From: Deltaproteobacteria bacterium
Lineage (GTDB): Bacteria; Desulfobacterota; Desulfobulbia; Desulfobulbales; Desulfurivibrionaceae
Length of the DNA: 64,000 nt
NCBI GenBank assembly: GCA_013349295.1
Contig: DUZW01000010.1
Location: 1 to 64,000 of the forward strand
Direction of reading: 5' to 3'
Below the pieces are notes generated by a model, which was not told the DNA's origin, searched no databases, and saw nothing but the letters and a program-made list of their open reading frames with translations. The translations under genes were made by a program, and so were the position numbers. Every line of letters begins with the position of its first letter. Within the stretch, counting starts at the first letter, position 1. This document shows positions 1 to 64,000 of the stretch, one piece after another.

Positions 1-1068
1 AGCATACTGGCCAATATCCAGGGAGGGCGCCCTGTCGATCTTATTGACCACCACCACGACCTTCTTGTCCGCGGCCACCTCATACAGGGTATGATCTTCG
101 GCCTGCAAACCTTCCGCCCCGTCAAGAACCAGCAAAACCAGATCCGCCTCTCCCAGTTTTTTCCGGGCGCGGCGGATTCCGATTTCCTCCACCGCCTCAA
201 CGGTTTCCCGGATGCCGGCCGTATCGACAATGCGTACCGGCACGCCCTTGATGTCCAGACACTCTTCAATGGTGTCTCGGGTGGTTCCGGGAATTTCCGT
301 GACTATGGCCCGGTCTTCCCGAAGAAGACAATTGAGCAGACTGGATTTTCCGACATTGGGCCTGCCGAGAATGACCACGGAGATCCCTTCCCTGATGACC
401 TTCCCCCCATCCGCCCTGGCCAGCAATAACGCAAGAGGTTCCAGCACCTCCCGCGCCAGTCTGGCCTGCAGCCCTTGGGTGTCGAGGATCTCCACCTCCT
501 CATCAGGAAAGTCGATGGCCACCTCCATGATAGCACGAACAGCGACCAGTGCGTCACGAATTTTCCAGATCTCTTCATGCAACCCCCCGCGCAGCTGATT
601 CACCGCAAGGTTGGCGCCTTCTTTGGTTTTGGCGACCAACAGCTCGGCAACCGCCTCGGCCTGGGTCAAATCGATCCGGCCATTGAGAAAGGCCCGCTTG
701 GTGAATTCCCCAGGTTCCGCCAGACGGGTGCCAGGGAAGGTAACTATCTGGGAAAGGATTTCCTGCAGCAGCAGATAACTGCCGTGGCCGTGGATTTCCA
801 CCACATCTTCCCGGGTATAGGTCTGCGGCGCCCGCATGTACACGGCCAAAACCTCGTCAATGACCGCCCGGGTTTTCGGCTGGACAACGGCCCCATAATA
901 GAGCTTGTGGCTTATGAAATTGTGCGTGGGGTTTTTCGGTTGAAAAAGCTGCTGGAGGATTGCCAGGGACCGGGGGCCGCTCACCCGGATAATACCGATA
1001 CCGCCGGCGCCGGGCGGCGTTGCTATGGCGGCAATGGTCGCCTCGTTGAAATCCGAGTAATCACGCAT
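1..1068 (-). CDS. mnmE: tRNA modification GTPase MnmE (TrmE), 3' end outside window
   Basis: MnmE works with MnmG to install the carboxymethylaminomethyl (or related) group on wobble uridine U34 of certain tRNAs. The reverse strand reads MRDYSDFNEATIAAIATPPG and then an N-terminal tetrahydrofolate-binding domain. A G domain follows with P-loop GRPNVGKSS, switch region IPGTTRD, DTAG and the NKID base-specificity motif just before the window edge. About 356 of the usual 450 or so residues are present and the C-terminal CXGK end is missing. An in-frame ATG lies 9 bases upstream at 1077, but AAGGA is spaced 9 bases from the ATG at 1068 and abuts the other, so 1068 is preferred. The gene is last in the rpmH-rnpA-yidD-yidC-jag-mnmE block. 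Confidence 0.97.
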   Translation of the reverse strand, partial: MRDYSDFNEATIAAIATPPGAGGIGIIRVSGPRSLAILQQLFQPKNPTHNFISHKLYYGAVVQPKTRAVIDEVLAVYMRAPQTYTREDVVEIHGHGSYLLLQEILSQIVTFPGTRLAEPGEFTKRAFLNGRIDLTQAEAVAELLVAKTKEGANLAVNQLRGGLHEEIWKIRDALVAVRAIMEVAIDFPDEEVEILDTQGLQARLAREVLEPLALLLARADGGKVIREGISVVILGRPNVGKSSLLNCLLREDRAIVTEIPGTTRDTIEECLDIKGVPVRIVDTAGIRETVEAVEEIGIRRARKKLGEADLVLLVLDGAEGLQAEDHTLYEVAADKKVVVVVNKIDRAPSLDIGQYA

Positions 1069-1259
1069 ACCAGTCATTCCTTGCCTTATGAAATCCGGCG
1101 GCTCCACCGGACAGCGCCAAGCCGGACTGACCCGGCAGACTGGTCATGCAGATGAATAACGCACCACGATCACAACGATTACCGCACTCTCATCATCCGC
1201 GGAATACGGCAAAGCACCTGTCGGTTACAAGGCTGCCCTGTCTTTTACCTTTCGGAGAA

Positions 1260-2129
1260 TTACTCTTGGCTCTTTTCTCCGCCTTTCTTTTTCCTTGGCG
1301 AACGCCGTCGACCTTTCCCCGGCAGATAGATGAGCACTTTTTTAAACAAGCCCTCTCCGACACTGCGGCTTCTGATCTCGGTATCGTCCTGCAGGGCCAT
1401 GTGCACCATGCGTCTTTCCGCAGGATTGATGGCGGGAATGGTTCTGGTCTTACCGGTTTCCTTGACTTCCTGGGCAAGACGCACGGCCCGTGCTTGGAGC
1501 TCTCCCATCCTGTTCTCCCGAAATCCGGCAGCATCGAGGGAAAAAAGAACCTTTTGCGGAAATTTTCTGGTGATGATCTTGCGCATCACATACTGGAGAC
1601 CATCAAGGGTCTGGCCCTCCGGCCCGACAAGAATCTCGACAAACTCCCCGGTGATCTTGGCATGGACCTTGTTGTTCTGATCCTGCTCAATGCTGATTTC
1701 CGACGGGCAGCCCATGAGCTCCAGAATCTTGGCGATATCCGCCCGGATCGACTCCATTTCCTCGGGGGTGACAGGATCCCCCACCACCTCTTCCTGTTCA
1801 TCGGCGTCCCCAGAACGTTCAGGTCTGGCCTTTGGCGCACTCGCTTTCTTTTCCGACGGTTTCTTGTCCGAGGCCGGTCGTTCAGGCCTGGCTTTTGGCG
1901 TGCTTACTTTTTTATCCGAAGCCGCAGCCGGAAGCTTCTGCTCATGCCCGCCCTCTTTCTTGAGAGACACCTGCACTGCCGCCTTTTTCCGACCCAACCC
2001 GAAAATACCGGTGGAACCGGTGGAGATTATGCGGATATCAAGCTCTTCCCGCGCTACATTAAGAGCCATACAGGCATTGCCGATAGCCTCTTCAACATCC
2101 GTTCCCTTATATTCCATCTTGGCAGACAT
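1260..2129 (-). CDS. jag: Jag/KhpB (EloR) family RNA-binding protein
   Basis: 289 residues in the classic Jag order. The N-terminal Jag_N domain (residues 1-55) includes GTDVEEAIGNACMALNV. A long Lys/Pro/Ala/Glu-rich linker (about 56-115) carries two repeated KARPER segments. A KH domain follows around 150-200 (VEILVGPEGQTLDGLQYV), and an R3H domain closes the protein (NPAERRMVHMAL). In other bacteria this protein binds RNA and is linked to cell elongation and envelope homeostasis, usually encoded beside yidC as here. The linker repeat is low-complexity and lineage-specific. The C-terminus ends in a basic stretch of RRRSPRKKK type, consistent with nucleic-acid binding. Confidence 0.93.
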   Translation of the reverse strand: MSAKMEYKGTDVEEAIGNACMALNVAREELDIRIISTGSTGIFGLGRKKAAVQVSLKKEGGHEQKLPAAASDKKVSTPKARPERPASDKKPSEKKASAPKARPERSGDADEQEEVVGDPVTPEEMESIRADIAKILELMGCPSEISIEQDQNNKVHAKITGEFVEILVGPEGQTLDGLQYVMRKIITRKFPQKVLFSLDAAGFRENRMGELQARAVRLAQEVKETGKTRTIPAINPAERRMVHMALQDDTEIRSRSVGEGLFKKVLIYLPGKGRRRSPRKKKGGEKSQE

Positions 2130-2236
2130 CGTGTAATTCCTCCGTCTCAGGCGATATTTCTCTGACAGCCCGGCTATTCTCTTTGCAAGTGTGTCCAGGG
2201 GCCGTCCGTACCGCGCTACTTAAAATTCATTCTGTT

Positions 2237-3880
2237 TTACGCAGTCTCATGCCGATTAACAAGGTATTGTTGACCAATGGACAGCAGGTTGTTCACAAAC
2301 CAGTACAAGACCAGACCTGAAGCAAAATTCAAGAACATGAAGGTAAAGATTACCGGCATGAACATCATGACCTTCTGCTGGGTGGGATCCCCGGTGGACG
2401 GGGTCATTTTCTGCTGGAGAAACATGGTTGCCCCCATCAGCAGAGTCAGCACCGGAATGCCCCCGACAAACGGGAGATTAAAACCAATCGACAAACGATC
2501 CGGCGCGGACAGATCAGTGATCCACAGAAAAAAAGGCGCGTGCCGCAGCTCGATGGTCTGGAGCAGAACCTTATACAGCGCGAAAAAAACCGGGATCTGT
2601 ATGACCATGGGCAAACAACCGCCCACCGGATTTACCTTATAGGTCTGATAGAGCTTGATCATCTCCTGCTGCTGCAGTTGCTTGTCGTCCTTGAATTTCT
2701 CACGCAGCTTGGCCATCTTCGGCTGTAGCTTCTGCATGGTCTTCATGGATTTCATCCCTTTCTGGGAAACAGGCCAGAAAAGAAGCTTAATCAAGACCGT
2801 TACCAGAATAATGGCCAATCCATAGTTACCCACATATCCATGAAGAAAATTGAGCAGATAGAGGGTCGGCTTGGCCATCACATCAAACCAGCCGAAGTTT
2901 ATGCTGCGCTCCAGCTCGTGCCCGGCCGATTTGAGCGCCCCCATGGTCTTCGGTCCGAAATACACCGAGTAGCTGTACTGCTGACGCTGGCCAGGCTGAA
3001 TGACATCGCTGGCGCCGGCCAGCACCGTGTTTACCCTGTTATCATCCTGTAAGGTAAAATTGGCGGTATGCTGTTCACCTGTGCGCGGGACAATGCCGCA
3101 GAAAAAATAATTATCCTCGTAAGCCGCCCAGCCGATCTTGCCGGTGAAGCTTTTGCTCCCCTTTTTCAGGTCGTCTGAGTTGATTTCCTCCAGCACCCCA
3201 TCGCGCAATACGGCAGGTCCGACAAATACCATCTGCGTCTCATTGCTGAACGGCCGGTTATCAAGGGTCAGATAGGGCGCGCCCTGCAGGGGGGTTGCCG
3301 TGGGATTGACCACATCAATGGTCAGCTCCACCAGATACTGTTGCTCAAGGAACCGCATGGTCCGAACAATCTCAAGACCAGAGGACAACTTCCCTCGCAT
3401 GGTAAGGGTTACGTCGCCGCCTTGCTCCTGCGTAATCGGGGCAGACTCATACACCACCGGAGGGATATTTCCCGGCTCAACCCCCCAGGAAAAATTCAGA
3501 GGGAGATTGTCGCCACTTTTGGGCCGAAGAAGCTCTTTGTTCCCGGAATCCTTTGCAAAGTCCTCCCGGTAATTTTTCAATCGAAAACTTTTCACCATGC
3601 CGCCCGTCTCCGTCACCACAGCCGAGTATAGACTGGTGGTCACAGGGATATCGCGCCCTTGCCTGACAACAGCATCGGCAGGCACGACAGTCGACAGACT
3701 TGCCGCGGCAACGGGAGCCGGGCCGTTAGCGACGCTTTTCTCCTCGGCTTTGCCGTTTTCTGGGGAAGGAGCAACGATACTTTCCGTGACCGGAGAGGGA
3801 GAGGGCACAAAAAAATACTGATAACCAAGCAAAATAGCCAACGAAAGAAAAATGGCCAAAAAAATTCTCTGTGTATCCAT
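2237..3880 (-). CDS. yidC: Membrane protein insertase YidC
   Basis: 547 residues. YidC inserts membrane proteins, alone or with Sec, and notably assembles F0 ATP synthase c subunits. The start at 3880 gives the canonical MDTQRIFLAIFLSLAI first membrane segment; the longer ORF start at 3934 adds 18 residues without family support. A large periplasmic P1 domain follows (about 60-340), then the 60KD_IMP core with HGYVGNYGLAIILVTVLIK, the charged coiled region QKGMKSMKTMQKLQPK, and four further hydrophobic helices. It has no long basic C-terminal tail. Length and layout match Gram-negative YidC. It is read after yidD and before jag. Confidence 0.97.
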   Translation of the reverse strand: MDTQRIFLAIFLSLAILLGYQYFFVPSPSPVTESIVAPSPENGKAEEKSVANGPAPVAAASLSTVVPADAVVRQGRDIPVTTSLYSAVVTETGGMVKSFRLKNYREDFAKDSGNKELLRPKSGDNLPLNFSWGVEPGNIPPVVYESAPITQEQGGDVTLTMRGKLSSGLEIVRTMRFLEQQYLVELTIDVVNPTATPLQGAPYLTLDNRPFSNETQMVFVGPAVLRDGVLEEINSDDLKKGSKSFTGKIGWAAYEDNYFFCGIVPRTGEQHTANFTLQDDNRVNTVLAGASDVIQPGQRQQYSYSVYFGPKTMGALKSAGHELERSINFGWFDVMAKPTLYLLNFLHGYVGNYGLAIILVTVLIKLLFWPVSQKGMKSMKTMQKLQPKMAKLREKFKDDKQLQQQEMIKLYQTYKVNPVGGCLPMVIQIPVFFALYKVLLQTIELRHAPFFLWITDLSAPDRLSIGFNLPFVGGIPVLTLLMGATMFLQQKMTPSTGDPTQQKVMMFMPVIFTFMFLNFASGLVLYWFVNNLLSIGQQYLVNRHETA

Positions 3881-3958
3881 GAAATCAATCCTTGTCAGGC
3901 TCTTTTCTATTATTTGGATGCAGGCCTGAAGCATCCGGATAACGCCATCAGCCCTTTC

Positions 3959-4177
3959 CTAAAAAGATTTGTTCACCGGATCAAACCCGCCGGGATGAAA
4001 AGGATGACAACGGAGAAGGCGACGCAAGGCGAGATACAGACCACGAACAATCCCGTGGTGGGCAAGAGCCTCTATGGCATACTGTGAACAGGTGGGAGAA
4101 AAACGGCAGGACGGCGCAAAAAGTGGAGAGATACACAGCTGGTAACACCGTATCAGGGCAATGAAAAAATTTTTCAC
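3959..4177 (-). CDS. yidD: Membrane protein insertion efficiency factor YidD
   Basis: 72 residues, the normal size for this small amphipathic inner-membrane-associated protein that helps YidC-dependent insertion. Diagnostic motifs are CYQLCISPL and [16 protein letters not shown], followed by [19 protein letters not shown]. It sits between rnpA and yidC as in most bacteria, 63 bases after rnpA and 78 bases before the yidC start. Confidence 0.97.
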
Positions 4178-4240
4178 ATCAATCCCTTATCTGGGGAGGA
4201 GGCACCTGCCGCATTCTGAAAATATGATGACAGGAGGATA

Positions 4241-4627
4241 TCACGAGACTTTCAACACCCCTTCTCCCGGATCTGTTTTCCTCCCACCACCCTTACGCCG
4301 GGCAAGAAGCGCTCGAACAAACGCTTCAACCTCCCGAGGAGAATCTGGAACAAACCCGGACCGCACTGCAAAAACAACGTCAGAGTGAGGCTCAAAAAAA
4401 TCTTGATTATGACGGAAAAATTCCCGAATTATCCTTTTGATCCTGTTGCGCTGAACCGCCAGTCTTACTCCGTGCACGCTTATTCCCAGCCTGTTGCTTG
4501 AAGTGCGGTTTGGCAAATAAATCAGACTGAAATTCTGACCACGCACCCTTTTTCCCTGGTCGTACACCAACTTGTACTGCCAGGGCTTGAGCAGCAGCTT
4601 GGCCTTGGGAAGGGCCTGAGCTTTCAT
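4241..4627 (-). CDS. rnpA: Ribonuclease P protein component RnpA
   Basis: 128 residues. The protein subunit of RNase P assists the catalytic RNA in 5' maturation of tRNA. The signature RNRIKRIIREFFR (RNRxKR motif) lies at about residues 61-73, preceded by the usual beta strands (FSLIYLPN, RLGISVHGVRLA). The C-terminus is extended by a low-complexity basic tail (RRKGGGRKTDPGEG). It begins 34 bases after the rpmH stop and is probably co-transcribed with it. Confidence 0.95.
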   Translation of the reverse strand: MKAQALPKAKLLLKPWQYKLVYDQGKRVRGQNFSLIYLPNRTSSNRLGISVHGVRLAVQRNRIKRIIREFFRHNQDFFEPHSDVVFAVRSGFVPDSPREVEAFVRALLARRKGGGRKTDPGEGVLKVS

Positions 4628-4661
4628 ACATTAAGAACGGTGCTTCTCATCCGGGAAAGGA

Positions 4662-4799
4662 CTAAACGGTCAGCCGTTTACGGCCCTTGGCCCGACGACG
4701 ATTGATGACGGCCCGCCCGTTCTTTGTCTGCATTCTGGCCCTGAAGCCATGGGTCCGGTGCCTTTTGAGGTTGCTGGGCTGAAAAGTTCTCTTGCTCAT
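4662..4799 (-). CDS. rpmH: 50S ribosomal protein L34
   Basis: 45 residues, below the ORF-track cutoff. The reverse strand reads [20 protein letters not shown] and ends in [12 protein letters not shown], a full L34 of normal length and very high basic content. The start ATG is preceded by AAGAAGAT-type purine-rich sequence. Its position upstream of rnpA is conserved across bacteria, but the gene usually found before it, dnaA, is replaced here by the 3' end of hemA. Confidence 0.98.
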
Positions 4800-4998
4800 G
4801 ATCTTCTTCCTTTTTCTCTTCTGTTACGGCCTCTAATTGGCCGGCCTCTCATTTTTTTTGCTGTCTTGCAGCAGCTGGAGCCTTGCGTCACAAACCCTCA
4901 CGGAAACAACCCGCCTGATCGCAAACAAATCCGTCCAGCAACAAAGCTCGCTATATTACCCAGAGCAGTACGACATGTCAAACATTTTCCCAAGATGG

Positions 4999-6285
4999 TT
5001 ACTGCTCCGAAGATTCCTTGTCAAGACCGAACAACTGCCGGACAAAATCCAGCTTGAGTTGCGGATTGTCATGGGGAGCAGTATTTTTCAGGAAAACCAT
5101 GGGATCATGCAGCAATTTATTGACAATGGCATTGGCCAGCATCTCCACAGAACGCCGTTCGTTTTCCGAAAGAGATTTCAACATGCCCAGGGTTTTCGCA
5201 ACTTCTGCCTCACGGATAGCGTTGGCTTTTTGCCTTATGGCCGTGATGGTTGGGGCAAGCTCCATCCCTTCAAGCCATTGCCCAAACTTGACCACTTCCG
5301 CGGCGACAATGCCTTCCGCCCGCATCGCTTCCTTTTCCCGCTCCGCCTTGTTCACGTCAACCACGTTTTTCAGATCGTCGATATCATAGAGATAGACATT
5401 ATCCAAGTCATTGAGTTCCGGATCAAGATCGCGCGGCACCGCGATATCAATAAGAAAGAGCGGCCTGTTTTTCCGCTGCCGCATCAGCGGCTTCACCTCA
5501 TCCTTACGAAGGATCAGGTCGGTAGCCCCGGTGGAGCTGATCAGGATATCAACCTCCGCCAGCTGGGTAGTCAACTCGGCCAAGCCTACCGCGGTACCAT
5601 TAAACTCCCGGGCCAGCTTGGCCGCCCGCTCCACGGTCCGGTTGGCCACGATTACCCGGCCGATCCCCTGTTTGACCAGATGCTCGGCCGCCAGTTCGGC
5701 CATCTCCCCGGCCCCCACCAAAAGAACAGCCTTGTCCTGGAGGTTTCCAAAGATTTTTTTTGCCAGCTGTACCGCCGCGTAACTGATGGAAACCGCGCTG
5801 CCGCCGATATTTGTTTCGGTTCGAACTCTTTTGGCCACGGAAAATGATTTGTGCAACAGCCGGTTCAGAATGGCGCCGGTAGTTTTCTGCTCCACCGCTT
5901 CGCGGTATGCCTGCTTTAATTGTCCCAGGATCTGGGGCTCCCCCACTACCATGGAATCAAGACTGGCCGCCACATTGTACAGATGCGCGACCGCATCCTT
6001 GCCCTGATACAGATAGCTGTACTGCTGGGCTTCGCTATCGGCAAGCCCGCTCTTGGCAAACAGAAAACCGCGCACCGCCACCGCTGCGGCGGCCGGGTCG
6101 CTTGCCACAAAAATCACCTCCACCCGGTTACAGGTAGAAAGAAAGCAGCATTCACGGCAACCTTCGATACCCATCAACGTCAGCAGCGGCCCGGCGCAAT
6201 CCCCGGAAAAAGCCAGCTTCTCCCGCACCGCCACCGGAGCTGTCTTATGATTCACGCCGATGATGACGATGCTCTCAGCCAACAT
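4999..6285 (-). CDS. hemA: Glutamyl-tRNA reductase HemA
   Basis: 428 residues. HemA converts glutamyl-tRNA(Glu) to glutamate-1-semialdehyde with NADPH, the first committed step of C5 tetrapyrrole synthesis; hemL at 18-19 kb encodes the next enzyme. Motifs are GVNHKTAPVAVREKLAF, the catalytic-cysteine region FLSTCNRVE, VVGEPQILGQLK, and the NADP-binding GAGEMAELAAEHL. A C-terminal dimerisation domain (about 320-410) follows. The ORF-track start is a TTG at 6303; ATG 6285 is preferred because GGGGGAG lies upstream of it. The start overlaps the ccsA stop by 11 bases, so translational coupling is likely. Confidence 0.97.
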   Translation of the reverse strand: MLAESIVIIGVNHKTAPVAVREKLAFSGDCAGPLLTLMGIEGCRECCFLSTCNRVEVIFVASDPAAAAVAVRGFLFAKSGLADSEAQQYSYLYQGKDAVAHLYNVAASLDSMVVGEPQILGQLKQAYREAVEQKTTGAILNRLLHKSFSVAKRVRTETNIGGSAVSISYAAVQLAKKIFGNLQDKAVLLVGAGEMAELAAEHLVKQGIGRVIVANRTVERAAKLAREFNGTAVGLAELTTQLAEVDILISSTGATDLILRKDEVKPLMRQRKNRPLFLIDIAVPRDLDPELNDLDNVYLYDIDDLKNVVDVNKAEREKEAMRAEGIVAAEVVKFGQWLEGMELAPTITAIRQKANAIREAEVAKTLGMLKSLSENERRSVEMLANAIVNKLLHDPMVFLKNTAPHDNPQLKLDFVRQLFGLDKESSEQ

Positions 6286-7090
6286 AGGAATGCACTCCCC
6301 CAAGCAAATATGTTACACCCCAGAGGGTGAAAAGCACCGCGCCAAACCCGACAATGGCCATGATCGCCGCCCGCCTGCGCCGCCAGCCCATGGTGAGCCT
6401 CTGATGCAGGATAGCCGCATAGATGAGCCAGGTAATGAGCGACCAGGTTTCCTTGGGATCCCACTGCCAGTATGCCCCCCAGGCCTGCTTTGCCCACGCG
6501 GAACCGGTGATGATCCCCAGGGTCAGCAAAAGAAAACCCAGGGCCAGACAATGCTGATTCAGATTATCAAGGGCCTCCAGAGAGGGCAACCGGCTGTAAA
6601 ATATCCCGAATTTTTTCTTCTTGATCTCCCTCTCCAGGAGAAGGTACATGACCCCGCCACAGAAGGCCATGGCCATGAAACCATTGGCCATAATGGCGAT
6701 GCTGGCATGTACCGGAAGCCAGTTGCTCCTGAGGGCCGGAGGCAAAGGCGCCATTTCCTGGGAGGAAAAGGCGGCGATCAGCATCAGGAGAGAAATAAGC
6801 GGCGAAACAAATACACCGAAATTTTTCACCCGATACCGCCACCAGAAAGACAAAAAAGCCCAGGTCATCGACCAGGCAAAAAAAGAAACCGCCTCATGGT
6901 TGCTGGTAAGTGGGGTATGCCCTGCGGCGAGATACCGGGCGACAAAATAAACGGTATGCAGAATGCCACCGGCAAAAAGAATTGCCCGGGCAACGGCCCG
7001 CACCTGTTTCTTCTGGGAGAGAAAATGGGCCACATACACTGCTGTGGCCAGGAGATACAGATACAGGGTGAGTTGAAAAAACAAAGTCAT
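6275..7090 (-). CDS. ccsA: Cytochrome c assembly protein, CcsA/CcsB (HemX-like) family
   Basis: 271 residues with about eight hydrophobic segments. The tryptophan-rich haem-handling loop WGAYWQWDPKETWSLITW marks the CcsA/CcmC/CcmF superfamily. Histidines at the ends of membrane segments (HTVYFVARY, SNHEAVSFF, PVHASIAIM, LHQRL) are the expected haem ligands. The family delivers haem for cytochrome c maturation (System II). When placed directly upstream of hemA it is often called HemX and may instead affect HemA level. The start at 7090 (MTLFFQLTLYLYLL) is chosen because the 16 residues of the longer ORF lack family character. Which of the two roles applies cannot be decided from sequence. Confidence 0.9.
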   Translation of the reverse strand: MTLFFQLTLYLYLLATAVYVAHFLSQKKQVRAVARAILFAGGILHTVYFVARYLAAGHTPLTSNHEAVSFFAWSMTWAFLSFWWRYRVKNFGVFVSPLISLLMLIAAFSSQEMAPLPPALRSNWLPVHASIAIMANGFMAMAFCGGVMYLLLEREIKKKKFGIFYSRLPSLEALDNLNQHCLALGFLLLTLGIITGSAWAKQAWGAYWQWDPKETWSLITWLIYAAILHQRLTMGWRRRRAAIMAIVGFGAVLFTLWGVTYLLGGVHSYVG

Positions 7091-7205
7091 CGCGTCGCTC
7101 CTGAAGATTGTTGAAATCACAAAAAAACACGATTTCAACAGTTATTCCCTGGTAACTCTTCATTATTACGTTGCAGAGCCGTGGCCTTTTATACCCACGA
7201 GTCCG

Positions 7206-7901
7206 TCACGATTGCTGATATTCCTGCCTGGCGGCCTCCAGACAGTCAAGGGGAACATCAGGACCCAACACTTCCTGAATATGCCGGGCAAGTTTTTGCC
7301 AAAGGCCATCTTTGATCCAGACCGCCATCTCGGGGTCCGCCAGCCGGGCAAAAATCACCTTATTTTCCGAATGCGGCCTGCCGTCGGCCAAGACAGAGTC
7401 CCTCAACGCCCCAAGGATTTTCACCAATATTCCATATTCAGGACCAAACTGGATCTCCAGCATCTGACGCAGAGTGCTGGCCAACGCCGGGCTTTTTCCG
7501 GCGGTGGAAACGGAAATAGACAGATCTCCCCGGCGCGCCGTGGCCGGGAGAATGAAATTACACCATTTCGGCACATCCGCCACATTGAGCAGAATATTCC
7601 GCGCTTCCGACTCGGCATGGACGCGCTCCTGCACGACAGGGTCATCGGTGGCGGCAATAACCAGAAATGCCCCGGCCAAATCCCCTTCCTGGTACAGGCG
7701 GGGCAGCCACTCAATTGTACCAGCCCGTTGCAAAGCGAAAAGCGTCTCGCTCAACTCGGGGCTGATCACCTTGACAACAGCGCCATGGGACAGCAGCCCT
7801 TGCACCTTCCGCTCACCAACCCGCCCGCCGCCGATGACCAGGCATTGACGCCCGGCAATCTTGAGACAAACCGGAAAATATTGAGGATTATCCGCGAGCA
7901 A
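7206..7901 (-). CDS. Precorrin-2 dehydrogenase / sirohydrochlorin ferrochelatase-type protein (CysG N-terminal-like)
   Basis: 231 residues. This family oxidises precorrin-2 to sirohydrochlorin with NAD and, in bifunctional members, inserts Fe to give sirohaem, needed by sulfite reductases. The Rossmann dinucleotide motif is near the N-terminus (LVIGGGRVGERKVQGL), followed by VISPELSETL and VIAATDDPVVQERVHAE. The dimerisation part has PATARRGDLSISVSTAGKSPALA, typical of CysG-N/Met8. The methyltransferase half of CysG is absent, as is usual in anaerobes. It overlaps the upstream MBL gene by 14 bases and lies upstream of ccsA-hemA, so the operon feeds tetrapyrrole and sirohaem supply. Confidence 0.93.
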   Translation of the reverse strand: MLADNPQYFPVCLKIAGRQCLVIGGGRVGERKVQGLLSHGAVVKVISPELSETLFALQRAGTIEWLPRLYQEGDLAGAFLVIAATDDPVVQERVHAESEARNILLNVADVPKWCNFILPATARRGDLSISVSTAGKSPALASTLRQMLEIQFGPEYGILVKILGALRDSVLADGRPHSENKVIFARLADPEMAVWIKDGLWQKLARHIQEVLGPDVPLDCLEAARQEYQQS

Positions 7902-8517
7902 GGAGTTCCACCCTTACCTGTCCGGCGAGCGCCGCGGCAAAACGATGCGCATCATCACCGGTCCCGACATTGGCCCCATAATGCATGGGCACCGCGATCT
8001 TCGGTCCGATAACGATGGCCGCCCGGGCCGCTTCCTCGGAGGTCATCACATAGGTGCCGCTCACAGGCAGCAGAGCGATATCCGCCCGAATATTTTTCAT
8101 TTCCGGAATATAATCGGTATCACCGGCATGGTAAAGCCGCACTCCCTCAACGGTGAGAATAAACCCCAGCCAGCTGTTGCCCTGGGGATGAAACTCTTTA
8201 TCGAGATTGTACGCAGGAACCGCTTCGATCATAACGCCTTCCACCTCCCGACGTTCTCCCGGGGCAAGGATCATAATCTTGCCTTTAAGTTTTGCCGCAG
8301 CCTGTGTTTCGGTAACAATGTAGGTGGAGGGCTGCTGGATCTTGAGGACATCCGCGGGAGAGCAATGGTCGTAATGCGCATGGGTGATACAGATGATATC
8401 GGCAGGGGGCAAGCCCGCGCCCAGCTGGAAGGGGTCGAAATAAATAATCTTGCCCCCGGCCCGCAACAGAAAGGCGTCATGGCCGAGCCACTGAAGATTC
8501 TTGAAAACTTTCTCTAC
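7888..8517 (-). CDS. MBL-fold metal-dependent hydrolase (UPF0173-like)
   Basis: 209 residues from the chosen ATG (MVEKVFKNLQWLGHDAFLL). The metallo-beta-lactamase motif ITHAHYDHCSP carries the HxHxDH metal ligands. Further ligand candidates lie in LYHAGDTDYIPEM and the C-terminal PMHYG. The family comprises small cytosolic hydrolases of unknown substrate. The ORF track begins 15 codons earlier, in a stretch without family match. It is the first gene of the run leading to precorrin-2 dehydrogenase, ccsA and hemA and overlaps the next gene by 14 bases. A link to tetrapyrrole metabolism is suggested only by position. Confidence 0.88.
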   Translation of the reverse strand, partial: VEKVFKNLQWLGHDAFLLRAGGKIIYFDPFQLGAGLPPADIICITHAHYDHCSPADVLKIQQPSTYIVTETQAAAKLKGKIMILAPGERREVEGVMIEAVPAYNLDKEFHPQGNSWLGFILTVEGVRLYHAGDTDYIPEMKNIRADIALLPVSGTYVMTSEEAARAAIVIGPKIAVPMHYGANVGTGDDAHRFAAALAGQVRVELLARG

Positions 8518-8622
8518 CATAAACCCCGTTCCTAATTTTTCCCCAGACAGTCCTATAATCAATTTGACACGTTCCGCAATCTATTATAGTACATAACCGT
8601 ACAATTTTCCTGCAGAACTTAG

Positions 8623-8672
8623 GAGCCGTCACGAAATAACCACCTACCTATCCAACCATTTCGTGACAGATC
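8623..8672. repeat. Short inverted repeat, family 2 (GTCACGAAAT hairpin)
   Basis: GTCACGAAAT (8628-8637) and ATTTCGTGAC (8658-8667) form a perfect 10-bp inverted repeat with a 20-base loop in the divergent intergenic region between the MBL gene and yjbQ. A related element is at 12247-12293 and a weaker one begins near 56173, sharing the context TTAGGAGCC(G/C)TCA. The rest of the 8518-8785 gap shows no other clear signal. Confidence 0.6.
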
Positions 8673-8785
8673 ATTCCGCCGTTAACACCACTGCCGTTTT
8701 ATCATGCAACTGACGGCATTATTTCGCCGCAGCAGCGACTGCGGCAACGGTTTTGCCGGTAACCCCCTGACCCACGAGATACCTC

Positions 8786-9181
8786 ATGCCGACAGGAACC
8801 TTTACCGTTCCCACCTCCGAAACCAGACAGTTTTTCGACATCACCCACCAGGTGCAAAAGGCCGTGACCGCAAGCGGCATACATGACGGCATCTGCCATG
8901 TATACAACCCGCATACCACCGCCGGGTTGACCATCAACGAAGGAGCAGACCCCGCGGTGCAGGCTGATATCCTTGCCGCCCTGGAAAAAATCGTGCCGCC
9001 GAATCTTCCATACCAACACCGGGAAGGCAATTCTCCGGCCCATGTCATGGCCTCGCTTGTAGGCAGCTCGGTGACGGTATTCATTGAGAGTGGCCGACTC
9101 CGGCTTGGCACCTGGCAGAAAATCTTTTTCTGTGAGTTTGACGGACCCCGTTCCCGCAAGGTTTTTTGGCGGATTGCCTAG
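8786..9181 (+). CDS. YjbQ family protein (UPF0047, secondary thiamine-phosphate synthase-type)
   Basis: 131 residues, normal family length. Diagnostic segments are HVYNPHTTAGLTINEGADP, HREGNSPAHVMASLVGSS and GTWQKIFFCEFDGPRSRKVF. These hold the conserved His and acidic residues of the fold. E. coli YjbQ has weak thiamine-phosphate synthase activity in vitro and the physiological role is not settled. It stands alone and converges with the PilZ gene on the minus strand, whose 3' end is 29 bases away. Confidence 0.93.
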   Translation: MPTGTFTVPTSETRQFFDITHQVQKAVTASGIHDGICHVYNPHTTAGLTINEGADPAVQADILAALEKIVPPNLPYQHREGNSPAHVMASLVGSSVTVFIESGRLRLGTWQKIFFCEFDGPRSRKVFWRIA

Positions 9182-9210
9182 CCATTCATGCCTCGGGGCA
9201 CTGAAAAAGA

Positions 9211-9951
9211 TCAAGACCTTACTATGCGCAACAACTCCCTCTCCCGCAGGCGCACATACTGGAGAAGCATTTCTTCTTCTCCCTTGCTAAGGTCAAAAAA
9301 AATGCCATAGCAATATTTTTTATTGTTTCCCCGGGTTACCCGCATTACTTTTGCCTTACCGATGTTCATGTAGATGCCGGCACTCACCCCGGTTCCAGTG
9401 CCGGGAAAAAACACCGCCAGATCAAGAAGAATATCCCCTGGCTCAAGAGGAGAATACCTGTCCGTGCATACGAACATTCCGTTGGCGCTGACATCAACAA
9501 CCTGAAACCCTTGGCATATTTCGTTGTTATGCGTGAACATAACCGTGCTGCCGCCGGGCACGCCCACCCGATAGTCCGACCGGCGCTGCAGGCGGAACAG
9601 GGTTGAGGGAAATTCGGTAAAGATACTGCTTTCGGTGGTGTGCGTCACCTGAACCCGCACCTCGTTCCAGACCATGGTTTCGTCCTTGAACAGTACATGG
9701 ATAACCTCCCGGGTTCCGGGCCAGTCAAGAGGCTTGTCAATCTCAAGCATCCGGTCATCGTATTTGACGATAACCGTCTTGGGGGACTGATAGCCTGTAT
9801 GCACCAGAGAAACGAGCTCCCTTTTTTCCCGCAACCGGTCAAGGGCCATCAGGATCAGCTCATGGGAGTCGGTGGATTGCGTCCCGTTTTCCAGGGTTAC
9901 CCACTGCTCTGACCTTTTTCCAGCACTGCGTTTACGTTTAAAAATAGTCAT
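9211..9951 (-). CDS. PilZ-domain protein with YcgR-like N-terminal domain
   Basis: 246 residues from MTIFKRKRSAGK. The N-terminal half (about 20-120) resembles the YcgR/flagellar-brake fold. The C-terminal PilZ domain has a RRSDYRVGVP segment (RxxxR c-di-GMP motif) and DVSANGMFVCTD (the D/NxSxxG motif), so c-di-GMP binding is expected. The longer ORF-track start (10074) would read antisense through the neighbouring small gene and is rejected. Only 29 bases separate this start from that of the divergent gene at 9981. It probably couples c-di-GMP to motility or another output, but no flagellar genes are in the window. Confidence 0.85.
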   Translation of the reverse strand: MTIFKRKRSAGKRSEQWVTLENGTQSTDSHELILMALDRLREKRELVSLVHTGYQSPKTVIVKYDDRMLEIDKPLDWPGTREVIHVLFKDETMVWNEVRVQVTHTTESSIFTEFPSTLFRLQRRSDYRVGVPGGSTVMFTHNNEICQGFQVVDVSANGMFVCTDRYSPLEPGDILLDLAVFFPGTGTGVSAGIYMNIGKAKVMRVTRGNNKKYCYGIFFDLSKGEEEMLLQYVRLRERELLRIVRS

Positions 9952-9980
9952 TTTGAAAACCCAACTTACCGGAAACAGCC

Positions 9981-10226
9981 ATGAAGACCAAAAAGACCCG
10001 CTCCGCCCCCCTGACGGCAGACAACATCTGCTTTGGCCTGAACCGTGAAACAGATGAGCGTTCCCTGGCGGCATTCCTGCAACGATTCGCCGAACCAGCC
10101 TTCATGCAAACCCTCATTCCCCGTCTGGAAAAAGAAGAAATCACCTCGCTTCTTGATTTTCTTTCCCGCCTGATGCATAAGCATTGCAGCGAGAAAGAAT
10201 ACCATCGCCTTTTTCTCAAGGATTGA
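9981..10226 (+). CDS. Small unknown protein, 81 residues
   Basis: No family recognised. It is mostly helical in appearance, with a basic N-terminus (MKTKKTRSAP) and an amphipathic middle (RSLAAFLQRFAEPAFMQTL). A predicted helix-turn-helix-sized stretch, KEEITSLLDFLSRLMHKHC, comes near the end. There is no signal peptide or membrane segment. GGAAA lies upstream of the ATG. It is divergent from the PilZ gene with a 29-base gap, so the two promoters must overlap or lie inside the opposite genes. Coding status is supported by the clean frame and spacing but not by homology. Confidence 0.6.
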   Translation: MKTKKTRSAPLTADNICFGLNRETDERSLAAFLQRFAEPAFMQTLIPRLEKEEITSLLDFLSRLMHKHCSEKEYHRLFLKD

Positions 10227-10375
10227 CGGTGTCGTTGAAATTCCGACCTTCTGCGTCATGATCGCAGCGAAATTGTATAGAGCACCAAAACGGGACACTG
10301 GACTCTTTATGGGTCAACCGATCAACTTATCATTTTATACTCATAAAACAGCATACCATCAAGGAGAGCGCACAG

Positions 10376-12160
10376 GTGAGCCATAATATTATTAAAGATC
10401 TCCGGGCCTTTCTCGAAATACTGCGCAGAGAAGATTCCCTGCTTGAAGTCTCCGCCCCTGTTGACCCGTATCTGGAGATCCCCGAGATCCATCGACGGGT
10501 GATTGCCCAAGGCGGCCCGGCCCTGCTGTTCACCAATGTCAAAGGCAGCTCTTTTCCGGTAGTCACCAACCTCTTCGGCACTGCCCGCAGACTTGAACTG
10601 GCCTTTGGCCGACGCCCCCAGCAGTTCGTGAACGATCTGGTCAGAACCGCCGAGACCCTTATGCCTCCAAGCCTGGGCAAGATCTGGGAGATACGCTCCC
10701 TGCTTGGCCAGGCCACCAAGGTCGGCCTGAAAAATATTTCGGCGAACAAGGCCCCCATCCTGGAGGTCTGCCAGACTCCGGCCCGGCTGGGCGAGCTGCC
10801 CCTGCTCACCTCCTGGGCCACGGACGGCGGCGCCTTTGTCACTCTGCCCCTGGTCTACACCGAACACCCGGACGGCCATGGCCACAATCTGGGCATGTAC
10901 CGCATCCAACGCTACGATGACAGCACCACCGGCATCCACTGGCAGATCCACAAGGGCGGCGGCTACCATTACCATGCCGCGGAACGCCGCAACGAATCCC
11001 TGCCCATGACCCTTTTCATCGGGGGGCCGCCGGCCCTGATGCTCGCCGCCATCGCCCCCTTGCCGGAAAACATCCCGGAGCTGATGCTGGCCTCCCTCTT
11101 GCTCGGTGAAAAGCTGCCCATGACCTGCGATCCCGCAGGCGGCCATCCTCTGGTGGCCCACGCCGAATTCGCGGCCAAGGGCTTTGTCCCCCCCCATATG
11201 CGACGCCCCGAAGGCCCCTTTGGCGACCATTACGGCTACAATTCGCTCACCCACGACTACCCGGTTTTCAAAGTGGAACGGCTCTACCATCGCCGCGACG
11301 CCATCTATCCGGCCACGGTGGTGGGCCGCCCCCGGCAGGAAGATTTTTACATCGGCGACTTCCTTCAGGATCTCCTGTCCCCGCTCTTTCCGCTGGTGAT
11401 GAACGGGGTGCGCCAGCTCAAGACCTTTGGCGAGACCGGCTTCCACTGCCTGGCTGCGGCCAAGGTCACCAACCGCTATCCTCGCGAGGCCTTTGCCTCC
11501 GGCCTTCGCATTCTGGGCGAAGGCCAGCTCTCGCTCACCAAATTTCTGATCCTGACCGATGGCGATCTTGAGGTAACGGACTTCAAAAAGCTGTGGGTCC
11601 ATGTACTGGAGCGGATCGACTGGCAAACCGATCTTTTCGTCTTTGCCAATGTCTCCCAGGACACCTTGGATTACACCGGCCCCTCGGTAAACAATGGCTC
11701 CAAGGCCATGATGATGGGACTCGGCAAGGAACCACGCCGCATCCTGCCGGAGACCTTTCATGGCGAACTGCCCCAGGGCTGCGACCACGCCAGGGTTTTT
11801 CTTCCCGGCACTCTGGTGGTTCAGGGGGAGGGCTTTGCCCATCGGCAGGATCTTCCCGCCCGCCTGGCCCACTGCCCGGCACTGGCTGACTGGCAGGTGG
11901 TTGTGCTGGCTGATGATGCCCAAGCTGCCACGGAAAATCTCCAGGAATTTCTCTGGACCGTTTTCACCCGTTTCGAACCGGCGGCGGATATCCATGCGGC
12001 CGCAACCGAACTCCGCCGCTTCCATCCCGGACTGACCGCACCCATCATCTTTGACTGCCGCCTGAAACCTTGGTACCCTGAGGTTCTTGAGGTGGACGAA
12101 AAAACCAGGCGTCTGGTGGACGACAAGATCAACGACATCCTGCCGTCCCGCCACCGCTAA
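10376..12160 (+). CDS. UbiD family prenylated-FMN-dependent decarboxylase
   Basis: 594 residues with a GTG start after AAGGAG. UbiD enzymes decarboxylate aromatic or alpha,beta-unsaturated acids using prenylated FMN made by a UbiX partner. Family motifs include GGYHYHAAERRNESLPM, FIGGPPALMLAAIAPLPENIPE and EGPFGDHYGYNS. Length and style fit the members used in menaquinone synthesis (octaprenyl hydroxybenzoate- or dihydroxynaphthoate-type substrates), so a quinone role is plausible in this anaerobe. No ubiX is next to it, and the substrate cannot be read from sequence. It is a single-gene unit, with a repeat (12247-12293) downstream. Confidence 0.9.
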   Translation: MSHNIIKDLRAFLEILRREDSLLEVSAPVDPYLEIPEIHRRVIAQGGPALLFTNVKGSSFPVVTNLFGTARRLELAFGRRPQQFVNDLVRTAETLMPPSLGKIWEIRSLLGQATKVGLKNISANKAPILEVCQTPARLGELPLLTSWATDGGAFVTLPLVYTEHPDGHGHNLGMYRIQRYDDSTTGIHWQIHKGGGYHYHAAERRNESLPMTLFIGGPPALMLAAIAPLPENIPELMLASLLLGEKLPMTCDPAGGHPLVAHAEFAAKGFVPPHMRRPEGPFGDHYGYNSLTHDYPVFKVERLYHRRDAIYPATVVGRPRQEDFYIGDFLQDLLSPLFPLVMNGVRQLKTFGETGFHCLAAAKVTNRYPREAFASGLRILGEGQLSLTKFLILTDGDLEVTDFKKLWVHVLERIDWQTDLFVFANVSQDTLDYTGPSVNNGSKAMMMGLGKEPRRILPETFHGELPQGCDHARVFLPGTLVVQGEGFAHRQDLPARLAHCPALADWQVVVLADDAQAATENLQEFLWTVFTRFEPAADIHAAATELRRFHPGLTAPIIFDCRLKPWYPEVLEVDEKTRRLVDDKINDILPSRHR

Positions 12161-12246
12161 AGGGAGAAATTTTACACCATCTTTCTCTTAAAGATTGACG
12201 ATCCTTCTGCCGAATAGCTATTGTGTAAGCAGGGCGATCAATTCAG

Positions 12247-12293
12247 GAACCGTCACAAAATAATCAGTCCTTTTTACTGTTTCGTTACGGTTC
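12247..12293. repeat. Short inverted repeat, family 2 (GAACCGTCACAAAATA hairpin)
   Basis: GAACCGTCACAAAATA (12247-12262) pairs with TGTTTCGTTACGGTTC (12278-12293), 14 of 16 positions, with a 15-base loop. It lies in the intergenic space after ubiD and resembles the repeat at 8623-8672 (GGAGCCGTCACGAAAT). It may act as a bidirectional terminator or be a short mobile repeat; there is no T-run directly after the arms. Confidence 0.6.
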
Positions 12294-12326
12294 GTTATGC
12301 CATAAGGGCGAATCATGGGGGTGTTC

Positions 12327-12761
12327 ATGAAGATCACAGCGATTACTCCTGGCCAGCAGGATGCATCAACCATCGGCAAGAGTTCCGCCTCGACCACGGG
12401 AACCTCTTTTCAGGATATTCTTGCCCACGAACTGGCAGCAGCCAAAACTCCGGCCACCACAGCCACGACCGCCACGGTCGCCACAGCACAGATCCCAGCG
12501 CCTCTCCGACTGGATGGGCTTACCCTGACCGAAGACACCATCAACACCCTGGAAAAATTCAGCGCCGCCTTGGGCAACCCTTCTTTTTCCGCCCAAGATC
12601 TTGAACCCTTTGCCTCAGCCCTTGAAGATGAAACTGCCGCCCTGGTAAATTTAAAAAATCAGCTCCCGGAAAACAATCCGCTTTCAGCCTTGCTTGAGCG
12701 GGTAGCCACCGCCTCCTATGTCGAAGCCGCCAAACTAAGACGCGGCGACTACCATGCCTGA
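12327..12761 (+). CDS. Unknown protein, 144 residues, Ala/Thr-rich N-terminus
   Basis: No family recognised. The first 55 residues are low-complexity (many Ala, Thr, Ser). The second half is charged and helical (LTEDTINTLEKFSAALGN, LEDETAALVNLKNQLPENN). The size and layout (disordered start, helical end, MKITAI opening) recall small flagellar hook-length or FlgN-type accessory proteins, but that is only an impression. ATG 12327 is chosen over 12315 because GGGGG sits five bases upstream of it. It is probably transcribed with rluB downstream, though 93 bases separate them. Confidence 0.6.
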   Translation: MKITAITPGQQDASTIGKSSASTTGTSFQDILAHELAAAKTPATTATTATVATAQIPAPLRLDGLTLTEDTINTLEKFSAALGNPSFSAQDLEPFASALEDETAALVNLKNQLPENNPLSALLERVATASYVEAAKLRRGDYHA

Positions 12762-12854
12762 TTCGCCGTTGCTCCGCACTGAACACACTACCCGTATGAG
12801 CCTGCCTCCTCACCAACTCGCGCCCGCGCGCGTCTGATCCCTTAGTACATTTCC

Positions 12855-13568
12855 ATGCCCGAAGAACGGCTGCAAAAAATTTTGGCCAAGGCCGGTATCG
12901 CCTCCCGGCGCAATGCAGAAGAACTGATTCGCCAAGGAAAAGTGACGGTGGACGGCAAGGTCGTCACCGAAATGGGCTGCCGGGTTGACCCGGACACGCA
13001 GAGTATAACCTTTGAAGGGCGCCCCGTGCGCCTTGAAGAAGAAAAGATCTACCTCCTGCTGAATAAGCCCCGGGGCTATGTCACGACCATGCACGATCCG
13101 CAGGGCAGGCCCATTGTCTCCTCACTGCTCACCGGTATCACCGGCAGGGTCTTTCCCGTGGGGCGCCTTGATTTTGACACTGAAGGCGCACTCATTCTGA
13201 CCAATGACGGAGATTTTGCCGAACGCATTCTCCACCCGCGTTTTGAAATAGAACGCACATATCTGACCACGGTGCGCGGCCTGCCGTCCCGGGAAAAAAT
13301 CCGCCTGCTTGAAGAAGGACTTGAGCTTGAAGGAAAAAAAACATGGCCGGCCAAGGTAAGCATCATTGCCAAGGAAGCAGCGACAACCACCTTGGAAATT
13401 ACCATCCACGAAGGCAGAAAACGGCAGGTCCGCAACATGTTCCAAGCCATCGACCATCGGGTTCTCACGCTCAAGCGCATCGCCTACGGTGGGCTGCGGC
13501 TTGGCGCCTTGCCGACCGGCAAATACCGACATCTCACCCCTGCGGATCTAGCACTTATTTTCTCTTAA
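12855..13568 (+). CDS. rluB: Pseudouridine synthase RluB/RsuA family
   Basis: 237 residues. An N-terminal S4 RNA-binding domain (RLQKILAKAGIASRRNAEELI) is followed by the RsuA/RluB catalytic domain. The catalytic aspartate is in GRLDFDTEGALILTNDG, and the family closes with HEGRKRQVRNMFQAIDHRV. RluB converts U2605 (E. coli numbering) of 23S rRNA. RluB is favoured over RsuA because of length and the LLNKPRGYVTTMHDPQGR segment, but RluE/F-type paralogues cannot be excluded. The HU/IHF gene follows after 99 bases. Confidence 0.93.
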   Translation: MPEERLQKILAKAGIASRRNAEELIRQGKVTVDGKVVTEMGCRVDPDTQSITFEGRPVRLEEEKIYLLLNKPRGYVTTMHDPQGRPIVSSLLTGITGRVFPVGRLDFDTEGALILTNDGDFAERILHPRFEIERTYLTTVRGLPSREKIRLLEEGLELEGKKTWPAKVSIIAKEAATTTLEITIHEGRKRQVRNMFQAIDHRVLTLKRIAYGGLRLGALPTGKYRHLTPADLALIFS

Positions 13569-13667
13569 AAAAATCTTCTTTACAATTGGGGACTTAGCTG
13601 TTTAAGATGTTTTAATCCCTTGTATTTAATATTGTTTTTTTCAAAGGCAGCACATCGGAGAAGGACG

Positions 13668-13952
13668 ATGAACAAATCGGAGTTGATCGAAGCACTTGCT
13701 GAAGAGATGCATGTTCCCTTGCGGGACGCGAGTTCAGCCGTGACCACCATCCTTGACGCCATGGCCGATGCCTTGGCAAATGGCGAGAGCATAGAGATCC
13801 GTGGCTTTGGCAGTTTTGTGGTCAAGGAGTACGATTCATATTTTGGTCGCAATCCGAAAACCGGAGAGAAAATCAAGGTCAAGCCCAAAAAACTGCCCTT
13901 TTTCAAGGTCGGCAAGGAACTGAAAGAACAGGTAAACGAGTCGGCCGATTAA
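13668..13952 (+). CDS. HU/IHF family DNA-binding protein
   Basis: 94 residues from MNKSELIEALAEEM; the longer track start at 13620 is 16 codons of non-family sequence. The nucleoid-protein body is complete, with helix 1-2, then the signature GFGSFVVKEYDSYFGRNPKTGEKI, the DNA arm ending in KVKPKKLPFFKVGKELKEQV. It bends DNA as a dimer. IHF-alpha, IHF-beta and HU cannot be separated by eye, although the RNPKTGE arm is common to all. A good Shine-Dalgarno (GAGAAGGACG) precedes the ATG. Such a protein could assist the sigma-54 promoter at 26 kb. Confidence 0.93.
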   Translation: MNKSELIEALAEEMHVPLRDASSAVTTILDAMADALANGESIEIRGFGSFVVKEYDSYFGRNPKTGEKIKVKPKKLPFFKVGKELKEQVNESAD

Positions 13953-14056
13953 GAGCCGCAACGGATTTCCTTTCTGTTTTTTTGCCCTTTTTTCTACGGC
14001 ACCCAAACCGTTAACAGTGCCGCCGTTGCTTCTTGCGCTTATTCTTTCAGAACGAC

Positions 14057-15418
14057 TCAATCAGACCCTTCGCCTGTAGTGCCGTCTACAATCTCGCCGA
14101 CGAGATCATAGGGGTGGGCTTCAGTGATCAGAACATCCACAATATCGCCCGGATTACAAACGCCGGCAGTGATATAGACACAACCATCTATCTCCGGGGC
14201 CTGAAACCTGGTCCGCCCTTCCAGCAAGAGATCGGTTTCCCGACTCCAGCCCTCGACCAGCACCTTTTCCACCCTGCCGACCATTGCCTGATTTCTGGCA
14301 AGGGAGATCCCGCGCTGCAACTCCATGAGCCGCTGACGACGTTCGCTTTTCTCCTCTTCGTCACAGTGCCCAGAGAAATTGTAGGCGGCACAACCCTCTT
14401 CGTTTGAATAAGCAAAGATTCCAACATGGTCCAGTTGCTGCGTTTGCATGAACTCAGCAAGCAACCGCACATCTTCTTCGGTTTCACCGGGAAAACCCAC
14501 CATAAATGTGGTCCGAATGGCTGCCTGAGGAAGAATCGAACGAATCCTCGCAAGGAGCGCATCGATCTTCTGGCGGCCATAGGGCCGGTTCATGCCCTTC
14601 AGTACCCGATCCGACACATGCTGAAGGGGAATATCAAGATAAGGTACAATCCGGGGATTGGCAGCCATGAACTCGAGAAGCTCGGCACTTACCCGGGTGG
14701 GATACAGATAGAGCAAACGGAACCAGGGGATGTCAGTCGCGCTCAGCAGGGCGCGCAACAGTTCCACCAAATGGGGGGCTCCAGCGCCAAGATCATGGCC
14801 ATAGGCAGTAAGATCCTGAGCTACAAGGGTCACCTCCCGCACCCCATTTTCCGCAAGCATCCCAACCTCGTTCACCAGATCTTCAAGGCTTCGGCTGCGA
14901 AGATCACCTCGCAACGATGGAATCATACAATAGGCACACCGGTTGGAGCATCCCTCGGTCACCTTCATATAGGCCCGGTGCGCCGGGGAAGAAAGACGCC
15001 GCGGCAAGGTACTGTCCAAAAGAAAAGTGGGGGGGGCGAGGTGTATTGGGGTCTCTTTTGCCTGGGCAAGCTCCTGCAATCTGCTGACGATGTCCTGGGT
15101 CCCTTCGGTGCCGATGAAAAGATCGACCTCGGGAAGCTCATTGGCAAGTTCGCCGCCATAGCGTTGCACCATGCACCCGACCACTACCACTTTTTTTTCA
15201 GGCCAGCGCTCTTTCAGCTCAGCCAAGGCCAGGATCTCCTGGATCCCTTCTTCCACAGCGGACTGGATAAAACCGCAGGTATTCACCAACAGCAGATCAG
15301 CCTCTTCCGCTTCGTCACAGGGCACGTAACCGGCCTCGACAAGCAGGCCGAGCATGAGCTCCGTATCCACCAAGTTTTTAGGACAGCCAAGACTGACAGT
15401 AAAAAAGGTACGCATCAT
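14057..15418 (-). CDS. rimO: Ribosomal protein S12 methylthiotransferase RimO
   Basis: 453 residues. RimO is a radical SAM enzyme that adds a methylthio group to the conserved Asp of ribosomal protein S12. The N-terminal UPF0004 domain has its three cluster cysteines (SLGCPKNLVDTE, VNTCGFI, VVGCMVQRYG). The radical SAM CX3CX2C motif is GCSNRCAYCMIPSLRG, and a TRAM domain is at the C-terminus (about 375-445). SLGCPKNLVDTE is typical of RimO rather than MiaB. The nucleoside phosphorylase gene upstream ends 16 bases before the start. Confidence 0.97.
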   Translation of the reverse strand: MMRTFFTVSLGCPKNLVDTELMLGLLVEAGYVPCDEAEEADLLLVNTCGFIQSAVEEGIQEILALAELKERWPEKKVVVVGCMVQRYGGELANELPEVDLFIGTEGTQDIVSRLQELAQAKETPIHLAPPTFLLDSTLPRRLSSPAHRAYMKVTEGCSNRCAYCMIPSLRGDLRSRSLEDLVNEVGMLAENGVREVTLVAQDLTAYGHDLGAGAPHLVELLRALLSATDIPWFRLLYLYPTRVSAELLEFMAANPRIVPYLDIPLQHVSDRVLKGMNRPYGRQKIDALLARIRSILPQAAIRTTFMVGFPGETEEDVRLLAEFMQTQQLDHVGIFAYSNEEGCAAYNFSGHCDEEEKSERRQRLMELQRGISLARNQAMVGRVEKVLVEGWSRETDLLLEGRTRFQAPEIDGCVYITAGVCNPGDIVDVLITEAHPYDLVGEIVDGTTGEGSD

Positions 15419-15433
15419 CGCCTCAATAATTTT

Positions 15434-16162
15434 TTATTCAGCAGCCAGTGCACCGACACATCGCACAAGGTCTGCCACCAATCCATGTGAACGCTTGCGA
15501 AATTCCTTGCTTTGAAAAGCAGGTTGCCAGGAATCCTGCCATAACAGGTCCGAAACCATCATCACCGCAGCAAGCTCAACCTGCCGAAAAGCCGCAACTT
15601 GAATGAGCGCGGAATATTCCATGTCAACAGCGAGGATTCCCTCTCCGCCATAACGGACAACTTTTTCCCTGGTCTCGCGATACAGGGCATCGGTGGTCCA
15701 AAGCGGCCCCTCCCTGAGCTCTTTGCCGGTATCGACGAAAAAATCCTTCAGCGCCTTGCGCAATCGCGGAGAAGATTCGATTACACCCGTCAGGGGGTAA
15801 TGGTCGGAGGTTCCCTCCTCGCTGATGGCCCAGGTCGGCAAGACCAGTTCGCCCAGGCCGAGATTTGGTTGGAGCGAACCGCACCAGCCGCAGACAATGA
15901 TCCTGCCGGCTCCGAGAGCAATAAGCTTTTCAAGACAGATCACCGCCATGGGCGCGCCAACCGCAGGTCCGGCCCAGAATATGGCAGGAGAAGTTTGGGC
16001 GAGATAGAGATTGCTGTGAAAAAGAAAATGCCGGCTCCAACCCTCCTGTCCAAAGATCCGCGCAGCGTGGCAGGCCTCGGAAGGATTCACCAGCAAAACC
16101 CCGCAAGCAGGGAGCTGCGGTTCGTTCTTGCCACGGCTGGGATGGACAACTACTTCGCTCAT
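15434..16162 (-). CDS. Nucleoside phosphorylase (PNP/UDP family 1)
   Basis: 242 residues from MSEVVVHPSRGKNEP; the longer ORF start overlaps the atpE terminator and is not favoured. Family motifs are AGPAVGAPMAVICLEKLIALGA, the core VCGWCGSLQPNLGLGELVLP and the C-terminal VDMEYSALIQVA (base/ribose-binding region). These enzymes cleave nucleosides with phosphate. It is most like uridine phosphorylase or a related 'phosphorylase-like' group, but the substrate is not resolvable here. The gene lies 16 bases upstream of rimO and probably forms an operon with it. Confidence 0.85.
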   Translation of the reverse strand: MSEVVVHPSRGKNEPQLPACGVLLVNPSEACHAARIFGQEGWSRHFLFHSNLYLAQTSPAIFWAGPAVGAPMAVICLEKLIALGAGRIIVCGWCGSLQPNLGLGELVLPTWAISEEGTSDHYPLTGVIESSPRLRKALKDFFVDTGKELREGPLWTTDALYRETREKVVRYGGEGILAVDMEYSALIQVAAFRQVELAAVMMVSDLLWQDSWQPAFQSKEFRKRSHGLVADLVRCVGALAAE

Positions 16163-16187
16163 GACCGGAGTACCCCAGAAAACGGAA

Positions 16188-16221
16188 AAAGGCCGCAAGG
16201 GGGAAAACCCCTGCGGCCTTA
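16188..16221 (-). terminator. Rho-independent terminator of the F0 operon
   Basis: The reverse strand reads AAGGCCGCAGGGG, a short T-rich loop, then CCCCTTGCGGCCTTTTT. This is a strong GC stem with a T tail just after the atpE stop and before the phosphorylase gene. Confidence 0.9.
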
Positions 16222-16245
16222 CAAACCTAAAATAACGTGATCAGC

Positions 16246-16659
<414 letters not shown>

Positions 16660-17382
16660 TTAATGGGCATGTTCCATGGCTGCGGAGAAATAAAGGATCG
16701 ACAGCAACAGAAAAACCAGCGCCTGGACAATGGAAACAAACACGCCCAGGCAAAGAATCGGCAGCGGGGCGAAATACGCTCCGGCCAGCATGAACAGGAT
16801 GCCCAACAGGGTCTCCTTGGCCATGATGTTGCCGAAAAGACGAATGGAAAGAGAAAGAATACGAGCAAAATGACTGATAAGCTCAATGGGAAGCATGAGG
16901 GGAATCAACCAGGGAATGGGTCCGAGGAAATGCTTAATATATCCGATGCCATGAAACTTCACCCCCAAAATATGGGTGGTAAAGAAGACAATCAGGGTGC
17001 AGGCCAAGGTAATGTTGAGGTTGGAGGTCGGAGACATGAAACCCGGCATGAGGCCGATCATGTTGGCCACCAAAATATAGAGCGCAAAGGTGGCGAGCAT
17101 GGGGAACATCATCCTTGCCCCTTCCTTGCCCATGTTATCCGCCATGAAACCCTCAAGGCCGCCGATGATGACCTCCCAAAAATTCTGACCCTTACCCGGC
17201 ACCAAGGACATCGTGCCCAGTGTCAGCTTGGGGACAACAATCAGAAAAAGCATGACCAACCAAGTGTAGGTCATGTGCGGAGAAACCAGCTTGGCCAGAA
17301 GCGTGTCCCCAACGGGACCATGGGGAACAGGCAACCCCAGACCTTGCAAAATCAGCGAGATAAACAGTATTGGATGTTCCAT
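16660..17382 (-). CDS. atpB: ATP synthase F0 subunit a
   Basis: 240 residues, five to six membrane helices. The proton-channel arginine lies in SLSIRLFGNIMAKE and the helix before it has PIELISHFARILS. The C-terminal helix FVSIVQALVFLLLSILYFSAAMEHAH is standard. It sits between atpI and atpE; the F1 genes are not in the window, as in other Desulfobacterota where F0 and F1 operons are separate. Confidence 0.97.
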   Translation of the reverse strand: MEHPILFISLILQGLGLPVPHGPVGDTLLAKLVSPHMTYTWLVMLFLIVVPKLTLGTMSLVPGKGQNFWEVIIGGLEGFMADNMGKEGARMMFPMLATFALYILVANMIGLMPGFMSPTSNLNITLACTLIVFFTTHILGVKFHGIGYIKHFLGPIPWLIPLMLPIELISHFARILSLSIRLFGNIMAKETLLGILFMLAGAYFAPLPILCLGVFVSIVQALVFLLLSILYFSAAMEHAH

Positions 17383-17407
17383 GGACCGTGCGAGCCTCCT
17401 TGACCTT

Positions 17408-17812
17408 TTATAACTTTAACGAATAAATACTTTTGGCTGCGACCATGACGGCAAGCCCAATTCCCAAGAGAACGGTGGACAGGCCAACCAGCAGAGCGAG
17501 GGTGTGAACCTTCTGAAACCTGATCAGAAGAAAGAGAACACCCACGACCACGGACAGACGCAGATAATATCGCATAAAGAACAACGGCTTGACCGCCTCA
17601 AGCGGCCCGCCCAACAACCTGACCAGATCCCTTTTCAAAAAAAGGAAACTCAGGTTCGCGATCGCTCCGCCGATAAAAACGGAGAAGGCATGATAACCTG
17701 AAAATCCAAGCCAACCCACTCCGGTAAGCACCAGCAGCAACAGCCAGTTATAAACCAAGACCTTTCCGAGCGACACCTCACCCGGCGATACCGGAGAACC
17801 ACTGGCCGTCAT
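17408..17812 (-). CDS. atpI: ATP synthase subunit I-like membrane protein
   Basis: 134 residues with four hydrophobic segments (VYNWLLLLVLTGVGWLGF, AFSVFIGGAIANLSFLFL, LRLSVVVGVLFLLIRF, LALLVGLSTVLLGIGLAVMV). Position and topology match AtpI, thought to help c-ring assembly or Mg2+ supply. The start codon overlaps the atpZ stop (TGATG), so the two are translationally coupled. Confidence 0.85.
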   Translation of the reverse strand: MTASGSPVSPGEVSLGKVLVYNWLLLLVLTGVGWLGFSGYHAFSVFIGGAIANLSFLFLKRDLVRLLGGPLEAVKPLFFMRYYLRLSVVVGVLFLLIRFQKVHTLALLVGLSTVLLGIGLAVMVAAKSIYSLKL

Positions 17813-18036
17813 CAGAGATCCTTTCTGCTGGCCACGTCGTACAGATTTTTGAAGGCCGCCCCCACCCCGAACCCAAGAAAAATCAGAGTCAGCCAGGGCG
17901 AGGTTTTACCGGCAAACACCTTATGATCCAGATAATAGCCGACCCCGACTCCTATAAAAATGGAGAAGGCCACGGACATGCCGATGGTGCTGAATTGGGC
18001 CAGCAACCGCAGTGCATCCTTACGGTTACCGGACAT
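17812..18036 (-). CDS. atpZ: AtpZ/AtpI family small membrane protein
   Basis: 74 residues with two membrane helices (FSTIGMSVAFSIFIGVGVGYYLDHK and SPWLTLIFLGFGVGAAFKNLY). The GYYLDHK...TSPWLT...GFGVGAAFKNLY pattern is the AtpZ signature; in other bacteria this protein and AtpI form a Mg2+/Ca2+-related accessory complex of F0. First gene of the F0 operon, overlapping atpI by one base. Confidence 0.9.
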   Translation of the reverse strand: MSGNRKDALRLLAQFSTIGMSVAFSIFIGVGVGYYLDHKVFAGKTSPWLTLIFLGFGVGAAFKNLYDVASRKDL

Positions 18037-18133
18037 CTTCAGTCCCTGTTCCGCTGTCCGGACAAAGAAACCATCGGTTTACGACCGATAGGATTACTAT
18101 CATTGCATCCCCCCAAAGTCAACGGCTTTTTTC

Positions 18134-19426
18134 TCATCCGAGCAACTTTTTGAATGAGCATTCAGTTTTCTCCAACGCCATGGCCAACTCGGCTTCACTC
18201 TGGGCGGCGGAGATGAAAGCGGCCTCGAACTGAGAAGGCGCCAACCAGACCCCCTGCGCCAGCATCTGCCTGAAATGCTGGCCATACCTGGCCGTATCCG
18301 CCTGCATGGCGGACTCGAAATCAACCACCGGCCCGGCCGTGAAAAAGGATGTCATCATGGAGCCCACCCGATTCAGGGTGGTCTGGCCGGGCAGGTATTT
18401 TTCCGCCAGCCCGGTCAAACTCTGGGCAAAGCGGGCCGATTTCTCTTCCAGTGCGGCATAAAAACCGGGCTGGGCCAACTGCCGCATGGTGGCGGCGCCT
18501 GCCGCCATGGCCAAAGGATTGCCGGACAGGGTTCCGGCCTGATACACCGGCCCAACCGGGGAGATCGTATCCATGAGTTCTTTTTTGCCGCCATAGGCCC
18601 CAACCGGCAGGCCGCCACCGATGATCTTGCCGAGACAGGTGAGATCCGGCATGACACCATAGTATTCCTGGGCTCCGCCCAAGGCCAGACGCAGACCGGT
18701 GATCACCTCGTCGAAAATGAGGACTATGCCCAGTTCGGCGGTCAGAGTGCGCAGTTTTTGCAAAAATCCTGGCTGCGGAGCAACAACCCCCATGTTTCCG
18801 GCAACCGGCTCGATGATCACGCAGGCAATGTCCAATTTTTCATCACGCAGGGTTTGTTCCAAAATCTCCAGATTATTATAAGGAATGGACACTGTGTTCT
18901 TGACAATATCCTCGGGCACCCCCGGACTGCCGGGAATGCCAAGGGTAATTACCCCGGAACCGGCCTTGACCAGGAAACTGTCGGCATGCCCATGGTAACA
19001 ACCGTCAAACTTCACCACCACATTACGGCCGGTGTAACCCCTAGCAAGCCGGATGGCGCTCATGGTCGCCTCGGTTCCGGAACTGACGAAACGCACCTTT
19101 TCCACCGATGGCAGGGCCTGGATCACCAGCTCGGCCAGTTCAATCTCCAAGGGGCAGGGCGCGCCGAAACTGGTGCCGTCCCGCAGGGTTTTTTCAATGG
19201 CCTCGACCACTGCCGGATGATTATGACCAAGGATCATCGGCCCCCAGGAGCATACAAAATCAAGGAATTCATTACCGTCCACATCATGGATTTTGGAACC
19301 GGCGGCTTTTTTAACAAAAAGGGGTTCACACCCCACGGACTTACAGGCCCGCACCGGGCTGTTAACTCCACCGGGGATGAGCTGTTGCGCCTTTGCAAAC
19401 AGGGTATGCGATTGGTCGGTCTTCAT
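18134..19426 (-). CDS. hemL: Glutamate-1-semialdehyde 2,1-aminomutase HemL
   Basis: 430 residues from MKTDQSHTLFAKAQQLIPGG. The enzyme transaminates glutamate-1-semialdehyde to 5-aminolevulinate, the step after HemA. Key features are GGVNSPVRA, PMILGHNHPAV, FVSSGTEATMSAIRLARG, and the PLP-lysine region LTCLGKIIGGGLPVGAYGGK. Length and order are typical. It follows the F0 operon with a 98-base gap (18037-18133) and may be a separate unit. The 46 extra residues of the track ORF run into the upstream intergenic DNA and are not coding. Confidence 0.97.
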   Translation of the reverse strand: MKTDQSHTLFAKAQQLIPGGVNSPVRACKSVGCEPLFVKKAAGSKIHDVDGNEFLDFVCSWGPMILGHNHPAVVEAIEKTLRDGTSFGAPCPLEIELAELVIQALPSVEKVRFVSSGTEATMSAIRLARGYTGRNVVVKFDGCYHGHADSFLVKAGSGVITLGIPGSPGVPEDIVKNTVSIPYNNLEILEQTLRDEKLDIACVIIEPVAGNMGVVAPQPGFLQKLRTLTAELGIVLIFDEVITGLRLALGGAQEYYGVMPDLTCLGKIIGGGLPVGAYGGKKELMDTISPVGPVYQAGTLSGNPLAMAAGAATMRQLAQPGFYAALEEKSARFAQSLTGLAEKYLPGQTTLNRVGSMMTSFFTAGPVVDFESAMQADTARYGQHFRQMLAQGVWLAPSQFEAAFISAAQSEAELAMALEKTECSFKKLLG

Positions 19427-19887
19427 GCTCCTTGGCCTCCGTGCCGTCTCAATGGTTGATGGTCGTCCACTAACTAATAAAGAAGGGACAATGACAATGA
19501 TATCACGCCTTCTCCATGCGCTTCCTGTCTCCAGCGAGCCGAAAATATAGCAGGCTGCCGCCACGCTGTCAAAATTCTTTCAAGGACGGCCAAAAACACC
19601 TTCTCCAAAAAACCCTTATCTTTTCGTAACGATCCAGCTTAATGCCGGAATCGGACAAAAACCACGAAATGTAACTGTTCAGCAGTACCACAGATGCGCG
19701 AAAGAAGTCTGCGAAGCGTGCTATTGCACATGAGCAGGCCGACGACAAAGCAGATGTGACACTGCTGAACAGTTACTTCTTTTCAAGATTCTTTCCCTTG
19801 ACACGACAAAGCCGTTCATAGCAATATGAGCCCAGAAGCATGCGGATGTAAGGATATTTTACCAGCAGGACCATAACAGGAGACGCC
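19427..19887. other. Intergenic region between hemL and the 19888 gene
   Basis: 461 bases between two divergent genes. It must hold the hemL promoter and that of the plus-strand operon. The only structure I can support is the 106-bp inverted-repeat element at 19671-19776, annotated separately. A ribosome-binding AGGAG sits before the GTG at 19888. Confidence 0.6.
19671..19776. repeat. 106-bp inverted-repeat element, copy A (full length)
   Basis: Perfect 16-bp terminal inverted repeats GTAACTGTTCAGCAGT / ACTGCTGAACAGTTAC. Its interior matches copies B (29556-29661, reverse orientation) and C (57817-57924) over nearly the whole length. A central small hairpin (GTGC-TATT-GCAC) is present in all three, with changed loop bases. 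No target-site duplication and no ORF are seen. It resembles a MITE or an extended palindromic intergenic repeat. Confidence 0.85.
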
Positions 19888-20319
19888 GTGGAAATACATG
19901 ACCCGAATCTTCATCTGAAACTTATGGAAATGTGTGACTGTTATCTGGGCACAGACTATGCCGCTACCATCCAAAAAGTTGCGGATACCCCTTCCGCCGA
20001 CACTCAGGAAGACTCCCTCCGTTATCTGGCCCTCGCCCTTCTCTTCACTCTGACCGAAGAGGCCAAACAACTTTCCCTCAAACGAAAAAAAGATAAAATT
20101 ACCGTCACCATCAAGCACGATGACGAAAAAATCGCCCTGCGTCCGCCGGCAAGGGCTGTCTTCGACAGGATCATCTCCATTATGCGCACCATCCTTCATC
20201 TCAACGATGACAAGGGAGCCCTGCCGCTAATCCTTGGCCTTAGGAATGACCAGATCGAGGTTCAGGTCAAAATCGAACGCACTGCGGACAAGGAAACCCT
20301 CAAGGTGAAATTTCCCTAG
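19888..20319 (+). CDS. Unknown cytosolic protein, 143 residues
   Basis: No family recognised. GTG start with AGGAG six bases upstream. The protein is soluble: a helical N-terminal half (LHLKLMEMCDCYLGTDYA, SLRYLALALLFTLTEEAKQL), then beta-like charged segments (KITVTIKHDDEKIALRPP, QIEVQVKIERTADKETLKVKF). It leads a plus-strand run with a PilZ protein, an RHH-like protein and a ParA ATPase, and is spaced 249 bases from the PilZ gene, so it may be a separate transcript. The gap 20320-20568 shows no feature beyond a ribosome-binding site. Confidence 0.65.
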   Translation: MEIHDPNLHLKLMEMCDCYLGTDYAATIQKVADTPSADTQEDSLRYLALALLFTLTEEAKQLSLKRKKDKITVTIKHDDEKIALRPPARAVFDRIISIMRTILHLNDDKGALPLILGLRNDQIEVQVKIERTADKETLKVKFP

Positions 20320-20568
20320 TTGGGTGAGTACTTCAGTTCGTCCTGACAACAAGAGGCTCCAAACGGAAACGCTTCCTGATTTTTTCGCTGCCGTCTCCCG
20401 ACCCCGCCCTGCCCTTTCAAGGAGCAACAGCGGAGCTGTTTTGCCTTGACAATCTTGGAAATGCCAATAAATAATCAAGCATCTCCTGCATATTCGTACG
20501 TCTTTGGGAGCAGTCTTTTGCTATAGGCTTTTTTCCTCCCATCAGCACATGACCATAAGGAGCCGGTA

Positions 20569-21042
20569 ATGACCAAGAAAAAAAGCGGGACCGAAGAATC
20601 AGCGCCCTGGGAGCTTACGTCCTTGCCTGTCGCTCCAACCGGCGTCAACCCTGCGGACGCCGCCGATCTCCAAAAGATCATTCGCAAGAACTATCGAGAA
20701 CCCATTTTGGACGATGATGCGGTCTGCGCCGAAATCGATGGCCGCACCCACCGCGTATGCGATATCGGCGGTCGCGGCATGGGCCTCATCGTTCCGACCC
20801 TTGACAGCTTTCCGGCAGGCTCGCCCCACAGTATCACCCTGCATATCGACGACAACACCATCACCCTCCGGGGAAAAGTCACCCACATCTCTCCCAGCGA
20901 GACCTCTGGCGAATGCCACTGCGGGATTGAATTCATCGACCTGAGCAAAAAAGACGAGCACACCTTGCAGTATTTTCTAACAGCGCACCACGCCAGACTT
21001 TTTGGCGGAACATGCCGCCCTGCCGACCCTGGCCGGAATTGA
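20569..21042 (+). CDS. PilZ-domain protein
   Basis: 157 residues. The PilZ core is recognisable by VCDIGGRGMGLIVP (a D/NxSxxG-like turn with Gly in place of Ser), the strand SITLHIDDNTITLRGKV, and CHCGIEFIDLSKKDEHTLQYFL near the end. The RxxxR motif at the domain start is weak (KNYREPILDDDAVCAEIDG), so c-di-GMP binding is uncertain. The N-terminal 35 residues look disordered. The next gene begins 30 bases downstream. Confidence 0.75.
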   Translation: MTKKKSGTEESAPWELTSLPVAPTGVNPADAADLQKIIRKNYREPILDDDAVCAEIDGRTHRVCDIGGRGMGLIVPTLDSFPAGSPHSITLHIDDNTITLRGKVTHISPSETSGECHCGIEFIDLSKKDEHTLQYFLTAHHARLFGGTCRPADPGRN

Positions 21043-21072
21043 ACCGCAACCTCATCATGGAATTAGGGGACA

Positions 21073-21474
21073 ATGTCGGCTAAGAATAAACACGACATCA
21101 TGGATGAACTACTGAAAGGCTCATCCGAGGAAGCTGCTCAGGAGGATTCCGCTCTTGCCAAGCTGATTCATCGCACCGGCGAAACACTAAGCGACACGCA
21201 TCCTGTCGCAAGTTCCTCCGATCCGGAACAGAAAAAAACCTCTGTCAGTGACAGCAAGAAAAAATCCACGCACTATCTTTCCGAGGAAATTTTCGATGAT
21301 CTGGATGACGCACGGGATAAAATTAACGAAATTGTGCACCAACGCTTGAAATCACGGATTTCAAAATCACGCATTGTTAATCAGGCGCTCAGGATGATCC
21401 TCAAGGACTTTGAAGAAAAAGGGGAGAAAAGCCATCTGATCAAAGAAATCTTAAAAGAATCCCAGAAAAAATAA
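21073..21474 (+). CDS. Ribbon-helix-helix-like protein preceding ParA
   Basis: 133 residues. The first 75 residues are polar and disordered. The C-terminal part (KKSTHYLSEEIFDDLDDA, then ISKSRIVNQALRMILKDFEEKG) fits a ribbon-helix-helix DNA-binding fold: one strand with THYL, helix, turn, then a helix with SKSRIVNQAL. Position 36 bases ahead of a ParA-type ATPase is typical of a partition partner or regulator. The RHH assignment is inferred from pattern and context. Confidence 0.6.
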   Translation: MSAKNKHDIMDELLKGSSEEAAQEDSALAKLIHRTGETLSDTHPVASSSDPEQKKTSVSDSKKKSTHYLSEEIFDDLDDARDKINEIVHQRLKSRISKSRIVNQALRMILKDFEEKGEKSHLIKEILKESQKK

Positions 21475-21510
21475 TCAGAAGTTGGCCAGAGCAGGCCCGG
21501 AGACTTCACA

Positions 21511-22482
21511 ATGATAATCACTTGCCCTCATTGCAAAAAACAGCACAATATCGATGAAAAAAGAATCCCGCCCAATGTCAAGATGGCTCGTTGCCAAGGC
21601 TGCGGGCAACAGTTTCCCCTCGATATTCCCCGGGCGGAATCGCCGGCACCTCCCCCGCCGCAATCCGCCACGGTCGAGGCCGCTCCCGCCCCTGTTCCCA
21701 CTCCCGCGACTCCGTCCAGCCAGGAAACCAGAAGAATCGGCGTCTCTTTGAGCAAGGGGGGGGTCGGCAAGACCACAACCGCGGTGAATCTCGCGGCAGG
21801 ACTCGCCCTGGCGGGGAAAAAGGTTCTCTTGGTTGATACCGACACCCAGGGACAATCGAGCTTCATGCTGGGCGTAAAACCCAAGGGCGGCCTTACCGAA
21901 CTGGTGACCGGAGAACTCCCCCCCCAAGAAGCAATTATTCAGGCCCGCAAAAACCTGTGGATCCTGGCTGGAGGCAAATCCCTGGCCGGCCTCAAGCGCC
22001 TTATCGACCGCAAGGATTACGGCGGCGAGCTGACCATTGCCCAGGCCCTGACCCCGCTTGAAAAAAACTATGATTATGTGGTGGTGGACACCTCGCCGGG
22101 CTGGGATCCGCTCACCGTCAATGTTCTTTTTTATGTCAACGAGCTGATGACCCCCGTCTCCTTGGAGGTCATGTCCATCCAAGGATTTGGCGAGTTCCTG
22201 AAAAGCATCGCCTCCATCCAGAAATTCCGCAAGGAGATCGAACTCCGATACATCCTGCCCACCTTCCGCGACATGCGGGTGAAGCGCGGGAGCGAGTTTC
22301 TGGGGGAGATTGAAAAAATATACGGGGAGAAGGTCTGCGCTCCAATCCGTTACAACGTCCGTTTATCCGAGGCACCTGCCTATGGTCAGACTATTTTTGA
22401 GTTTGCCCCCGGATCCAACGGCGCCCAGGACTACCGTGAACTTGTCCGCAAAGTCACGGGCGAACCGGATCTTTTCACCTGA
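21511..22482 (+). CDS. ParA-family ATPase with N-terminal zinc-ribbon (MJ0042-type) domain
   Basis: 323 residues. Residues 1-38 form a CPHCKK...CQGCGQQF zinc ribbon of the MJ0042 type. A Pro/Ala/Thr-rich linker follows, then a ParA/Soj ATPase with deviant Walker A SKGGVGKTTTAVNL, switch VDTDTQGQSS and Walker B VVVDTSPGWDPL. Such ATPases position plasmids, chromosomes, chemoreceptor clusters or other cargo. The zinc ribbon on a ParA is unusual. The preceding RHH-like gene and PilZ gene suggest a cargo other than the replication origin; this is inference. Confidence 0.88.
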   Translation: MIITCPHCKKQHNIDEKRIPPNVKMARCQGCGQQFPLDIPRAESPAPPPPQSATVEAAPAPVPTPATPSSQETRRIGVSLSKGGVGKTTTAVNLAAGLALAGKKVLLVDTDTQGQSSFMLGVKPKGGLTELVTGELPPQEAIIQARKNLWILAGGKSLAGLKRLIDRKDYGGELTIAQALTPLEKNYDYVVVDTSPGWDPLTVNVLFYVNELMTPVSLEVMSIQGFGEFLKSIASIQKFRKEIELRYILPTFRDMRVKRGSEFLGEIEKIYGEKVCAPIRYNVRLSEAPAYGQTIFEFAPGSNGAQDYRELVRKVTGEPDLFT

Positions 22483-22515
22483 CCCGCTCCATGCCGCGGA
22501 CTAACACCACGAAAT

Positions 22516-22562
22516 CGAACTGTTCAACAAAGCCGGAGAGGTGCTGGTGCTGAACAGCTACG
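22516..22562. repeat. Inverted-repeat element, short copy E
   Basis: CGAACTGTTCA ... TGCTGAACAGCTACG carries the ends of the 106-bp element with most of the middle missing. It shares the flank ACCACGAAAT on its left with copy A. It lies between parA and the next gene. Confidence 0.6.
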
Positions 22563-22575
22563 AGAGACGCTGCCC

Positions 22576-23067
22576 ATGACCTTTGAAAGCAAGCTGATTC
22601 CCATCCTACGCGAGGGAGTTGAGATCGTAAAAATGATTTCTTTTAAGAAATTAAAAGAAGCGCTGATACTGAAACACCCAGACCGTGAGGGTCCCTTCAT
22701 CGCCAAACTTGCCGGAGCGCTGATCAATGCAATCTTCGGCACTCCAGCCCTTGAGGAACCTTTCGTTGTTTTCGCCCGGAGCCATGCGAAGCTCATTGCC
22801 CAGGAACAGGCCCAGCTCGGGGCCATGCTTGAGGAGTTGCGGATTCCTCTCACCGATGCCCTGCGCATCCAAGCCCTCTGCGACCACCAGGAAGGACTGG
22901 ACAGCACCGCCACCCTCCGGCAGGCGCAAGAGCAAGGAATTCTTCTGGCTGATCGTGACCTGCCGCTTCCCCACCGCTTCATCGAGCTGGTCCGCAGACT
23001 GGGCAGCGGATTTGGCTTGCTGCTGCCGCCGCTCCCCGCAACCGACAACGGGGCCGCAACACATTAA
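22576..23067 (+). CDS. Unknown protein, 163 residues
   Basis: No family recognised. Largely helical and soluble: FKKLKEALILKHPDREGPF, an Ala/Gly-rich middle (IAKLAGALINAIFGTP), and a long helical stretch (HAKLIAQEQAQLGAMLEEL, ALRIQALCDHQEGLDS). A C-terminal hydrophobic patch (LGSGFGLLLPPLP) is too short for a membrane span. It may belong to the parA run upstream but is separated by 93 bases holding a repeat. It converges with the response-regulator gene, stop to stop 9 bases. Confidence 0.6.
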   Translation: MTFESKLIPILREGVEIVKMISFKKLKEALILKHPDREGPFIAKLAGALINAIFGTPALEEPFVVFARSHAKLIAQEQAQLGAMLEELRIPLTDALRIQALCDHQEGLDSTATLRQAQEQGILLADRDLPLPHRFIELVRRLGSGFGLLLPPLPATDNGAATH

Positions 23068-23076
23068 ATTCTGCCG

Positions 23077-24441
23077 TCAACTCTCAAGTTCGTATTTCTT
23101 GATTTTGCGCCAGAGAGAAACCCGGTCAATGCCCAGAACCTGGGCGGCCAGACTCTTGTTGTCCCCGTGCTCCTTCAATACCCACTCGATATAGGCCCGT
23201 TCCTGATCGGCAAGACTGGGAATTCCGCCGCTTTTCCGACGGAAGGTTTGAAAACAGGCACCGCGCAGGTCTTCCGGCAGATGCCCGACCTCTATGGTGT
23301 CACCGCTGGCCAGAGCCACCCCGCGCTCGATAATGTTTTCCAACTCACGGACATTGCCCGGAAAATCATAGCGCAGCAGAATATCAACCACCTCCGGCTC
23401 GATATTCCGCACCTCCTTATGCATCAACACCCCGTATTTTCTGATAAAATGCTGAACCAGCAGGGGCAGGTCATCCTTGCGCTCCGCCAGGGGCGGGATA
23501 TGGAGCGCCACCACGTTGATCCGGAAAAAGAGATCCTGGCGAAAATTCCCCAGCTTTACCTCCTCCGCCAGATTCCGGTTGGTTGCCGCAAGAAAGCGAA
23601 CATTGACCTTGACCGGCGAAACCCCACCTAAATGCATCACCTCTTTTTCCTGGATTACCCGGAGGAGTTTTACCTGCATGGCAGGCGACATCTCGGTGAT
23701 CTCATCAAGAAAAAGGGTGCCGCCATCGGCCATTTCCACCAGCCCCTTTTTCATCTCCACCGCCCCGGTATAGGCCCCCTTTTCATGACCGAATAGTTCA
23801 TTGGCCAACAAGTCCTCTTGAAAGGCCCCACAATTCACAGACAAGAGAGGTCCGTTGCGGCGATTGCTGCTGGCATGGACAAATCGGGCCAGCAACTCCT
23901 TGCCCGTGCCCGACTCTCCGCAGATCACAACATTGCTGTCCGAGGTGGCGACCTGTCCGGCCGTGGCAAGCAGTTTTTTCATCCCCGGGTTATCGGTGAT
24001 GATCCTGGCTTCCCCCTGAAATGCTTTAAGATGCTCCCGCAACCTGCTGTTTTCCCGCTTAAGCCTGGTTTTCTCCAGGGCTTCCCGCACAACCTTCCGG
24101 ACCTCATCCAGCTTGTAGGGCTTGGCAATATAGTGATAGGCCCCGCCCTTCATCGCCTCAATGGCGGAATCCACCGTGGCGTATCCGGTGATCATGATCA
24201 CCTCGGTGTCGGGATAAAGCTCGCGAGTACGCTTCAGGATCTGCATACCGCCTACCTTTTCCATCTTCAGATCGGTCAGGACAAGATCGAAGGTATTCGA
24301 CTCCAACAGATGAAGAGCCCTGGGGCCACTCTGGGAGGCAGTGACCTCGTAGCCCTCTTTTTTTAAAACATGCCTGAGGTTGTGCAGGGCTATTTCTTCG
24401 TCGTCAACGACCAATATCCTTGCGGGCTGCTCGTCATTCAT
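23077..24441 (-). CDS. Sigma-54-dependent response regulator (NtrC family)
   Basis: 454 residues. Receiver domain at 1-120 (ILVVDDEEIAL, LVLTDLKME with the phospho-Asp, MITGYATVDSAIEAMK). AAA+ domain at about 140-370 with Walker A GESGTGKE, the sigma-54 contact loop GAYTGA (GAFTGA variant), and DEITEMSPAMQVKLLRV. A Fis-type helix-turn-helix ends the protein (LAAQVLGIDRVSLWRKIKKY). The start at ATG 24441 has AAGGA eight bases upstream and overlaps the kinase stop (ATGAATGA). It is the cognate regulator of the kinase and the probable activator of the divergent promoter at 26144. Confidence 0.95.
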   Translation of the reverse strand: MNDEQPARILVVDDEEIALHNLRHVLKKEGYEVTASQSGPRALHLLESNTFDLVLTDLKMEKVGGMQILKRTRELYPDTEVIMITGYATVDSAIEAMKGGAYHYIAKPYKLDEVRKVVREALEKTRLKRENSRLREHLKAFQGEARIITDNPGMKKLLATAGQVATSDSNVVICGESGTGKELLARFVHASSNRRNGPLLSVNCGAFQEDLLANELFGHEKGAYTGAVEMKKGLVEMADGGTLFLDEITEMSPAMQVKLLRVIQEKEVMHLGGVSPVKVNVRFLAATNRNLAEEVKLGNFRQDLFFRINVVALHIPPLAERKDDLPLLVQHFIRKYGVLMHKEVRNIEPEVVDILLRYDFPGNVRELENIIERGVALASGDTIEVGHLPEDLRGACFQTFRRKSGGIPSLADQERAYIEWVLKEHGDNKSLAAQVLGIDRVSLWRKIKKYELES

Positions 24442-25891
24442 ACCCATGTTCCTTTTGCTCTCCCGGGAGCCAGATAATGAAGGTGGTGCCGAGGCCTGGC
24501 CTGCTTTCCACAGTGATGGACCCGCCATGCCACTCGATTATGTCATGAACAATAAACAATCCGAGTCCGGAGCCCTTGCCCACATCCTTGGTGGTGAAAA
24601 ACGGATCAAAGATTTTCTTAACATGTTCCGCATCAATCCCCGGCCCGTCATCCTCGATGATGATTTCAACCTCATCAAGCTCGGTGCCGCACCCCGTGCC
24701 ACGAGCGGAAATCCAGATATGCCCGTGGCCCTGCACTGCATCGATTGCATTCTTGATCAGGTTGAGCAGCACCTGTTGCATCCGCTGCTTATCGACAATA
24801 ATGGGAAGATCGTGGGGGATGTCCACGGCAATTGCCACTTCGCTGGGCGCATGCCCGCGAAGGAGCAGAATTGTTTCATTCACCAGCTTCCGGAGAAGCA
24901 GCTTCTCCTTGCTGAATTCCTTGATTCTGGAAAATTCCAACAGGGTTCGGACGATATCCCTTGCCTTGTCCGACTGGGTTTCAATCTGGCCGATGAGATT
25001 TTTCTTGAACTCCACATTATCCTCTTCAATCTCCTCGCCGAGAATCTGGGCCGAGGTGGAGATGTTGGACAGAGGATTGTTCAACTCATGGGCCACGCCT
25101 GAAAGCAGGGTCCCCAGCGCAGCCAATTTTTCCGATTGCACCAACTGATGCTGACGCATCTGCAATTCCTTGGTCATTCGGTTAAATGCCGTGAGCAGCG
25201 AACGGATCTCCTGCTCGCCTTCCCCAACGGCAACCTCGACAAAATCGCCATGGGAAATCCTCTTGGTGTATCCCTCCAGCACCTTGAGAGAGTTCACCAC
25301 CTTCCTCCCCAGCAGGGCGGCAATAGTCAGGGCGGAAACAAACATGCAGAGCATGGAAGCAAGGAGAATGCTCTGGGTCGTTTTCAGGAGGGTCTTGATT
25401 TTCTTCTTTACGGCATCCCGGGTTTTTTCACCAAACTCGGTGAGTTCCTTCCCTGCGTGCCGGACCTGCTCTTCCAGCCGCTCCTGAACGTGGAAATCGC
25501 TTGCGCCGCCGCCCGCGACCCCAAGGTCATATGCGTGCAACTGCCCCATGAACCCTTCGTAGGCCTCAATCACCTTCGCCAACTGCCGGATCTCGACGGA
25601 AGAGAGCACCATATGGAGAGCCGGCTCATTATTCTCAAAGAGATCCCTGGTTTTTTCCCAGTAAAACTGATTTTCCAGAAAATCCTTTTCCTGGCGGTAG
25701 AGAAAGTAATTCTTCTCGAACCTGCGCAGCTCAAGAGCCGTATTAAAAAAATCCTCAATGACCTCGCCGAAGGCAACCTGGTCTTCCACCCGCTTGACAA
25801 TGCCATAGGTCAGCACGGCGGAGCCCATCATGAGGATGAGCAACAGATAAAAGCCGTAGGTAATCTTCTTGCGTATGCCGAGATGGAACAT
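24434..25891 (-). CDS. Membrane sensor histidine kinase, partner of the 23077 regulator
   Basis: 485 residues. First membrane helix at about 10-32 (KKITYGFYLLLILMMGSAV), then a helical sensor region (RFEKNYFLYRQEKDFLENQFYW, four-helix-bundle type). A second helix lies at about 170-195, a HAMP domain follows (VLEGYTKRISHGDFVE), then HisKA with GVAHELNNPLSNI (phospho-His) and a HATPase with N box LLNLIKNAID, DDGPGIDAEH and GKGSGLGLFIV. AAGGAAGAG precedes the ATG. The ligand is unknown. It is co-transcribed with the sigma-54 activator and divergent from the FAEA/TauE/Usp operon, so that operon is the probable output. Confidence 0.94.
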   Translation of the reverse strand: MFHLGIRKKITYGFYLLLILMMGSAVLTYGIVKRVEDQVAFGEVIEDFFNTALELRRFEKNYFLYRQEKDFLENQFYWEKTRDLFENNEPALHMVLSSVEIRQLAKVIEAYEGFMGQLHAYDLGVAGGGASDFHVQERLEEQVRHAGKELTEFGEKTRDAVKKKIKTLLKTTQSILLASMLCMFVSALTIAALLGRKVVNSLKVLEGYTKRISHGDFVEVAVGEGEQEIRSLLTAFNRMTKELQMRQHQLVQSEKLAALGTLLSGVAHELNNPLSNISTSAQILGEEIEEDNVEFKKNLIGQIETQSDKARDIVRTLLEFSRIKEFSKEKLLLRKLVNETILLLRGHAPSEVAIAVDIPHDLPIIVDKQRMQQVLLNLIKNAIDAVQGHGHIWISARGTGCGTELDEVEIIIEDDGPGIDAEHVKKIFDPFFTTKDVGKGSGLGLFIVHDIIEWHGGSITVESRPGLGTTFIIWLPGEQKEHGYE

Positions 25892-25972
25892 GCTCTCTCT
25901 TCCTTAATCCTGCAAAGGTACCGATTTCCTTTTCGAAAGCACCATACTCCCAGTCAAAAACAAAGTCCAGAG

Positions 25973-26068
25973 GTTGCATTTGGCAACACCATTTTTCTCG
26001 TTGCAACACCATATCATCTTATTGTTTTTATTATGTATTATTTTATTTGGAAAATTTGCGTTGCAAAC
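25973..26068. promoter_or_regulatory. Three GTTGC/GCAAC inverted repeats, candidate activator sites
   Basis: GTTGCATTTGGCAAC (25973-25987), GTTGCAAC (26000-26007, followed like the first by ACACC) and TTTGCGTTGCAAA (26055-26067) lie about 190, 167 and 109 bases upstream of the expected start site of the sigma-54 promoter. Spacing and symmetry fit enhancer sites for a dimeric NtrC-type activator, most simply the neighbour encoded at 23077. The rest of the 340-base gap (25892-26231) is AT-rich without other signals. Confidence 0.6.
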
Positions 26069-26143
26069 TGAAACATTAAGCCCTGCCGACCAAGCTAGAA
26101 GTAACATCTTGAAATAACAAGAGAAAAATCCAAGCCACACACC

Positions 26144-26159
26144 TGGCATACTTGTTGCT
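26144..26159 (+). promoter_or_regulatory. Sigma-54 (-24/-12) promoter
   Basis: TGGCATACTTGTTGCT matches TGGCAC-N5-TTGCW with the exact spacing and a single deviation. The transcript would begin near 26170 and cover the gene at 26232 and those downstream. Confidence 0.85.
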
Positions 26160-26231
26160 TAATGAAACAAACAAGAACGACAAGCCTTCACCCTGTTTCA
26201 TAGCAACATACACATACGAAGGAGAACCACC

Positions 26232-26411
26232 ATGAACACAATCCTGAACCGCTTTGACCGCCTGATGATGGCAGTAACCTTTGCCGAGGCCAACGAACCC
26301 GAACTGGCACACAAATGTATCGGCAGCCGGAAACAAGAGCCGGCCAAGCAGCTGCAGCAAAATGCCAAGATCACCGCCGGCCGAATCCTGCCGAACCAAA
26401 CCGCACGCTGA
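26232..26411 (+). CDS. FAEA-motif small protein 1, 59 residues
   Basis: Missed by the ORF track because of its length. It reads MNTILNRFDRLMMAVTFAEA and ends RILPNQTAR, with ribosome-binding AAGGAG seven bases before the ATG. Its residues 8-27 (FD..M.AVTFAEANEPELA) recur at the N-termini of the next two genes. There is no domain beyond the motif; the tail is polar and basic. It is the first gene after the sigma-54 promoter. Function unknown; it may be a minimal form of the shared domain. Confidence 0.8.
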   Translation: MNTILNRFDRLMMAVTFAEANEPELAHKCIGSRKQEPAKQLQQNAKITAGRILPNQTAR

Positions 26412-26426
26412 TCATTGGAACGCCCC

Positions 26427-26951
26427 ATGAGCGCCCTGACGACCCTATTCAAAAAACTTGAAGAATCCATGACAGCTGCAACCTTTGCCGAGGCCGGCGA
26501 GTTCGAGACGGCCCGCCAGTTCCTCAAGTCAAATAAGAATGCGCACAAACGGGTACTCTTAGGAACCGACAAACCCGAGATCGAACCCAGAACAATCAGC
26601 TACGCCCTGCACCTCTGTCAGCGCTTGGGCGGCGGCCTGGAAATTTTCCATATGCTGCGCATGGCGGAAAATGAAACCAATCCCGGGTTGAGCCAGGAAG
26701 AAAAACCCCTCGCCGCCCTGAATGCCGCCCTTGAACCAAAAGGCGTTGTCTACCAGCCGGTCAGCGGCCCCGGCTGTCTGGCCGACGAAGTACTCCGGCA
26801 TGCAGGTGGCCGCCGGGATATCCTCTGCGTTGTCTTCGACACCCTGGAACCGGAAGGCACGACTTGCCGCAAGGCAAAAGAAAACATGATCGCAAGACTT
26901 CAGGCGCTGCACTGCCCCGTCGTGATGTACGCCGGGGCGGCCAGAACCTGA
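26427..26951 (+). CDS. FAEA-motif protein 2 with Usp-like domain
   Basis: 174 residues from ATG 26427 (the track start is a TTG four codons earlier). Residues 1-35 hold the shared motif (MTAATFAEAGEFETARQFL). The rest resembles a universal-stress-protein Rossmann-type domain: KRVLLGTDKPEIEPRTISY, LGGGLEIFHML, RDILCVVFDTLEPEG, LHCPVVMYAG. The GxxGx9G(S/T) ATP-binding loop of true Usp proteins is absent, so nucleotide binding is doubtful. It lies 15 bases after gene 1, within the same operon. Confidence 0.78.
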   Translation: MSALTTLFKKLEESMTAATFAEAGEFETARQFLKSNKNAHKRVLLGTDKPEIEPRTISYALHLCQRLGGGLEIFHMLRMAENETNPGLSQEEKPLAALNAALEPKGVVYQPVSGPGCLADEVLRHAGGRRDILCVVFDTLEPEGTTCRKAKENMIARLQALHCPVVMYAGAART

Positions 26952-26987
26952 GACATTTAACAAACTCAGATCAATAAGGGAGAAAAA

Positions 26988-27335
26988 ATGAGCATCACCA
27001 CCTTTGACAAAAACATGTCGGCCGTCGCCTTTGCCGAGGCAGGCGAACACGACACCGCCCGCCGGATCCTCGGCGAAAACGCCAAAAAGCAGTACGGGAA
27101 AGCCCCGGCTCCGGCGGCAAAAAGCAAGCCCTACCTGAAGACCATCATCTTCGGTACCATTTCGCTTTCCGCCTACTACATGCTTTTCACCAACGAAAAG
27201 CTGGTTACCGACACCTTCACCATGGGCGGTTGGCACTGGATATACCCTGTTGGCGCGGCATTCTTCTTCTCTTTCACCCATGGGGCCTTTGCCAGCAATC
27301 TGCTGAGCACCCTCGGCATTGAAGCAAAAAAATAA
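26988..27335 (+). CDS. FAEA-motif protein 3, membrane protein
   Basis: 115 residues. The N-terminal FAEA motif is present (FDKNMSAVAFAEAGEHDTAR), followed by a basic Ala/Pro/Lys linker (KAPAPAAKSKP). Two hydrophobic segments come next: TIIFGTISLSAYYMLF and WIYPVGAAFFFSFTHGAFASNLL. The soluble motif would sit on the cytosolic side. A good ribosome-binding site (AAGGGAG) precedes the ATG. It immediately precedes the TauE/SafE permease gene (39 bases), so it may be an accessory subunit of that transporter; this is inferred from position and topology. Confidence 0.8.
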   Translation: MSITTFDKNMSAVAFAEAGEHDTARRILGENAKKQYGKAPAPAAKSKPYLKTIIFGTISLSAYYMLFTNEKLVTDTFTMGGWHWIYPVGAAFFFSFTHGAFASNLLSTLGIEAKK

Positions 27336-27374
27336 ATCAGCCGCGCCGGCTTGACAAAAGGAGATATACCTACA

Positions 27375-28709
27375 ATGAAGAAGTTACTGATTATACTCAT
27401 GTTCGCCCTTGTTCCCCTGTCCCTGCTCGCCCAATCGGCCCTGGCCGCTGGCGGCCCCCCGACGGATATTCTCAAAGGGGTTATTACCGAAGTGAATGAA
27501 GCGGACCGCACCATTGTCTTCCAGAAACATGAAAACAAGGAATTCATGACCCTCACTCTTGGCGCTGATATGAAGCCCGAGGAGATGCGGATGAACAAAA
27601 AGGTCCTGATCAGCCTGGATAAAAATGCCGGGGAAAATGTGATGAAGGATGTCTCCATCATGTTCATGGACATGACCGCCAGCAAACTCCTGGCCCTGCT
27701 CGTCATCGGTCTGATTGGCGGCTTGCTCTCCGGCTTCATCGGCTCCGGCGGCGCCTTTGTCATGACCCCGGCCATGATGTCCCTGGGCGTCCCCGGCGCC
27801 GTAGCCGTAGCCAGCAACATGTGTCACAAGTTCCCCAAGGCCATGATCGGTGCCTACAAGCGGTGGAAATACGGACAGGCTGACATCAAGCTCGGTCTGG
27901 TCATGGCCACCACCGCCGTCCTCGGCGTACAGATCGGGATCATGATCCAGAAATCAATCCTGAACTCTTTTGGCAATGCCGGTTCAAACCTCTATGTTTC
28001 CACGATTTTCATGATTGTTCTCGTTTTTGTCGGCGGCTATGTCTTCTATGATGCATGGAAACTCGCCAAGGGCGACGGCAAAGAGACCGTAAGCAAACTG
28101 GCCGTACGCATGCAGAAGATTCAGCTTGCACCCATGATGCACTTCAAAACCGCCAAAGTGACCATCTCCGCCTGGATCACCATCCCGGTCGGCCTGTTCA
28201 CCGGCATGCTCGCAGCCACTATCGCGGTGGGCGGCTTCATCGGCGTTCCCGGCATGATCTATGTAATCGGCGCCTCCGCCGTGGTGGCCAGCGCCACCGA
28301 GTTGATCATCGCCTTTGTCATGGGCGCTTGGGGTTCCGTACAGTGGGGTCTCTCCGGCCTTATCGATATCCGCCTCTCCCTGCTGCTTCTGGCCACCTCC
28401 CTCATCGGCGTACAGCTTGGCGCCTTGGGTACCACCTATGTCAAGGACTACATCATCAAAGTGGTCATGGCCACCACCATGCTCATCGTTGCCGTAAGCC
28501 GCGGCGCCAAGATTCCCGGCTACCTGGCCGATCTTGACCTGATGACCCCGATGAGCGATCCCATTCACGCCCTGCTTGAAAGCGTCAGCTTCTGGGCACT
28601 GGTAACCGCCCTCGGCTCCGCCGGTCTCATCATCACCGTAGCCATGGTGAAGGGGATGTCCGCCGACCGCGATGCCAAAAAAGCCCTTGCCGGAGTCAAC
28701 CATGGCTAA
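27375..28709 (+). CDS. TauE/SafE-family permease with secreted N-terminal domain
   Basis: 444 residues. A signal peptide (MKKLLIILMFALVPLSLLAQ, cut near ALA-AGG) leads to a periplasmic beta-rich domain at about 25-105 (GVITEVNEADRTIVFQK, KKVLISLDKNAGENV). The TauE/SafE body follows with eight or so helices and its two repeated motifs: GLLSGFIGSGGAFVMTPAMM and GMLAATIAVGGFIGVPGMI. The family exports or imports sulfite, sulfoacetate, thiosulfate and other small sulfur-containing or organic anions. The extra periplasmic domain is not usual. GGAGATATACC precedes the ATG. It overlaps the Usp gene by 8 bases. Confidence 0.9.
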   Translation: MKKLLIILMFALVPLSLLAQSALAAGGPPTDILKGVITEVNEADRTIVFQKHENKEFMTLTLGADMKPEEMRMNKKVLISLDKNAGENVMKDVSIMFMDMTASKLLALLVIGLIGGLLSGFIGSGGAFVMTPAMMSLGVPGAVAVASNMCHKFPKAMIGAYKRWKYGQADIKLGLVMATTAVLGVQIGIMIQKSILNSFGNAGSNLYVSTIFMIVLVFVGGYVFYDAWKLAKGDGKETVSKLAVRMQKIQLAPMMHFKTAKVTISAWITIPVGLFTGMLAATIAVGGFIGVPGMIYVIGASAVVASATELIIAFVMGAWGSVQWGLSGLIDIRLSLLLLATSLIGVQLGALGTTYVKDYIIKVVMATTMLIVAVSRGAKIPGYLADLDLMTPMSDPIHALLESVSFWALVTALGSAGLIITVAMVKGMSADRDAKKALAGVNHG

Positions 28710-29559
28710 ATACCGAAAGATCCTCGTTGCCTACGACGGTTCCCCTTCGGCCAAAAGCGCACTCTCCCTGGCAAGCCAGCTTGCCAGGGAGGACAAGAGC
28801 TGGATCAAGGTTCTGGCCGTTGTGCCGCCCTACCAGGGGGACTTGGAACTTATCGGGGTTTCGGATATCAAAGAAACCATTACCGGACCCGGCCAGAATC
28901 TGCTGGCCGAAGCCCGAGAGCTGGCGGACCGCGAAGGGGTAAACATCCTGACCAATCTGGAACAGGGTGAACCCTATGAGCAGATTGTCCATGTCGCCGA
29001 GGAAGAAAACTGCGATCTCATCGTCATGGGCCGCAGGGGCAAAGGCTCGGTGGAGCGGGAACTCATGGGCAGCGTGACCGCCCGAGTCATCGGACATACC
29101 CGCAAGGATGTCCTAGTCATCCCGGAAAACGGCCAGCTCTCCTGGGAGAATGTCCTGCTGGCCACGGACGGTTCAACCTGTTGCGACAATGCCCTGGCCA
29201 GAGCCCTGGAGATAGCCCAGGAACGAAAGGCAAAACTCTCAGCGGTTTCCGTGGTCTACACCAATGATGAGTTTTACGCCCTCGGTCAGGAAGTCGTGAA
29301 GGAACTTTACCGGGATGCGGACAAGGTTCTCGACAAGGTAAAAAAATGGGCCGGGGATCTCGGGGTGAAAGCGGAACTGTTTGTGCGGGATGGCGAGCCC
29401 CATCAGGCCATCACCGCCATGGCGTCGGAAATCTCCGCCAGCCTTATCGTCATGGGTTCCCATGGCAGGAAAGGCTTGACCCGCCTGCTCATGGGCAGCG
29501 TCACCGAAAGGGTTATCGGCTATGCAGACTGCCCGGTCCTGATCTGCCACCTGTCGTAA
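28702..29559 (+). CDS. Tandem universal stress protein (two Usp domains)
   Basis: 285 residues. Domain 1 (residues 1-145: KYRKILVAYDGSPSAKSAL ... GRRGKGSVERELMGSVTARV) and domain 2 (150-285: NVLLATDGSTCCDNAL ... GSHGRKGLTRLLMGSVTERV) both carry the GxxGx9GS ATP-binding loop. The ATG at 28702 overlaps the permease stop by 8 bases. The stop TAA (29557-29559) is the beginning of repeat copy B, so the present C-terminus was set by that element. Last gene of the sigma-54 operon. Confidence 0.95.
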   Translation: MAKYRKILVAYDGSPSAKSALSLASQLAREDKSWIKVLAVVPPYQGDLELIGVSDIKETITGPGQNLLAEARELADREGVNILTNLEQGEPYEQIVHVAEEENCDLIVMGRRGKGSVERELMGSVTARVIGHTRKDVLVIPENGQLSWENVLLATDGSTCCDNALARALEIAQERKAKLSAVSVVYTNDEFYALGQEVVKELYRDADKVLDKVKKWAGDLGVKAELFVRDGEPHQAITAMASEISASLIVMGSHGRKGLTRLLMGSVTERVIGYADCPVLICHLS

Positions 29560-29661
29560 CGGTCCAGCAGCACCGCATCTGCGTTGTCATCGGTCGGCTC
29601 GTGTGCAACAGCACACTTCGCCGACCTCTTCCTAGCAGCCACGGTGCTGCTGAACCGTTAC
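29556..29661. repeat. 106-bp inverted-repeat element, copy B (full length)
   Basis: GTAACGGTCCAGCAGCACCG at the left end pairs with CGGTGCTGCTGAACCGTTAC at the right (19 of 20 bases). The reverse complement aligns with copy C along its whole length, including the central GTGTGC-TGTT-GCACAC hairpin. The left end overlaps the final codon and stop of the tandem Usp gene. Confidence 0.87.
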
Positions 29662-29709
29662 GTTTCTTTATTTTTTCCAATTTTCGGCTCTGTGCTGGAT
29701 GGTTACCGC

Positions 29710-29740
29710 ACGGGCGCTCATTCGAACGCCCGTTTTTTTT
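29710..29740 (+). terminator. Rho-independent terminator after the sigma-54 operon
   Basis: ACGGGCG, a ten-base loop, CGCCCGT, then eight T residues. It lies 150 bases after the Usp stop, just past repeat copy B, and would end the operon transcript before the radical SAM gene. Confidence 0.9.
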
Positions 29741-29809
29741 CAGCCATGGTCCCTCGCCTCGCTCTATTGACCATGGCATTCCCGCACCTATTCGGGTATC
29801 TTCACTGCC

Positions 29810-31321
29810 ATGCTCCTCATCCATCCCCCTGCCGCCAAAGCCTGCGAACCTCCAGCCGGGATTGCCCGTCTGGCCGGAGCCATCCGTGGCCACGGCCTGC
29901 CCTGCACCCTGCTGGACGCCAACCTTGAAGGCCAGATGTTTTTGCTCGCCGACCCACCCCCCGGTGCGGACACTTGGAGCATTCGCGCCGGCAAGAATCT
30001 CAACGATAATCTTGCGGCCTTACGCACTCAGGAGCTGTACCGAAACCCTTCCCGCTACCGGCGGGCAGTGGCGGATGTAAACCGGATGCTTGAACAGACC
30101 GGCCGGAGCCACCATCTGTCCCTCAGCCTTGCCAACTATCAGGAACAGGGCCTTTCTCCCTTGAGCAGCGCAGACCTCCTCCAGATAGCCGAAAACCCCG
30201 AGGCCAACATCTTTTTCCCCTATTTCTCGGCCCGGCTCCCCTGTCTTATCGAAGAGACCCGACCTGCCCTCATCGGCATCTCCCTGAACTACCTGAGCCA
30301 GGCTGCCACCACCTTTGCCATGATCGGCTTTCTCAAAAAACGCTATCCGGGACTGCCGATTGCAATAGGCGGCGGCCTGGCCACCTCCTGGCTGCGCAAC
30401 CCCGCCTGGCGCGACCCATTTGCCGGACTTATCGACCATTGCCTTGCCGGACCCGGCGAAGAAGCGCTGATCCGCCTCCTTTCCGGCGATTTTTCACCGC
30501 ACCACCAAACGCCTTCATATTCCGGCCTGCCACTGACCGACTATCTGGCCCCCGGCCTTATCCTGCCCTACGCCGCCTCCTCGGGCTGCTACTGGAACAA
30601 CTGCCTGTTCTGCCCGGAAAAGGCCGAAGGCAACCCGTACCGCCAGATTCCCCCGGCCACGGTACTGGCGGATATCGCCAGCCTGAAAGCCGCCACCAGC
30701 CCAGCCCTCCTCCATTTTCTCGACAATGCGGTGAGCCCGGCCCTGATGCAGGCCCTGGCTGCCGACCCGCCGGGCCTCGATTGGTACGGCTTTGCCCGGA
30801 TCAGCCCCCAGCTGGCCGAGGCCGATTTCTGCCGGGCCCTGCGCCGATCCGGCTGCCGGATGTTGAAACTCGGCCTTGAGTCCGGCGATCAGTCCGTTTT
30901 AGACGCTATGAACAAGGGACAGGATCTGGCCCTGATCGAAAATGTTCTCCACACTTTGGCCGAGGCCGGAATCGCCACATACATCTATCTGCTGTTCGGC
31001 ACCCCCTCGGAATCACTTGCCGAAGCGCGCCGGACCTTTGACTTCGTGGTCCGGCATCATTCAGCCATCACCTTTCTCAATCTGGCCGTGTTCAACATGC
31101 CGATCGGCAGCCCGGAAGCGCCCACGGTTTTGCGCAGCGAGTTTTACGGGGGAGACCTTTCCCTGTACACCGATTTCGAGCATCCGAAAGGCTGGTCACG
31201 CAAGGAAATCCGGAGGTTTCTCGGCCAGGAGTTCAAACGTCATCCGGCCATTGCCCGGATCCTCCACCGCGACCCGCCGCTTTTCACCTCAAACCATGCC
31301 GCCTTTTTCTGCCAGACCTGA
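29810..31321 (+). CDS. Radical SAM protein of the B12-binding type
   Basis: 503 residues. The N-terminal part (1-190) resembles a cobalamin-binding Rossmann domain (MLLIHPPAAKACEPPAGIAR, PALIGISLNYLSQAAT, LPIAIGGGLATSWL), though no clear DxHxxG ligand is seen. The radical SAM half starts with SSGCYWNNCLFCPEKA, a CX4CX2C cluster motif as found in some B12-radical SAM families rather than CX3CX2C. It continues with LKLGLESGDQSVLDAMNKG and a TIM-barrel pattern. The substrate is unknown. A terminator lies upstream, so it is a separate transcript from the sigma-54 operon. Confidence 0.87.
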   Translation: MLLIHPPAAKACEPPAGIARLAGAIRGHGLPCTLLDANLEGQMFLLADPPPGADTWSIRAGKNLNDNLAALRTQELYRNPSRYRRAVADVNRMLEQTGRSHHLSLSLANYQEQGLSPLSSADLLQIAENPEANIFFPYFSARLPCLIEETRPALIGISLNYLSQAATTFAMIGFLKKRYPGLPIAIGGGLATSWLRNPAWRDPFAGLIDHCLAGPGEEALIRLLSGDFSPHHQTPSYSGLPLTDYLAPGLILPYAASSGCYWNNCLFCPEKAEGNPYRQIPPATVLADIASLKAATSPALLHFLDNAVSPALMQALAADPPGLDWYGFARISPQLAEADFCRALRRSGCRMLKLGLESGDQSVLDAMNKGQDLALIENVLHTLAEAGIATYIYLLFGTPSESLAEARRTFDFVVRHHSAITFLNLAVFNMPIGSPEAPTVLRSEFYGGDLSLYTDFEHPKGWSRKEIRRFLGQEFKRHPAIARILHRDPPLFTSNHAAFFCQT

Positions 31322-31474
31322 AGTACTCCACCGGTCCGCCGGCCCCTTATTTTTTTTACTTTGACAAAATCTCCGGCGATTACCGATAATGATCACAAGA
31401 CACCGGCCTTGCCGGACCGGAAAAACCCAGCCGCTGGTCCTGTTCACACACATCAGAGAGGGGAGGTTGTTATT

Positions 31475-31897
31475 ATGTATAAAAAAATAATGGTTGGCTA
31501 TGATGGGACAAAATTCAGTGATTGCGCGCTAAAGGAGGCGATTGCCCTGGCAAAGGAATCCGGCGCCAAACTCCTTGTGGTGACCGCGCCGGAAATAAAT
31601 GTCGAACTCCAGGCCATGGCGCCGGAGGCGAATGAGATGATGGAAAAAAAGGCCCGTGGAGATCTGGATCTCGCCGCGAAAAAGGTAGAAGATGCCGGAC
31701 TTTCCTGTGAAACCAAAATCATCCTCGCGACCTCAGCCCAGGAGGCGCTGGTGGAAACAGCCCAAAAGACCAAGACCGACCTGATCGTGCTCGGCACCCA
31801 TGGCCGCAGCGGACTCATACGGCTGCTCATGGGCAGCACGACAGCGCGGGTCATCGGCCATGCACCCTGCAATGTACTGGTGGTGCGCTGCAAGTAG
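31475..31897 (+). CDS. Single-domain universal stress protein
   Basis: 140 residues from ATG 31475 with GGGAGG upstream; the longer ORF start is unsupported. Complete Usp fold: MYKKIMVGYDGTKFSDCAL, VETAQKTKTDLIVLGTHG, and ATP loop GRSGLIRLLMGSTTARV. Third Usp-type protein within 5 kb. It converges with nikO, 57 bases between the ends. Confidence 0.95.
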   Translation: MYKKIMVGYDGTKFSDCALKEAIALAKESGAKLLVVTAPEINVELQAMAPEANEMMEKKARGDLDLAAKKVEDAGLSCETKIILATSAQEALVETAQKTKTDLIVLGTHGRSGLIRLLMGSTTARVIGHAPCNVLVVRCK

Positions 31898-31954
31898 ATC
31901 GTTGCCCCTTTTCGTCTACAAACTGCCCCTTTCGGAGGGGAGGCTCTGGCCGTG

Positions 31955-31997
31955 CTAACTGTTCAGCAGTGCTGCAGATGCGGTGCTGTTGAACGAT
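31955..31997. repeat. Inverted-repeat element, shortened copy D
   Basis: CTAACTGTTCAGCAGTGCTG joined almost directly to CGGTGCTGTTGAACGA, that is the two ends of the 106-bp element without its middle. It encodes the end of NikO on the minus strand (SFNSTASAALLNS and the TAG stop). Confidence 0.7.
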
Positions 31998-32746
31998 TTT
32001 CCACTGCAAATCGGACAGCCCTGCATGGCAAAAGGCTTTTCCAACCGGCAGGCGGCAAGCAACGCTTCATCCCGGAAAATCTCGTAAGTCGGACCATCGG
32101 CCCTTACCTCCCCCTCGTGCAGGACGATGGTCCGCTCGCACAGCTCCAAAACCATATCCAGATCATGACTGGTAAAGATCCTGGTATGATGAAAGTCTTT
32201 CAACAGCCCCATGAGCTGTCGCCGGGCAAAAGGATCAAGCCCGCTGGTCGGCTCATCCATGACCAGGATGTCCGGCGACATGGCCAAGACCGTGGCAATG
32301 GCCACCCGTTTCTTTTCTCCGCCGGAGAGGTGGTAGGGCGGCTTGTCGCGCAGATGTTCGGCCCCTACCCTGGCCAAGGCGCCCCGCACCCGCTCTTCCA
32401 CCTCAGCCCCGGACAAACCAAGATTCAGCGGGCCAAAGGCCACATCGTCAAAAACAGTGGGCATGAACAGCTGGTCGTCCGGATCCTGAAAAACCATCCC
32501 CACCGTACGCCGGATCTCGGGCAGGGTGGCGGTGGTCAGGGGAAAATCGCCGATGCGGATCGCGCCCTGGCTGGTTGCAAGATAGCCGTTCAAATGAAGT
32601 AGCAGGGTGGATTTCCCCGCGCCGTTGGCGCCGATGATCGCCACCGATTCTCCATGGGTAATCCGGAAGGAGACACCCCGCAACGCCTCGGTTCCATCGG
32701 AATAGACATGACGCAGATCCTTGACCTCGACAATATGATGGCTCAT
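31955..32746 (-). CDS. nikO: ECF-type nickel/cobalt transporter ATPase NikO (CbiO-like)
   Basis: 263 residues from MSHHIVEVKDLRHVYSDG. Walker A GANGAGKST, Q loop VFQDPDDQLFMPTVFDDVAF, signature HLSGGEKKRVAIA, Walker B ILVMDEPTSGLDP and switch His (TSHDLDMVLEL) are all intact. The start overlaps the nikQ stop. The last 13 codons and stop derive from repeat copy D and have no family character. Nickel rather than cobalt is favoured by the divergent nikR. Confidence 0.94.
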   Translation of the reverse strand: MSHHIVEVKDLRHVYSDGTEALRGVSFRITHGESVAIIGANGAGKSTLLLHLNGYLATSQGAIRIGDFPLTTATLPEIRRTVGMVFQDPDDQLFMPTVFDDVAFGPLNLGLSGAEVEERVRGALARVGAEHLRDKPPYHLSGGEKKRVAIATVLAMSPDILVMDEPTSGLDPFARRQLMGLLKDFHHTRIFTSHDLDMVLELCERTIVLHEGEVRADGPTYEIFRDEALLAACRLEKPFAMQGCPICSGKSFNSTASAALLNS

Positions 32747-33555
32747 CAAAACTCCCCGGTGACGATCGTCCCCAGCAACTGGGAAACATTGAACAAACGG
32801 AACACCAAAAACAACCCGGACCATCCCGCAACGAAAAGAACCTCTTTGCCCCCGAACCGGGTTGTCCGGCGCGGGTGGAACTCCCCGGTAAAGCCCCTGG
32901 CCAGCATGGCAAGATGGATCCGCTCCGCCCGCAACCAGGTGCGGAGCAGAAGGTGACTGAGCAACGAGCCGTAGGAGCGCCACCCCAGCCCTTTCTTGCC
33001 AAAAGCGCGGAGGTCCCGAGCTCGGGCCGTGCGGCTGCCTTCTTCGATAAGCACGAAAAGATAACGGTAGAGAAAAAGAAGCTGTACGGTAAAAATCCGT
33101 GGCATGCCCAACTGGTCAAGGGCCTGACAGATCGCGGGAAATCCGGTTATGCCGACCAGGATAAGGGCGGCGCCGACCGTAAGGGTCGCCCGGACCAGAA
33201 TGGAGGCGCAAGAAAGCCAACCACCGCTGATCCCGATAGGGCCGAGACGAACCAAAACCGTCTGATCAAAAAGGGGATTGAACATGCCCACCATCAGGGC
33301 AAAGGGCAGGACCAACACAACCTTTTTGGCGATATGGCGAACCGGAAGGTTGCCAAGCGCCATGATCACCGCCGGGTAGAGAAAAAAAGGAAACAGGGCG
33401 GCCAGTTCGTACTTGCCCAAAGAAACCACGGTCAGGATAAAGCCCAGGGTCACCAGCACCTTGGCCCTGGCATCGAGCCGATGCATGCCCGTCTCTCCGG
33501 TGGCCAGCAAGTCAAGCCGCCTGAAGTCATTTACTGCTCCGACAATGGAGGCCAT
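32746..33555 (-). CDS. nikQ: ECF-type transporter T component NikQ (CbiQ-like)
   Basis: 269 residues, about six membrane helices. The coupling-helix motif is in IHLAMLARGFTGEFHP, matching the Ala-Arg-Gly signature of CbiQ/EcfT proteins that contact the ATPase. HRLDARAKVLVTLGFILTV is the conserved N-terminal part. The start at MASIVGAVNDFRRL is chosen over a 17-codon extension. It overlaps nikO at its end, and nikMN is upstream by 83 bases. Confidence 0.93.
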   Translation of the reverse strand: MASIVGAVNDFRRLDLLATGETGMHRLDARAKVLVTLGFILTVVSLGKYELAALFPFFLYPAVIMALGNLPVRHIAKKVVLVLPFALMVGMFNPLFDQTVLVRLGPIGISGGWLSCASILVRATLTVGAALILVGITGFPAICQALDQLGMPRIFTVQLLFLYRYLFVLIEEGSRTARARDLRAFGKKGLGWRSYGSLLSHLLLRTWLRAERIHLAMLARGFTGEFHPRRTTRFGGKEVLFVAGWSGLFLVFRLFNVSQLLGTIVTGEF

Positions 33556-33638
33556 TTGCCTCTCCTGAAAATAGAGAGGGGAAGAGGCCTTCCGCCTCCT
33601 CCCCATTGTTCACGCGACGCTCAAATTTCTTTGCTGCT

Positions 33639-34661
33639 TCAGGCCACCCTGCCTTGTTTCCGTAAAAAAATCCCACTCAAAAAGGCAATGACCAAGGTCA
33701 GCAGGCCACCGACCACCCCGGCCACACTGGTGCCCAGGGAACTTTCCTGCTCTGTCTCGTTTTCCGGTTGTTGCGCCGTTTTTTTGAACGTATAATCCGG
33801 CAGAAAGGCGATTGATTCCTGAAGTGCGGCGAGACCGGCATGCACTCCTTCCTGCGGCTGAGCAAGCTCTTCTCCGCCTGTAACACCGGCAATGGCCCAC
33901 TCCAGACCGTCCGGATTTTCTGAGGCATACCAGGAAACAACACCACCGGTCAACAGGGCCATGACTAAAAAGGCGGCCAAAACGTTGCGCAGCGGGGTTG
34001 CGCCAAGGGACCTGGCCTCGTGAACGCTCTTGATGATTTCCGGGCGGGCCTGATAGACAAAGGAGACCACAGCCCCGGTCACCAGACCCTCGACCACGCC
34101 GATGGCCAGATGGATCGGCTGCATAAGAGTGACAAAGGTGGCAAAAGGCAGAGAAGAAATCCCTGAAGCCACCGTCTCCAAAACCACGGAGAAGGCGCCC
34201 AATTGGAGGCCGATGATGGCGGCCGCCATGGCGGCCACGGTTATACGAGTCTTGTTCGGCACATTGCCGACCAACGGCTTGTAGATGAAGGGATAGGCGA
34301 TAAACGCCGGGAAAAACCCGAGGTTGAAAATATTGCAGCCCAGGGCCAGCAGCCCTCCATCGGCAAAAAACAACGCCTGCACCACAAGCACCGAGGCAAT
34401 GGTGATAAAGGCGGCAGCAGGCCCGAGCAAAACCGCCAGAAGAAGAGCGCCTCCCAGATGGCCGCTGGAGCCGGTGGCCGGGATGGCGAAGTTGATCATC
34501 TGCGCGGCAAAGATAAAGGCGCCCAGTACACCCATGAGCGGCGCCTTACCCGTATCCATTTCTTTGCGCAACTTTCTGGAACAGTATATGATGGCTCCGG
34601 CGGAAGCGGCCAACATGGTCCCGCCGACTGCTGGCGATAACAATGCATCTGCCATGTGCAT
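33639..34661 (-). CDS. nikMN: Nickel (cobalt) ECF transporter S component, NikM-NikN fusion
   Basis: 340 residues. The N-terminus MHMADALLSPAVGG carries the metal-binding Met-His start of NikM/CbiM proteins, and no extra residues precede it, which supports this ATG. Seven hydrophobic helices (residues 1-210) form the S component. The C-terminal part (about 230-340) with two helices and PDGLEWAIAG is the NikN/CbiN-like domain. The fusion form is common for nickel systems. Confidence 0.93.
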   Translation of the reverse strand: MHMADALLSPAVGGTMLAASAGAIIYCSRKLRKEMDTGKAPLMGVLGAFIFAAQMINFAIPATGSSGHLGGALLLAVLLGPAAAFITIASVLVVQALFFADGGLLALGCNIFNLGFFPAFIAYPFIYKPLVGNVPNKTRITVAAMAAAIIGLQLGAFSVVLETVASGISSLPFATFVTLMQPIHLAIGVVEGLVTGAVVSFVYQARPEIIKSVHEARSLGATPLRNVLAAFLVMALLTGGVVSWYASENPDGLEWAIAGVTGGEELAQPQEGVHAGLAALQESIAFLPDYTFKKTAQQPENETEQESSLGTSVAGVVGGLLTLVIAFLSGIFLRKQGRVA

Positions 34662-34703
34662 GGTGTTTTCTCCTTGTGCTTAAAAAAGTTATGCGATTAT
34701 CCG

Positions 34704-35489
34704 CTAAAATTTCCAGGTCACGCCGGCAAGCACGGTGTAGTCCGTCTCGGGATCATTGAGCCCGTATTTGATCCCGCAATCGAGATCAAGCTTCTCAGAG
34801 AGGGCGTAGATCAAGCCTGCCAAAACGAAGGCGGGATCGGTGCCGGCGAGTTTATCCGGGTTGCTTTCAATGCCGAGATTGGCAACCGCGGCAAGATTTT
34901 CGGTCACGGCAAGCGTGGAGGCGATGGACGCATGCCAGATGTTCTTTTCTTCATCCAGGGTGTTTTCGTTCCTGTTATAGCCAAGGTTGAGATGGAAGGC
35001 CCACGGGTCCATCTCCTTTGAGGTAATAAAAAAGAGGCTGTAGGTGACCTTGCCCGCGCCCAACCCTTCTTGATCGTCGCCGGTGGGCAGGGTAAGTCCT
35101 GGTTTGATGGCAAGGCTTAAAGCGTTATCCTCATAAAACCTCCACTTCACTGCGAGGGAGGTGTCGGAAAACCCGTTTTCGGTCATGGAGGCTGTGGCAT
35201 CGCTGCTTCTGGCATGGAGATAGGGGAGGTCTGCAACAAGATCCACCGCTTCGCTGAGCCCATAGGTAAAACAGGCGTCTCCCTGCCTTGTTTTGGTGGT
35301 AACGCCATCTTCCTTGTCATGCCCATATTCGCCGGTCAGTTCGAGCTGGGCCTTGCCGCTGCCCATGGTGCCGGTATCGTCCGTGATCAACGGGTGGGCG
35401 GCAAAAGCGGCGCTCACAGAGGAAAGGAGGCCGAAGATTACACAGGGGACACACAGGTGTTGAATACGCGATCCGGAGAATAATTTCAT
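34704..35489 (-). CDS. Outer-membrane beta-barrel protein of the nickel operon
   Basis: 261 residues with a signal peptide (CVIFGLLSSVSAAFA, cut before AHPLITDD). The mature part alternates polar and hydrophobic residues typical of a 10-12 strand barrel and ends in a C-terminal aromatic (AGVTWKF), the outer-membrane assembly signal. It resembles the MetA-pathway/transporter-like barrel family (Phenol_MetA_deg type). It is first in the nik transcription unit, 42 bases before nikMN, so it may be the outer-membrane port for nickel; no direct evidence for substrate. Confidence 0.8.
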   Translation of the reverse strand: MKLFSGSRIQHLCVPCVIFGLLSSVSAAFAAHPLITDDTGTMGSGKAQLELTGEYGHDKEDGVTTKTRQGDACFTYGLSEAVDLVADLPYLHARSSDATASMTENGFSDTSLAVKWRFYEDNALSLAIKPGLTLPTGDDQEGLGAGKVTYSLFFITSKEMDPWAFHLNLGYNRNENTLDEEKNIWHASIASTLAVTENLAAVANLGIESNPDKLAGTDPAFVLAGLIYALSEKLDLDCGIKYGLNDPETDYTVLAGVTWKF

Positions 35490-35677
35490 TTCATGCGTTC
35501 CTTCGATGTTCTATTAGTAGTAACGTATTACCTGTCCCGTACCGGATATCTTTAAAAAGTAACACCCATCACGGCAAAAAGTGCGCCCCTAATGAGTAGC
35601 ACAACTTTTAATCTGGTAACACGGGATAAATACAATATTCAGATATAGGTGTCAATATTTTTACAAGGAGAAATCAC
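35490..35677. promoter_or_regulatory. Divergent nik / nikR control region
   Basis: 188 bases between divergent genes. GTAACAC occurs twice (35559-35565 and 35616-35622), and GTAACGTATTAC (35520-35531) is an inverted GTAA-N4-TTAC repeat. Delta-proteobacterial NikR boxes are reported as GTGTTAC-N13/14-GTAACAC. The half-site at 35616 has GTAGCAC 13 bases before it, only a weak match to the other arm. NikR control is likely from the gene arrangement, less so from the site itself. Confidence 0.5.
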
Positions 35678-36100
35678 ATGGGGAAAACCATCCGTTTCGG
35701 AATATCTCTTGATGAAAAACTATTGGAGAGCTATGACCAGCTCATTGAGGCCAAGGGCTACATGAACCGCTCCGAGGCGATCCGCGACCTGATCCGCTCA
35801 GCCTTGGTTGAGGAGAAATGGGATGCAGCCGGGGATGCGGAAATGGTCGGCACCGTCACCCTGGTATACAACCACCATGTCCGGGATCTTTCCGACAAGC
35901 TGACCGAACACCAGCACGCCCACCACGACAGGGTTATCTCGGCGCTCCATGTGCATCTCGATGCTCATAACTGCCTTGAGGTCCTGGTGGTACGGGGCCC
36001 GGTCGGTGAAGTAAAGCGAATCGCCAACGAACTCATCGGGGTGAAAGGGGTCAAGCACGGCCAGCTGGTCATGACCACCTCAGGGGAGGAACTCCACTGA
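35678..36100 (+). CDS. nikR: Nickel-responsive transcriptional regulator NikR
   Basis: 140 residues. Ribbon-helix-helix domain ([32 protein letters not shown]) and C-terminal ACT-like domain. The high-affinity square-planar nickel ligands are all present: His-80, His-91, His-93 and Cys-99, in E. coli order with a four-residue offset. NikR represses nickel uptake when Ni is sufficient. It is divergent from the nik operon, which makes nickel the probable substrate of that transporter. Confidence 0.95.
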
Positions 36101-36222
36101 AATGCAGAGGTATCAGGGCACACCGGGCGGAAAGCTCCGGGGGCGGCTTGACAGACATTTCTCTTTCATTATATCCTGAGATAAAGAAGCCGTCGCAAAA
36201 ATTACCCGGACAGGAAGCCTTC

Positions 36223-37338
36223 ATGCCCCAAACCGTACTCTTTGTTGATGACAATCCGGTGATCCTCAAAACCATCGAGCTGGCCTTTGCCGGGGAGGAA
36301 TACTCCGTCCTTCTGGCCGGCAGCGGCGAAGAAGCCCTGCGGTTGGTGAAAAAGGATAGCCCCCAGGTCATTGTCAGCGACCTGCGCATGACCGGCATGA
36401 ATGGCCTTGAGTTTCTCCACCGGGCCCGCCAGAAAAACCATCTTTTTGTCGGGATGATCTTCACCGCTTATCTGGACATCGACAGCATCATGAAAGCGGT
36501 GAGCGAAGAGGCGGTCTGGCGCTACATCACCAAGCCCTGGCAGGACAGCCGGGAACTGGTCATGGCCGTGCGCAACGCCTTTCAGTACCACGAGGCCATG
36601 GCCGCACGCCATCAGGCCCAGGAACAGCTCCAACGGGCGGAACGCCTCACGGCCCTTGGCCAGCTTGTCGCCGGGATCGCCCACCAGTTCAACAATATCG
36701 ATGCTGGCATCCTGGGCTATGTGCAGATGGCTTTGCTCCACAAGGAGCTGCCCACCGAGGTCCGCGAACAGCTGGAACAGGTCAAGGTGTTCACCAAGCG
36801 CGGCACGGAGATCGTCAGGGAGCTCACCACCTTCAGTGATCAAAGCGCAAAATGGGGTTTTAGCAACGGCAGCCTGACGGATACGGTGATCGAGGCCCTT
36901 TCCTTCTGCCGCAAGGAGATGGATATTGCGGGAATCAAGATCGAAACCGAGTTTGCGGAGAACTGCAACGCGTCGATCAATTTCGGCCTGATCAAACAGC
37001 TGGCAATGAACCTGATCCGCAACGCAGCCCATGCCACCCTGGGGAAAGAACCTCGCACAGTCCGCATCGAAACCGGGAGGCAGGATGAAAATGTTTTTGT
37101 CCGGGTCACGGATAACGGCTGCGGTATCCCACCGAAATATCTCACCAAAATCTTTGACCCGTTTTTCACCACCAAGGGCGCCCAGGCCGAGCAGGGTTCC
37201 GCGCAGTCCGCCGTTTCCGGAGTTGGCCTGGGGTTGAGTCTGAGTCAGACCGTGGCCCAGGCCCATCGCGGCGAGATAACCGTGCAGTCAGCCCCGGAAA
37301 AAGGCTCGTGCTTCACCTTCAGCCTGCCCATGGCCTAG
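36223..37338 (+). CDS. Receiver-histidine kinase hybrid
   Basis: 371 residues. Receiver domain 1-120 (TVLFVDDNPVILK, phospho-Asp in VIVSDLRMTGMNG, Lys in ITKPW), then a HisKA-like segment with GIAHQFNNIDAGILG, where the residue after His is Gln rather than Glu. A HATPase domain follows (MNLIRNAAHATLG, DNGCGIPPKY, GVGLGLSLS). There is no membrane segment, so it receives its signal from another protein. Start at MPQTVLFVDD; the track start is 25 codons earlier. It lies after nikR but with a 122-base gap, so it is probably independent. Confidence 0.9.
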   Translation: MPQTVLFVDDNPVILKTIELAFAGEEYSVLLAGSGEEALRLVKKDSPQVIVSDLRMTGMNGLEFLHRARQKNHLFVGMIFTAYLDIDSIMKAVSEEAVWRYITKPWQDSRELVMAVRNAFQYHEAMAARHQAQEQLQRAERLTALGQLVAGIAHQFNNIDAGILGYVQMALLHKELPTEVREQLEQVKVFTKRGTEIVRELTTFSDQSAKWGFSNGSLTDTVIEALSFCRKEMDIAGIKIETEFAENCNASINFGLIKQLAMNLIRNAAHATLGKEPRTVRIETGRQDENVFVRVTDNGCGIPPKYLTKIFDPFFTTKGAQAEQGSAQSAVSGVGLGLSLSQTVAQAHRGEITVQSAPEKGSCFTFSLPMA

Positions 37339-37665
37339 CGTAAGCAATCACAGGCTTAACCCACTTCCTACCCAAAAAAAGATCGACCTTTCCCGATGCA
37401 GTTCCAGGAAATCGCTCCCTGCCGCAATTCGGCAGAAAGCGGCATTGACGATTTTCATGTCGAAACCCTCACTGAAGGGAATATTGCCTTTCAGGATACG
37501 TTTCGGGGAGGAAAATCAGCTGGTCAGCAAAATCTGCGGCTGGGGCTGTAAAAAAAAGGACATTGCCCCTCCGTGTCGGCAGTGATGATTTCCTTAAGGA
37601 ATCATCACTGCCGGTGAAGGAACAATGCCCCGCAAGACTTGACTGAACACGATTGAGCGGTTTGT
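37339..37665. other. Intergenic region with a large stem-loop (37577-37613)
   Basis: 327 bases between convergent genes. CGGCAGTGATGATT-T-CC, loop TTAA, GGAATCATCACTGCCG make a 16-bp stem with one bulge, likely a bidirectional terminator for the kinase gene and the giant repeat protein gene. No T-run follows directly. Nothing else recognisable; the small ORF at 37469-37669 is a shadow. Confidence 0.7.
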
Positions 37666-40600
37666 TCAACCGAGGAGGTTGACATTGACTGCGCCGGTAG
37701 TGCTGTCAGAACCGACATTCAGGGCAAATCGTGACTCGAATACATCGATGTCGAGGGTATCGAGTTCGCCTTGGACGCTCAACAACGGTCCCATGCTGAT
37801 ATCGATGGCGGAAAAACCGATATTGAGCCAGTCCGCGTCTTGAATTCCGAGGAGGCTCGCCAGTGGCAATTTGGCTCCCGCAGCGAATTCACCCTTCAAA
37901 AAGTCCAGCTGATAACCCAGGCTCAACCCGAATTCGGTATCGTTGGAGAACATCGCGGTCGGCACGATATCGAGCGTATAGGCAACCGAGCCATTACCAT
38001 CCTTATCATGGGAACTGGCGTTTTCAATCTGCAGCGCGCCTGTTCCATTGGCGGTGAATGCATATTTGGCGCCGTCTTCCAAGGTGACCAGATAGGACAT
38101 GTCGTCGATGGAGAGCGTGAATTCCTGAGAAAAATTCGCTTGCTGACTGACATCGAGATCTGCGGCCTCAAAGGAGAAGCCGAGATTAATCCAATCGGTG
38201 ACGAGCTTTGCTTGATCTTCCGGCACTGCGGCCATTTTAAGCACTTGCTCGACACCGAATTCGATGTTGTACGGACTGGGGAGTGCGTCAATAAGCACGT
38301 TGGCCGGGGTGGAAGCCCCTCCGGTTACCGCGGCCGCCACGGCTTTGGCGACCTCCTTGACGATGAACACATAGGCGGCATCGACGTCCATTGTCAGTTT
38401 GATCACGGGCTCGCTCTCGCCATAGGAGGCATAAAAACCGAGTGATCCGGTATTGGCGCTGGTCGTATCGGTCATTACGCTGTCAGGAACCAGGTTGAGA
38501 TGGAGCAGGGAGGTGGTGGTTTCATCCGTCATATCGAGCACGAAGATCGGCACGCCCTCGCATTGTCCCCCCACCACATCCCAGATGTTCGCCATGAGGC
38601 CGGTTGCGATATCCTGTACCGTCTCGGCAAGCGTTTTGCCTCCCAGGCTGTCCAAACCGTATTGCTGCATGAATTCCTCGCCGAAATCGAATTTCGCATT
38701 GAGGATATTGAAAAAGGCGCTGCTGATTTCAGAAAAATCGACGTTGAGAAAAGCACCTTCCTTGTAGGTAGCGCCTGGGGTATAGGCAGCTGCCGTGCCC
38801 TCGGTCTCAAGGGTGGGGATTGCGAATTCAAGCGTTACTATATTCTTGCTGAGCTCCTCAATGAACGGGACTTCATAAGGCTCCAGATCCGTCGAATCGA
38901 GATCGACCAGCACCAGCTTGCCGACATCGATGTTGCCGCCACTGATCACGCCCAGGGTATCGGCAAAGCTTTCGGTGGAGATCGGGAACTGGAGATTGAG
39001 ACCATCCGAATTCGGCGACAGGTCGTATATCGTCGAGCCATTGACCGCCAGCTTGCCATCGATAAACACATCGAAATCGGCGCCGACATCATAGAGAAGC
39101 GCGGCATAAAACTTGGCATTCGGGCTGATCGTGTCGAAGGCGACGGCAGTTCCCGTGGTCATGTTGGTCATCATCGGGGTGATGGCCAGCATGTCCGTGG
39201 TCTGGTTGTACTGGGTCGTGGAGGTCAGTTGATAATTGAGGGCGGTATCGACGGAGCCCGCATCCAACTCGAAATCCACTTGCAGACCGACCTGGGCAAA
39301 TATTTCCGAATCTACTTTCAGGGTCGAATCGAAGGCAATCTTGCTGTTGATGTCATTGATAATGGCATCAACCCCGTCTTTCACTCCATTATAGACGGCG
39401 AGCGCTCCATCGTGAACAAGTTGTTTCGCCTCGTTGTATATGGATTCTGCCTTCGCCAGCTCTCCTTTGGCAAAATCAAAAGCCTTTTGCGCAAGAGCAT
39501 CGACAGCCCCTGCCGCAGCGTTGTATTTAGCCAGGGCATCGTTATACAGGTTGGTGGCGGTCGTCTCAAAGTCGTATTTTGCTTTATTCCAAATCTGGAC
39601 CGCCCCTGGCACGTAAACCCCGAACACATATCCGCCGTTATAAGCGAATTTGGCAGCTTCCCAAGCCACGGATGCTGCGCCATGAATACCTGCATTAACA
39701 ACATTAAAAAGGCCTTTTTCCCACCACGCTAGATTATTATACCAAGTATCGATCCTCTTCCATTCGTTTGACGCCCAGCTGTACGCACTGGTGGCAAGGG
39801 TATTGAAGGCATAGCTGGCCTTATCATATAAATATTTTGCCCCATTGTAGACGCTTTTTGCGTCCTGAAAGAGTTTGAGGACAGCCGCATCTACGACGCG
39901 GGCACCAAAATAAAACGTATCCTCGGCTTCCTTAAAGAGCTCTTTTGCATCATCAAAGGCTTGCTGAACTGCGCCATCGATGACAAATGCCGTACTCTCG
40001 AAAGTCGCCTTTGCCCCATCCAGGACAGTGGTAGCCGCCGCAGTAGCAGCATTCAGGATTTGAGCGGAATCCAGCTCTACATCGACAACATTGAATTGGC
40101 CGCTGCGCCAATAATCCGGGGAGACAGCCTCTTGCCACTCCCCGGCCTGCGCGTCCCAGGTGATTGGCGCACCACCGAGGAAGGGAATGTATTCGTGCCA
40201 ACCGATGTAGCCGGGTGAATTTCCCCACATGCTCTGGTTGGCGGAACCGAAGGAGAGCGAATCAGTCGCAATGGCGACATCATATAAAAGATCCACCGCC
40301 TGCACGGTTGAACCAATCTCCGAGTCATCGGCCGCAAATCCTGTCACGGTTACGGTGAGATCGGTATTGACATCACTGCCTGCAGGCAGAAGCAGGATGA
40401 ATGTTTCCGTGCCGCCGTAGGCGGAACCGCAATAATCGCTCACCCCGGCGGTGACAATATTATGAGCCTGATCAAAGACGATGGCGCCGGACGGCAGACC
40501 GGCAAAGGATAGCGCTACCCTTTCGGTGTTGGCCGGTTGGCTGGTGACAAACAAACGGATTTCGTTGACGTGCGCACCGGCAGCCGTGGTGACGACAAGC

Positions 40601-42630
40601 GAGGGGGCATCGGTAATCCCCTCGATGTCAACCATTACAGATTGAGCCACGCTTGCCCCATACTCATCGATTACCTGATAATTTAAGGCAAGGACCTCAT
40701 GCTCTCCGTTATTCAACTCACTGAAATAACTAGGATCAACGGTCAATATGTTGCCATCGACCGACCACCCCCCCTTACCATCTGTTTCCGTGACATTCCC
40801 CGCATGCAGGATAAAGCCATTATCCAGGTCGGATGCCCCTGCAAGCAAATCGATGGCATAGGGCGCCGCATCTTCATCGGTATTACTCGTTAAAACCGCA
40901 AAAACGGTGGGCGCATCGTTGGTTCCGGTAACGGTTACCTCGACGCTGTTTGTCGATTTCGCGCCGTGTTCATCCTGCATTTCGTAGCTCAGGGTCACGG
41001 TCGCGGTGGCGTCTTGGGCCAGGTGGTCGAAATCCTGACCCGGGTCGAACTGCAGCTTGTTGTCCACCACGCTGGCCGTGCCCTGGCCGGTCGGCGCAGA
41101 GGCCGAGTTCAGGGTGAACACGTGGCCGTCATCCAAGTCGGTGTCGTTGGCCAGGACGTCGATGCTCAGGGTCTCGTTTTCGGCGCCGGAGGCCACATCG
41201 GCTACGGCTACCGGGCCGTCGTTGGCGCCGGTAACGGTTACCTCGACGATGCTTGTCGATTTCGCGCCGTGCTCATCCTGCATCTCATAGCTCAGGGTCA
41301 CGGTCGCGGTGGCGTCCTGGGCCAGGTGGTCGAAATCCTGACCCGGGTTGAACTGCAGCTTGTTGTCCACCACGCTGGCCGTGCCCTGGCCGGTCGGCGC
41401 AGAGGCCGAGTTCAGGGTGAACACGTGACCGTCATCCAAGTCGGTGTCGTTGGCCAGGACGTCGATGCTCAGGGTCTCGTTTTCGACGCCGGAGGCCACA
41501 TCGGCTGCGGCCACCGGGCCGTCGTTGGCGCCGGTGACGGTTACCTCGACGCTGCTTGTCGATTTCGCGCCGTGCTCATCCTGCATTTCGTAGCTCAGGG
41601 TCACGGTCGCGGTGGCGTCTTGGGCCAGGTGGTCGAAATCCTGACCCGGGTTAAACCGCAGCTTGTTGTCCACCACGCTGGCCGTGCCCTGGCCGGTCGA
41701 CGCAGAGGCAGAGTTCAGGGTGAACACGTGCCCGTCATCCAAGTCGGTGTCGTTGGTCAGGACGTCGATGCTCAAGGTCTCGTTTTCGGCGCCGAAAGCC
41801 ACATCAGCTATTGCTGCCGGACCATCGTTGGTGCCGGTAACGGTAAAGGTAATAGATGTCGGCGTACGGGTTATCCCGTCGGAAACAGCATAGGAAACCA
41901 TAACTTCCGTAGAGGCATCCTGAGCCAGGTGATTGTAAGCAGCGTTATCAGGATCCAACGTAAAACTGTGGGTCGCCCGGTCATAGGTTACCCCGGCCGG
42001 CAAATCACTCGACACATCAACCACCTCCAGTGTCGTCCCGTAATCAACATCCGAGGCAGTCGCCAGTGCGTTCACGGTGACACTGCCGCCGCCTTCGATC
42101 GCATTGGCTCTCTGGACAGACACCTCCGGCGCATCGTTCATGCCCGCTATTTCAACAGTCACGGTCGCCCAACTGAGGGTCCCGTTGCCAAGACGAATCG
42201 CATAGGTAAATGTGTCATAGCCCAGATGGGAATCAAAATCGCTGTCACTGGAATCGTCTGTCTCCGCCGTAAGCGACTGGAACTTTGCCCGGAATGCGGC
42301 GGTGTTCATGTTGTAGGCAATTTTTCCGTCTGCGGTAATCGAGATTTCCGCCCCGTATTTACTGCAGTTCACGACCCCTACAACGTCTTGAGTCAACAAG
42401 TCCGCTGGCGCGTAGTTTTTGTCAGTGGCGGCGACACTGACGGCATCGTCCAAAGAATAGAGGGTCTTGGCCTTTTCGCCCAAGTCATTGCCCATCACAT
42501 CCAGGATGATGACGTTGCTGGAGTCTTCAGTAATGCCGGTAGAGATGGAGGCGAATGAATCATCCCTGGCTTGGGGGGTGTTGTTGAACGATATCGAGCC
42601 TCCTTGGCCGTTCTTTGATGTGGTAGCCAT
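37666..42630 (-). CDS. Giant VCBS/cadherin-type repeat surface protein (adhesin-like)
   Basis: 1654 residues with AGGAGT before the ATG. Residues 1-165 are an unknown acidic N-terminal region; 165-265 hold a cadherin/VCBS-like domain. Three nearly identical 101-residue VCBS repeats come at about 267-570 (each with GQDFDHLAQDATATVTLSYE). One or two diverged Ig-like domains follow to about 720, then an Asp/Ala-rich part. An unusual helical region lies at about 850-1075 (many Ala, Tyr, Lys; ALAKYNAAAGAVDALAQKAF), followed by a 550-residue beta-rich C-terminus of unknown type. No Sec signal peptide is seen; type I secretion is suggested by the family, but no such transporter is in the window. Probable biofilm or attachment role. 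Confidence 0.8.
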   Translation of the reverse strand: MATTSKNGQGGSISFNNTPQARDDSFASISTGITEDSSNVIILDVMGNDLGEKAKTLYSLDDAVSVAATDKNYAPADLLTQDVVGVVNCSKYGAEISITADGKIAYNMNTAAFRAKFQSLTAETDDSSDSDFDSHLGYDTFTYAIRLGNGTLSWATVTVEIAGMNDAPEVSVQRANAIEGGGSVTVNALATASDVDYGTTLEVVDVSSDLPAGVTYDRATHSFTLDPDNAAYNHLAQDASTEVMVSYAVSDGITRTPTSITFTVTGTNDGPAAIADVAFGAENETLSIDVLTNDTDLDDGHVFTLNSASASTGQGTASVVDNKLRFNPGQDFDHLAQDATATVTLSYEMQDEHGAKSTSSVEVTVTGANDGPVAAADVASGVENETLSIDVLANDTDLDDGHVFTLNSASAPTGQGTASVVDNKLQFNPGQDFDHLAQDATATVTLSYEMQDEHGAKSTSIVEVTVTGANDGPVAVADVASGAENETLSIDVLANDTDLDDGHVFTLNSASAPTGQGTASVVDNKLQFDPGQDFDHLAQDATATVTLSYEMQDEHGAKSTNSVEVTVTGTNDAPTVFAVLTSNTDEDAAPYAIDLLAGASDLDNGFILHAGNVTETDGKGGWSVDGNILTVDPSYFSELNNGEHEVLALNYQVIDEYGASVAQSVMVDIEGITDAPSLVVTTAAGAHVNEIRLFVTSQPANTERVALSFAGLPSGAIVFDQAHNIVTAGVSDYCGSAYGGTETFILLLPAGSDVNTDLTVTVTGFAADDSEIGSTVQAVDLLYDVAIATDSLSFGSANQSMWGNSPGYIGWHEYIPFLGGAPITWDAQAGEWQEAVSPDYWRSGQFNVVDVELDSAQILNAATAAATTVLDGAKATFESTAFVIDGAVQQAFDDAKELFKEAEDTFYFGARVVDAAVLKLFQDAKSVYNGAKYLYDKASYAFNTLATSAYSWASNEWKRIDTWYNNLAWWEKGLFNVVNAGIHGAASVAWEAAKFAYNGGYVFGVYVPGAVQIWNKAKYDFETTATNLYNDALAKYNAAAGAVDALAQKAFDFAKGELAKAESIYNEAKQLVHDGALAVYNGVKDGVDAIINDINSKIAFDSTLKVDSEIFAQVGLQVDFELDAGSVDTALNYQLTSTTQYNQTTDMLAITPMMTNMTTGTAVAFDTISPNAKFYAALLYDVGADFDVFIDGKLAVNGSTIYDLSPNSDGLNLQFPISTESFADTLGVISGGNIDVGKLVLVDLDSTDLEPYEVPFIEELSKNIVTLEFAIPTLETEGTAAAYTPGATYKEGAFLNVDFSEISSAFFNILNAKFDFGEEFMQQYGLDSLGGKTLAETVQDIATGLMANIWDVVGGQCEGVPIFVLDMTDETTTSLLHLNLVPDSVMTDTTSANTGSLGFYASYGESEPVIKLTMDVDAAYVFIVKEVAKAVAAAVTGGASTPANVLIDALPSPYNIEFGVEQVLKMAAVPEDQAKLVTDWINLGFSFEAADLDVSQQANFSQEFTLSIDDMSYLVTLEDGAKYAFTANGTGALQIENASSHDKDGNGSVAYTLDIVPTAMFSNDTEFGLSLGYQLDFLKGEFAAGAKLPLASLLGIQDADWLNIGFSAIDISMGPLLSVQGELDTLDIDVFESRFALNVGSDSTTGAVNVNLLG
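40921..41830. repeat. Three tandem 303-bp repeats inside the giant gene
   Basis: The phrase CGCCGTG(T/C)TCATCCTGCAT recurs at 40962, 41265 and 41568, an exact 303-base (101-codon) period. The DNA identity between units is very high, with only scattered substitutions, which indicates recent duplication or gene conversion. Confidence 0.95.
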
Positions 42631-42889
42631 TTTTACTCCTCAATGTGTTTGGGTGAAAATTCCAGGTAATCGCTTAAGGCTGTGCGTAAATATACTCACA
42701 ACGAAATTAGCCCGTCATCGGCGGCACCACAACAATCCACCTCGTTAATTTCTGTTAAAATAATGCATACTATTGATATTACGTTGAAATACGACCATGG
42801 GACTAATGGTGCTTTTTGTGGGGGAGGAGCGCCACACTCACCGCCGTGACCCGGCTGCCATCAGCGCGGAAATTGAGGAGATAAGCGGT

Positions 42890-45800
42890 TCAGCGCAGAT
42901 GCGCCCGTGCGGCCACGAGGCGCTGGTGCAAAGGGGTGGGGTCTGGACAGCTTTCGAGCACGAAATCCACGGTCTGGAGCACGGTCTTCAAGCGGGGAGA
43001 GGCGGGAAGGGTGTCAATGGTCAAATAACGGTCCAGGGTCTGGGTACGCTCCCATCCGTCCTGATTGACGTAAACAGACCACAAACCGCTGCGGCGGGCC
43101 AGCTCCGCCTTGCCGGTCCGGGTGGCTTCACACCAGAGATCAAGAGCCAACTTCATGGTTTCAACGATCAGCCGGCGCTGCTCCTGCTTGGGGGCGCCTT
43201 GGCGCAATTCCTGATCCAAACACTCCAGCGAACGGTCCACGGCATGCAACTCATTGATGAACCCCGGACACTGCTCCAGAATCAACGGCGTCAAACCGTT
43301 GAGGGTTTCTTCCAACTGTTGCAGCTGCCGACGGTTACGGCTAAGGCCATCTATCCAGCGGAGCGACGGGGCAGCGCCCGGCGTATCACCGATTACCAGA
43401 ATCAGCAACCGTTCCTCCTCCAGTTCCAAAGCCGCGGGCATGACCGTGCCCGACCAGGATGGACCTGCGGCGGAAAGCAGCTCCAAGCGAGCACCGATCG
43501 GAGGCAGCGAATCCCCCCCCGCGCCGATCATGGTCAACCATCTCTCAACGGTCGCGCCCGCCTCGGCGGGGAAGAGCTTGGGGACGGATTGCCCAAGCAG
43601 GTCCGCAGCCGAATAGCCGAAGCATGTTTCAAAAGCTTGGTTGCAGAAGGCGATCTCCCGGTTCTCATTGATGGCCACGATTCGGTCGGGCAGAGAGTGG
43701 AGCATCCCCGCCAACCGCCGTTGCCCCAAGCGCAACTCAAGCTCGGTCCGGCAGCGCGACTCCAGTTCACCTTGAAGTCGGCTGTTTTCCCGGCTCAGCT
43801 TATAGGCCTTGCGTACTCCGAGCTGAGCGCGGACCCTGGCCAACAACTCCTCCCGGGCAAAGGGCTTGCCCAGATAATCGTTGGCGCCGCTGCTCAGCCC
43901 TTCGCTGAGGTCCGCCACACGATTGCAAGCGGTGAGCATGATCACCGGAAGCTCGGCGGCGTTATACCTGTGGCGCAGGGTACGGCAAACCTCGTAGCCG
44001 GTCATCCCCGGCATCATCACATCGAGTAAAACCAGATCGAAGACCTCTTCCCCCTCAAGCAGCGCCAGGGCCTCACGGCCACCGGCGGCAGTGGTTACCG
44101 CCATCCCTTCCACCCTCAGGTGACTGAGAACCACTTGCAGATTGACCGGATCGTCGTCCACGGCCAGGACACAGGGCGCGTCCCGGTCGAGCGAGGGAAC
44201 CGGTTCTTGCCCCGTGGCAATGGGCGCCAGGAGAACCGGGGATGGGGGCTGGAAATAATTCATTGTCTTAGCGGCCGGGGGTGCGGCGGAAAAGGCGGCA
44301 ACCGGCACGGTGAAACGGAAGGTGGCGCCGGAGCCTGGGGAGGATTCTGCCCACAGCCTGCCGCCGTGCAACTCCACCAAATGCCGACTGATGCCGAGCC
44401 CGAGCCCAACCCCGCCGTGACTGCGATCGCCGGAACCGTCAACCTGTACGAAGGCCGCAAAGATACTCTCCAGCTGAGCGACGGGGATACCGATCCCGGT
44501 ATCGCGCACCGCGACTTCTATTTCCGATTGCCCGGCCACCGCCGAAATTGCTATCTCCCCTTGATCGGTAAATTTGATCGCGTTACCGACCAGATTGAAG
44601 AGTACCTGTTGCAGGCGATCCTCGTCGCCATCGACCAGGGGAAGATCCGAGGGAATGGCATTGAGCAAGGCCAACTGCCGGCTGTGGACCAGCGGTTGGG
44701 AAACCGTCAAAACCGAAGCGACGAGCGCCCGCAGATCGACGGCTTGTCGACGCAAGGTGATATCCCGGTTCTTCAAACGGGAGAGATCGAGGAGATCGTT
44801 GACCAGATTGTTCAGGCGGCGACCGCTGCTGGCAATCATCTCCAGATGGGTCAGGGCTGCTTGGTTCAAGGTGCCGAGCGCTCCGGCGCAAAGCGATTCA
44901 GCCAAACCGATAATGCCGTTTAGGGGGGTACGCAATTCATGGGAGGTAGTGGCCAAAAACTCGTCTTTGAGTCGGTCCAGTCGGGAGAGGGCCAGGATAT
45001 GCTCCTCCCGTTCGGCGGAAAGCCGCTCCTCGTTGGCACAGGATTGGGAAAAACGCTGGGCCAGGGCAAAAGACTGCGAACCGACCAGGAAGAGAAAACC
45101 AAAGGGCGCTATATAAGGAGTGGCAATAACGGAATGATTATGGAGAATATCGTTGACGACCGCCAGAAAGAACACCAGGAGGCCCAGGAGGATGCTGGCC
45201 GCGCCGGATCGTTGCTGCCGGATCGCTTTTATAAGGACAAAAACGATGTAGCCGAGAATAATCATGATAACCGGGTGAAAAGGAACAACCAGCAGACTCG
45301 ATATCTTAGCGGAGGTTGCCAGGGTTACCATGGCGCAGGCCAGACAGATCCCTTGCAACAAGCGCATAAGCCACCGGGCGCACTCGTCCGGATAGAGGGA
45401 ATGGATAAACAGCAGCAGCATCAGAAAAGAAACGTGAACCGTGAGCAGTTCGCCCTTGAAAACAAGCTCCCAAGGAAAGTTCGGCAGGAGATAGGTGAGA
45501 AAACGGTTTTCGGTAATAACCGTTCTAAACGCAACCAAAAGACTGAAAACCCCGAAATAGACCACCGAGGGATCCTTACGGCGGAGCAAAAAGAGACAGA
45601 GGTGATAGGCGCCCATAATCAACAGGCTGCCGAACAGGAAAAGGTCGAGACCCCACTTCAGTTCCTGCGTCCTGACAAGCGCCTGTTCAGCGCCAAGCGT
45701 TACAGGACTCCAGATTCCGCCTTTGGCGTGACTGAAATTGGCAACCTGCATGACGATATCCAGGATATCGCTCTCTGCAGGCACGCGTGAGATTTGCAGG

Positions 45801-46309
45801 AGATATTGGGGGTGAGTGGTGGCACGGCTCGTGCCGACAACCCCGTTGGCCGCGATTTTCCGGCCGTTAACCCAGAGTTGATAGGCGGATGATTCATCCA
45901 GGATACGAATCGCCAGCACAGGCTGGGCCGGTCGGAGCTTGACCCGAAGCCGGAAGGTGGCATAGCCGTCGCCGGGCTGCTTTTGGCCGTTAAACTCCCG
46001 GCCATTCCACAGGCCGGGGATAATGTAAAAGTCGGGCCTGAGACCGGCGTTGACGGCGGAGATCTCGTCCGGAGAGAGAAGTTGTTGCCGGTAGAACTCC
46101 CACTCGCCGTTCAGATCAATGTTGCCGTCGGTTTGAAAATCCCAGCGGATAAGATCGAGTACGCCGCGCCGGGCGAGGGGCGTTGCTTTGTGGCCGGCGG
46201 ATTCCGCCCACCCGGTCCAGAGGAGAGTAAAAAACGAAACCAAGATGAGCAAGCCCATCCACGAAAAAGCTCCGGCGGCTATTTTTCGACGCATTTTCAG
46301 AATCAACAA
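42890..46309 (-). CDS. Hybrid sensor kinase with 7TMR-DISM sensor, receiver and PAS
   Basis: 1139 residues. N-terminal signal/TM (about 10-37), a jelly-roll-like 7TMR-DISM extracellular domain (about 50-215: GNIDLNGEWEFYRQQL, VLAIRILDESSAYQLWVNGR), seven hydrophobic helices (about 225-415), then HisKA with TTSHELRTPLNGIIGL. HATPase (VGNAIKFTDQGE, DTGIGIPVAQ, GVGLGLGIS), a receiver (LVLLDVMMPGMTGYE), a PAS domain (RLAGMLHSLPDRIVAINEN) and an uncharacterised C-terminal helical region follow. The jelly-roll suggests carbohydrate or other extracellular ligand sensing. It is upstream of the giant surface-protein gene on the same strand (259 bases), which may be its regulon; inferred only. Confidence 0.92.
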   Translation of the reverse strand: MLILKMRRKIAAGAFSWMGLLILVSFFTLLWTGWAESAGHKATPLARRGVLDLIRWDFQTDGNIDLNGEWEFYRQQLLSPDEISAVNAGLRPDFYIIPGLWNGREFNGQKQPGDGYATFRLRVKLRPAQPVLAIRILDESSAYQLWVNGRKIAANGVVGTSRATTHPQYLLQISRVPAESDILDIVMQVANFSHAKGGIWSPVTLGAEQALVRTQELKWGLDLFLFGSLLIMGAYHLCLFLLRRKDPSVVYFGVFSLLVAFRTVITENRFLTYLLPNFPWELVFKGELLTVHVSFLMLLLFIHSLYPDECARWLMRLLQGICLACAMVTLATSAKISSLLVVPFHPVIMIILGYIVFVLIKAIRQQRSGAASILLGLLVFFLAVVNDILHNHSVIATPYIAPFGFLFLVGSQSFALAQRFSQSCANEERLSAEREEHILALSRLDRLKDEFLATTSHELRTPLNGIIGLAESLCAGALGTLNQAALTHLEMIASSGRRLNNLVNDLLDLSRLKNRDITLRRQAVDLRALVASVLTVSQPLVHSRQLALLNAIPSDLPLVDGDEDRLQQVLFNLVGNAIKFTDQGEIAISAVAGQSEIEVAVRDTGIGIPVAQLESIFAAFVQVDGSGDRSHGGVGLGLGISRHLVELHGGRLWAESSPGSGATFRFTVPVAAFSAAPPAAKTMNYFQPPSPVLLAPIATGQEPVPSLDRDAPCVLAVDDDPVNLQVVLSHLRVEGMAVTTAAGGREALALLEGEEVFDLVLLDVMMPGMTGYEVCRTLRHRYNAAELPVIMLTACNRVADLSEGLSSGANDYLGKPFAREELLARVRAQLGVRKAYKLSRENSRLQGELESRCRTELELRLGQRRLAGMLHSLPDRIVAINENREIAFCNQAFETCFGYSAADLLGQSVPKLFPAEAGATVERWLTMIGAGGDSLPPIGARLELLSAAGPSWSGTVMPAALELEEERLLILVIGDTPGAAPSLRWIDGLSRNRRQLQQLEETLNGLTPLILEQCPGFINELHAVDRSLECLDQELRQGAPKQEQRRLIVETMKLALDLWCEATRTGKAELARRSGLWSVYVNQDGWERTQTLDRYLTIDTLPASPRLKTVLQTVDFVLESCPDPTPLHQRLVAARAHLR

Positions 46310-46339
46310 AACCAGCCTACCGAGTGAATTTTTAAGGAG

Positions 46340-46660
46340 TTACGTGGAAATCAAGACAGTGAGCCACTGTATAATCCGCAAGGCAAAAAGATCAATAAAG
46401 ATTCGACCACAAGGCCTGTTTTCCCGCTGTTGCGCCCCCTTTTCCCAACCGATGTTTGTCTCCGGTCTTACAACAAAACAATAACCCCTGCGCTGTCCAT
46501 GCCGGGCTTGCGGAAAACGCGGGATAAAAACCAGGGCAGTGGCGATAAAAATGAGGGCCGTGCCCACCTTGACAAGCCCTCCACGCCAGTAGGTAAGCAG
46601 GTAACTCGTCCTGGCGGCAAAAAAAATGCCTGACCCCACAGGCAAAAATAAAGACGCCAA
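46340..46660 (-). CDS. Possible small membrane protein, uncertain frame
   Basis: 106-residue ORF in the gap between two kinase genes. It has two hydrophobic stretches (SLFLPVGSGIFFAART, VGTALIFIATALVFIPRFP) and a polar tail. Two other frames of the same strand also show hydrophobic runs just upstream (LIIAVFPFFWMFFLFGVFIF), so a single-base frameshift of one longer membrane protein is possible. No family recognised and no convincing ribosome-binding site. Confidence 0.3.
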   Translation of the reverse strand: MASLFLPVGSGIFFAARTSYLLTYWRGGLVKVGTALIFIATALVFIPRFPQARHGQRRGYCFVVRPETNIGWEKGAQQRENRPCGRIFIDLFALRIIQWLTVLIST

Positions 46661-46778
46661 ACAAAAAAAACATCCAGAAGAAAGGAAAAACAGCGATAAT
46701 TAGACACCATCGTGCTCCTGTGCTAACATGGTATACAAATTCGCTTCCTTGCTGAAAAACACGGGGCCACCATACCAC

Positions 46779-49067
46779 ATGAAATTCAGGCTTACCTTTC
46801 TCGCCCTTGGGATTCTTACCCTTACCTCCATCATCGCCGGCGGAGTCGTGTATTTCCATGCACTCAACACCATGGACCATAACCACGCCAAGGAAATGGC
46901 CAGGGATGAACTCAGCCATCTCGACCAATCCATTTCTCCCGCTCTGAAGGCTAACCAAAAGGCCGTAGCGGTTCTGGCCGAGATGTGGTCGATCCGAAAT
47001 TTTTTCACCAGGCAAAGCCCGCAAACCTTGGCGGAGGCGCAGTCAACGCTGGATGATTTCCGTGAGGCTTACCACGCCAGACGCTGTTGCCTCATCAACC
47101 GGGACGGGCTTGTTGTCGCCGCCAGCGTCGGGGAAAAAACCCCTGTCCGGATCGGCGATGATTATTCCGGCCGCCCTTTTTTCCAGCAAGCGCTGGCAGG
47201 GCATCCTTTCACTGCCATGGTTCAAGGGATCACCAGCAAAGATCCGGCCATCAACCTGAGCCATCCGATCTTATCCGAGAATACGGTGCTCGGGGTCGTT
47301 CTCCTCACCATACCCCTCTCCGATCTTGAGGAAATCCTGACCCGCTGTGACGGAATCATTGCCCTGACCGACCAACACAATATCATTATTGCCTCCAACA
47401 AGCAGGAATGGCTCTTCAAGGCAATGGCGCCCGCCACACCGAAACCGCTCGCGGATGAGACCGAAACCGGGCTGAGCACCACCAAGCCCCCCGCGCAAAT
47501 CCAGATAACCTTTGATGAGTCCGACAACACAGCCCGTTTTTCCGACGGCAACGAATATTTTTTTTCCCGTGCCCCCCTGTCGTACTCACCGGGTTGGCAG
47601 ATCAACTATTTCCGGAAACACGACCGGCTAAACACCCGGGCTTACCAGGCGCTGCACGGCAAAGCAGGAATACTCCTCGCCGGGACGCTCCTTTGCATCC
47701 TAGGCGTGATAGCCTATCTTTTCCGGCAGGCGGAGATCTTCTTGCGTCAACGGGAGCAGGCGGAAAAAAACCATAAAGCAGCCAATCTTTTTCTCTCCCA
47801 GATCCTGGATGCAGCCGCCGACGGCATGCGGGTTATCGACAACAATTGCAATATCGTGCAGGTCAACGAAACCTTTGCCGCCATGACTGGGATGGAACAA
47901 AAAGATATCCTGGGGAAAAAATGCCGGGATATCTTCCGGGGGGCTCACTGCAACACCGAAAACTGCTCCATGCGGCAAATACAGGCCGGCAAAAACCGGA
48001 TTGAAGTTGAAACCCACCAGGAAAGTCAGGCAGGGAAAACCCTGCCCTGCTGGCTTATCGCCGTTCCTCTCTACGACACAAACGGCGAGCGCATCGGCAT
48101 ACTGGAAAGCTTTCGGGATATCTCCCAAAGGATTAAAACCGAGCTGGCCTTAAAAAAATCCCTTCACAACGCCCAACTGATGACCGAGGAGCTGACCGTA
48201 TCCAACAAGCTCCTGTACCGTCAACAGCATGAACTTGCGCTGGCCCACGCGAACCTCAAACAAAACCAGGCCCAGATCCTGCAACAGGAAAAGATGGCCT
48301 CGGTGGGTCAGCTGGCTGCTGGCGTAGCCCACGAAATCAATAACCCCATGGGCTTTATCTCAAGCAATCTGAGCTCGTTGGCAAAATACCTGGAGCGCCT
48401 CACCGGGTTTATCCGGGCCCTGGAGGAGAAACTCCCGCAGGAGCCCCCGGACGAGGAACTTGCCGCTCTGCGCAAAGAACTCAAGATTGACTACATCATG
48501 GAGGATGCCGTGCAGCTGGTGGAAGAATCCCTAGACGGCGCGGACCGAGTCAAAAAAATCGTCCAGGGGCTCAAGAATTTCTCCCGGATCGATCAGGCAG
48601 AGCGATTGCCCGCCGATATCAACGAATGCCTGGACACCACTCTCAACATCGTCTGGAACGAACTGAAATACAAATGCGAGGTGAACAAGGATTACGGGAA
48701 GCTTCCACTCACCGTCTGCAATCCGCAACAGCTCAACCAGATGTTTATGAATCTTCTGGTCAACGCGGCCCAATCCATCGAAACCAAGGGAGAAATCAGG
48801 ATCAAGACCTGGGCCGATCAGGATTGGATACACACCCGCATCAGCGATACCGGCTGCGGGATCCCCCAAGACAAGATCAATCGGATATTCGAGCCTTTCT
48901 ACACCAGCAAGGAGGTCGGCAAGGGCACGGGGTTGGGGTTGAGCATAGCCTACGACATCGTGTTAAAGAACCACAAGGGCGATATCCAGGTCGAAAGCGT
49001 TGAGGGCAAGGGCACAACCTTCACGGTTAAAATTCCGCTGATTGCCGCACTGTCTCCAGAGCAATAG
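46779..49067 (+). CDS. Sensor histidine kinase with extracellular dCache-like and PAS domains (paralogue 1)
   Basis: 762 residues from MKFRLTFLALGILTL; an ATG 17 codons upstream (46728) is possible, but the sequence between is not membrane-like. TM1 (5-27), an extracellular region of about 270 residues typical of double-Cache sensors (AYHARRCCLINRDGLVVAAS, DYSGRPFFQQALAG), TM2 (about 300-320), and PAS (ILDAAADGMRVIDNNCNIV). HisKA with QLAAGVAHEINNPMGFI and a HATPase with DTGCGIPQDK and [13 protein letters not shown] follow. First of a tandem set of three closely related kinases. Confidence 0.92.
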   Translation: MKFRLTFLALGILTLTSIIAGGVVYFHALNTMDHNHAKEMARDELSHLDQSISPALKANQKAVAVLAEMWSIRNFFTRQSPQTLAEAQSTLDDFREAYHARRCCLINRDGLVVAASVGEKTPVRIGDDYSGRPFFQQALAGHPFTAMVQGITSKDPAINLSHPILSENTVLGVVLLTIPLSDLEEILTRCDGIIALTDQHNIIIASNKQEWLFKAMAPATPKPLADETETGLSTTKPPAQIQITFDESDNTARFSDGNEYFFSRAPLSYSPGWQINYFRKHDRLNTRAYQALHGKAGILLAGTLLCILGVIAYLFRQAEIFLRQREQAEKNHKAANLFLSQILDAAADGMRVIDNNCNIVQVNETFAAMTGMEQKDILGKKCRDIFRGAHCNTENCSMRQIQAGKNRIEVETHQESQAGKTLPCWLIAVPLYDTNGERIGILESFRDISQRIKTELALKKSLHNAQLMTEELTVSNKLLYRQQHELALAHANLKQNQAQILQQEKMASVGQLAAGVAHEINNPMGFISSNLSSLAKYLERLTGFIRALEEKLPQEPPDEELAALRKELKIDYIMEDAVQLVEESLDGADRVKKIVQGLKNFSRIDQAERLPADINECLDTTLNIVWNELKYKCEVNKDYGKLPLTVCNPQQLNQMFMNLLVNAAQSIETKGEIRIKTWADQDWIHTRISDTGCGIPQDKINRIFEPFYTSKEVGKGTGLGLSIAYDIVLKNHKGDIQVESVEGKGTTFTVKIPLIAALSPEQ

Positions 49068-49103
49068 CTTGATGCTTGCGCGTGCCGAAACATACAATAT
49101 TTC

Positions 49104-50350
49104 ATGACCGAGAACCCCATGGAACTTACAACCCCGCCCGCCATTCTCGCCGTTGACGACGACCCTGCAATTCTAAAAACTATTTCCCTGCTACTTACCA
49201 AAGAGGGTTATGCCGTTTATACTGCGGAAAATGGGGCCAACGGCCTTGAGATCCTCAAAAAACAAGCCATCGATCTCCTCCTCCTTGACATACGGATGCC
49301 GCAAATGGATGGGCTTGAGATGCTCAAGCTGGCAAAAGAATACGATCCGAACATTGCGACAATTATTCTTACAGGAATAGTTAAAAAAGAACTCCTGACC
49401 GAATTAATGCATCTCGGGTGCTACGGCTACATCCTCAAGCCCTTCGCCAATACTGAGATTGTGCTCAACGTCGTCAATGCCCTCAGAAGACACAAACTGG
49501 AACTGGCCGACAAGAAGCAGCAGGAAACCCTTGAGCACCTGGTTTCACAACGGACCCGGGAGCTCAAGGACTCCCAGAACAGAATAATTCAGCAAGAAAA
49601 AATGGCCGCCATCGGATGCCTTGCCGCCGGCGTTGCCCACGAAATCAACAACCCTGTCGGTTTTATCATGAGCAACCTGGGATCCCTGGCAAAATATCTG
49701 GAAAAAATAAAGCTGTACCTGGCGGATCTGGAAGCCGATGAGGAGGCCTCTCAAGATCCAGAGGCGAGAAGACAGAGGCGTAAAAATCTAAAGATTGATT
49801 TTATCCTGCAAGACATTGAGGGGCTTATTGCGGAATCTCAAGACGGCTGCAATCGCATCAAAACCATTGTCAGCAACCTGAAATGCTTCTCCCGAACCGA
49901 CAAGGAAGAAGCGCAGCTGGTCAATATCAACGACAACATCGAGACTACCCTCACCATCGTTTGGAATGAACTGAAATATAAGGCACAGGTAGTGAAGGAA
50001 TTCGGAGAGCTTCCTCTTTCCCGCTGTCTGCCGCAACAACTCAACCAGGTGTTTATGAACCTGCTGGTCAATGCCGCGCATGCCATGGAAAGCCAGGGCA
50101 TCATCACCATCAGGACCTGGACAGAGGACAACGCCATCTTTATCTCCATTACCGACACAGGGAAAGGTATCCCCAAGGAAAATCTCACAAAAATCTTTGA
50201 GCCGTTACCACCAAGGAGGTGGGCAAGGGTACCGGGCTGGGCTTGAGTATCTCCTACGATATCATCAAAAAACACCAAGGCGACATCAGCGTGGAAAGCG
50301 AGCTCGACAAGGGTACCGTTTTCACTGTGAAGCTTCCGGTGCAGGAGTAA
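49104..50350 (+). pseudogene. Receiver-histidine kinase, frameshifted near the end (paralogue 2)
   Basis: The open frame 49104-50246 encodes a receiver (AILAVDDDPAILKTI, DIRMPQMDGLEM) and the paralogue kinase core (GVAHEINNPVGFIMSNL, VFMNLLVNAAHAM, DTGKGIPKEN). At about 50200 the family reads FEPF(F/Y)TTKEVGKG but the DNA reads GAGCCGTTACCACC, four bases short. The frame is lost and the track ORF ends in junk ([14 protein letters not shown]). The correct continuation, [17 protein letters not shown] to VKLPVQE, lies in another frame and stops at 50350. Without the G2 box the kinase is probably dead, unless this is a sequencing error. Confidence 0.88.
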
Positions 50351-50631
50351 TGATACCCTGGATCCAGCCGCATGGCTTTCTCCTGGCGATTGGCCAACAC
50401 CAGGGACGAAAGGGGCGCTGGATGGTTGTTACAAGATATGATGTCCTCATTTCAGTCTGGACGACAGACCCAGGATGACGCATGCCGAGGGAAAAACAAC
50501 CCCGGCTATGCTTGAGCAAGCATCAAATTGGCAGGAGATCGGAGGGAATCCACTCGGGAAACCCAAAGAACCTCTGTCGTCACGTTTTCGACGTAAAACG
50601 AACACCAACAACAGGTAGGGTGGTGCCAGCC

Positions 50632-51843
50632 ATGATAACGACGAAGACAATCACTATATTGATGATTGAAGATGAACGGTTAACCGCCGACCTGATGATC
50701 AAGATACTAACCATGTATGGCGGTGATCAAGTTGTTGTCCTGCATGCCGACACATTGGCTGGCGGGTTGCAAATAGTGGCCGACGGCGGAGTGGATCTCG
50801 TGCTGCTCGACCTGAACTTGCCGGACAGCGCGGGCTTGTCGACACTGCGAAAGCTGCACGATGCCACCTCGGATATTGCAATCATTGTCTTGACGGGGAT
50901 GAGAGATGAATCTCTTGCCATCCAGGCGCTACAGATGGGAGCTCAGGATTATTTGATGAAGGGGGATATCAATGGTCCGTTTTTGCTCAAGACCTTACGC
51001 TACTCCCTTGAACGCAAACAGTTTCAGGAGGAATTAAAAAAACATCAGGCCCAGATGATACAGTATGAAAAGATGGCATCCATAGGCCAGTTGGCCGCCG
51101 GAGTAGCTCACGAGATTAATAATCCTATCGGCTTTATTTCCAGCAACCTCAGTTCGCTTGATAAGTACGTGGAACGGCTTCTTGAATTTATTGAACTGCT
51201 CTCCGCCCAAAGTGTACAGAGCAGTAATGGTGGTGGCGCCGGAGAGGTGATTGCCGCAAAGCGCCGGGAGCTTAAGATAGATTTTATTTCAAATGACATC
51301 AAAACCTTGATCGCTGAATCGTTGCAAGGTACTGAGCGGGTGAAGCATATCGTGCAGGATTTGAAGAATTTTTCCCGGGATGAGCAGGACACGGCAACTT
51401 TTGAAGATATCAACGATATCTTGGAAAGCACCCTCAATATGGTCTGGAATGAATTGAAGTACAAGGTGACCCTGAAAAAAGAATTCGGCTCACTGCCGAA
51501 AACAAGATGCAACCCTATGCAGCTCAGTCAGGTTTTTGTCAACCTTTTGGTGAATGCGGCGCATTCCATCGCGCACCAAGGTGATATTATAGTGAAAACC
51601 TGGCAAGAGTCCGGAGGGATTTATGTGACAATCACCGATACTGGTTGCGGGATTCCGGAAAATATTCTGCCGCGGGTGTTTGATCCCTTTTTTACCACAA
51701 AGGAGGTGGGTAAAGGCACGGGCCTTGGATTAAGTATTGCCTACGAGATCATCACAAAAAAACATAATGGCGAGATCACGGTCGCCAGCAAGGTGGGCAA
51801 AGGAAGTACTTTTAGCATCAAAATTCCGGTTGTTGAGGAGTAA
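50632..51843 (+). CDS. Receiver-histidine kinase (paralogue 3)
   Basis: 403 residues from MITTKTITILMIEDERLTA; the 50 codons upstream in the track ORF lack domain features. Receiver with LVLLDLNLPDSAGL, Lys in DYLMKGDI. The kinase core is almost collinear with the two preceding genes ([55 protein letters not shown]). Soluble. An acidic/serine insert (SAQSVQSSNGGGAGEV) distinguishes it. It converges with the HD-GYP gene (38 bases). Confidence 0.9.
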   Translation: MITTKTITILMIEDERLTADLMIKILTMYGGDQVVVLHADTLAGGLQIVADGGVDLVLLDLNLPDSAGLSTLRKLHDATSDIAIIVLTGMRDESLAIQALQMGAQDYLMKGDINGPFLLKTLRYSLERKQFQEELKKHQAQMIQYEKMASIGQLAAGVAHEINNPIGFISSNLSSLDKYVERLLEFIELLSAQSVQSSNGGGAGEVIAAKRRELKIDFISNDIKTLIAESLQGTERVKHIVQDLKNFSRDEQDTATFEDINDILESTLNMVWNELKYKVTLKKEFGSLPKTRCNPMQLSQVFVNLLVNAAHSIAHQGDIIVKTWQESGGIYVTITDTGCGIPENILPRVFDPFFTTKEVGKGTGLGLSIAYEIITKKHNGEITVASKVGKGSTFSIKIPVVEE

Positions 51844-51881
51844 TGGAAACAGGGAGTCGATAACACGGATTTTCTCTTGTA

Positions 51882-52991
51882 TTATCCGTGCCAGGTTGTC
51901 ATGGAAAAGCCCTTGTCCCGGAAAAGGGTAAGACATGCCTGCGCAGCACTTTGGTCGTAGATTTCACCTGTATTCTTTTCGATCTCGGCAAGAGCCAGAT
52001 CGAGACCTGGGGCAGGGCGGTAAGGGCGGTGGGAGGACATCGCCTCCACCACGTCGGCAACAGCCATAATCTTCGCCTCTAACAATATCTCGTTATTAGC
52101 CAAACGGTTCGGGTACCCGGACCCGTTAATTCTCTCATGGTGCTGCAGCACTATTTGTGAAATCGGCCAGGGGAATTCTATTCCTTTCAGGATATCAAAT
52201 CCGACCTGGGGATGGGTATGGATTAATTCTCTTTCAATGGAAGACAATCTCCCAGGCCGGTTGAGGATTTCCGCCGGCACGTATATTTTCCCCAAATCAT
52301 GGACTATCCCGGCCAGGCGTATGCCTTCGATGACATCCGCCGACAACCCCATCTCCCCGGCAATCGCACAGGCCAATTCCGCCACCCGTTTCTGATGTCC
52401 CGCAGTATAGGGGTCTCGCGTCTCAACCGCCATGGCCATGGCTCTGACGGAACCATCAAGCGCCTGTTCAAGCTTCTTGACCAGTTCTTGCAACTGTTCC
52501 TCGTTGTGCCTGATCTGTGCTGTTTTCTCATAGACCTTGCTTTCAAGTTGCCGGGTCAAAAGCACGAGTTCGTCGTTCTGTTTTCGGGTAACAGCATGCA
52601 GTCTCTTGTTTTCCTGCGATACGTTGTAATGGTTAAGCGCCTCTCTCACAGCCAATACCAACTCGGAATTGTTAAACGGCTTGTTGATAAACCGGAAGAT
52701 ATTGTTTTTGTTGATGCCCTCCATCATGACATCCAGGTCTGCATAGCCGGACATAATTATCCGGATAGCATCAGGCCATCTCGCTTTGACTATTTCCAAA
52801 AAGTCTGTCCCCTGCATTGAGGGCATTTTCTGATCCGTGACAACTACGGCAGCAACACTCGTCTCAAGCCTTTTCAGCGCTTCCTCGGGGTTGTCGAAAA
52901 CACAAAGATTCAGGCCCTCTTCATCGGCAAAAATCCGTTCAATCGCCCGAAGAAGGTGATTTTCATCATCAACGAAAAAAATATTATCCAC
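51882..52991 (-). CDS. Response regulator with HD-GYP c-di-GMP phosphodiesterase domain
   Basis: 369 residues. Receiver 1-120 (NIFFVDDENHLLRAIERIF, VVVTDQKMPSMQGTDF), a coiled-coil linker (about 130-190), then HD-GYP: AGHQKRVAELA, the HD pair in VHDLGKIYVP, and HHERINGSGYP for the GYP signature. These enzymes hydrolyse c-di-GMP. The start is taken as GTG 52991 because AAAGAGGT precedes it by six bases; the ATG at 53015 has no Shine-Dalgarno. Probably the output partner of a nearby kinase; the neighbouring paralogue 3 is the obvious candidate. Confidence 0.92.
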   Translation of the reverse strand: MDNIFFVDDENHLLRAIERIFADEEGLNLCVFDNPEEALKRLETSVAAVVVTDQKMPSMQGTDFLEIVKARWPDAIRIIMSGYADLDVMMEGINKNNIFRFINKPFNNSELVLAVREALNHYNVSQENKRLHAVTRKQNDELVLLTRQLESKVYEKTAQIRHNEEQLQELVKKLEQALDGSVRAMAMAVETRDPYTAGHQKRVAELACAIAGEMGLSADVIEGIRLAGIVHDLGKIYVPAEILNRPGRLSSIERELIHTHPQVGFDILKGIEFPWPISQIVLQHHERINGSGYPNRLANNEILLEAKIMAVADVVEAMSSHRPYRPAPGLDLALAEIEKNTGEIYDQSAAQACLTLFRDKGFSMTTWHG

Positions 52992-53218
52992 GCGCCACCT
53001 CTTTCCCAACAACATGATTCTACGAGATTATTTTATCTTTGACGATTTTCTCCATCGAGCAATCCAAAACCTTATAATTTATTATATCACAATGGCTCTC
53101 TTTTTAAAAACCTTGTCGCCGCAAAAACCACGAAACAGGAATCTGTTCATCGCAAACTGCGGGATGATGCGCAGAAGGTGCCAGCCGAGGCTCGCGGAAC
53201 TCCGCAACCGATTGAGAA

Positions 53219-53377
53219 TCAATCATATTTGGGTCAAAGGGAGAGATCAGAATCACAACCTGGGCCGCATTGAATTTCATATACCCGTATCAGCGATACC
53301 TGCGGCAGTATCCCCCAGGATAAGATTCAACGAATCTTCGAGCAGTTCTATACCGGTAAGGAGATGGGCAAGGCATG
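53219..53377 (+). pseudogene. Degraded kinase fragment of the same paralogue family
   Basis: Within the 411-base gap 53016-53426 this stretch aligns with the 46779 kinase from its N box region to the G2 box. CAATCATATTTGGGTCAAAG (family: CAATCCATCGAAACCAAGG) comes first. AACCTGGGCCG...CGTATCAGCGATACC, CCCCCAGGATAAGATTCAACG and TTCGAGCAGTTCTATACC then follow in order, with small indels that break every frame. It is a relic of a fourth copy. The rest of the gap (53016-53218) shows no feature. Confidence 0.8.
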
Positions 53378-53426
53378 ACGCCTGCCCCGGCAATCGAAGG
53401 ATGTTAACAGAATTCCAAACACACAT

Positions 53427-54197
53427 TCATCCCCCCAACGGCACCAACTCCACCTCGCCCCAGGCGCCCAGCTCCTCACCCCGGATGATGACCACGCCCA
53501 AAACCCCCGACACAGCGGCGGCCTTGCCCAAGGCGAGCTCAAGGCTCTGACCCGGTTGAACCGCGTTGCCGGCGAGGGTGGCGACCGCGTCGGCCAGGGC
53601 GGTATCCTTGGCCAGCACCGTGACGGAGTCGGCCTCGCCCAGACTCAGGGAGTGTCCCACGGTGCCGGACGAGGTGCAGATGCCGAGGGGCATGCACCCG
53701 GCCGGAATCTTCAACCCCACCCTATTGCTGAGCGGCGAGGTCCCGGCAAAGATCCCGACCACGCTCTCCTGGTTCCGGCAAAAATAGATGTCGCCGCCGT
53801 TTTCCACCACTACTTCGCCTGCGCCCGCAGCCAAAAGATCCAGCCCGACATACTCGGCGATGGCCCCGGCCACCGCAGCCATGGGGCCGACCTCCGCGGC
53901 CAGACCTGCGGCGAGCATCCGTTTGACAATGGGCGGAGCCATGGGATCGAGGGGCAGAGGAGTAAGGGATTTCAGAAATTCAGGATGGCAGGCGATATAG
54001 CTTTCCAGCTGGCTGCGATACTGGATTACAGCATCGCCGGCCCTGTCGCGCAGCTCTTTTCCAGCAAGGATCTGCAAGTCCGTTTCCCGGATTCGCACCT
54101 CGAAAGCGATCAGGTCGCCATGCGCAACACGGTTCCGATAGGTCCTCTTGCGGTATGAACAGGGGGCCGGATGTTTCTTTTTTCTTTTGACGGTCAC
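53427..54197 (-). CDS. UPF0280 family protein (ApbE-like fold)
   Basis: 256 residues. Diagnostic segments are GLAAEVGPMAAVAGAIAEYVG, VVVENGGDIYFCRNQ and SSGTVGHSLSLGEADSVTVLA, matching the UPF0280/ApbE-type flavin-transferase superfamily core. The function of UPF0280 proteins is not established; they are frequent in sulfate reducers and methanogens. The C-terminus (GEVELVPLGG) is acidic and typical. It is divergent from the DUF2064 gene. Confidence 0.88.
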   Translation of the reverse strand: MTVKRKKKHPAPCSYRKRTYRNRVAHGDLIAFEVRIRETDLQILAGKELRDRAGDAVIQYRSQLESYIACHPEFLKSLTPLPLDPMAPPIVKRMLAAGLAAEVGPMAAVAGAIAEYVGLDLLAAGAGEVVVENGGDIYFCRNQESVVGIFAGTSPLSNRVGLKIPAGCMPLGICTSSGTVGHSLSLGEADSVTVLAKDTALADAVATLAGNAVQPGQSLELALGKAAAVSGVLGVVIIRGEELGAWGEVELVPLGG

Positions 54198-54306
54198 GGC
54201 ATGACTGGTATGGTGAGGGGTTATGGGAAGAAGAGATTAGCGGCAGTATAGCGGAGAAGAAGACAGGCAGCAAGGAGTTCCCTACCCCCCGGCAAACAGG
54301 CTGAAA

Positions 54307-54936
54307 ATGGACGGAAACAAGCAGGCGCGGCTCATCCTTTTTACCCGTTATCCCGTACCGGGCCGGACAAAAACCCGGCTGATTCCAGCCTTGGGAGCAG
54401 AGGGCGCAGCCGGGCTCCAGCGGCGGATGAGCGAAACACTTATCGCCCATATGGCACAGTTTGCACACAACTATCCGGTTACCCCGGAAATTCGCTTTAC
54501 CGACGGAAATCAGGAAGCCATGCAGAACTGGCTTTCCAGCGATATCCCCTGTGTGGCCCAGGGCGATGGCAACCTAGGCGACCGTCTGCGCCGGGCTTTT
54601 GCCCAGGCCTTTGCCCAAGGTGTTGGTCGGGTGGTGGTTATCGGCGCTGATTGCCCCGGCCTCTCCCCTGCCCTCTTTGCCCAAGCCTTTAATGCCCTTG
54701 CCCGGCAGGATCTGGTGCTCGGGCCGGCCAGGGACGGCGGCTATTATCTTCTTGGCCTCCGCCGCCCAGCTCCCTCTCTTTTTTCCGATATCCCCTGGGG
54801 CAGCGGGGAAGTCCTGGCCGCGACCCTGAAACAGGCGCAGGCCCTGAATCTTACAACCCATTTCCTGGAAGCCCTTGCCGATGTTGACCGACCGGAAGAC
54901 CTGCGACATCTCGATCATCATCCCGACCCTCAATGA
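54307..54936 (+). CDS. DUF2064 / TIGR04282-type glycosyltransferase-like protein
   Basis: 209 residues. Nucleotidyltransferase/GT-A-like pattern with ILFTRYPVPGRTKTRLIPALG at the start, VVVIGADCPGLSPALFAQAF (D-x-P metal-site region) and LVLGPARDGGYYLLGLRRP. Members named TIGR04282 are usually next to TIGR04283 glycosyltransferases, as here, in arsenosugar-type clusters, although no arsM or other ars gene is in this window, so the actual product is open. The 3' end overlaps the next gene by 62 bases. Confidence 0.9.
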   Translation: MDGNKQARLILFTRYPVPGRTKTRLIPALGAEGAAGLQRRMSETLIAHMAQFAHNYPVTPEIRFTDGNQEAMQNWLSSDIPCVAQGDGNLGDRLRRAFAQAFAQGVGRVVVIGADCPGLSPALFAQAFNALARQDLVLGPARDGGYYLLGLRRPAPSLFSDIPWGSGEVLAATLKQAQALNLTTHFLEALADVDRPEDLRHLDHHPDPQ

Positions 54937-55606
54937 GGCGGCGTGTATCGGTCAAACCGTGACCGGACTGGTCGGAGAGCCGGGGGTGGAGGTGATCGTG
55001 GCCGATGGCGGCAGCCGCGACCATACCGTGCCCCTGGCCATGGCAGCCGGAGCAACGGTGATACCCGCCCCGGTCGGTCGCGGGAGCCAACAGAATGCCG
55101 GGGCGCGGGTGGCAAGGGGGGGGGCGCTGCTCTTTCTCCATGCCGACACCCGACTGCCGGAGGGGTTTGCTGCCCCCATCCGCGCAACCCTCGACCGGCC
55201 GGGCATCGTGGCCGGAGCCTTCCGCTTCGCCATTGACGCCGCAGGCTGGCGCTTTCGGCTTCTTGAACATGGCACCAATTGGCGGAGCGCCTGGTTTGGG
55301 CTTCCCTACGGCGATCAAGCGCTCTTTCTGCCCGCCGCCCGGTTTCAGGCCATGGGGGGCTTTAAAGAGCTCCCCATGCTGGAGGACCTTGAGCTGGTTC
55401 TGCGCTTGCGGAAAATGGGGAGGCTCGCCCTGCTCACAACCCCGGCCCTCACCTCGGCCCGACGTTGGCAACGCCTGGGGCTTGTGCGCACAACCCTTGT
55501 GAACCAGTCGATTTTACTGGGGTTTTTTTGCGGAATCAGCCCGGCCCGGCTTGCCCGCTGGTATGGCGGGGACCGAAAGGAGAATGGCAGGTTCCTTGGG
55601 AAGTAG
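54875..55606 (+). CDS. GT2 family glycosyltransferase (TIGR04283 type)
   Basis: 243 residues. GT2 hallmarks: SIIIPTLNEAACIGQTV, VIVADGGSRDHTV (DxD-like metal site in LLFLHADTRLPEG), and the acceptor region PMLEDLELVLRLRKMG. A hydrophobic helix near the C-terminus is typical. The 62-base overlap with the preceding gene could shrink if MLTDRKTCDIS at 54881 is the true start. The 3' end overlaps cvpA on the opposite strand by 93 bases. Confidence 0.9.
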   Translation: MPMLTDRKTCDISIIIPTLNEAACIGQTVTGLVGEPGVEVIVADGGSRDHTVPLAMAAGATVIPAPVGRGSQQNAGARVARGGALLFLHADTRLPEGFAAPIRATLDRPGIVAGAFRFAIDAAGWRFRLLEHGTNWRSAWFGLPYGDQALFLPAARFQAMGGFKELPMLEDLELVLRLRKMGRLALLTTPALTSARRWQRLGLVRTTLVNQSILLGFFCGISPARLARWYGGDRKENGRFLGK

Positions 55607-56086
55607 TTGCCGGTGCAGATTCTGGTCCGGAACAAAGGAAAGCAGAAAACCGGAACTTTTGGACAGATAGGGTGCGGCAAGAGAACCGGTCATGAGCGGG
55701 TTGGAATCCGCCAACAGCCCGGACATCACCATGAAGAGAACGGGAATAATCACCCCCGCCTTGACCAGCCCGAAAATCCCGCCCATAAACCGATCAAACC
55801 AGCCAAGAAGCGAGATGCTCATGACCTTTTTCAGCACAAAGCCAAGGGCCAGAACCCCGAAAAAAACCGCAAGAAAAAGCAAGGCGTAGGTCACGAGAAA
55901 ACAGAGCTGGGGCGAAGGGATCATCGAGGAAAGGCGCGGGCTTATCTGCTCGTAATAGCGCCCGGCAAAAAGATAACCGAGAATGAGCGCGGCCAAGGAG
56001 GCCAGCTGCCGGACGAAACCTATCCAGATGCCACGGACAAGAAAGATGAGAATGATGGCGATAACGCCGAAATCAATTGCGGTCAT
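55514..56086 (-). CDS. CvpA family membrane protein
   Basis: 190 residues from MTAIDFGVIAIILIFLVRG. Four hydrophobic helices (DFGVIAIILIFLVRG, RQLASLAALILGYLF, FLVTYALLFLAVFFGVLAL, FGLVKAGVIIPVLFMVMSG) and DRFMGGIFGLVKAGV are the CvpA (colicin V production) signature. Role in envelope maintenance is suspected in other bacteria. The final 31 codons read antisense to the glycosyltransferase end, so both genes depend on the same DNA there. Confidence 0.9.
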   Translation of the reverse strand: MTAIDFGVIAIILIFLVRGIWIGFVRQLASLAALILGYLFAGRYYEQISPRLSSMIPSPQLCFLVTYALLFLAVFFGVLALGFVLKKVMSISLLGWFDRFMGGIFGLVKAGVIIPVLFMVMSGLLADSNPLMTGSLAAPYLSKSSGFLLSFVPDQNLHRQLLPKEPAILLSVPAIPAGKPGRADSAKKPQ

Positions 56087-56146
56087 GGTTGATCCCCTGA
56101 AACATGGTTTCTCACGCCCCCTTATACCGGTCACGACATTACAATG

Positions 56147-56280
56147 TTACAGTTATTTTTGAACAACGGCTTAGGAGCCCTCAAAAATGTTGCTCTATTC
56201 CGGCCGGTCAGTTACGGCTTCTGATACCGTTTTAGCCACGCGCAATGCCAAGTTGTTTTTTAACAGCGGCTTACGGCCAA
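56147..56280. repeat. Imperfect direct repeat in the cvpA-PPTase gap
   Basis: AGTTATTTTTGAACAACGGC (from 56151) and AGTTGTTTTTTAACAGCGGC (from 56251) are about 100 bases apart and each is followed by TTA(G/C)G. Between them GGAGCCCTCAAAAATG resembles the family 2 hairpin arm at 8623. Upstream of the PPTase gene. Confidence 0.5.
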
Positions 56281-56310
56281 GGGCAAGGTTTTTTACAACT
56301 GGAGGGAACA

Positions 56311-57087
56311 ATGGCGTTAGTCCAAGCCATTTTTGAAGAATACTGGCCACACTGGCAGCACCATTTTACCCCGGAGGCCCGTTTGCGGCTGGGGGGGGTG
56401 CCGCTTGCCGCCTTGCCCGCCCGCGCCGACATCATGCAACCCGGCTTGGCCAGTGAATATCTGAGTCCGGACGAGTTGGAGCAATGGCGCGGTTTTAACC
56501 TGGAAAAAAGACGCGCCGAATGGCTTGGCGGACGAATTGCCGCCAAATGGGCGGCTGCCGGGCTTCTGGGCGAAACCGCGATGACCTGGCGAAACCTTGT
56601 GATCCGTACGGAAGCGGGAGGACGCCCCTATGTGGCTACAGAGACTCACGCCGCCCCCCCGTTCATCTCCATCTCCCATAGCGGGCCGCTGGCCGCGGCC
56701 CTGGCGGCAAACTTTCCCTGCGGGCTCGACATCCAGGAACCGGGAGCCAAGATCCACACGGTCAGGGACCGCTTTGTCTCTCCGGAAGAAGAGGATATCC
56801 TGAGCGCCTCTCTTCCTGAATCATTTACAGAAACGGAAAGGCTCACCATGTTGTGGGCTGCCAAGGAGGCAATACGCAAAATGGTCCGAACCACCCCCCT
56901 GCCCGGGTTCCTGGAGATCCGTTTGCTTGCGAACCATGCCGGCTGCGGCACCCAGGCAGACCCCCTGACGCTGACTTTTGCCTCGAACAGGGATCAGGAC
57001 GGTTGCCCGCCGACCATTACCGTGCTATCCTTTTTTGCAGACAATCTGGCATGGGCCATGGGTTGTCTGCCCACCAGAAAGGAGTAA
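56311..57087 (+). CDS. 4'-phosphopantetheinyl transferase (Sfp type)
   Basis: 258 residues from ATG 56311 with GGAGG directly upstream; the track start is 22 codons earlier. Sfp-type motifs: FISISHSGPLAAALAA, GLDIQEPG and LTMLWAAKEAIRKM (the WxxKEA motif). These place phosphopantetheine on carrier proteins of fatty-acid, polyketide or non-ribosomal peptide systems. No carrier-protein cluster is nearby. The Crp/Fnr gene starts 3 bases after its stop, so the two are co-transcribed. Confidence 0.92.
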   Translation: MALVQAIFEEYWPHWQHHFTPEARLRLGGVPLAALPARADIMQPGLASEYLSPDELEQWRGFNLEKRRAEWLGGRIAAKWAAAGLLGETAMTWRNLVIRTEAGGRPYVATETHAAPPFISISHSGPLAAALAANFPCGLDIQEPGAKIHTVRDRFVSPEEEDILSASLPESFTETERLTMLWAAKEAIRKMVRTTPLPGFLEIRLLANHAGCGTQADPLTLTFASNRDQDGCPPTITVLSFFADNLAWAMGCLPTRKE

Positions 57088-57090
57088 CCC

Positions 57091-57771
57091 ATGGAACTCA
57101 TGTCTTTTCTAAAACAGGTTCCGCTGTTTAGCGGCCTGACCGCCGGACAGTATGAAGAGCTGGCCATGATCATCACCCTTCAGGATTATGGACGCGGACA
57201 GAGCATCTTTGCCGAAGGCGATGCGGGGACCGGGTTCTATGTGGTCATGGAGGGCTTGGTCAAGATCTACAAACTTTCCATGGAAGGCAAGGAACAGATC
57301 CTCCATATCTTCGGGCCGGGGGAACCCTTTGCCGAGGCCGCCGTCTTTACCGGATCGACCTTTCCGGCCCATGCCCTGGCCCTGGAGAAAAGCCGCACCA
57401 TCTTCATCCCGCGCGGCGCCTTCATCGAACTGATCCAGACCAATCCGGCCCTGGCCATGAACATGCTGGCGGCCCTTTCCATGCGGCTCAAAAAGTTTGC
57501 CCATCTGATCGAGGATCTGTCGCTCAAGGAGGTGCCGGGGAGGGTGGCGGCGCACCTCCTCTATCTCAGCGGCCAGCAGGGAGACACCGACACCGTAAAG
57601 CTCAATATCAGCAAAGCCCAGCTGGCCAGCCTGCTGGGCACCATTCCCGAAACCCTTTCCCGCATCCTGACCAAGCTCTCCAAACAGGGGCTGATCAGCA
57701 CCGAAGGGTCGCGGATCACCATTCTGGATCGGGACGGTCTGGAGGATCTGGCCATGGGAGAAAAACTGTAG
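57091..57771 (+). CDS. Crp/Fnr family transcriptional regulator
   Basis: 226 residues. cNMP-binding-like beta-barrel (1-120: GDAGTGFYVVMEGLVKIYK, EAAVFTGSTFPAHALAL), dimer helix, and winged HTH (SKAQLASLLGTIPETLSRILTKLSKQGL). No cysteine anywhere, so it is not an Fe-S FNR; it is more like the HcpR/DNR-type regulators of anaerobes that respond to nitrosative stress or haem ligands. It is 150 bases from the RelA/SpoT gene, with repeat copy C between. Confidence 0.93.
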   Translation: MELMSFLKQVPLFSGLTAGQYEELAMIITLQDYGRGQSIFAEGDAGTGFYVVMEGLVKIYKLSMEGKEQILHIFGPGEPFAEAAVFTGSTFPAHALALEKSRTIFIPRGAFIELIQTNPALAMNMLAALSMRLKKFAHLIEDLSLKEVPGRVAAHLLYLSGQQGDTDTVKLNISKAQLASLLGTIPETLSRILTKLSKQGLISTEGSRITILDRDGLEDLAMGEKL

Positions 57772-57816
57772 GCGAGGAAAGCGGCACGCAAACGACCGCT
57801 TGGTGCCGAAAATGGA

Positions 57817-57924
57817 GTAAACTGTTCAGCAGTGCCGCAGATGAGCGAAAGAGGTCTGCGAAGTGTGCTGTCGCACACGAGCGGGCCGATGACAACGCAG
57901 ATGCGGTGCTGCCGGACAGTTTAC
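57817..57924. repeat. 108-bp inverted-repeat element, copy C (full length)
   Basis: GTAAACTGTTCAGCAGTGCC pairs with GGTGCTGCCGGACAGTTTAC. The centre contains GTGTGC-TGTC-GCACAC, and the interior matches copies A and B. It lies between the convergent crp-type and relA/spoT genes, and its right end supplies the stop codon (TAA, 57921-57923 on the minus strand) of the latter. Confidence 0.87.
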
Positions 57925-60035
57925 TGCTCCAACCCGAACTCAAAGACCATCCCGGTCTTGGCAAGGTGGACGAGAATATTCTTGAGCCCTTGCAAGGTAT
58001 CGACCTGGAAATTTATCTGCCAGGCGGAGGTGCGCGACGGCACACTGGAAAGCAGCTCGATCTCGCTGATCCTCATCTCTTCCGGAGCAACGCCCAGCAT
58101 CATCAGAACACGGTTGCGAGACGGGGCATTCAGAATGAGGATGGTCTGCCTCTTGGGCACCAGCGTTTCCTTGAGCCGCCAGCGCACCTCCACCACATCC
58201 TCCCGCTGGGCATGGAGAGAGGTAATCGTGGTACATTCCTTCTGGTGAATGGAGAGGCCGCGTTCGCTGAGCAGGCCGTACAGTCCTTTGTCCGTGGGCC
58301 CAGGGTTGCAGCAGCGGGAAAACTTGATACACACCGGATCCAGGGTGGCAAGTTCGATACGGTTCAAGCTGCCGGTGGGAGGCTGAAGGGTTTCCCGGTT
58401 GGCATACAGCCGGCTTTTGATCTCGTGGATCAATTCACGCAGGCGAAATCTGCCCTCGCCCAGACCAAGAAAGAGATCCGGCAGTTCTCTTGCTCCGAGA
58501 GTTGCCATGATATTTTCCATGCCCGGTTTTTCCAGAATATCAGAAGGCAACCCATAACGCTTAAGCTCTTGCAGGAGGATGCTCTGGCCGATCATGCCGC
58601 TCAGAGCCTCTCGCCGCTGGCGGAACAGCTTGGCGAGTTCCGCCCGGGCTCTGGGGGTCTGACAGAGCTGCTGGATTTCCGGCTCGAAACGCACCGGATC
58701 CTTCTGACAGATGATCTCCACCTGATCGCCGTCTTCAAGAAGGGAGTCGGGCTCCACCTGACGCTTGCCTATCTTGGCTTTGATGCAGCGCTTGCCCACA
58801 TCCGTGTGGACCTTGAAGGCAAAATCCAGCACGATACTGTGAACGGGCAATTCAACGGGGTCGCCCTTTGGGGTATAGGTATAGATAGCTTTCTTGCTGC
58901 TGACCGCAATCATCTCCCGGTAGGAGAGATCCTCATCCGTCCCCAGGATATCCAGCATCTCCCGCAATTCCACTTCAAAACCGGTGGGCACCTTCTTGTG
59001 GACAAACCACTCCTGCACCAAGCCGGTGCGGGAGGAATTTATCATCTCGGCGGTGCGGATCTTGAACAGATAGTTGGCCCCCTTGATATTGGCTCGGGTA
59101 TGCAGACTCTGATAACCGGTGGCCTTGGGGTTGGCGATAAAGTCCCGGATGGTTCTGGGGATGGGTGGATAAGTCTGGTGAATAACCCCGAGAATCCGGT
59201 AGCAGGTCTGGATATCGTTGGTGACGATGATGAATTCCAGGGGGTTGGCGATGGTTCTGTGCAAAAGCTTGTGAGCCGGATCAAAGTAGGCCCAGAGGCC
59301 CTTGGGGTTGAGGCGGATTTCGTGGGTGATCCACGCCTCCTTCATCCGCGCCTCAAGGGTGCGCTTGATGGCCAGCACCTCTTCGCTGTTCTGCAACCGT
59401 TTGATGGCGGCCTGCACCTTCTGGCTCTGCCGCGGAAATTTGTACATCAAGGCCAGGGTGTACAACTCGCGCTTGATACTGTTCAAGCCCATGACCTTGG
59501 CCAAGGGCGCATAAATATCCAAGGTTTCATCGGCAATTTTCTGCCGCTTATCCTTGGGCATGGAGCCCATGGTCCGCAGGTTGTGCAGCCGGTCGGCCAG
59601 CTTGACCAACAAAACTTCAAGGTGAGCTGCGGCGCCTGAGAAAAGCTTGCGATGAACCAACTTGTAAAAAGTCTGTTTGTCTCCGGAGAAATTGGCGATC
59701 TTGGTGCAGGCATCGACAATGGTCTCGATGTTCTTGCCGAAAATCTCGCCGATCACCTCGCTGGTCACCTCGGGGACGTCCTCCACCGTGTCGTGGAGCA
59801 CGGCGGCGGCGAGCAACTCCGGATCACGGATATCCAGCTCCTCCACCAGAATTTTTGCCACCTGAAGGGGATGGCTGACATAGGCCTCGCCGGACTTGCG
59901 CCGCTGGTCCTGATGGGCGGAAACGGCAAAGGAGAGCGCCTCCCAGAAGACCTTGGCCGGACCTTCCTGCCCACCGAGAAGCTCTTCCATGCGCTCGCAA
60001 TAGGCGGCTATGTTAAATTTTCTGGATGATGCCAT
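57921..60035 (-). CDS. RelA/SpoT homologue, hydrolase intact, synthetase apparently degenerate
   Basis: 704 residues with HD hydrolase (about 30-190), synthetase-like region (about 230-370), TGS (about 400-460) and C-terminal ACT. Hydrolase motifs are present: RRKSGEAYVSHP, LHDTVED, LADRLHNLRTM. In the synthetase region the RxKHxYS loop reads NPKGLWAYF, the catalytic Asp of the family (DLxAxR) is Asn (NPLEFII), and the catalytic Glu (IEIQIRT) is Leu (YLFKIRT). GYQSLHT is retained. It may act only as a (p)ppGpp hydrolase. The stop is inside repeat copy C. Confidence 0.92.
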   Translation of the reverse strand: MASSRKFNIAAYCERMEELLGGQEGPAKVFWEALSFAVSAHQDQRRKSGEAYVSHPLQVAKILVEELDIRDPELLAAAVLHDTVEDVPEVTSEVIGEIFGKNIETIVDACTKIANFSGDKQTFYKLVHRKLFSGAAAHLEVLLVKLADRLHNLRTMGSMPKDKRQKIADETLDIYAPLAKVMGLNSIKRELYTLALMYKFPRQSQKVQAAIKRLQNSEEVLAIKRTLEARMKEAWITHEIRLNPKGLWAYFDPAHKLLHRTIANPLEFIIVTNDIQTCYRILGVIHQTYPPIPRTIRDFIANPKATGYQSLHTRANIKGANYLFKIRTAEMINSSRTGLVQEWFVHKKVPTGFEVELREMLDILGTDEDLSYREMIAVSSKKAIYTYTPKGDPVELPVHSIVLDFAFKVHTDVGKRCIKAKIGKRQVEPDSLLEDGDQVEIICQKDPVRFEPEIQQLCQTPRARAELAKLFRQRREALSGMIGQSILLQELKRYGLPSDILEKPGMENIMATLGARELPDLFLGLGEGRFRLRELIHEIKSRLYANRETLQPPTGSLNRIELATLDPVCIKFSRCCNPGPTDKGLYGLLSERGLSIHQKECTTITSLHAQREDVVEVRWRLKETLVPKRQTILILNAPSRNRVLMMLGVAPEEMRISEIELLSSVPSRTSAWQINFQVDTLQGLKNILVHLAKTGMVFEFGLEQ

Positions 60036-60347
60036 AGATAGTCACTGTCTTTCTTAGCCGGTCATGGGTAATATGGATGATCTGCACCTGTAAATAAGGT
60101 ACAATTATCGCACCAGGATCTTAAGAGCTTGTCCGTAATCAAGCTCTTAGTAAGGGTATTTCGTTCTCAGCCCTTGTGCAATGATTTTCCATTTCTTTAA
60201 CTAAAGAAAACGTAACTCTTCAGCAGCACCAAGGATACGCGTACCGATCAGCGGCGGTAGTTCCGACAGACAAAAAGTCCTGCTGACTGTGCTATAGTAT
60301 TGCACATAGGTAAGCCGATGACAAAATAGCCGGGGAGAAGCAAGCCT
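60036..60347. other. Intergenic region between relA/spoT and rnr
   Basis: 312 bases between divergent genes. TAAGAGCTTG-TCCGTAAT-CAAGCTCTTA (60122-60149) is a perfect 10-bp stem with an 8-base loop, probably a structured leader or operator. A diverged copy of the inverted-repeat element (60212-60334) takes up most of the rest. No ORF is credible here. Confidence 0.6.
60212..60334. repeat. Inverted-repeat element, diverged copy F
   Basis: GTAACTCTTCAGCAGCACC matches the left end of the 106-bp element and TGTGCTATAGTATTGCACA resembles its central hairpin. The following GCCGATGACAAAATAG matches the interior of A to C (GCCGATGACAACGCAG). The right end is lost. Confidence 0.55.
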
Positions 60348-62678
60348 GTGACACATAAAAAGAGGATTTCCCACAGCAAACACGGTCGGCCTGGGAAACG
60401 ACAACGCGAGGGCGGCGGCAGGGTGGTGCGCCAACACCAGGAAGCGCGGTTTGAAAGCGAGATTCTGGGCAAGCTCTACACTGCGGAGATGCCACTTTCA
60501 GCACAGGATCTTTTTAAGACTCTTGGGCTGACCAAGAGCCACCGACAGGAGGTGCTGGGGGTGCTTGATGATCTCTGTCGGCGCAAGGTTCTTTCCTGCC
60601 GCAAGGATACCTTTGCCTTGCGCAAGAGCGTAGAGCTGTTTGCCGGCCCGATCAGCGTGACCACCAAAGGCTATGGCTTTGTCGCCCCCACCGAGGCCCC
60701 GGCCGAACTGGAGATCGACCAGGACGTCTTTATCCCCCCCGGCATGCTGGGCGGCGCGGCCCACAGCGACAAGGTGCTGGTCCAATTGATGAGCCGCCGC
60801 CAAGGCCGTTACGAGGGGCGGGTGGTCGCGGTCCTGACGCGGGCCACCAACCGACTGGTCGGGGTCTACATGGCCGGAGGCAATACCGGGCTGGTAACCC
60901 CGGAGGACACTCGCTTTCCCTACAATCTGATTATCCGCAAGGAGGACAGCCGTGGGGCCAAAAACGGCGACGCGGTTTTGGCCGAGGTCACCTCCTTTGC
61001 CGCCGGACAGCGCAATCTTGACGGCATCATCCTCGAGGTACTGGGCAATCCCAAGGATATCCAGGTGCAGACCGAAATGGTCATCCGCAAATTCGACCTG
61101 CCCCATGTCTTTACTCAGGAAGTGACCGGACAGGTGGAATCCCTGGACCCGGAGGTAAAAATGTCCGCCTCCCGCACAGACCTGCGGAATGTGGTCCATG
61201 TGACCATCGACGGGGAAACAGCCCGCGATTTTGATGACGCCGTAGCCATCGAACCCCTGAAGAACGGCTATCGGCTCTATGTCTCCATCGCCGATGTCAG
61301 CCATTATGTACGACCGCAAACCCCGGTGGATATGGAGGCCTACCAGCGCGGCACCAGCGTCTATTTCCCCACCCGGGTCATCCCCATGCTGCCGGAGCGG
61401 CTCTCCAACAACCTCTGCAGCCTGGTGCCCGACGAGGACCGCTACACCTTCACCGCCATGCTTGATTTTGACGAGCACGGCAAGCGGCTGGGCAAGCGCT
61501 TCATGAAGAGCATCATTCGCAGCAAGTATCGCCTCACCTACACCATAGTCAAACAGATCCTGGTGGACAAGGATGAAACGGTGCGCAGCCGGTACGCCGA
61601 CATGGTGGAGGATCTCGAACGCATGGGCCGGCTGGCCCTGAGCCTGGAAAAACGCCGAACCAAGCGGGGGAGCATCGGCTTTGAGCTCCCGGAGCCCTTG
61701 GTGGTGCTGGGCGAGGACAACACCGTGCAGACCATCAAACGAAGCGAGCGCAATCAGGCCCACAAACTTATTGAGGAATTTATGCTCGCCGCCAACGAGG
61801 CGGTGGCCGAGGCTCTGGACCAGGGCAAGATCGACTCCCTCTACCGGATCCACGAACCGCCCGACCAGCTCAAGGTGGCGGAGTTCACCGAGTTTGCCCA
61901 GAGCATGGGGCTTAATGTCGACGACGGCGGCGGCTCTCCCCAGTGGTTCGGCAAAGTGCTGGCCATGGCGGCGGGCACCCCCCAGGAATACATCATCAGC
62001 AATCTTCTGCTGCGCACCATGCAGCAGGCCCGCTACTCCCCTCACAATCTCGGCCATTTCGGCCTGGCCGCCACCCACTACACCCATTTCACCTCCCCCA
62101 TCCGGAGGTACCCTGACCTCATGGTCCACCGGGCCTTGGCTGCAAGCTTACAAAAGAAGGGGGCTCCAAAAACCGGCCCCGAGGCGGTCTCCACCGAAGA
62201 GTCGGGAGGATTTCTTTCCAAACGGGAGCGGGTAGCGGTGGAGGCCGACCGGGAGATGGTGGAACGGCTTCAGGTCCATTTCATGGCCGATAAGATCGAC
62301 GAAACCTTTGAGGCCATTATCTCCGGAGTCACCGCCTTCGGTTTGTTCGTCGAACTGACCGAGATCTTTGTCAACGGCGCCGTACCCATCACCGAGATGC
62401 GTGATGATTATTACCAACTGGAAGAGGGGCGCCACCGGCTCATCGGCCAGAGAACCAAGACCGTCTTCCAAATCGGCGACCTGGTACGGGTGCGGTTGAC
62501 CAGCGTGGAGATCCCCAGGCGGCGGATCAATTTCACTGTGGAAGAAAAGCTAGCCCGCGCCACGGATCTTGTCCAATCTGCCCCTCGCAAACGCAAAGCA
62601 ACTGCGGCTCAAGGCGAGGCCAAACCCCGCAAAAAAACCGGTGCCCAGCCAAGAAAACGTCCCGTGAAAGACAAATGA
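60348..62678 (+). CDS. rnr: Ribonuclease R
   Basis: 776 residues with a GTG start (GGGGAGA upstream). RNase R is a 3'-5' exoribonuclease of the RNB family. N-terminal helix-turn-helix region, two cold-shock domains, RNB catalytic domain with TIDGETARDFDDAVAIEP (metal-site Asp cluster) and YVSIADVSHYVRPQTP, and an S1 domain near the end (SGVTAFGLFVELTEIFVNG). It closes with a basic Lys/Arg-rich tail. Stop and next start overlap (ATGA), so trmJ is coupled. Confidence 0.96.
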   Translation: MTHKKRISHSKHGRPGKRQREGGGRVVRQHQEARFESEILGKLYTAEMPLSAQDLFKTLGLTKSHRQEVLGVLDDLCRRKVLSCRKDTFALRKSVELFAGPISVTTKGYGFVAPTEAPAELEIDQDVFIPPGMLGGAAHSDKVLVQLMSRRQGRYEGRVVAVLTRATNRLVGVYMAGGNTGLVTPEDTRFPYNLIIRKEDSRGAKNGDAVLAEVTSFAAGQRNLDGIILEVLGNPKDIQVQTEMVIRKFDLPHVFTQEVTGQVESLDPEVKMSASRTDLRNVVHVTIDGETARDFDDAVAIEPLKNGYRLYVSIADVSHYVRPQTPVDMEAYQRGTSVYFPTRVIPMLPERLSNNLCSLVPDEDRYTFTAMLDFDEHGKRLGKRFMKSIIRSKYRLTYTIVKQILVDKDETVRSRYADMVEDLERMGRLALSLEKRRTKRGSIGFELPEPLVVLGEDNTVQTIKRSERNQAHKLIEEFMLAANEAVAEALDQGKIDSLYRIHEPPDQLKVAEFTEFAQSMGLNVDDGGGSPQWFGKVLAMAAGTPQEYIISNLLLRTMQQARYSPHNLGHFGLAATHYTHFTSPIRRYPDLMVHRALAASLQKKGAPKTGPEAVSTEESGGFLSKRERVAVEADREMVERLQVHFMADKIDETFEAIISGVTAFGLFVELTEIFVNGAVPITEMRDDYYQLEEGRHRLIGQRTKTVFQIGDLVRVRLTSVEIPRRRINFTVEEKLARATDLVQSAPRKRKATAAQGEAKPRKKTGAQPRKRPVKDK

Positions 62679-63451
62679 GCGAGGCAATTCAAGATACAGT
62701 ACGGGAGCTGATGGCTCACGCGGCCATAGTACTGGTCTCTCCCAAGTTTGCCGAAAACATCGGCTCTGCAGCAAGAACCGCGGCAAACATGGGGATTGGC
62801 CAACTCATCCTCGTCTGCCGGGAAATACCCGACCGCGAAAGGATGCTCAAGCTCGCCACCGCCAAGGCGGCCCACCTCATCGATAATCTGGAACTCCATG
62901 AAAATCTTGGCGACGCCCTGGCCCCCTTCGGCTGGGTGCTGGGCACCTCCGCCCGACAGGGCAAAAAGCGGACCACCGTCAACAGCCCCAGACAACTGAT
63001 GAGCGAGGTCCTGCCCCAGCTCAAAAACAACCGGGTCGCCCTGCTCTTCGGCCCGGAAGACCGGGGGTTGGCCAACGAAGAACTTCGCTACTGCAACCAG
63101 ATCACCACCATCCCAACAGTGGATTTCTCCTCCCTCAATCTGGCCCAGGCCGTGGCTATCCTCAGCCACGAACTCCATTACAGCGTCCTGGAAGCGGCGA
63201 GCCGAAACGATTTGCCCAAGGCGGCTCCCAAACAGGGGAACAAGCAGGAACTGGAATCCATGTTTGTTCATGTGGAAGAGGCGCTCCAGAGCATAGGTTT
63301 TTTAAAAACCGAGGATGATGATTACTGGATGAAGAGCATCCGCCAATTTCTGGGACGGATCGGACTGAAGTCGAAGGAAATCAAGATCATTCGGGGCGTG
63401 TGTCGGCAGATGCTCTGGCACGATGGCCAACGCCGCCAGGAGCGGTCTTAG
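62675..63451 (+). CDS. TrmJ-type RNA 2'-O-methyltransferase (SpoU family)
   Basis: 258 residues. SPOUT fold motifs: IVLVSPKFAENIGSAARTAANMG, VALLFGPEDRGLANEELRYC, and TIPTVDFSSLNLAQAVAIL. TrmJ methylates position 32 of tRNAs. A C-terminal helical extension is also present. The family name TrmJ fits best, although other SpoU rRNA methyltransferases are similar. The start overlaps the rnr stop by four bases. Confidence 0.9.
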   Translation: MSEAIQDTVRELMAHAAIVLVSPKFAENIGSAARTAANMGIGQLILVCREIPDRERMLKLATAKAAHLIDNLELHENLGDALAPFGWVLGTSARQGKKRTTVNSPRQLMSEVLPQLKNNRVALLFGPEDRGLANEELRYCNQITTIPTVDFSSLNLAQAVAILSHELHYSVLEAASRNDLPKAAPKQGNKQELESMFVHVEEALQSIGFLKTEDDDYWMKSIRQFLGRIGLKSKEIKIIRGVCRQMLWHDGQRRQERS

Positions 63452-63515
63452 CAGTGGACTTTCCGCCCGAACAAAAGAAATAACGCTACGGTTTACCTGT
63501 TCACCCACAAGACTT

Positions 63516-63800
63516 TTATTTTACGTCGAGGAAGACACCCGATTCACCCTTCCGTGAGCACTGGGCTTTTACGTAGCTGTCGGACTGCCTTACGATCTCT
63601 TCTATGTCGGAAATACATACTACCTCTTCCGTAACGGTTCCCAGCACAGGGCACATCCCAGCAACGGGCCATGGGTTGTCGTATCTCAATGGAACGGCTT
63701 CGATATTATCGCGATAATGAATACGGTGTTTGCGGGCGGAATGAAGAAGAACACAAAACGCACAAGAATGAGAAACACCACTGAACCACGGGATGCCCAT
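63516..63800 (-). CDS. Unknown ORF, 94 residues, doubtful
   Basis: Clean ORF with Cys-rich N-terminal part (SCAFCVLLHSARK) and EVVCISDIEEIVRQSDSY near the middle. No family recognised and no good ribosome-binding site. It could be a real small protein or a remnant. Its codon use is less GC-rich in third positions than its neighbours. Confidence 0.35.
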   Translation of the reverse strand: MGIPWFSGVSHSCAFCVLLHSARKHRIHYRDNIEAVPLRYDNPWPVAGMCPVLGTVTEEVVCISDIEEIVRQSDSYVKAQCSRKGESGVFLDVK

Positions 63801-64000
63801 CTTGAACCGCGAAATTAAGAAGCTAACCGCTCAGCGGTGTCAGAGATGCACGCCCATCGCCGGGAAAAGTATCGGCAAAAAGGGATATCACATGCGCAGG
63901 TCGGTGGCAAAACGGTTTGCTGATGCAGGAAAACAACTTAAAACATGCGTTTTTTCCAGAGGATAAATCCAGCGACTCCGGTAAGCGACATCGAGAGACA
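63801..64000. other. Terminal 200 bases, no gene seen
   Basis: TAACCGCTCAGCGGTGTCAGAGATG (from 63824) faintly resembles the left end of the inverted-repeat element. No other feature is supportable; a gene may begin beyond the window. Confidence 0.4.

What the first reader, a model, noticed from the sequence alone, without database searches (positions are those of the whole stretch)
19671..19776. A dispersed 106-108 bp inverted-repeat element with full, short and decayed copies
Full copies A (19671), B (29556, inverted) and C (57817), short copies D (31955) and E (22516), and a decayed copy F (60212) are in one 64 kb window. Ends are GTAAC(N)GTTCAGCAG with 16- to 20-bp terminal inverted repeats, and the middle holds a conserved small hairpin. 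No ORF and no obvious target duplication. Size and structure suggest a MITE or a REP-like element, moved by an enzyme elsewhere.
Basis: seen in the sequence. Interest (0 to 1): 0.7.

Follow-up and report, generated by a model that had tools for sequence, protein, structure and literature searches.

The report
IS66-type MITE with a folded core
The repeats are copies of a 151-base jumping element with no genes of its own, whose ends match those of a known class of mobile elements (IS66, ISBst12 group), but it also carries a folded core kept across a whole order of sulfur bacteria and its older copies sit right behind the stop codons of genes.

Summary
Two corrections matter.

(1) The mobile unit is not the 106-bp palindrome. 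In copy A it is 151 bp (19626-19776): a 45-bp left arm that begins with a third copy of the terminal repeat, plus the palindrome. It is flanked by a near-perfect 8-bp target duplication (ATCTTTTC/TTCTTTTC). Same-genus relatives have the empty site. Over 136 copies, 26 have an exact 8-bp duplication at the predicted place, against 0.35 expected.

(2) The source is an IS66-family (ISBst12 group) element, not a RAYT. A 1,729-bp single-ORF IS66 element in another family of the same order has the same 15-bp end (GTAACTATCCAGCTT) and an 8-bp duplication. The published ISBst12-group ISDge4 has GTAACTGCTCAGCA ends and an 8-bp repeat. No IS66 transposase was found in 17 genomes of the window's genus, so mobilisation is in trans or extinct.

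The genome holds about 60-70 copies, and the family spans the order. Unusual features: the core's stems covary across families while key loop bases stay fixed, with a bias toward G-U on one strand. All 112 copies examined are intergenic. Old copies (34/53) abut an opposite-strand stop codon more often than young ones (5/20).

The parts
19618..19625 (+). Copy A: left target duplication ATCTTTTC
   Evidence: 7 of 8 bases equal to 19777-19784; empty site in same-genus relatives
19626..19670 (+).
   Evidence: same 45-nt arm in many copies; absent from the empty sites
19671..19776 (+). Copy A: palindrome R2 - conserved core - R3 (the 106 bp of the finding)
   Evidence: 119.2 bits
19777..19784 (+). 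Copy A: right target duplication TTCTTTTC
29556..29661 (-). Copy B: palindrome, core on - strand; the TAA of its terminal GTAAC (29557-29559) is the stop codon of the Usp-family gene 28672-29559
   Evidence: 121.3 bits; empty site CCACCTGTAATC in about ten relatives
29662..29706 (-). Copy B: left arm with R1 (GTAACCATCCAGC read on - strand)
57788..57816 (+). Copy C: truncated left-arm remnant (GCAAACGACCGCTTGGTGCCGAAAATGGA)
   Evidence: alignment from 57798; the first 10 bases by eye
57817..57924 (+). Copy C: palindrome; its end contains the stop codon of the RelA/SpoT-type gene 57921-60035 (-)
   Evidence: 118.8 bits; element present at the same place in most same-genus relatives
31955..32000 (+). 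Copy D: palindrome whose core is deleted between the two GCAGATGCG boxes; overlaps the TAG stop codon of the ABC-transporter ATPase gene on - strand
22483..22561 (+). Copy E: decayed copy with left arm and core mostly lost, intergenic
60212..60326 (+). Copy F: decayed copy with a rearranged core, upstream of the gene called at 60423

Best explanation
A 151-bp non-autonomous transposon (MITE) of the IS66 family, ISBst12 group. Unit: outer repeat R1 (GTAACTRTYCAGC) plus a 45-bp left arm, then R2 - about 75-nt folded core - R3, with R3 inverted to R1 and R2. Shown: fixed 8-bp target duplications at R1/R3, empty sites in relatives, and an autonomous single-ORF IS66 element with the same ends in the same order. 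Inferred: an ISBst12-type transposase acting in trans cuts or copies at R1 and R3 and inserts the unit with an 8-bp stagger; that enzyme is absent, or not assembled, in the genus today. Also inferred: copies landing immediately behind stop codons are kept preferentially because the terminal GTAAC restores an in-frame TAA and the hairpin is tolerated, or useful, in the gene's 3' region. Arm mutations are then matched on the other arm by template-switch copying, by selection on the fold, or both.
For: Copy number and spread. Empty site of A in same-genus relatives, defining a 151-bp insert plus duplication. 26 of 136 copies have an exact 8-bp duplication at the predicted distance, against 0.35 with permuted flanks. 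An unbiased scan of about 0.8 Mb of fetched loci for [8-mer][RTAA...TTAY][same 8-mer], up to 6 kb apart with similar ends, returned only units of 77-292 bp with these ends. Autonomous relatives: L226 1343-3071 (ends GTAACTATCCAGCTTGCG / GTAACTATCCAGCTCAAA, duplication GAATATTT) and L228 915-2522 (GTAACTACTCAGCC ends, TAATACAG). Both proteins exceed the NCBIfam IS66 cut-off (290 and 310 bits against 180) and are 39% identical. Published ISDge4, ISBst12 group: ends GTGACTACTCAGCA / GTAACTGCTCAGCA, repeat CCTCGATG (PMC12898284). 112/112 copies intergenic. Stop-codon abutment 5/20 young against 34/53 old independent places, Fisher p 0.004.
Against: No IS66 transposase in any of 17 genus genomes, so the enzyme is not shown to act here. 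About half of the copies lack R1 or a duplication and are only inferred to be old insertions. A unit with R1 and R3 but no core (77 bp, L198) shows that the core is not strictly needed, or was lost after insertion. The gene calls come from a small codon-usage script, not a standard annotator.
Confidence: 0.88

Rival explanations
1. The palindrome is foremost a structured RNA (or single-strand DNA) element: the folded core is the functional part, selected for recognition by a protein or ribonuclease, and transposition is only how it spreads.
For: Across 31 matches from about a dozen genera 96.3% of paired cells pair, 32 of 36 pairs show changes on both sides, and covariation is 0.68 against 0.19 shuffled and 0.05-0.08 slid. 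Unpaired or key bases (AGAUG/AGAUG boxes, AAG, GGCCGAU.AC) are nearly fixed. In columns without a G-U consensus, G-T mispairs outnumber A-C 58 to 7 (p 4e-11), so one strand's fold is favoured. Genus copies: 16 of 36 pairs with double changes.
Against: In the genus set the G-T/A-C bias rests mostly on six columns with an inherited G-U state. Inverted-repeat arms can be homogenised without selection. Older copies lie mostly antisense to tandem genes (43:15), so mRNA carries the less well-paired strand. One core-less 77-bp unit has a perfect duplication.
Confidence: 0.35
2. Arm covariation is a by-product of DNA replication: template switching in the quasipalindrome copies one arm onto the other, so perfect stems with new sequences arise without selection.
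For: Outer arms change to quite different but perfect palindromes (L015, L018, L028). Small inverted modules have been added inside the core of some relatives, as template switching would give. The mechanism is documented (PMC8794818, PMC7202029).
Against: It does not predict the G-T over A-C bias or fixed unpaired loop bases across families.
Confidence: 0.45
3. REP-like palindrome mobilised by a RAYT/Y1 transposase.
For: Short palindrome, many intergenic copies, three Y1_Tnp genes in the genome.
Against: Fixed 8-bp target duplications; ends equal those of an IS66 element; Y1 loci lack these repeats.
Confidence: 0.02
4. The preference for stop codons is insertion-site preference, not later selection.
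For: Even young copies abut stop codons in 5 of 20 places against about 1.4% for random intergenic points. The spoT stop codon was hit with at least two junction types in the genus.
Against: The fraction rises from 25% (R1 + duplication) through 48% (R1 only) to 64% (neither), and the orientation bias appears only in older classes (6:7 against 43:15).
Confidence: 0.3

Closest known systems
ISBst12 group of the IS66 family (e.g. ISDge4 of Deinococcus geothermalis, PMC12898284)
   Same: GTAAC(T)-YTCAGC(A) terminal repeats, 8-bp target duplication; autonomous relatives with one IS66 transposase ORF found here in the same order (L226, L228)
   Different: The present unit has no ORF, is 151 bp, has an extra internal copy of the end (R2) and a conserved folded core not found in the IS66-bearing loci
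Bacterial MITEs in general (Correia/NEMIS, RUP, ERIC; reviewed in PMC2229807)
   Same: Short, non-coding, terminal inverted repeats, many intergenic copies, RNA-like hairpins
   Different: The duplication here is 8 bp and the ends are of IS66 type; one core is shared across families of an order while the ends diverge
REP elements / RAYT (PMC3733652, PMC2817692)
   Same: Extragenic palindromes at gene ends
   Different: REPs are 20-40 bp and tagged GTAG or CGTC (PMC3733652 abstract); no target duplication is expected; not linked to Y1 genes here

Membership tests
IS66-family (ISBst12-group) derived MITE | Terminal inverted repeats equal to those of an autonomous IS66 element | tested here: met
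   R1 GTAACTATCCAGCTT is identical to the end of L226 1343-3071; ISDge4 ends GTAACTGCTCAGCA
IS66-family (ISBst12-group) derived MITE | 8-bp target duplication | tested here: met
   26 exact of 136 against 0.35 expected; empty site for A
IS66-family (ISBst12-group) derived MITE | No transposase ORF inside the unit | tested here: met
   Units are 77-292 bp
IS66-family (ISBst12-group) derived MITE | Cognate transposase in the same genome | tested here: not met
   PF03050: none in G000 or in 17 genus genomes; present in 39 of 116 genomes of the order. Not a strict requirement for a MITE
IS66-family (ISBst12-group) derived MITE | Mobilisation in trans by that transposase | not testable with these tools
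   Needs an experiment
REP/RAYT | No fixed-length target duplication | tested here: not met
   8-bp duplications
REP/RAYT | Repeat copies flanking the Y1 transposase gene | tested here: not met
   None in L031-L033
Known structured RNA family (Rfam 15) | Score above gathering threshold | tested here: not met
   No match in the window; only one chance-level hit in six loci
Correia-type or RUP-type MITE | 2-bp TA target duplication (from general knowledge) | tested here: not met
   Duplications are 8 bp with no TA core

The most novel reading that the evidence does not exclude
The core is a new, order-wide structured RNA or single-strand-DNA module that IS66-type MITEs carry as cargo or as a mobilisation aid, and that host genes repeatedly adopt as a hairpin at their stop codons.
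Probability: 0.3. Interest if true: 0.75.

Novelty: new variant of a known kind. Interest (0 to 1): 0.5.

Why it matters
No paper found in the searched open library links a MITE to the ISBst12 group, a group whose active transposition was reported as first seen only in 2026 (PMC12898284). The unit has an unusual three-end design and a fold kept across an order while its ends diverge, so it can separate 'palindrome kept by template switching' from 'palindrome kept by selection'. The spread of copies behind stop codons gives a dated series of insertions with which the conversion of mobile hairpins into gene-end hairpins can be tested.

Tried and rejected
Classic IS66 in the own genome or genus: none. 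RAYT link: none. Rfam: none. Copies in viral contigs, phages, plasmids: none found with an exact core pattern or blastn. A coding role for the palindrome (one frame is open in the genus consensus) was rejected by eye: length changes between families break the frame. A kink-turn or hammerhead reading of the core was considered by eye and dropped: strand order and loop sizes do not fit.

Full report
WHAT WAS CLAIMED AND WHAT IS THERE. The 15-base end occurs 8 times in the window with up to 2 mismatches, against 0.26 expected. A, B and C score 119-121 bits with a covariance model built from 23 copies. D is a copy that lost its core between two GCAGATGCG boxes. E and F are decayed but significant (62 and 53 against shuffled maxima of 28 and 34). 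The genome (2.9 Mb, 66 contigs) holds at least 40 BLAST copies (limited by a cap) and about 60-70 places by covariance search. All 17 genomes of the genus have 20-101 matches, counting both strands, and 34 of 38 relatives in the order have at least one.

BOUNDARIES. Aligning the place of copy A with same-genus relatives (L113-L127) shows an insert of 151 bp, window 19626-19776, between CCCTT and TTTTC. The extra 45 bp on the left begin with a third copy of the end, GTAACGATCCAGC (R1), 45 bp before R2. The flanks read ATCTTTTC and TTCTTTTC. Over 136 copies from the genus and other families, 26 have an exact 8-bp duplication at the tested distance of R1 (38-53 bp upstream of R2); permuting right flanks among copies gives 0.35. 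A scan for any [8-mer][RTAA ... TTAY][same 8-mer] up to 6 kb apart in about 0.8 Mb of fetched loci returned only units of 77-292 bp with these ends. The mobile unit therefore runs from R1 to R3, and R2 is an internal, inverted extra end that makes the right two-thirds a hairpin.

WHOSE ENDS THEY ARE. GTAA ends with 8-bp repeats pointed to IS66 (from general knowledge). The genus has no IS66 transposase (PF03050). In the order 39 of 116 sampled genomes do. Most of those tested have other ends, but two single-ORF elements match. L226 1343-3071 (1,729 bp) ends in GTAACTATCCAGCTTGCG and GTAACTATCCAGCTCAAA with duplication GAATATTT; L228 915-2522 (1,608 bp) ends in GTAACTACTCAGCC with duplication TAATACAG. 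Both proteins are IS66 transposases by NCBIfam, 39% identical. The ISBst12-group element ISDge4 is published with ends GTGACTACTCAGCA / GTAACTGCTCAGCA and repeat CCTCGATG (PMC12898284). The element is thus an ISBst12-type MITE. That the enzyme acts in trans, and that it has been lost from the genus, is inference; assemblies may also miss multi-copy IS elements.

ORGANISM. A DNA scan of named genomes with the left-arm sequence hit only Deltaproteobacteria/Desulfobulbaceae genomes (RIFOXYD12_FULL_55_16, LacPavin MAGs, SKS MAGs, UBA2273, UBA11700). The order is therefore taken to be Desulfobulbales (for the lineage).

THE CORE. RNAalifold finds 36 pairs, 16 with double changes within the genome. 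In 31 matches from other genera and families, 96.3% of cells pair, 32 of 36 pairs have changes on both sides, and the covariation score is 0.68 against 0.19 in shuffles and 0.05-0.08 when slid. The set contains two loci read on both strands, and the alignment was fitted to the model, so the figures lean somewhat towards the structure. Key bases are nearly fixed across families: the two AGAUG boxes, which pair as A-U, tandem G.A, U-A; AAG; and GGCCGAU.AC. G-T mispairs exceed A-C mispairs 58 to 7 outside G-U-consensus columns. In the genus alone the same bias comes mainly from six columns. This suggests, but does not prove, that one strand's fold (RNA or single-strand DNA) is under selection. 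Template-switch copying of arms can explain perfect arms with new sequences (PMC8794818) but not the loop conservation or the G-T bias. A 77-bp unit without the core still has a perfect duplication (L198), so the core is not strictly needed for mobility or was lost afterwards.

WHERE COPIES SIT. All 112 genus copies examined are intergenic (own codon-usage gene caller). The R3 end often abuts the stop codon of an opposite-strand gene; at offset -4 the TAA of the terminal GTAAC is itself the stop codon. Collapsing orthologues gives 100 places: abutment 5/20 for copies with R1 and duplication, 13/27 with R1 only, 34/53 with neither (young against old p 0.004). Antisense:sense in tandem genes is 6:7 in the young and 43:15 in the rest. 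Random intergenic points give about 1.4%. So there is some preference at insertion plus retention. At site C (spoT) most of 16 relatives carry an element at the same stop codon, with at least two junction types, while one is empty with TGA. At site B six species carry it between the stop codon and the gene's own terminator while about ten have the empty CCACCTGTAATC-type site; two of the six lost the left arm but kept the hairpin. Why antisense copies last longer is open; a hairpin close to the next gene's start in sense orientation may be harmful (inference).

LIMITS. Genomes other than the window's are unnamed and many are fragmented. Duplication plus R1 is a proxy for age. No expression data were available.

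VERDICT. A well-supported MITE of a known IS family, with an unusual internal third end and an order-wide folded core that deserves an experiment.

Noticed in passing
window about 7110-7139 (-); L127:2752, L157:1361, L200:78: A second, unrelated dispersed palindrome, GTTGWAATCGCGGCTTTTTGCGATTTCAAC, often preceded by ATCAAATGG; it occurs in this window and in same-genus relatives.
   Followed up: partly
L191, L193, L196, L201-L204, L206; site B and C orthologues L241, L246, L248, L250, L252, L253, L267, L269: Small hairpin-like modules (e.g. AGCTAAGCGAGC..GAGACTGCG, CGCCGCTTCGCTGCTGCCGC) are inserted at fixed loop positions of the core in several species, as if by template switching or copy-to-copy conversion.
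   Followed up: partly
L031, L032, L033 (G000 C1, C29, C36): Three Y1_Tnp (IS200/RAYT-type) genes in the genome, not linked to this repeat.
   Followed up: partly
L034, L070, L166, L168, L088, L110: Subfamilies with different but matching outer ends (GTAACTATCCAGC, GTAATCGTTCACC, GTAAGCGTTCACCAAGGG, GTAACCGATCACGGGG) share the same core, as if one core had been paired with several end types.
   Followed up: partly
L066 183-474: A 292-bp unit with the same kind of ends and an exact 8-bp duplication (TAATTTGA); its interior was not examined.
   Followed up: no

Follow-up and report, generated by a model that had tools for sequence, protein, structure and literature searches.

A small FAEA module shared by differing proteins of an anion permease operon, with a probable gathering role

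Organisation of the operon and its regulatory region

The window, meaning the whole 64,000-nucleotide stretch of DNA that was analysed, carries three consecutive genes (ORF1, ORF2 and ORF3) followed by those of a TauE/SafE (TSUP) permease and a tandem-Usp protein, with a sensor histidine kinase and an NtrC-type regulator encoded divergently (Table 1). The permease possesses a signal-peptide-like N-terminus and an extra domain of ~80 amino acids ahead of its TauE domain. It is a clear member of the TSUP/TauE-SafE family (PF01925), to which the operon adds a two-helix partner, Usp and module-bearing proteins. The tandem-Usp gene, whose start overlaps the permease stop, does not encode the module described below. 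For the NtrC-type regulator, whose ORF was listed as 23077-24528, an internal ATG at ~24447 is the more likely start. A single Usp-like gene (31475-31897) is located ~2 kb downstream of the operon and is preceded by a 503-aa ORF (29810-31321) with a cysteine-rich CxxxxxCxxC stretch.

The palindrome upstream of ORF1 and the further upstream GTTGCAA sites are conserved in 11 genomes and are probably sites of the NtrC-type regulator. No Rfam family was matched in positions 22000-33000 of the window.

Table 1. Features of the module-bearing operon and its flanking regulatory genes (positions in the window)
Feature	Position	Strand	Description	Basis
NtrC-family sigma-54 response regulator	23077-24447	-	REC-AAA-Fis; divergent from ORF1 operon	Pfam
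Sensor histidine kinase	24434-25891	-	Membrane protein, HAMP-HisKA-HATPase; divergent from ORF1 operon	Pfam
Palindrome GTTGCATTTGGCAAC	25973-25987	.	Candidate enhancer/NtrC-type regulator site	Invariant core in 11 genomes
GTTGCAAC	26000-26007	.	Second candidate enhancer site	Conserved across the same 11-genome comparison
GTTGCAAA	26060-26067	.	Third candidate enhancer site	Conserved GTTGCAA-type site
Sigma-54 promoter TGGCATACTTGTTGCT	26144-26159	+	Sole zero-mismatch site in window	Kept across genus
ORF1	26232-26411	+	59 aa, motif-only microprotein, MNTILNRFDRLMMAVTFAEANEPELAHK...NQTAR	RBS/frame conservation, dN/dS
FAEA module copy 1 (in ORF1)	26232-26333	+		Family profile match, E 2.8e-18
ORF2	26427-26951	+	174 aa, degenerate Usp fold, N-terminal module	Pfam, AF2, Foldseek
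FAEA module copy 2 (in ORF2)	26436-26540	+	AF2 helices 3-17, 24-35	Family profile
ORF3	26988-27335	+	115 aa: N-terminal module, basic linker, two predicted membrane helices (48-68, 88-108)	
FAEA module copy 3 (in ORF3)	26988-27083	+	AF2 helices 5-17, 21-28	Family profile
TauE/SafE (TSUP) permease	27375-28709	+	TauE domain at residues 108-374	Pfam TauE (PF01925), 2.1e-34
Tandem-Usp protein	28702-29559	+	Canonical Usp, two stretches	Pfam Usp, 2.4e-63

A module common to ORF1, ORF2 and ORF3

It had been proposed from the sequence that three consecutive proteins of different architecture share an N-terminal FAEA motif, and both the ORFs and their alignment confirm this. The pattern [FLW][DE]xx[MF]xA[AVI][TA]FAEAGE[HFW][DE]TA[RK]x[IM]L is N-proximal in all three, with residues A14, F17, A18, E19, A20, E22 and A26 (ORF1 numbering) invariant. 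The starts given in the original prediction (MMAV.., MTAA.. and MSAV..) are internal methionines; start conservation in relatives places the true starts 9-14 residues upstream (MNTILNRFDRL-M, MSALTTLFKKLEES-M and MSITTFDKN-M for ORF1, ORF2 and ORF3), so that the module takes in an earlier [FL][DE] helix turn, ~10-15 residues from the N-terminus.

A 34-residue query matched the 2.9-Mb genome in three places only (E 9e-18 for itself, 1e-3 and 2e-2), the module of this genome being found only in ORF1, ORF2 and ORF3. The family profile scores these copies at E 2.8e-18 to 4.4e-17, and the module was absent from 40 random 12-kb loci of related genomes. Chance likeness is excluded by the genome-unique matches, the profile E-values and the motif-free control loci taken together.

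ORF1 is a coding gene under purifying selection across the genus, as judged by comparison of its sequences. In 11 genomes its AGGAG ribosome-binding site, its start codon and its reading frame are all conserved. Its dN/dS in the genus comparison is 0.30 for the whole gene and 0.12 in the half that holds the motif, so that this 59-residue protein, which is almost motif alone, comes from a real gene. In some ORF1 homologues (L033, L035 and L039) the first helix of the module is kept and the second lost, indicating that the full hairpin is not always needed. The window's ORF1 ends in NQTAR and its relatives in NQTAH. One ORF1 paralogue (L073:5332-5577, genome G008) stands alone, away from any permease operon, and is preceded by a perfect sigma-54 promoter of its own.

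Distribution and protein architectures

Searches with a module profile covered 198 genomes of the class and 394 genomes sampled from the phylum. The module was identified in 52 of the former and 48 of the latter (60 with a broader profile). It is present in most genomes of the genus to which the window belongs, and many of these have at least six copies, whereas some genomes hold a single copy. The consensus of 133 non-redundant copies is [FLWI]-[ED]-x-x-[MF]-x-A-[AVI]-[TA]-F-A-E-A-G-E-[HFW]-[ED]-T-A-[RK]-x-[IM]-[LM], with conservation of 100% for A1, 97% for A9, 96% for F0, 95% for A-3 and 93% for E2, which is more than a helical fold by itself would require.

When 122 module proteins from the collected loci were classified with the motif masked, 60 showed no other recognised domain (most being <130 aa, and 18 having two or three copies), 28 possessed a receiver domain with the module at the C-terminus, and 23 were Usp-like with one to three N-terminal copies. 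A further six were Usp-like with the module inserted at approximately residues 61-85, and five were two-helix membrane proteins with the module N-terminal. In L092 and L110 ('LLEVATLAEAGSYEG') an apparent fusion of the module to a permease N-terminus was rejected, its profile score being ~0 and shuffles reaching 9.6.

A sister operon, absent from the assembly of the window's genome, encodes two module-bearing receivers, a tandem-module protein and kinases (L071, L077, L079, L081, L082, L084 and L088). It usually has a TauE- or DASS-type permease, and its tandem-module protein often ends like DFLxSLGLxGIRMTYGV.

No entry for the module was found in Pfam, NCBIfam or the PDB. The strings FAEAGE, TFAEAG and AFAEAG were not found in the literature searched, nor was any paper naming the module. 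The shared tag thus appears to be new, while the regulatory system surrounding it is known in part.

Genomic context of the module

Gene content was compared between 49 loci chosen solely for the presence of the motif and 40 arbitrary 12-kb control loci of related genomes. A TauE or DASS permease was present in 36/49 module loci versus 1/40 controls (Fisher 1e-12), and a permease or a receiver-Lon (a Lon protease with an inserted receiver domain) in 42/49 versus 3/40 (Fisher 2e-14), these p-values being too small because related genomes are non-independent, while the loci still span many families. Histidine kinases (40/49 versus 6/40), NtrC-type regulators (32/49 versus 4/40) and receiver-Lon on its own (18/49 versus 2/40) were likewise more frequent in module loci. 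A perfect sigma-54 promoter lies within 400 nt upstream in 27 of 59 module gene clusters, with shuffles giving ~0. The module is thus confined to permease, two-component and receiver-Lon loci under sigma-54 control, and the random scatter that was to refute a shared domain is not seen.

Predicted structure and relation to TPR

The expectation that the three proteins would show a common fold in these residues held at modest confidence: a helix-turn-helix is predicted in both ORF2 and ORF3 (AF2 pLDDT about 54-72 over the module, from shallow alignments). According to these models the module is probably a helical hairpin. Together with the very different architectures in which it occurs and its confinement to particular loci, this upholds the view of a small, separable module of ~30 residues. 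A PDB search gave no significant match of the module to solved structures.

The predicted hairpin resembles that of TPR in its helix-turn-helix, and to some degree in a small/aromatic/small pattern in register and in tandem copies that are often 34 aa apart. Conserved module residues map to TPR positions 8, 11, 15, 20 and 24, and an hhalign comparison with the TPR consensus sets the motif over TPR 10-22, in the register that these positions predict (P 0.002, outscoring all 300 shuffles), at a probability of only 13%. Spacing in tandem copies is 34 in 8 of 26 pairs, which is the mode, and ranges from 31 to 53 in the others. In contrast to TPR, the module is mostly single and 25-30 aa long, has a fixed FAEAGE core and lacks W4/P32. 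Proteins carry mostly one copy and at most three, rather than the three or more repeats that form a TPR superhelix. Pfam TPR matches (E 0.02-0.09) all fall below threshold, the best being TPR_4 in a tandem-module protein (E 0.022, 15.8 bits against a cutoff of 27), with single modules weaker. The module is therefore TPR-like in register and is not a Pfam TPR.

ORF2 and ORF3

ORF2 had been described as Usp-like, and this identity holds on fold, although its Pfam Usp score (17.0 bits) is below the gathering cutoff of 24. AF2 predicts a Usp domain with strands and helices from residue 42 on (mean pLDDT 71.7), and Foldseek matched it to Usp structures, five chains of which reach E<=1e-3 with a TM of about 0.42-0.54; 4wny and 3hgm are among the matches. 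Inspection of the ORF2 sequence showed the canonical G-2X-G-9X-G(S/T) nucleotide motif to be absent. The Usp-fold protein TeaD is associated with the TeaABC transporter and probably acts on it. ORF2 matches TeaD by Foldseek (PDB 3hgm, E 5e-4), yet differs from it in possessing the extra N-terminal module and in lacking the canonical nucleotide-binding motif.

For ORF3, AF2 predicts two long helices in addition to those of the module at a low pLDDT of 55, and the positive-inside rule would give it an N-in/C-in topology. Relatives exist in which the two-helix protein has no module (L039, L096, L105 and L142) and a motif-only ORF is present in the same operon, which suggests that the module may be supplied in cis or in trans.

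Receiver-Lon and the three-component system of D. vulgaris

In receiver-Lon the receiver lies between the N-part and the AAA+ domain (Pfam Response_reg 121-229, AAA 248-383 and Lon_C 468-669). It was identified in ~84 of the 198 class genomes (including L083:2795-4810) and falls into two clades. The clade closest to the query comprises 17 class genomes, all of which carry the module (17/17; Fisher 1.4e-11, with kinship ignored), and in most of them a motif-only gene is nearby and divergent. The second clade, of ~67 genomes, is mostly without the module. Of 18 motif-only proteins with an [NQS]RPxLRV-like C-terminal tail, 15 lie within 4 kb of receiver-Lon; the pattern was set after the sequences had been viewed, which makes the p-value of this association no more than indicative. 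Such a tail is possibly a Lon signal. Tail-bearing microproteins of this kind occur in L078, L080, L083, L085-L087, L131, L133, L134, L136, L137, L142 and others. Close to receiver-Lon of the second clade (L125, L126 and L138), small proteins that lack the module have similar ends (RPRIHA, RPRMRA and RPALRR).

In the window's genome (88% complete) no receiver-Lon was found, only four ordinary Lons, and most of the genus also lacks it; receiver-Lon was therefore rejected as an obligatory partner of the module. The 17/17 co-occurrence and the presence of the module without receiver-Lon in this genome indicate that the two belong to the same regulatory world and are separable.

A 'three-component system' has been described in D. 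vulgaris (Rajeev 2011, PMC3333781). It comprises the kinase DVU3304, the regulator DVU3305 and, in DVU3303, a response regulator that carries a Lon protease. The membrane proteins and UspA-type proteins DVU3298-3302 are under its control, and several stresses induce it. A 2015 study of the sigma-54 regulome reports that the system is sigma-54-dependent (PMC4641369), and a 2023 transposon-library study gives a cofitness of >0.9 for DVU3303-3305 and presents DVU3299 as a putative anion transporter that is important under chlorate (PMC10102598). The module is not mentioned for DVU3298-3305 in the available portions of these three papers. As far as these sources describe it, the D. vulgaris locus resembles the window, which also has a sensor kinase and an NtrC-type sigma-54 regulator beside an operon of Usp, membrane and anion-transporter genes. 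In the window the kinase and NtrC-type regulator are linked and a sigma-54 promoter lies on the operon. The window's genome differs from D. vulgaris in lacking receiver-Lon, which its relatives have.

Proposed role of the module and alternative explanations

We consider the chances about even that this is a small helical docking module which brings Usp, receiver and membrane-anchor proteins together at the permease. It would consist of an amphipathic helix and the invariant FAEAG turn, in most cases followed by another short helix, with a register like that of TPR, and sigma-54/NtrC-controlled anion-permease operons would attach it to their non-transport parts. On firing of the kinase and NtrC-type regulator, ORF1, ORF2 and ORF3 would be produced together with the TauE permease. 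ORF3 would present its module at the cytosolic face, and the modules of ORF1 and ORF2 would bind either this same surface or one another. In this way the Usp-like ORF2 protein would be set on the permease to gate transport, as TeaD would be for TeaABC, and motif-only ORF1 may serve as a bridge, a filler or a competitor tuning occupancy. In the sister operons the module carries receiver domains, and phosphorylation could therefore switch docking. The occurrence of the module in five settings, its strict residue conservation, its confined loci, the sigma-54 sites, the predicted helix-turn-helix, the possible supply in cis or trans and the commonest tandem spacing of 34 residues speak for docking; the modest AF2 pLDDT, the one-helix ORF1 homologues and the single-copy genomes speak against it. 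An obligate single complex of ORF1, ORF2 and ORF3 is partly contradicted by the single-copy genomes and by the relatives with a module-free two-helix protein.

The best rival to docking, albeit an unlikely one, is a proteolysis handle, in which the module, or a motif-only protein acting as adaptor, would deliver the proteins that carry the tag (Usp-like, receiver and anchor) to Lon; in many genomes the receiver inserted before AAA+ would place turnover under the control of phosphorylation. The constant presence of the module in one receiver-Lon clade with a motif-only gene mostly adjoining, the tails near receiver-Lon and the work of DVU3303 with DVU3304/3305 (PMC3333781; PMC10102598) are consistent with this. 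However, the window's genome keeps three copies of the module without receiver-Lon, the ORF1 copy being under purifying selection, and the second receiver-Lon clade is mostly module-free. It is a little less probable again that single TPR-like hairpins of different operon proteins stack as an intermolecular array with no special permease contact: fused tandem copies with a commonest period equal to that of TPR, the register match and the weak Pfam TPR scores agree with such homotypic assembly, but there is no significant Pfam or PDB match, spacing is variable and one-copy genomes exist.

Tethering of the proteins to the inner membrane by the amphipathic first helix is improbable. This helix is the best conserved and is retained where the second is lost, as membrane association would have it; yet ORF3 is a membrane protein in any case, the pattern of the invariant A-E-A-G core is specific and not that of just any basic amphipathic helix, and the module is also found internally and at the C-terminus of proteins. 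That all three copies lie in one operon could also reflect a recent duplication of a single N-terminus that left the copies without a function in common, a neutral sharing of gene ends to which we attach hardly any weight, as it is refuted by phylum-wide conservation in unrelated contexts and positions and by the dN/dS over the motif half of ORF1.

Implications for the phylum

Docking at the permease may be part of a wider scheme, which we put forward tentatively and hold to be somewhat short of an even chance: a phylum-wide 'operon glue', in which an exchangeable helical tag on Usp proteins, receivers, a membrane anchor and microproteins would have these assemble on stress-regulated anion permeases, controlled in many species by a phosphorylation-regulated Lon with a C-terminal tail signal of its own. 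In many sulfur-cycling bacteria the module is attached to differing proteins of stress-controlled anion-transporter operons, where it probably has a gathering role. Its sequence can serve to pick out uncharacterised members among the Usp-like proteins, receivers and microproteins of the phylum, and it ties these to anion permeases and to a known but unexplained stress system of kinase, regulator and receiver-Lon. Genes of ~55 codons, which are easily missed in annotation, are conserved parts of this system, and the module makes the binding partners of operon Usp proteins and of orphan receivers a testable question.
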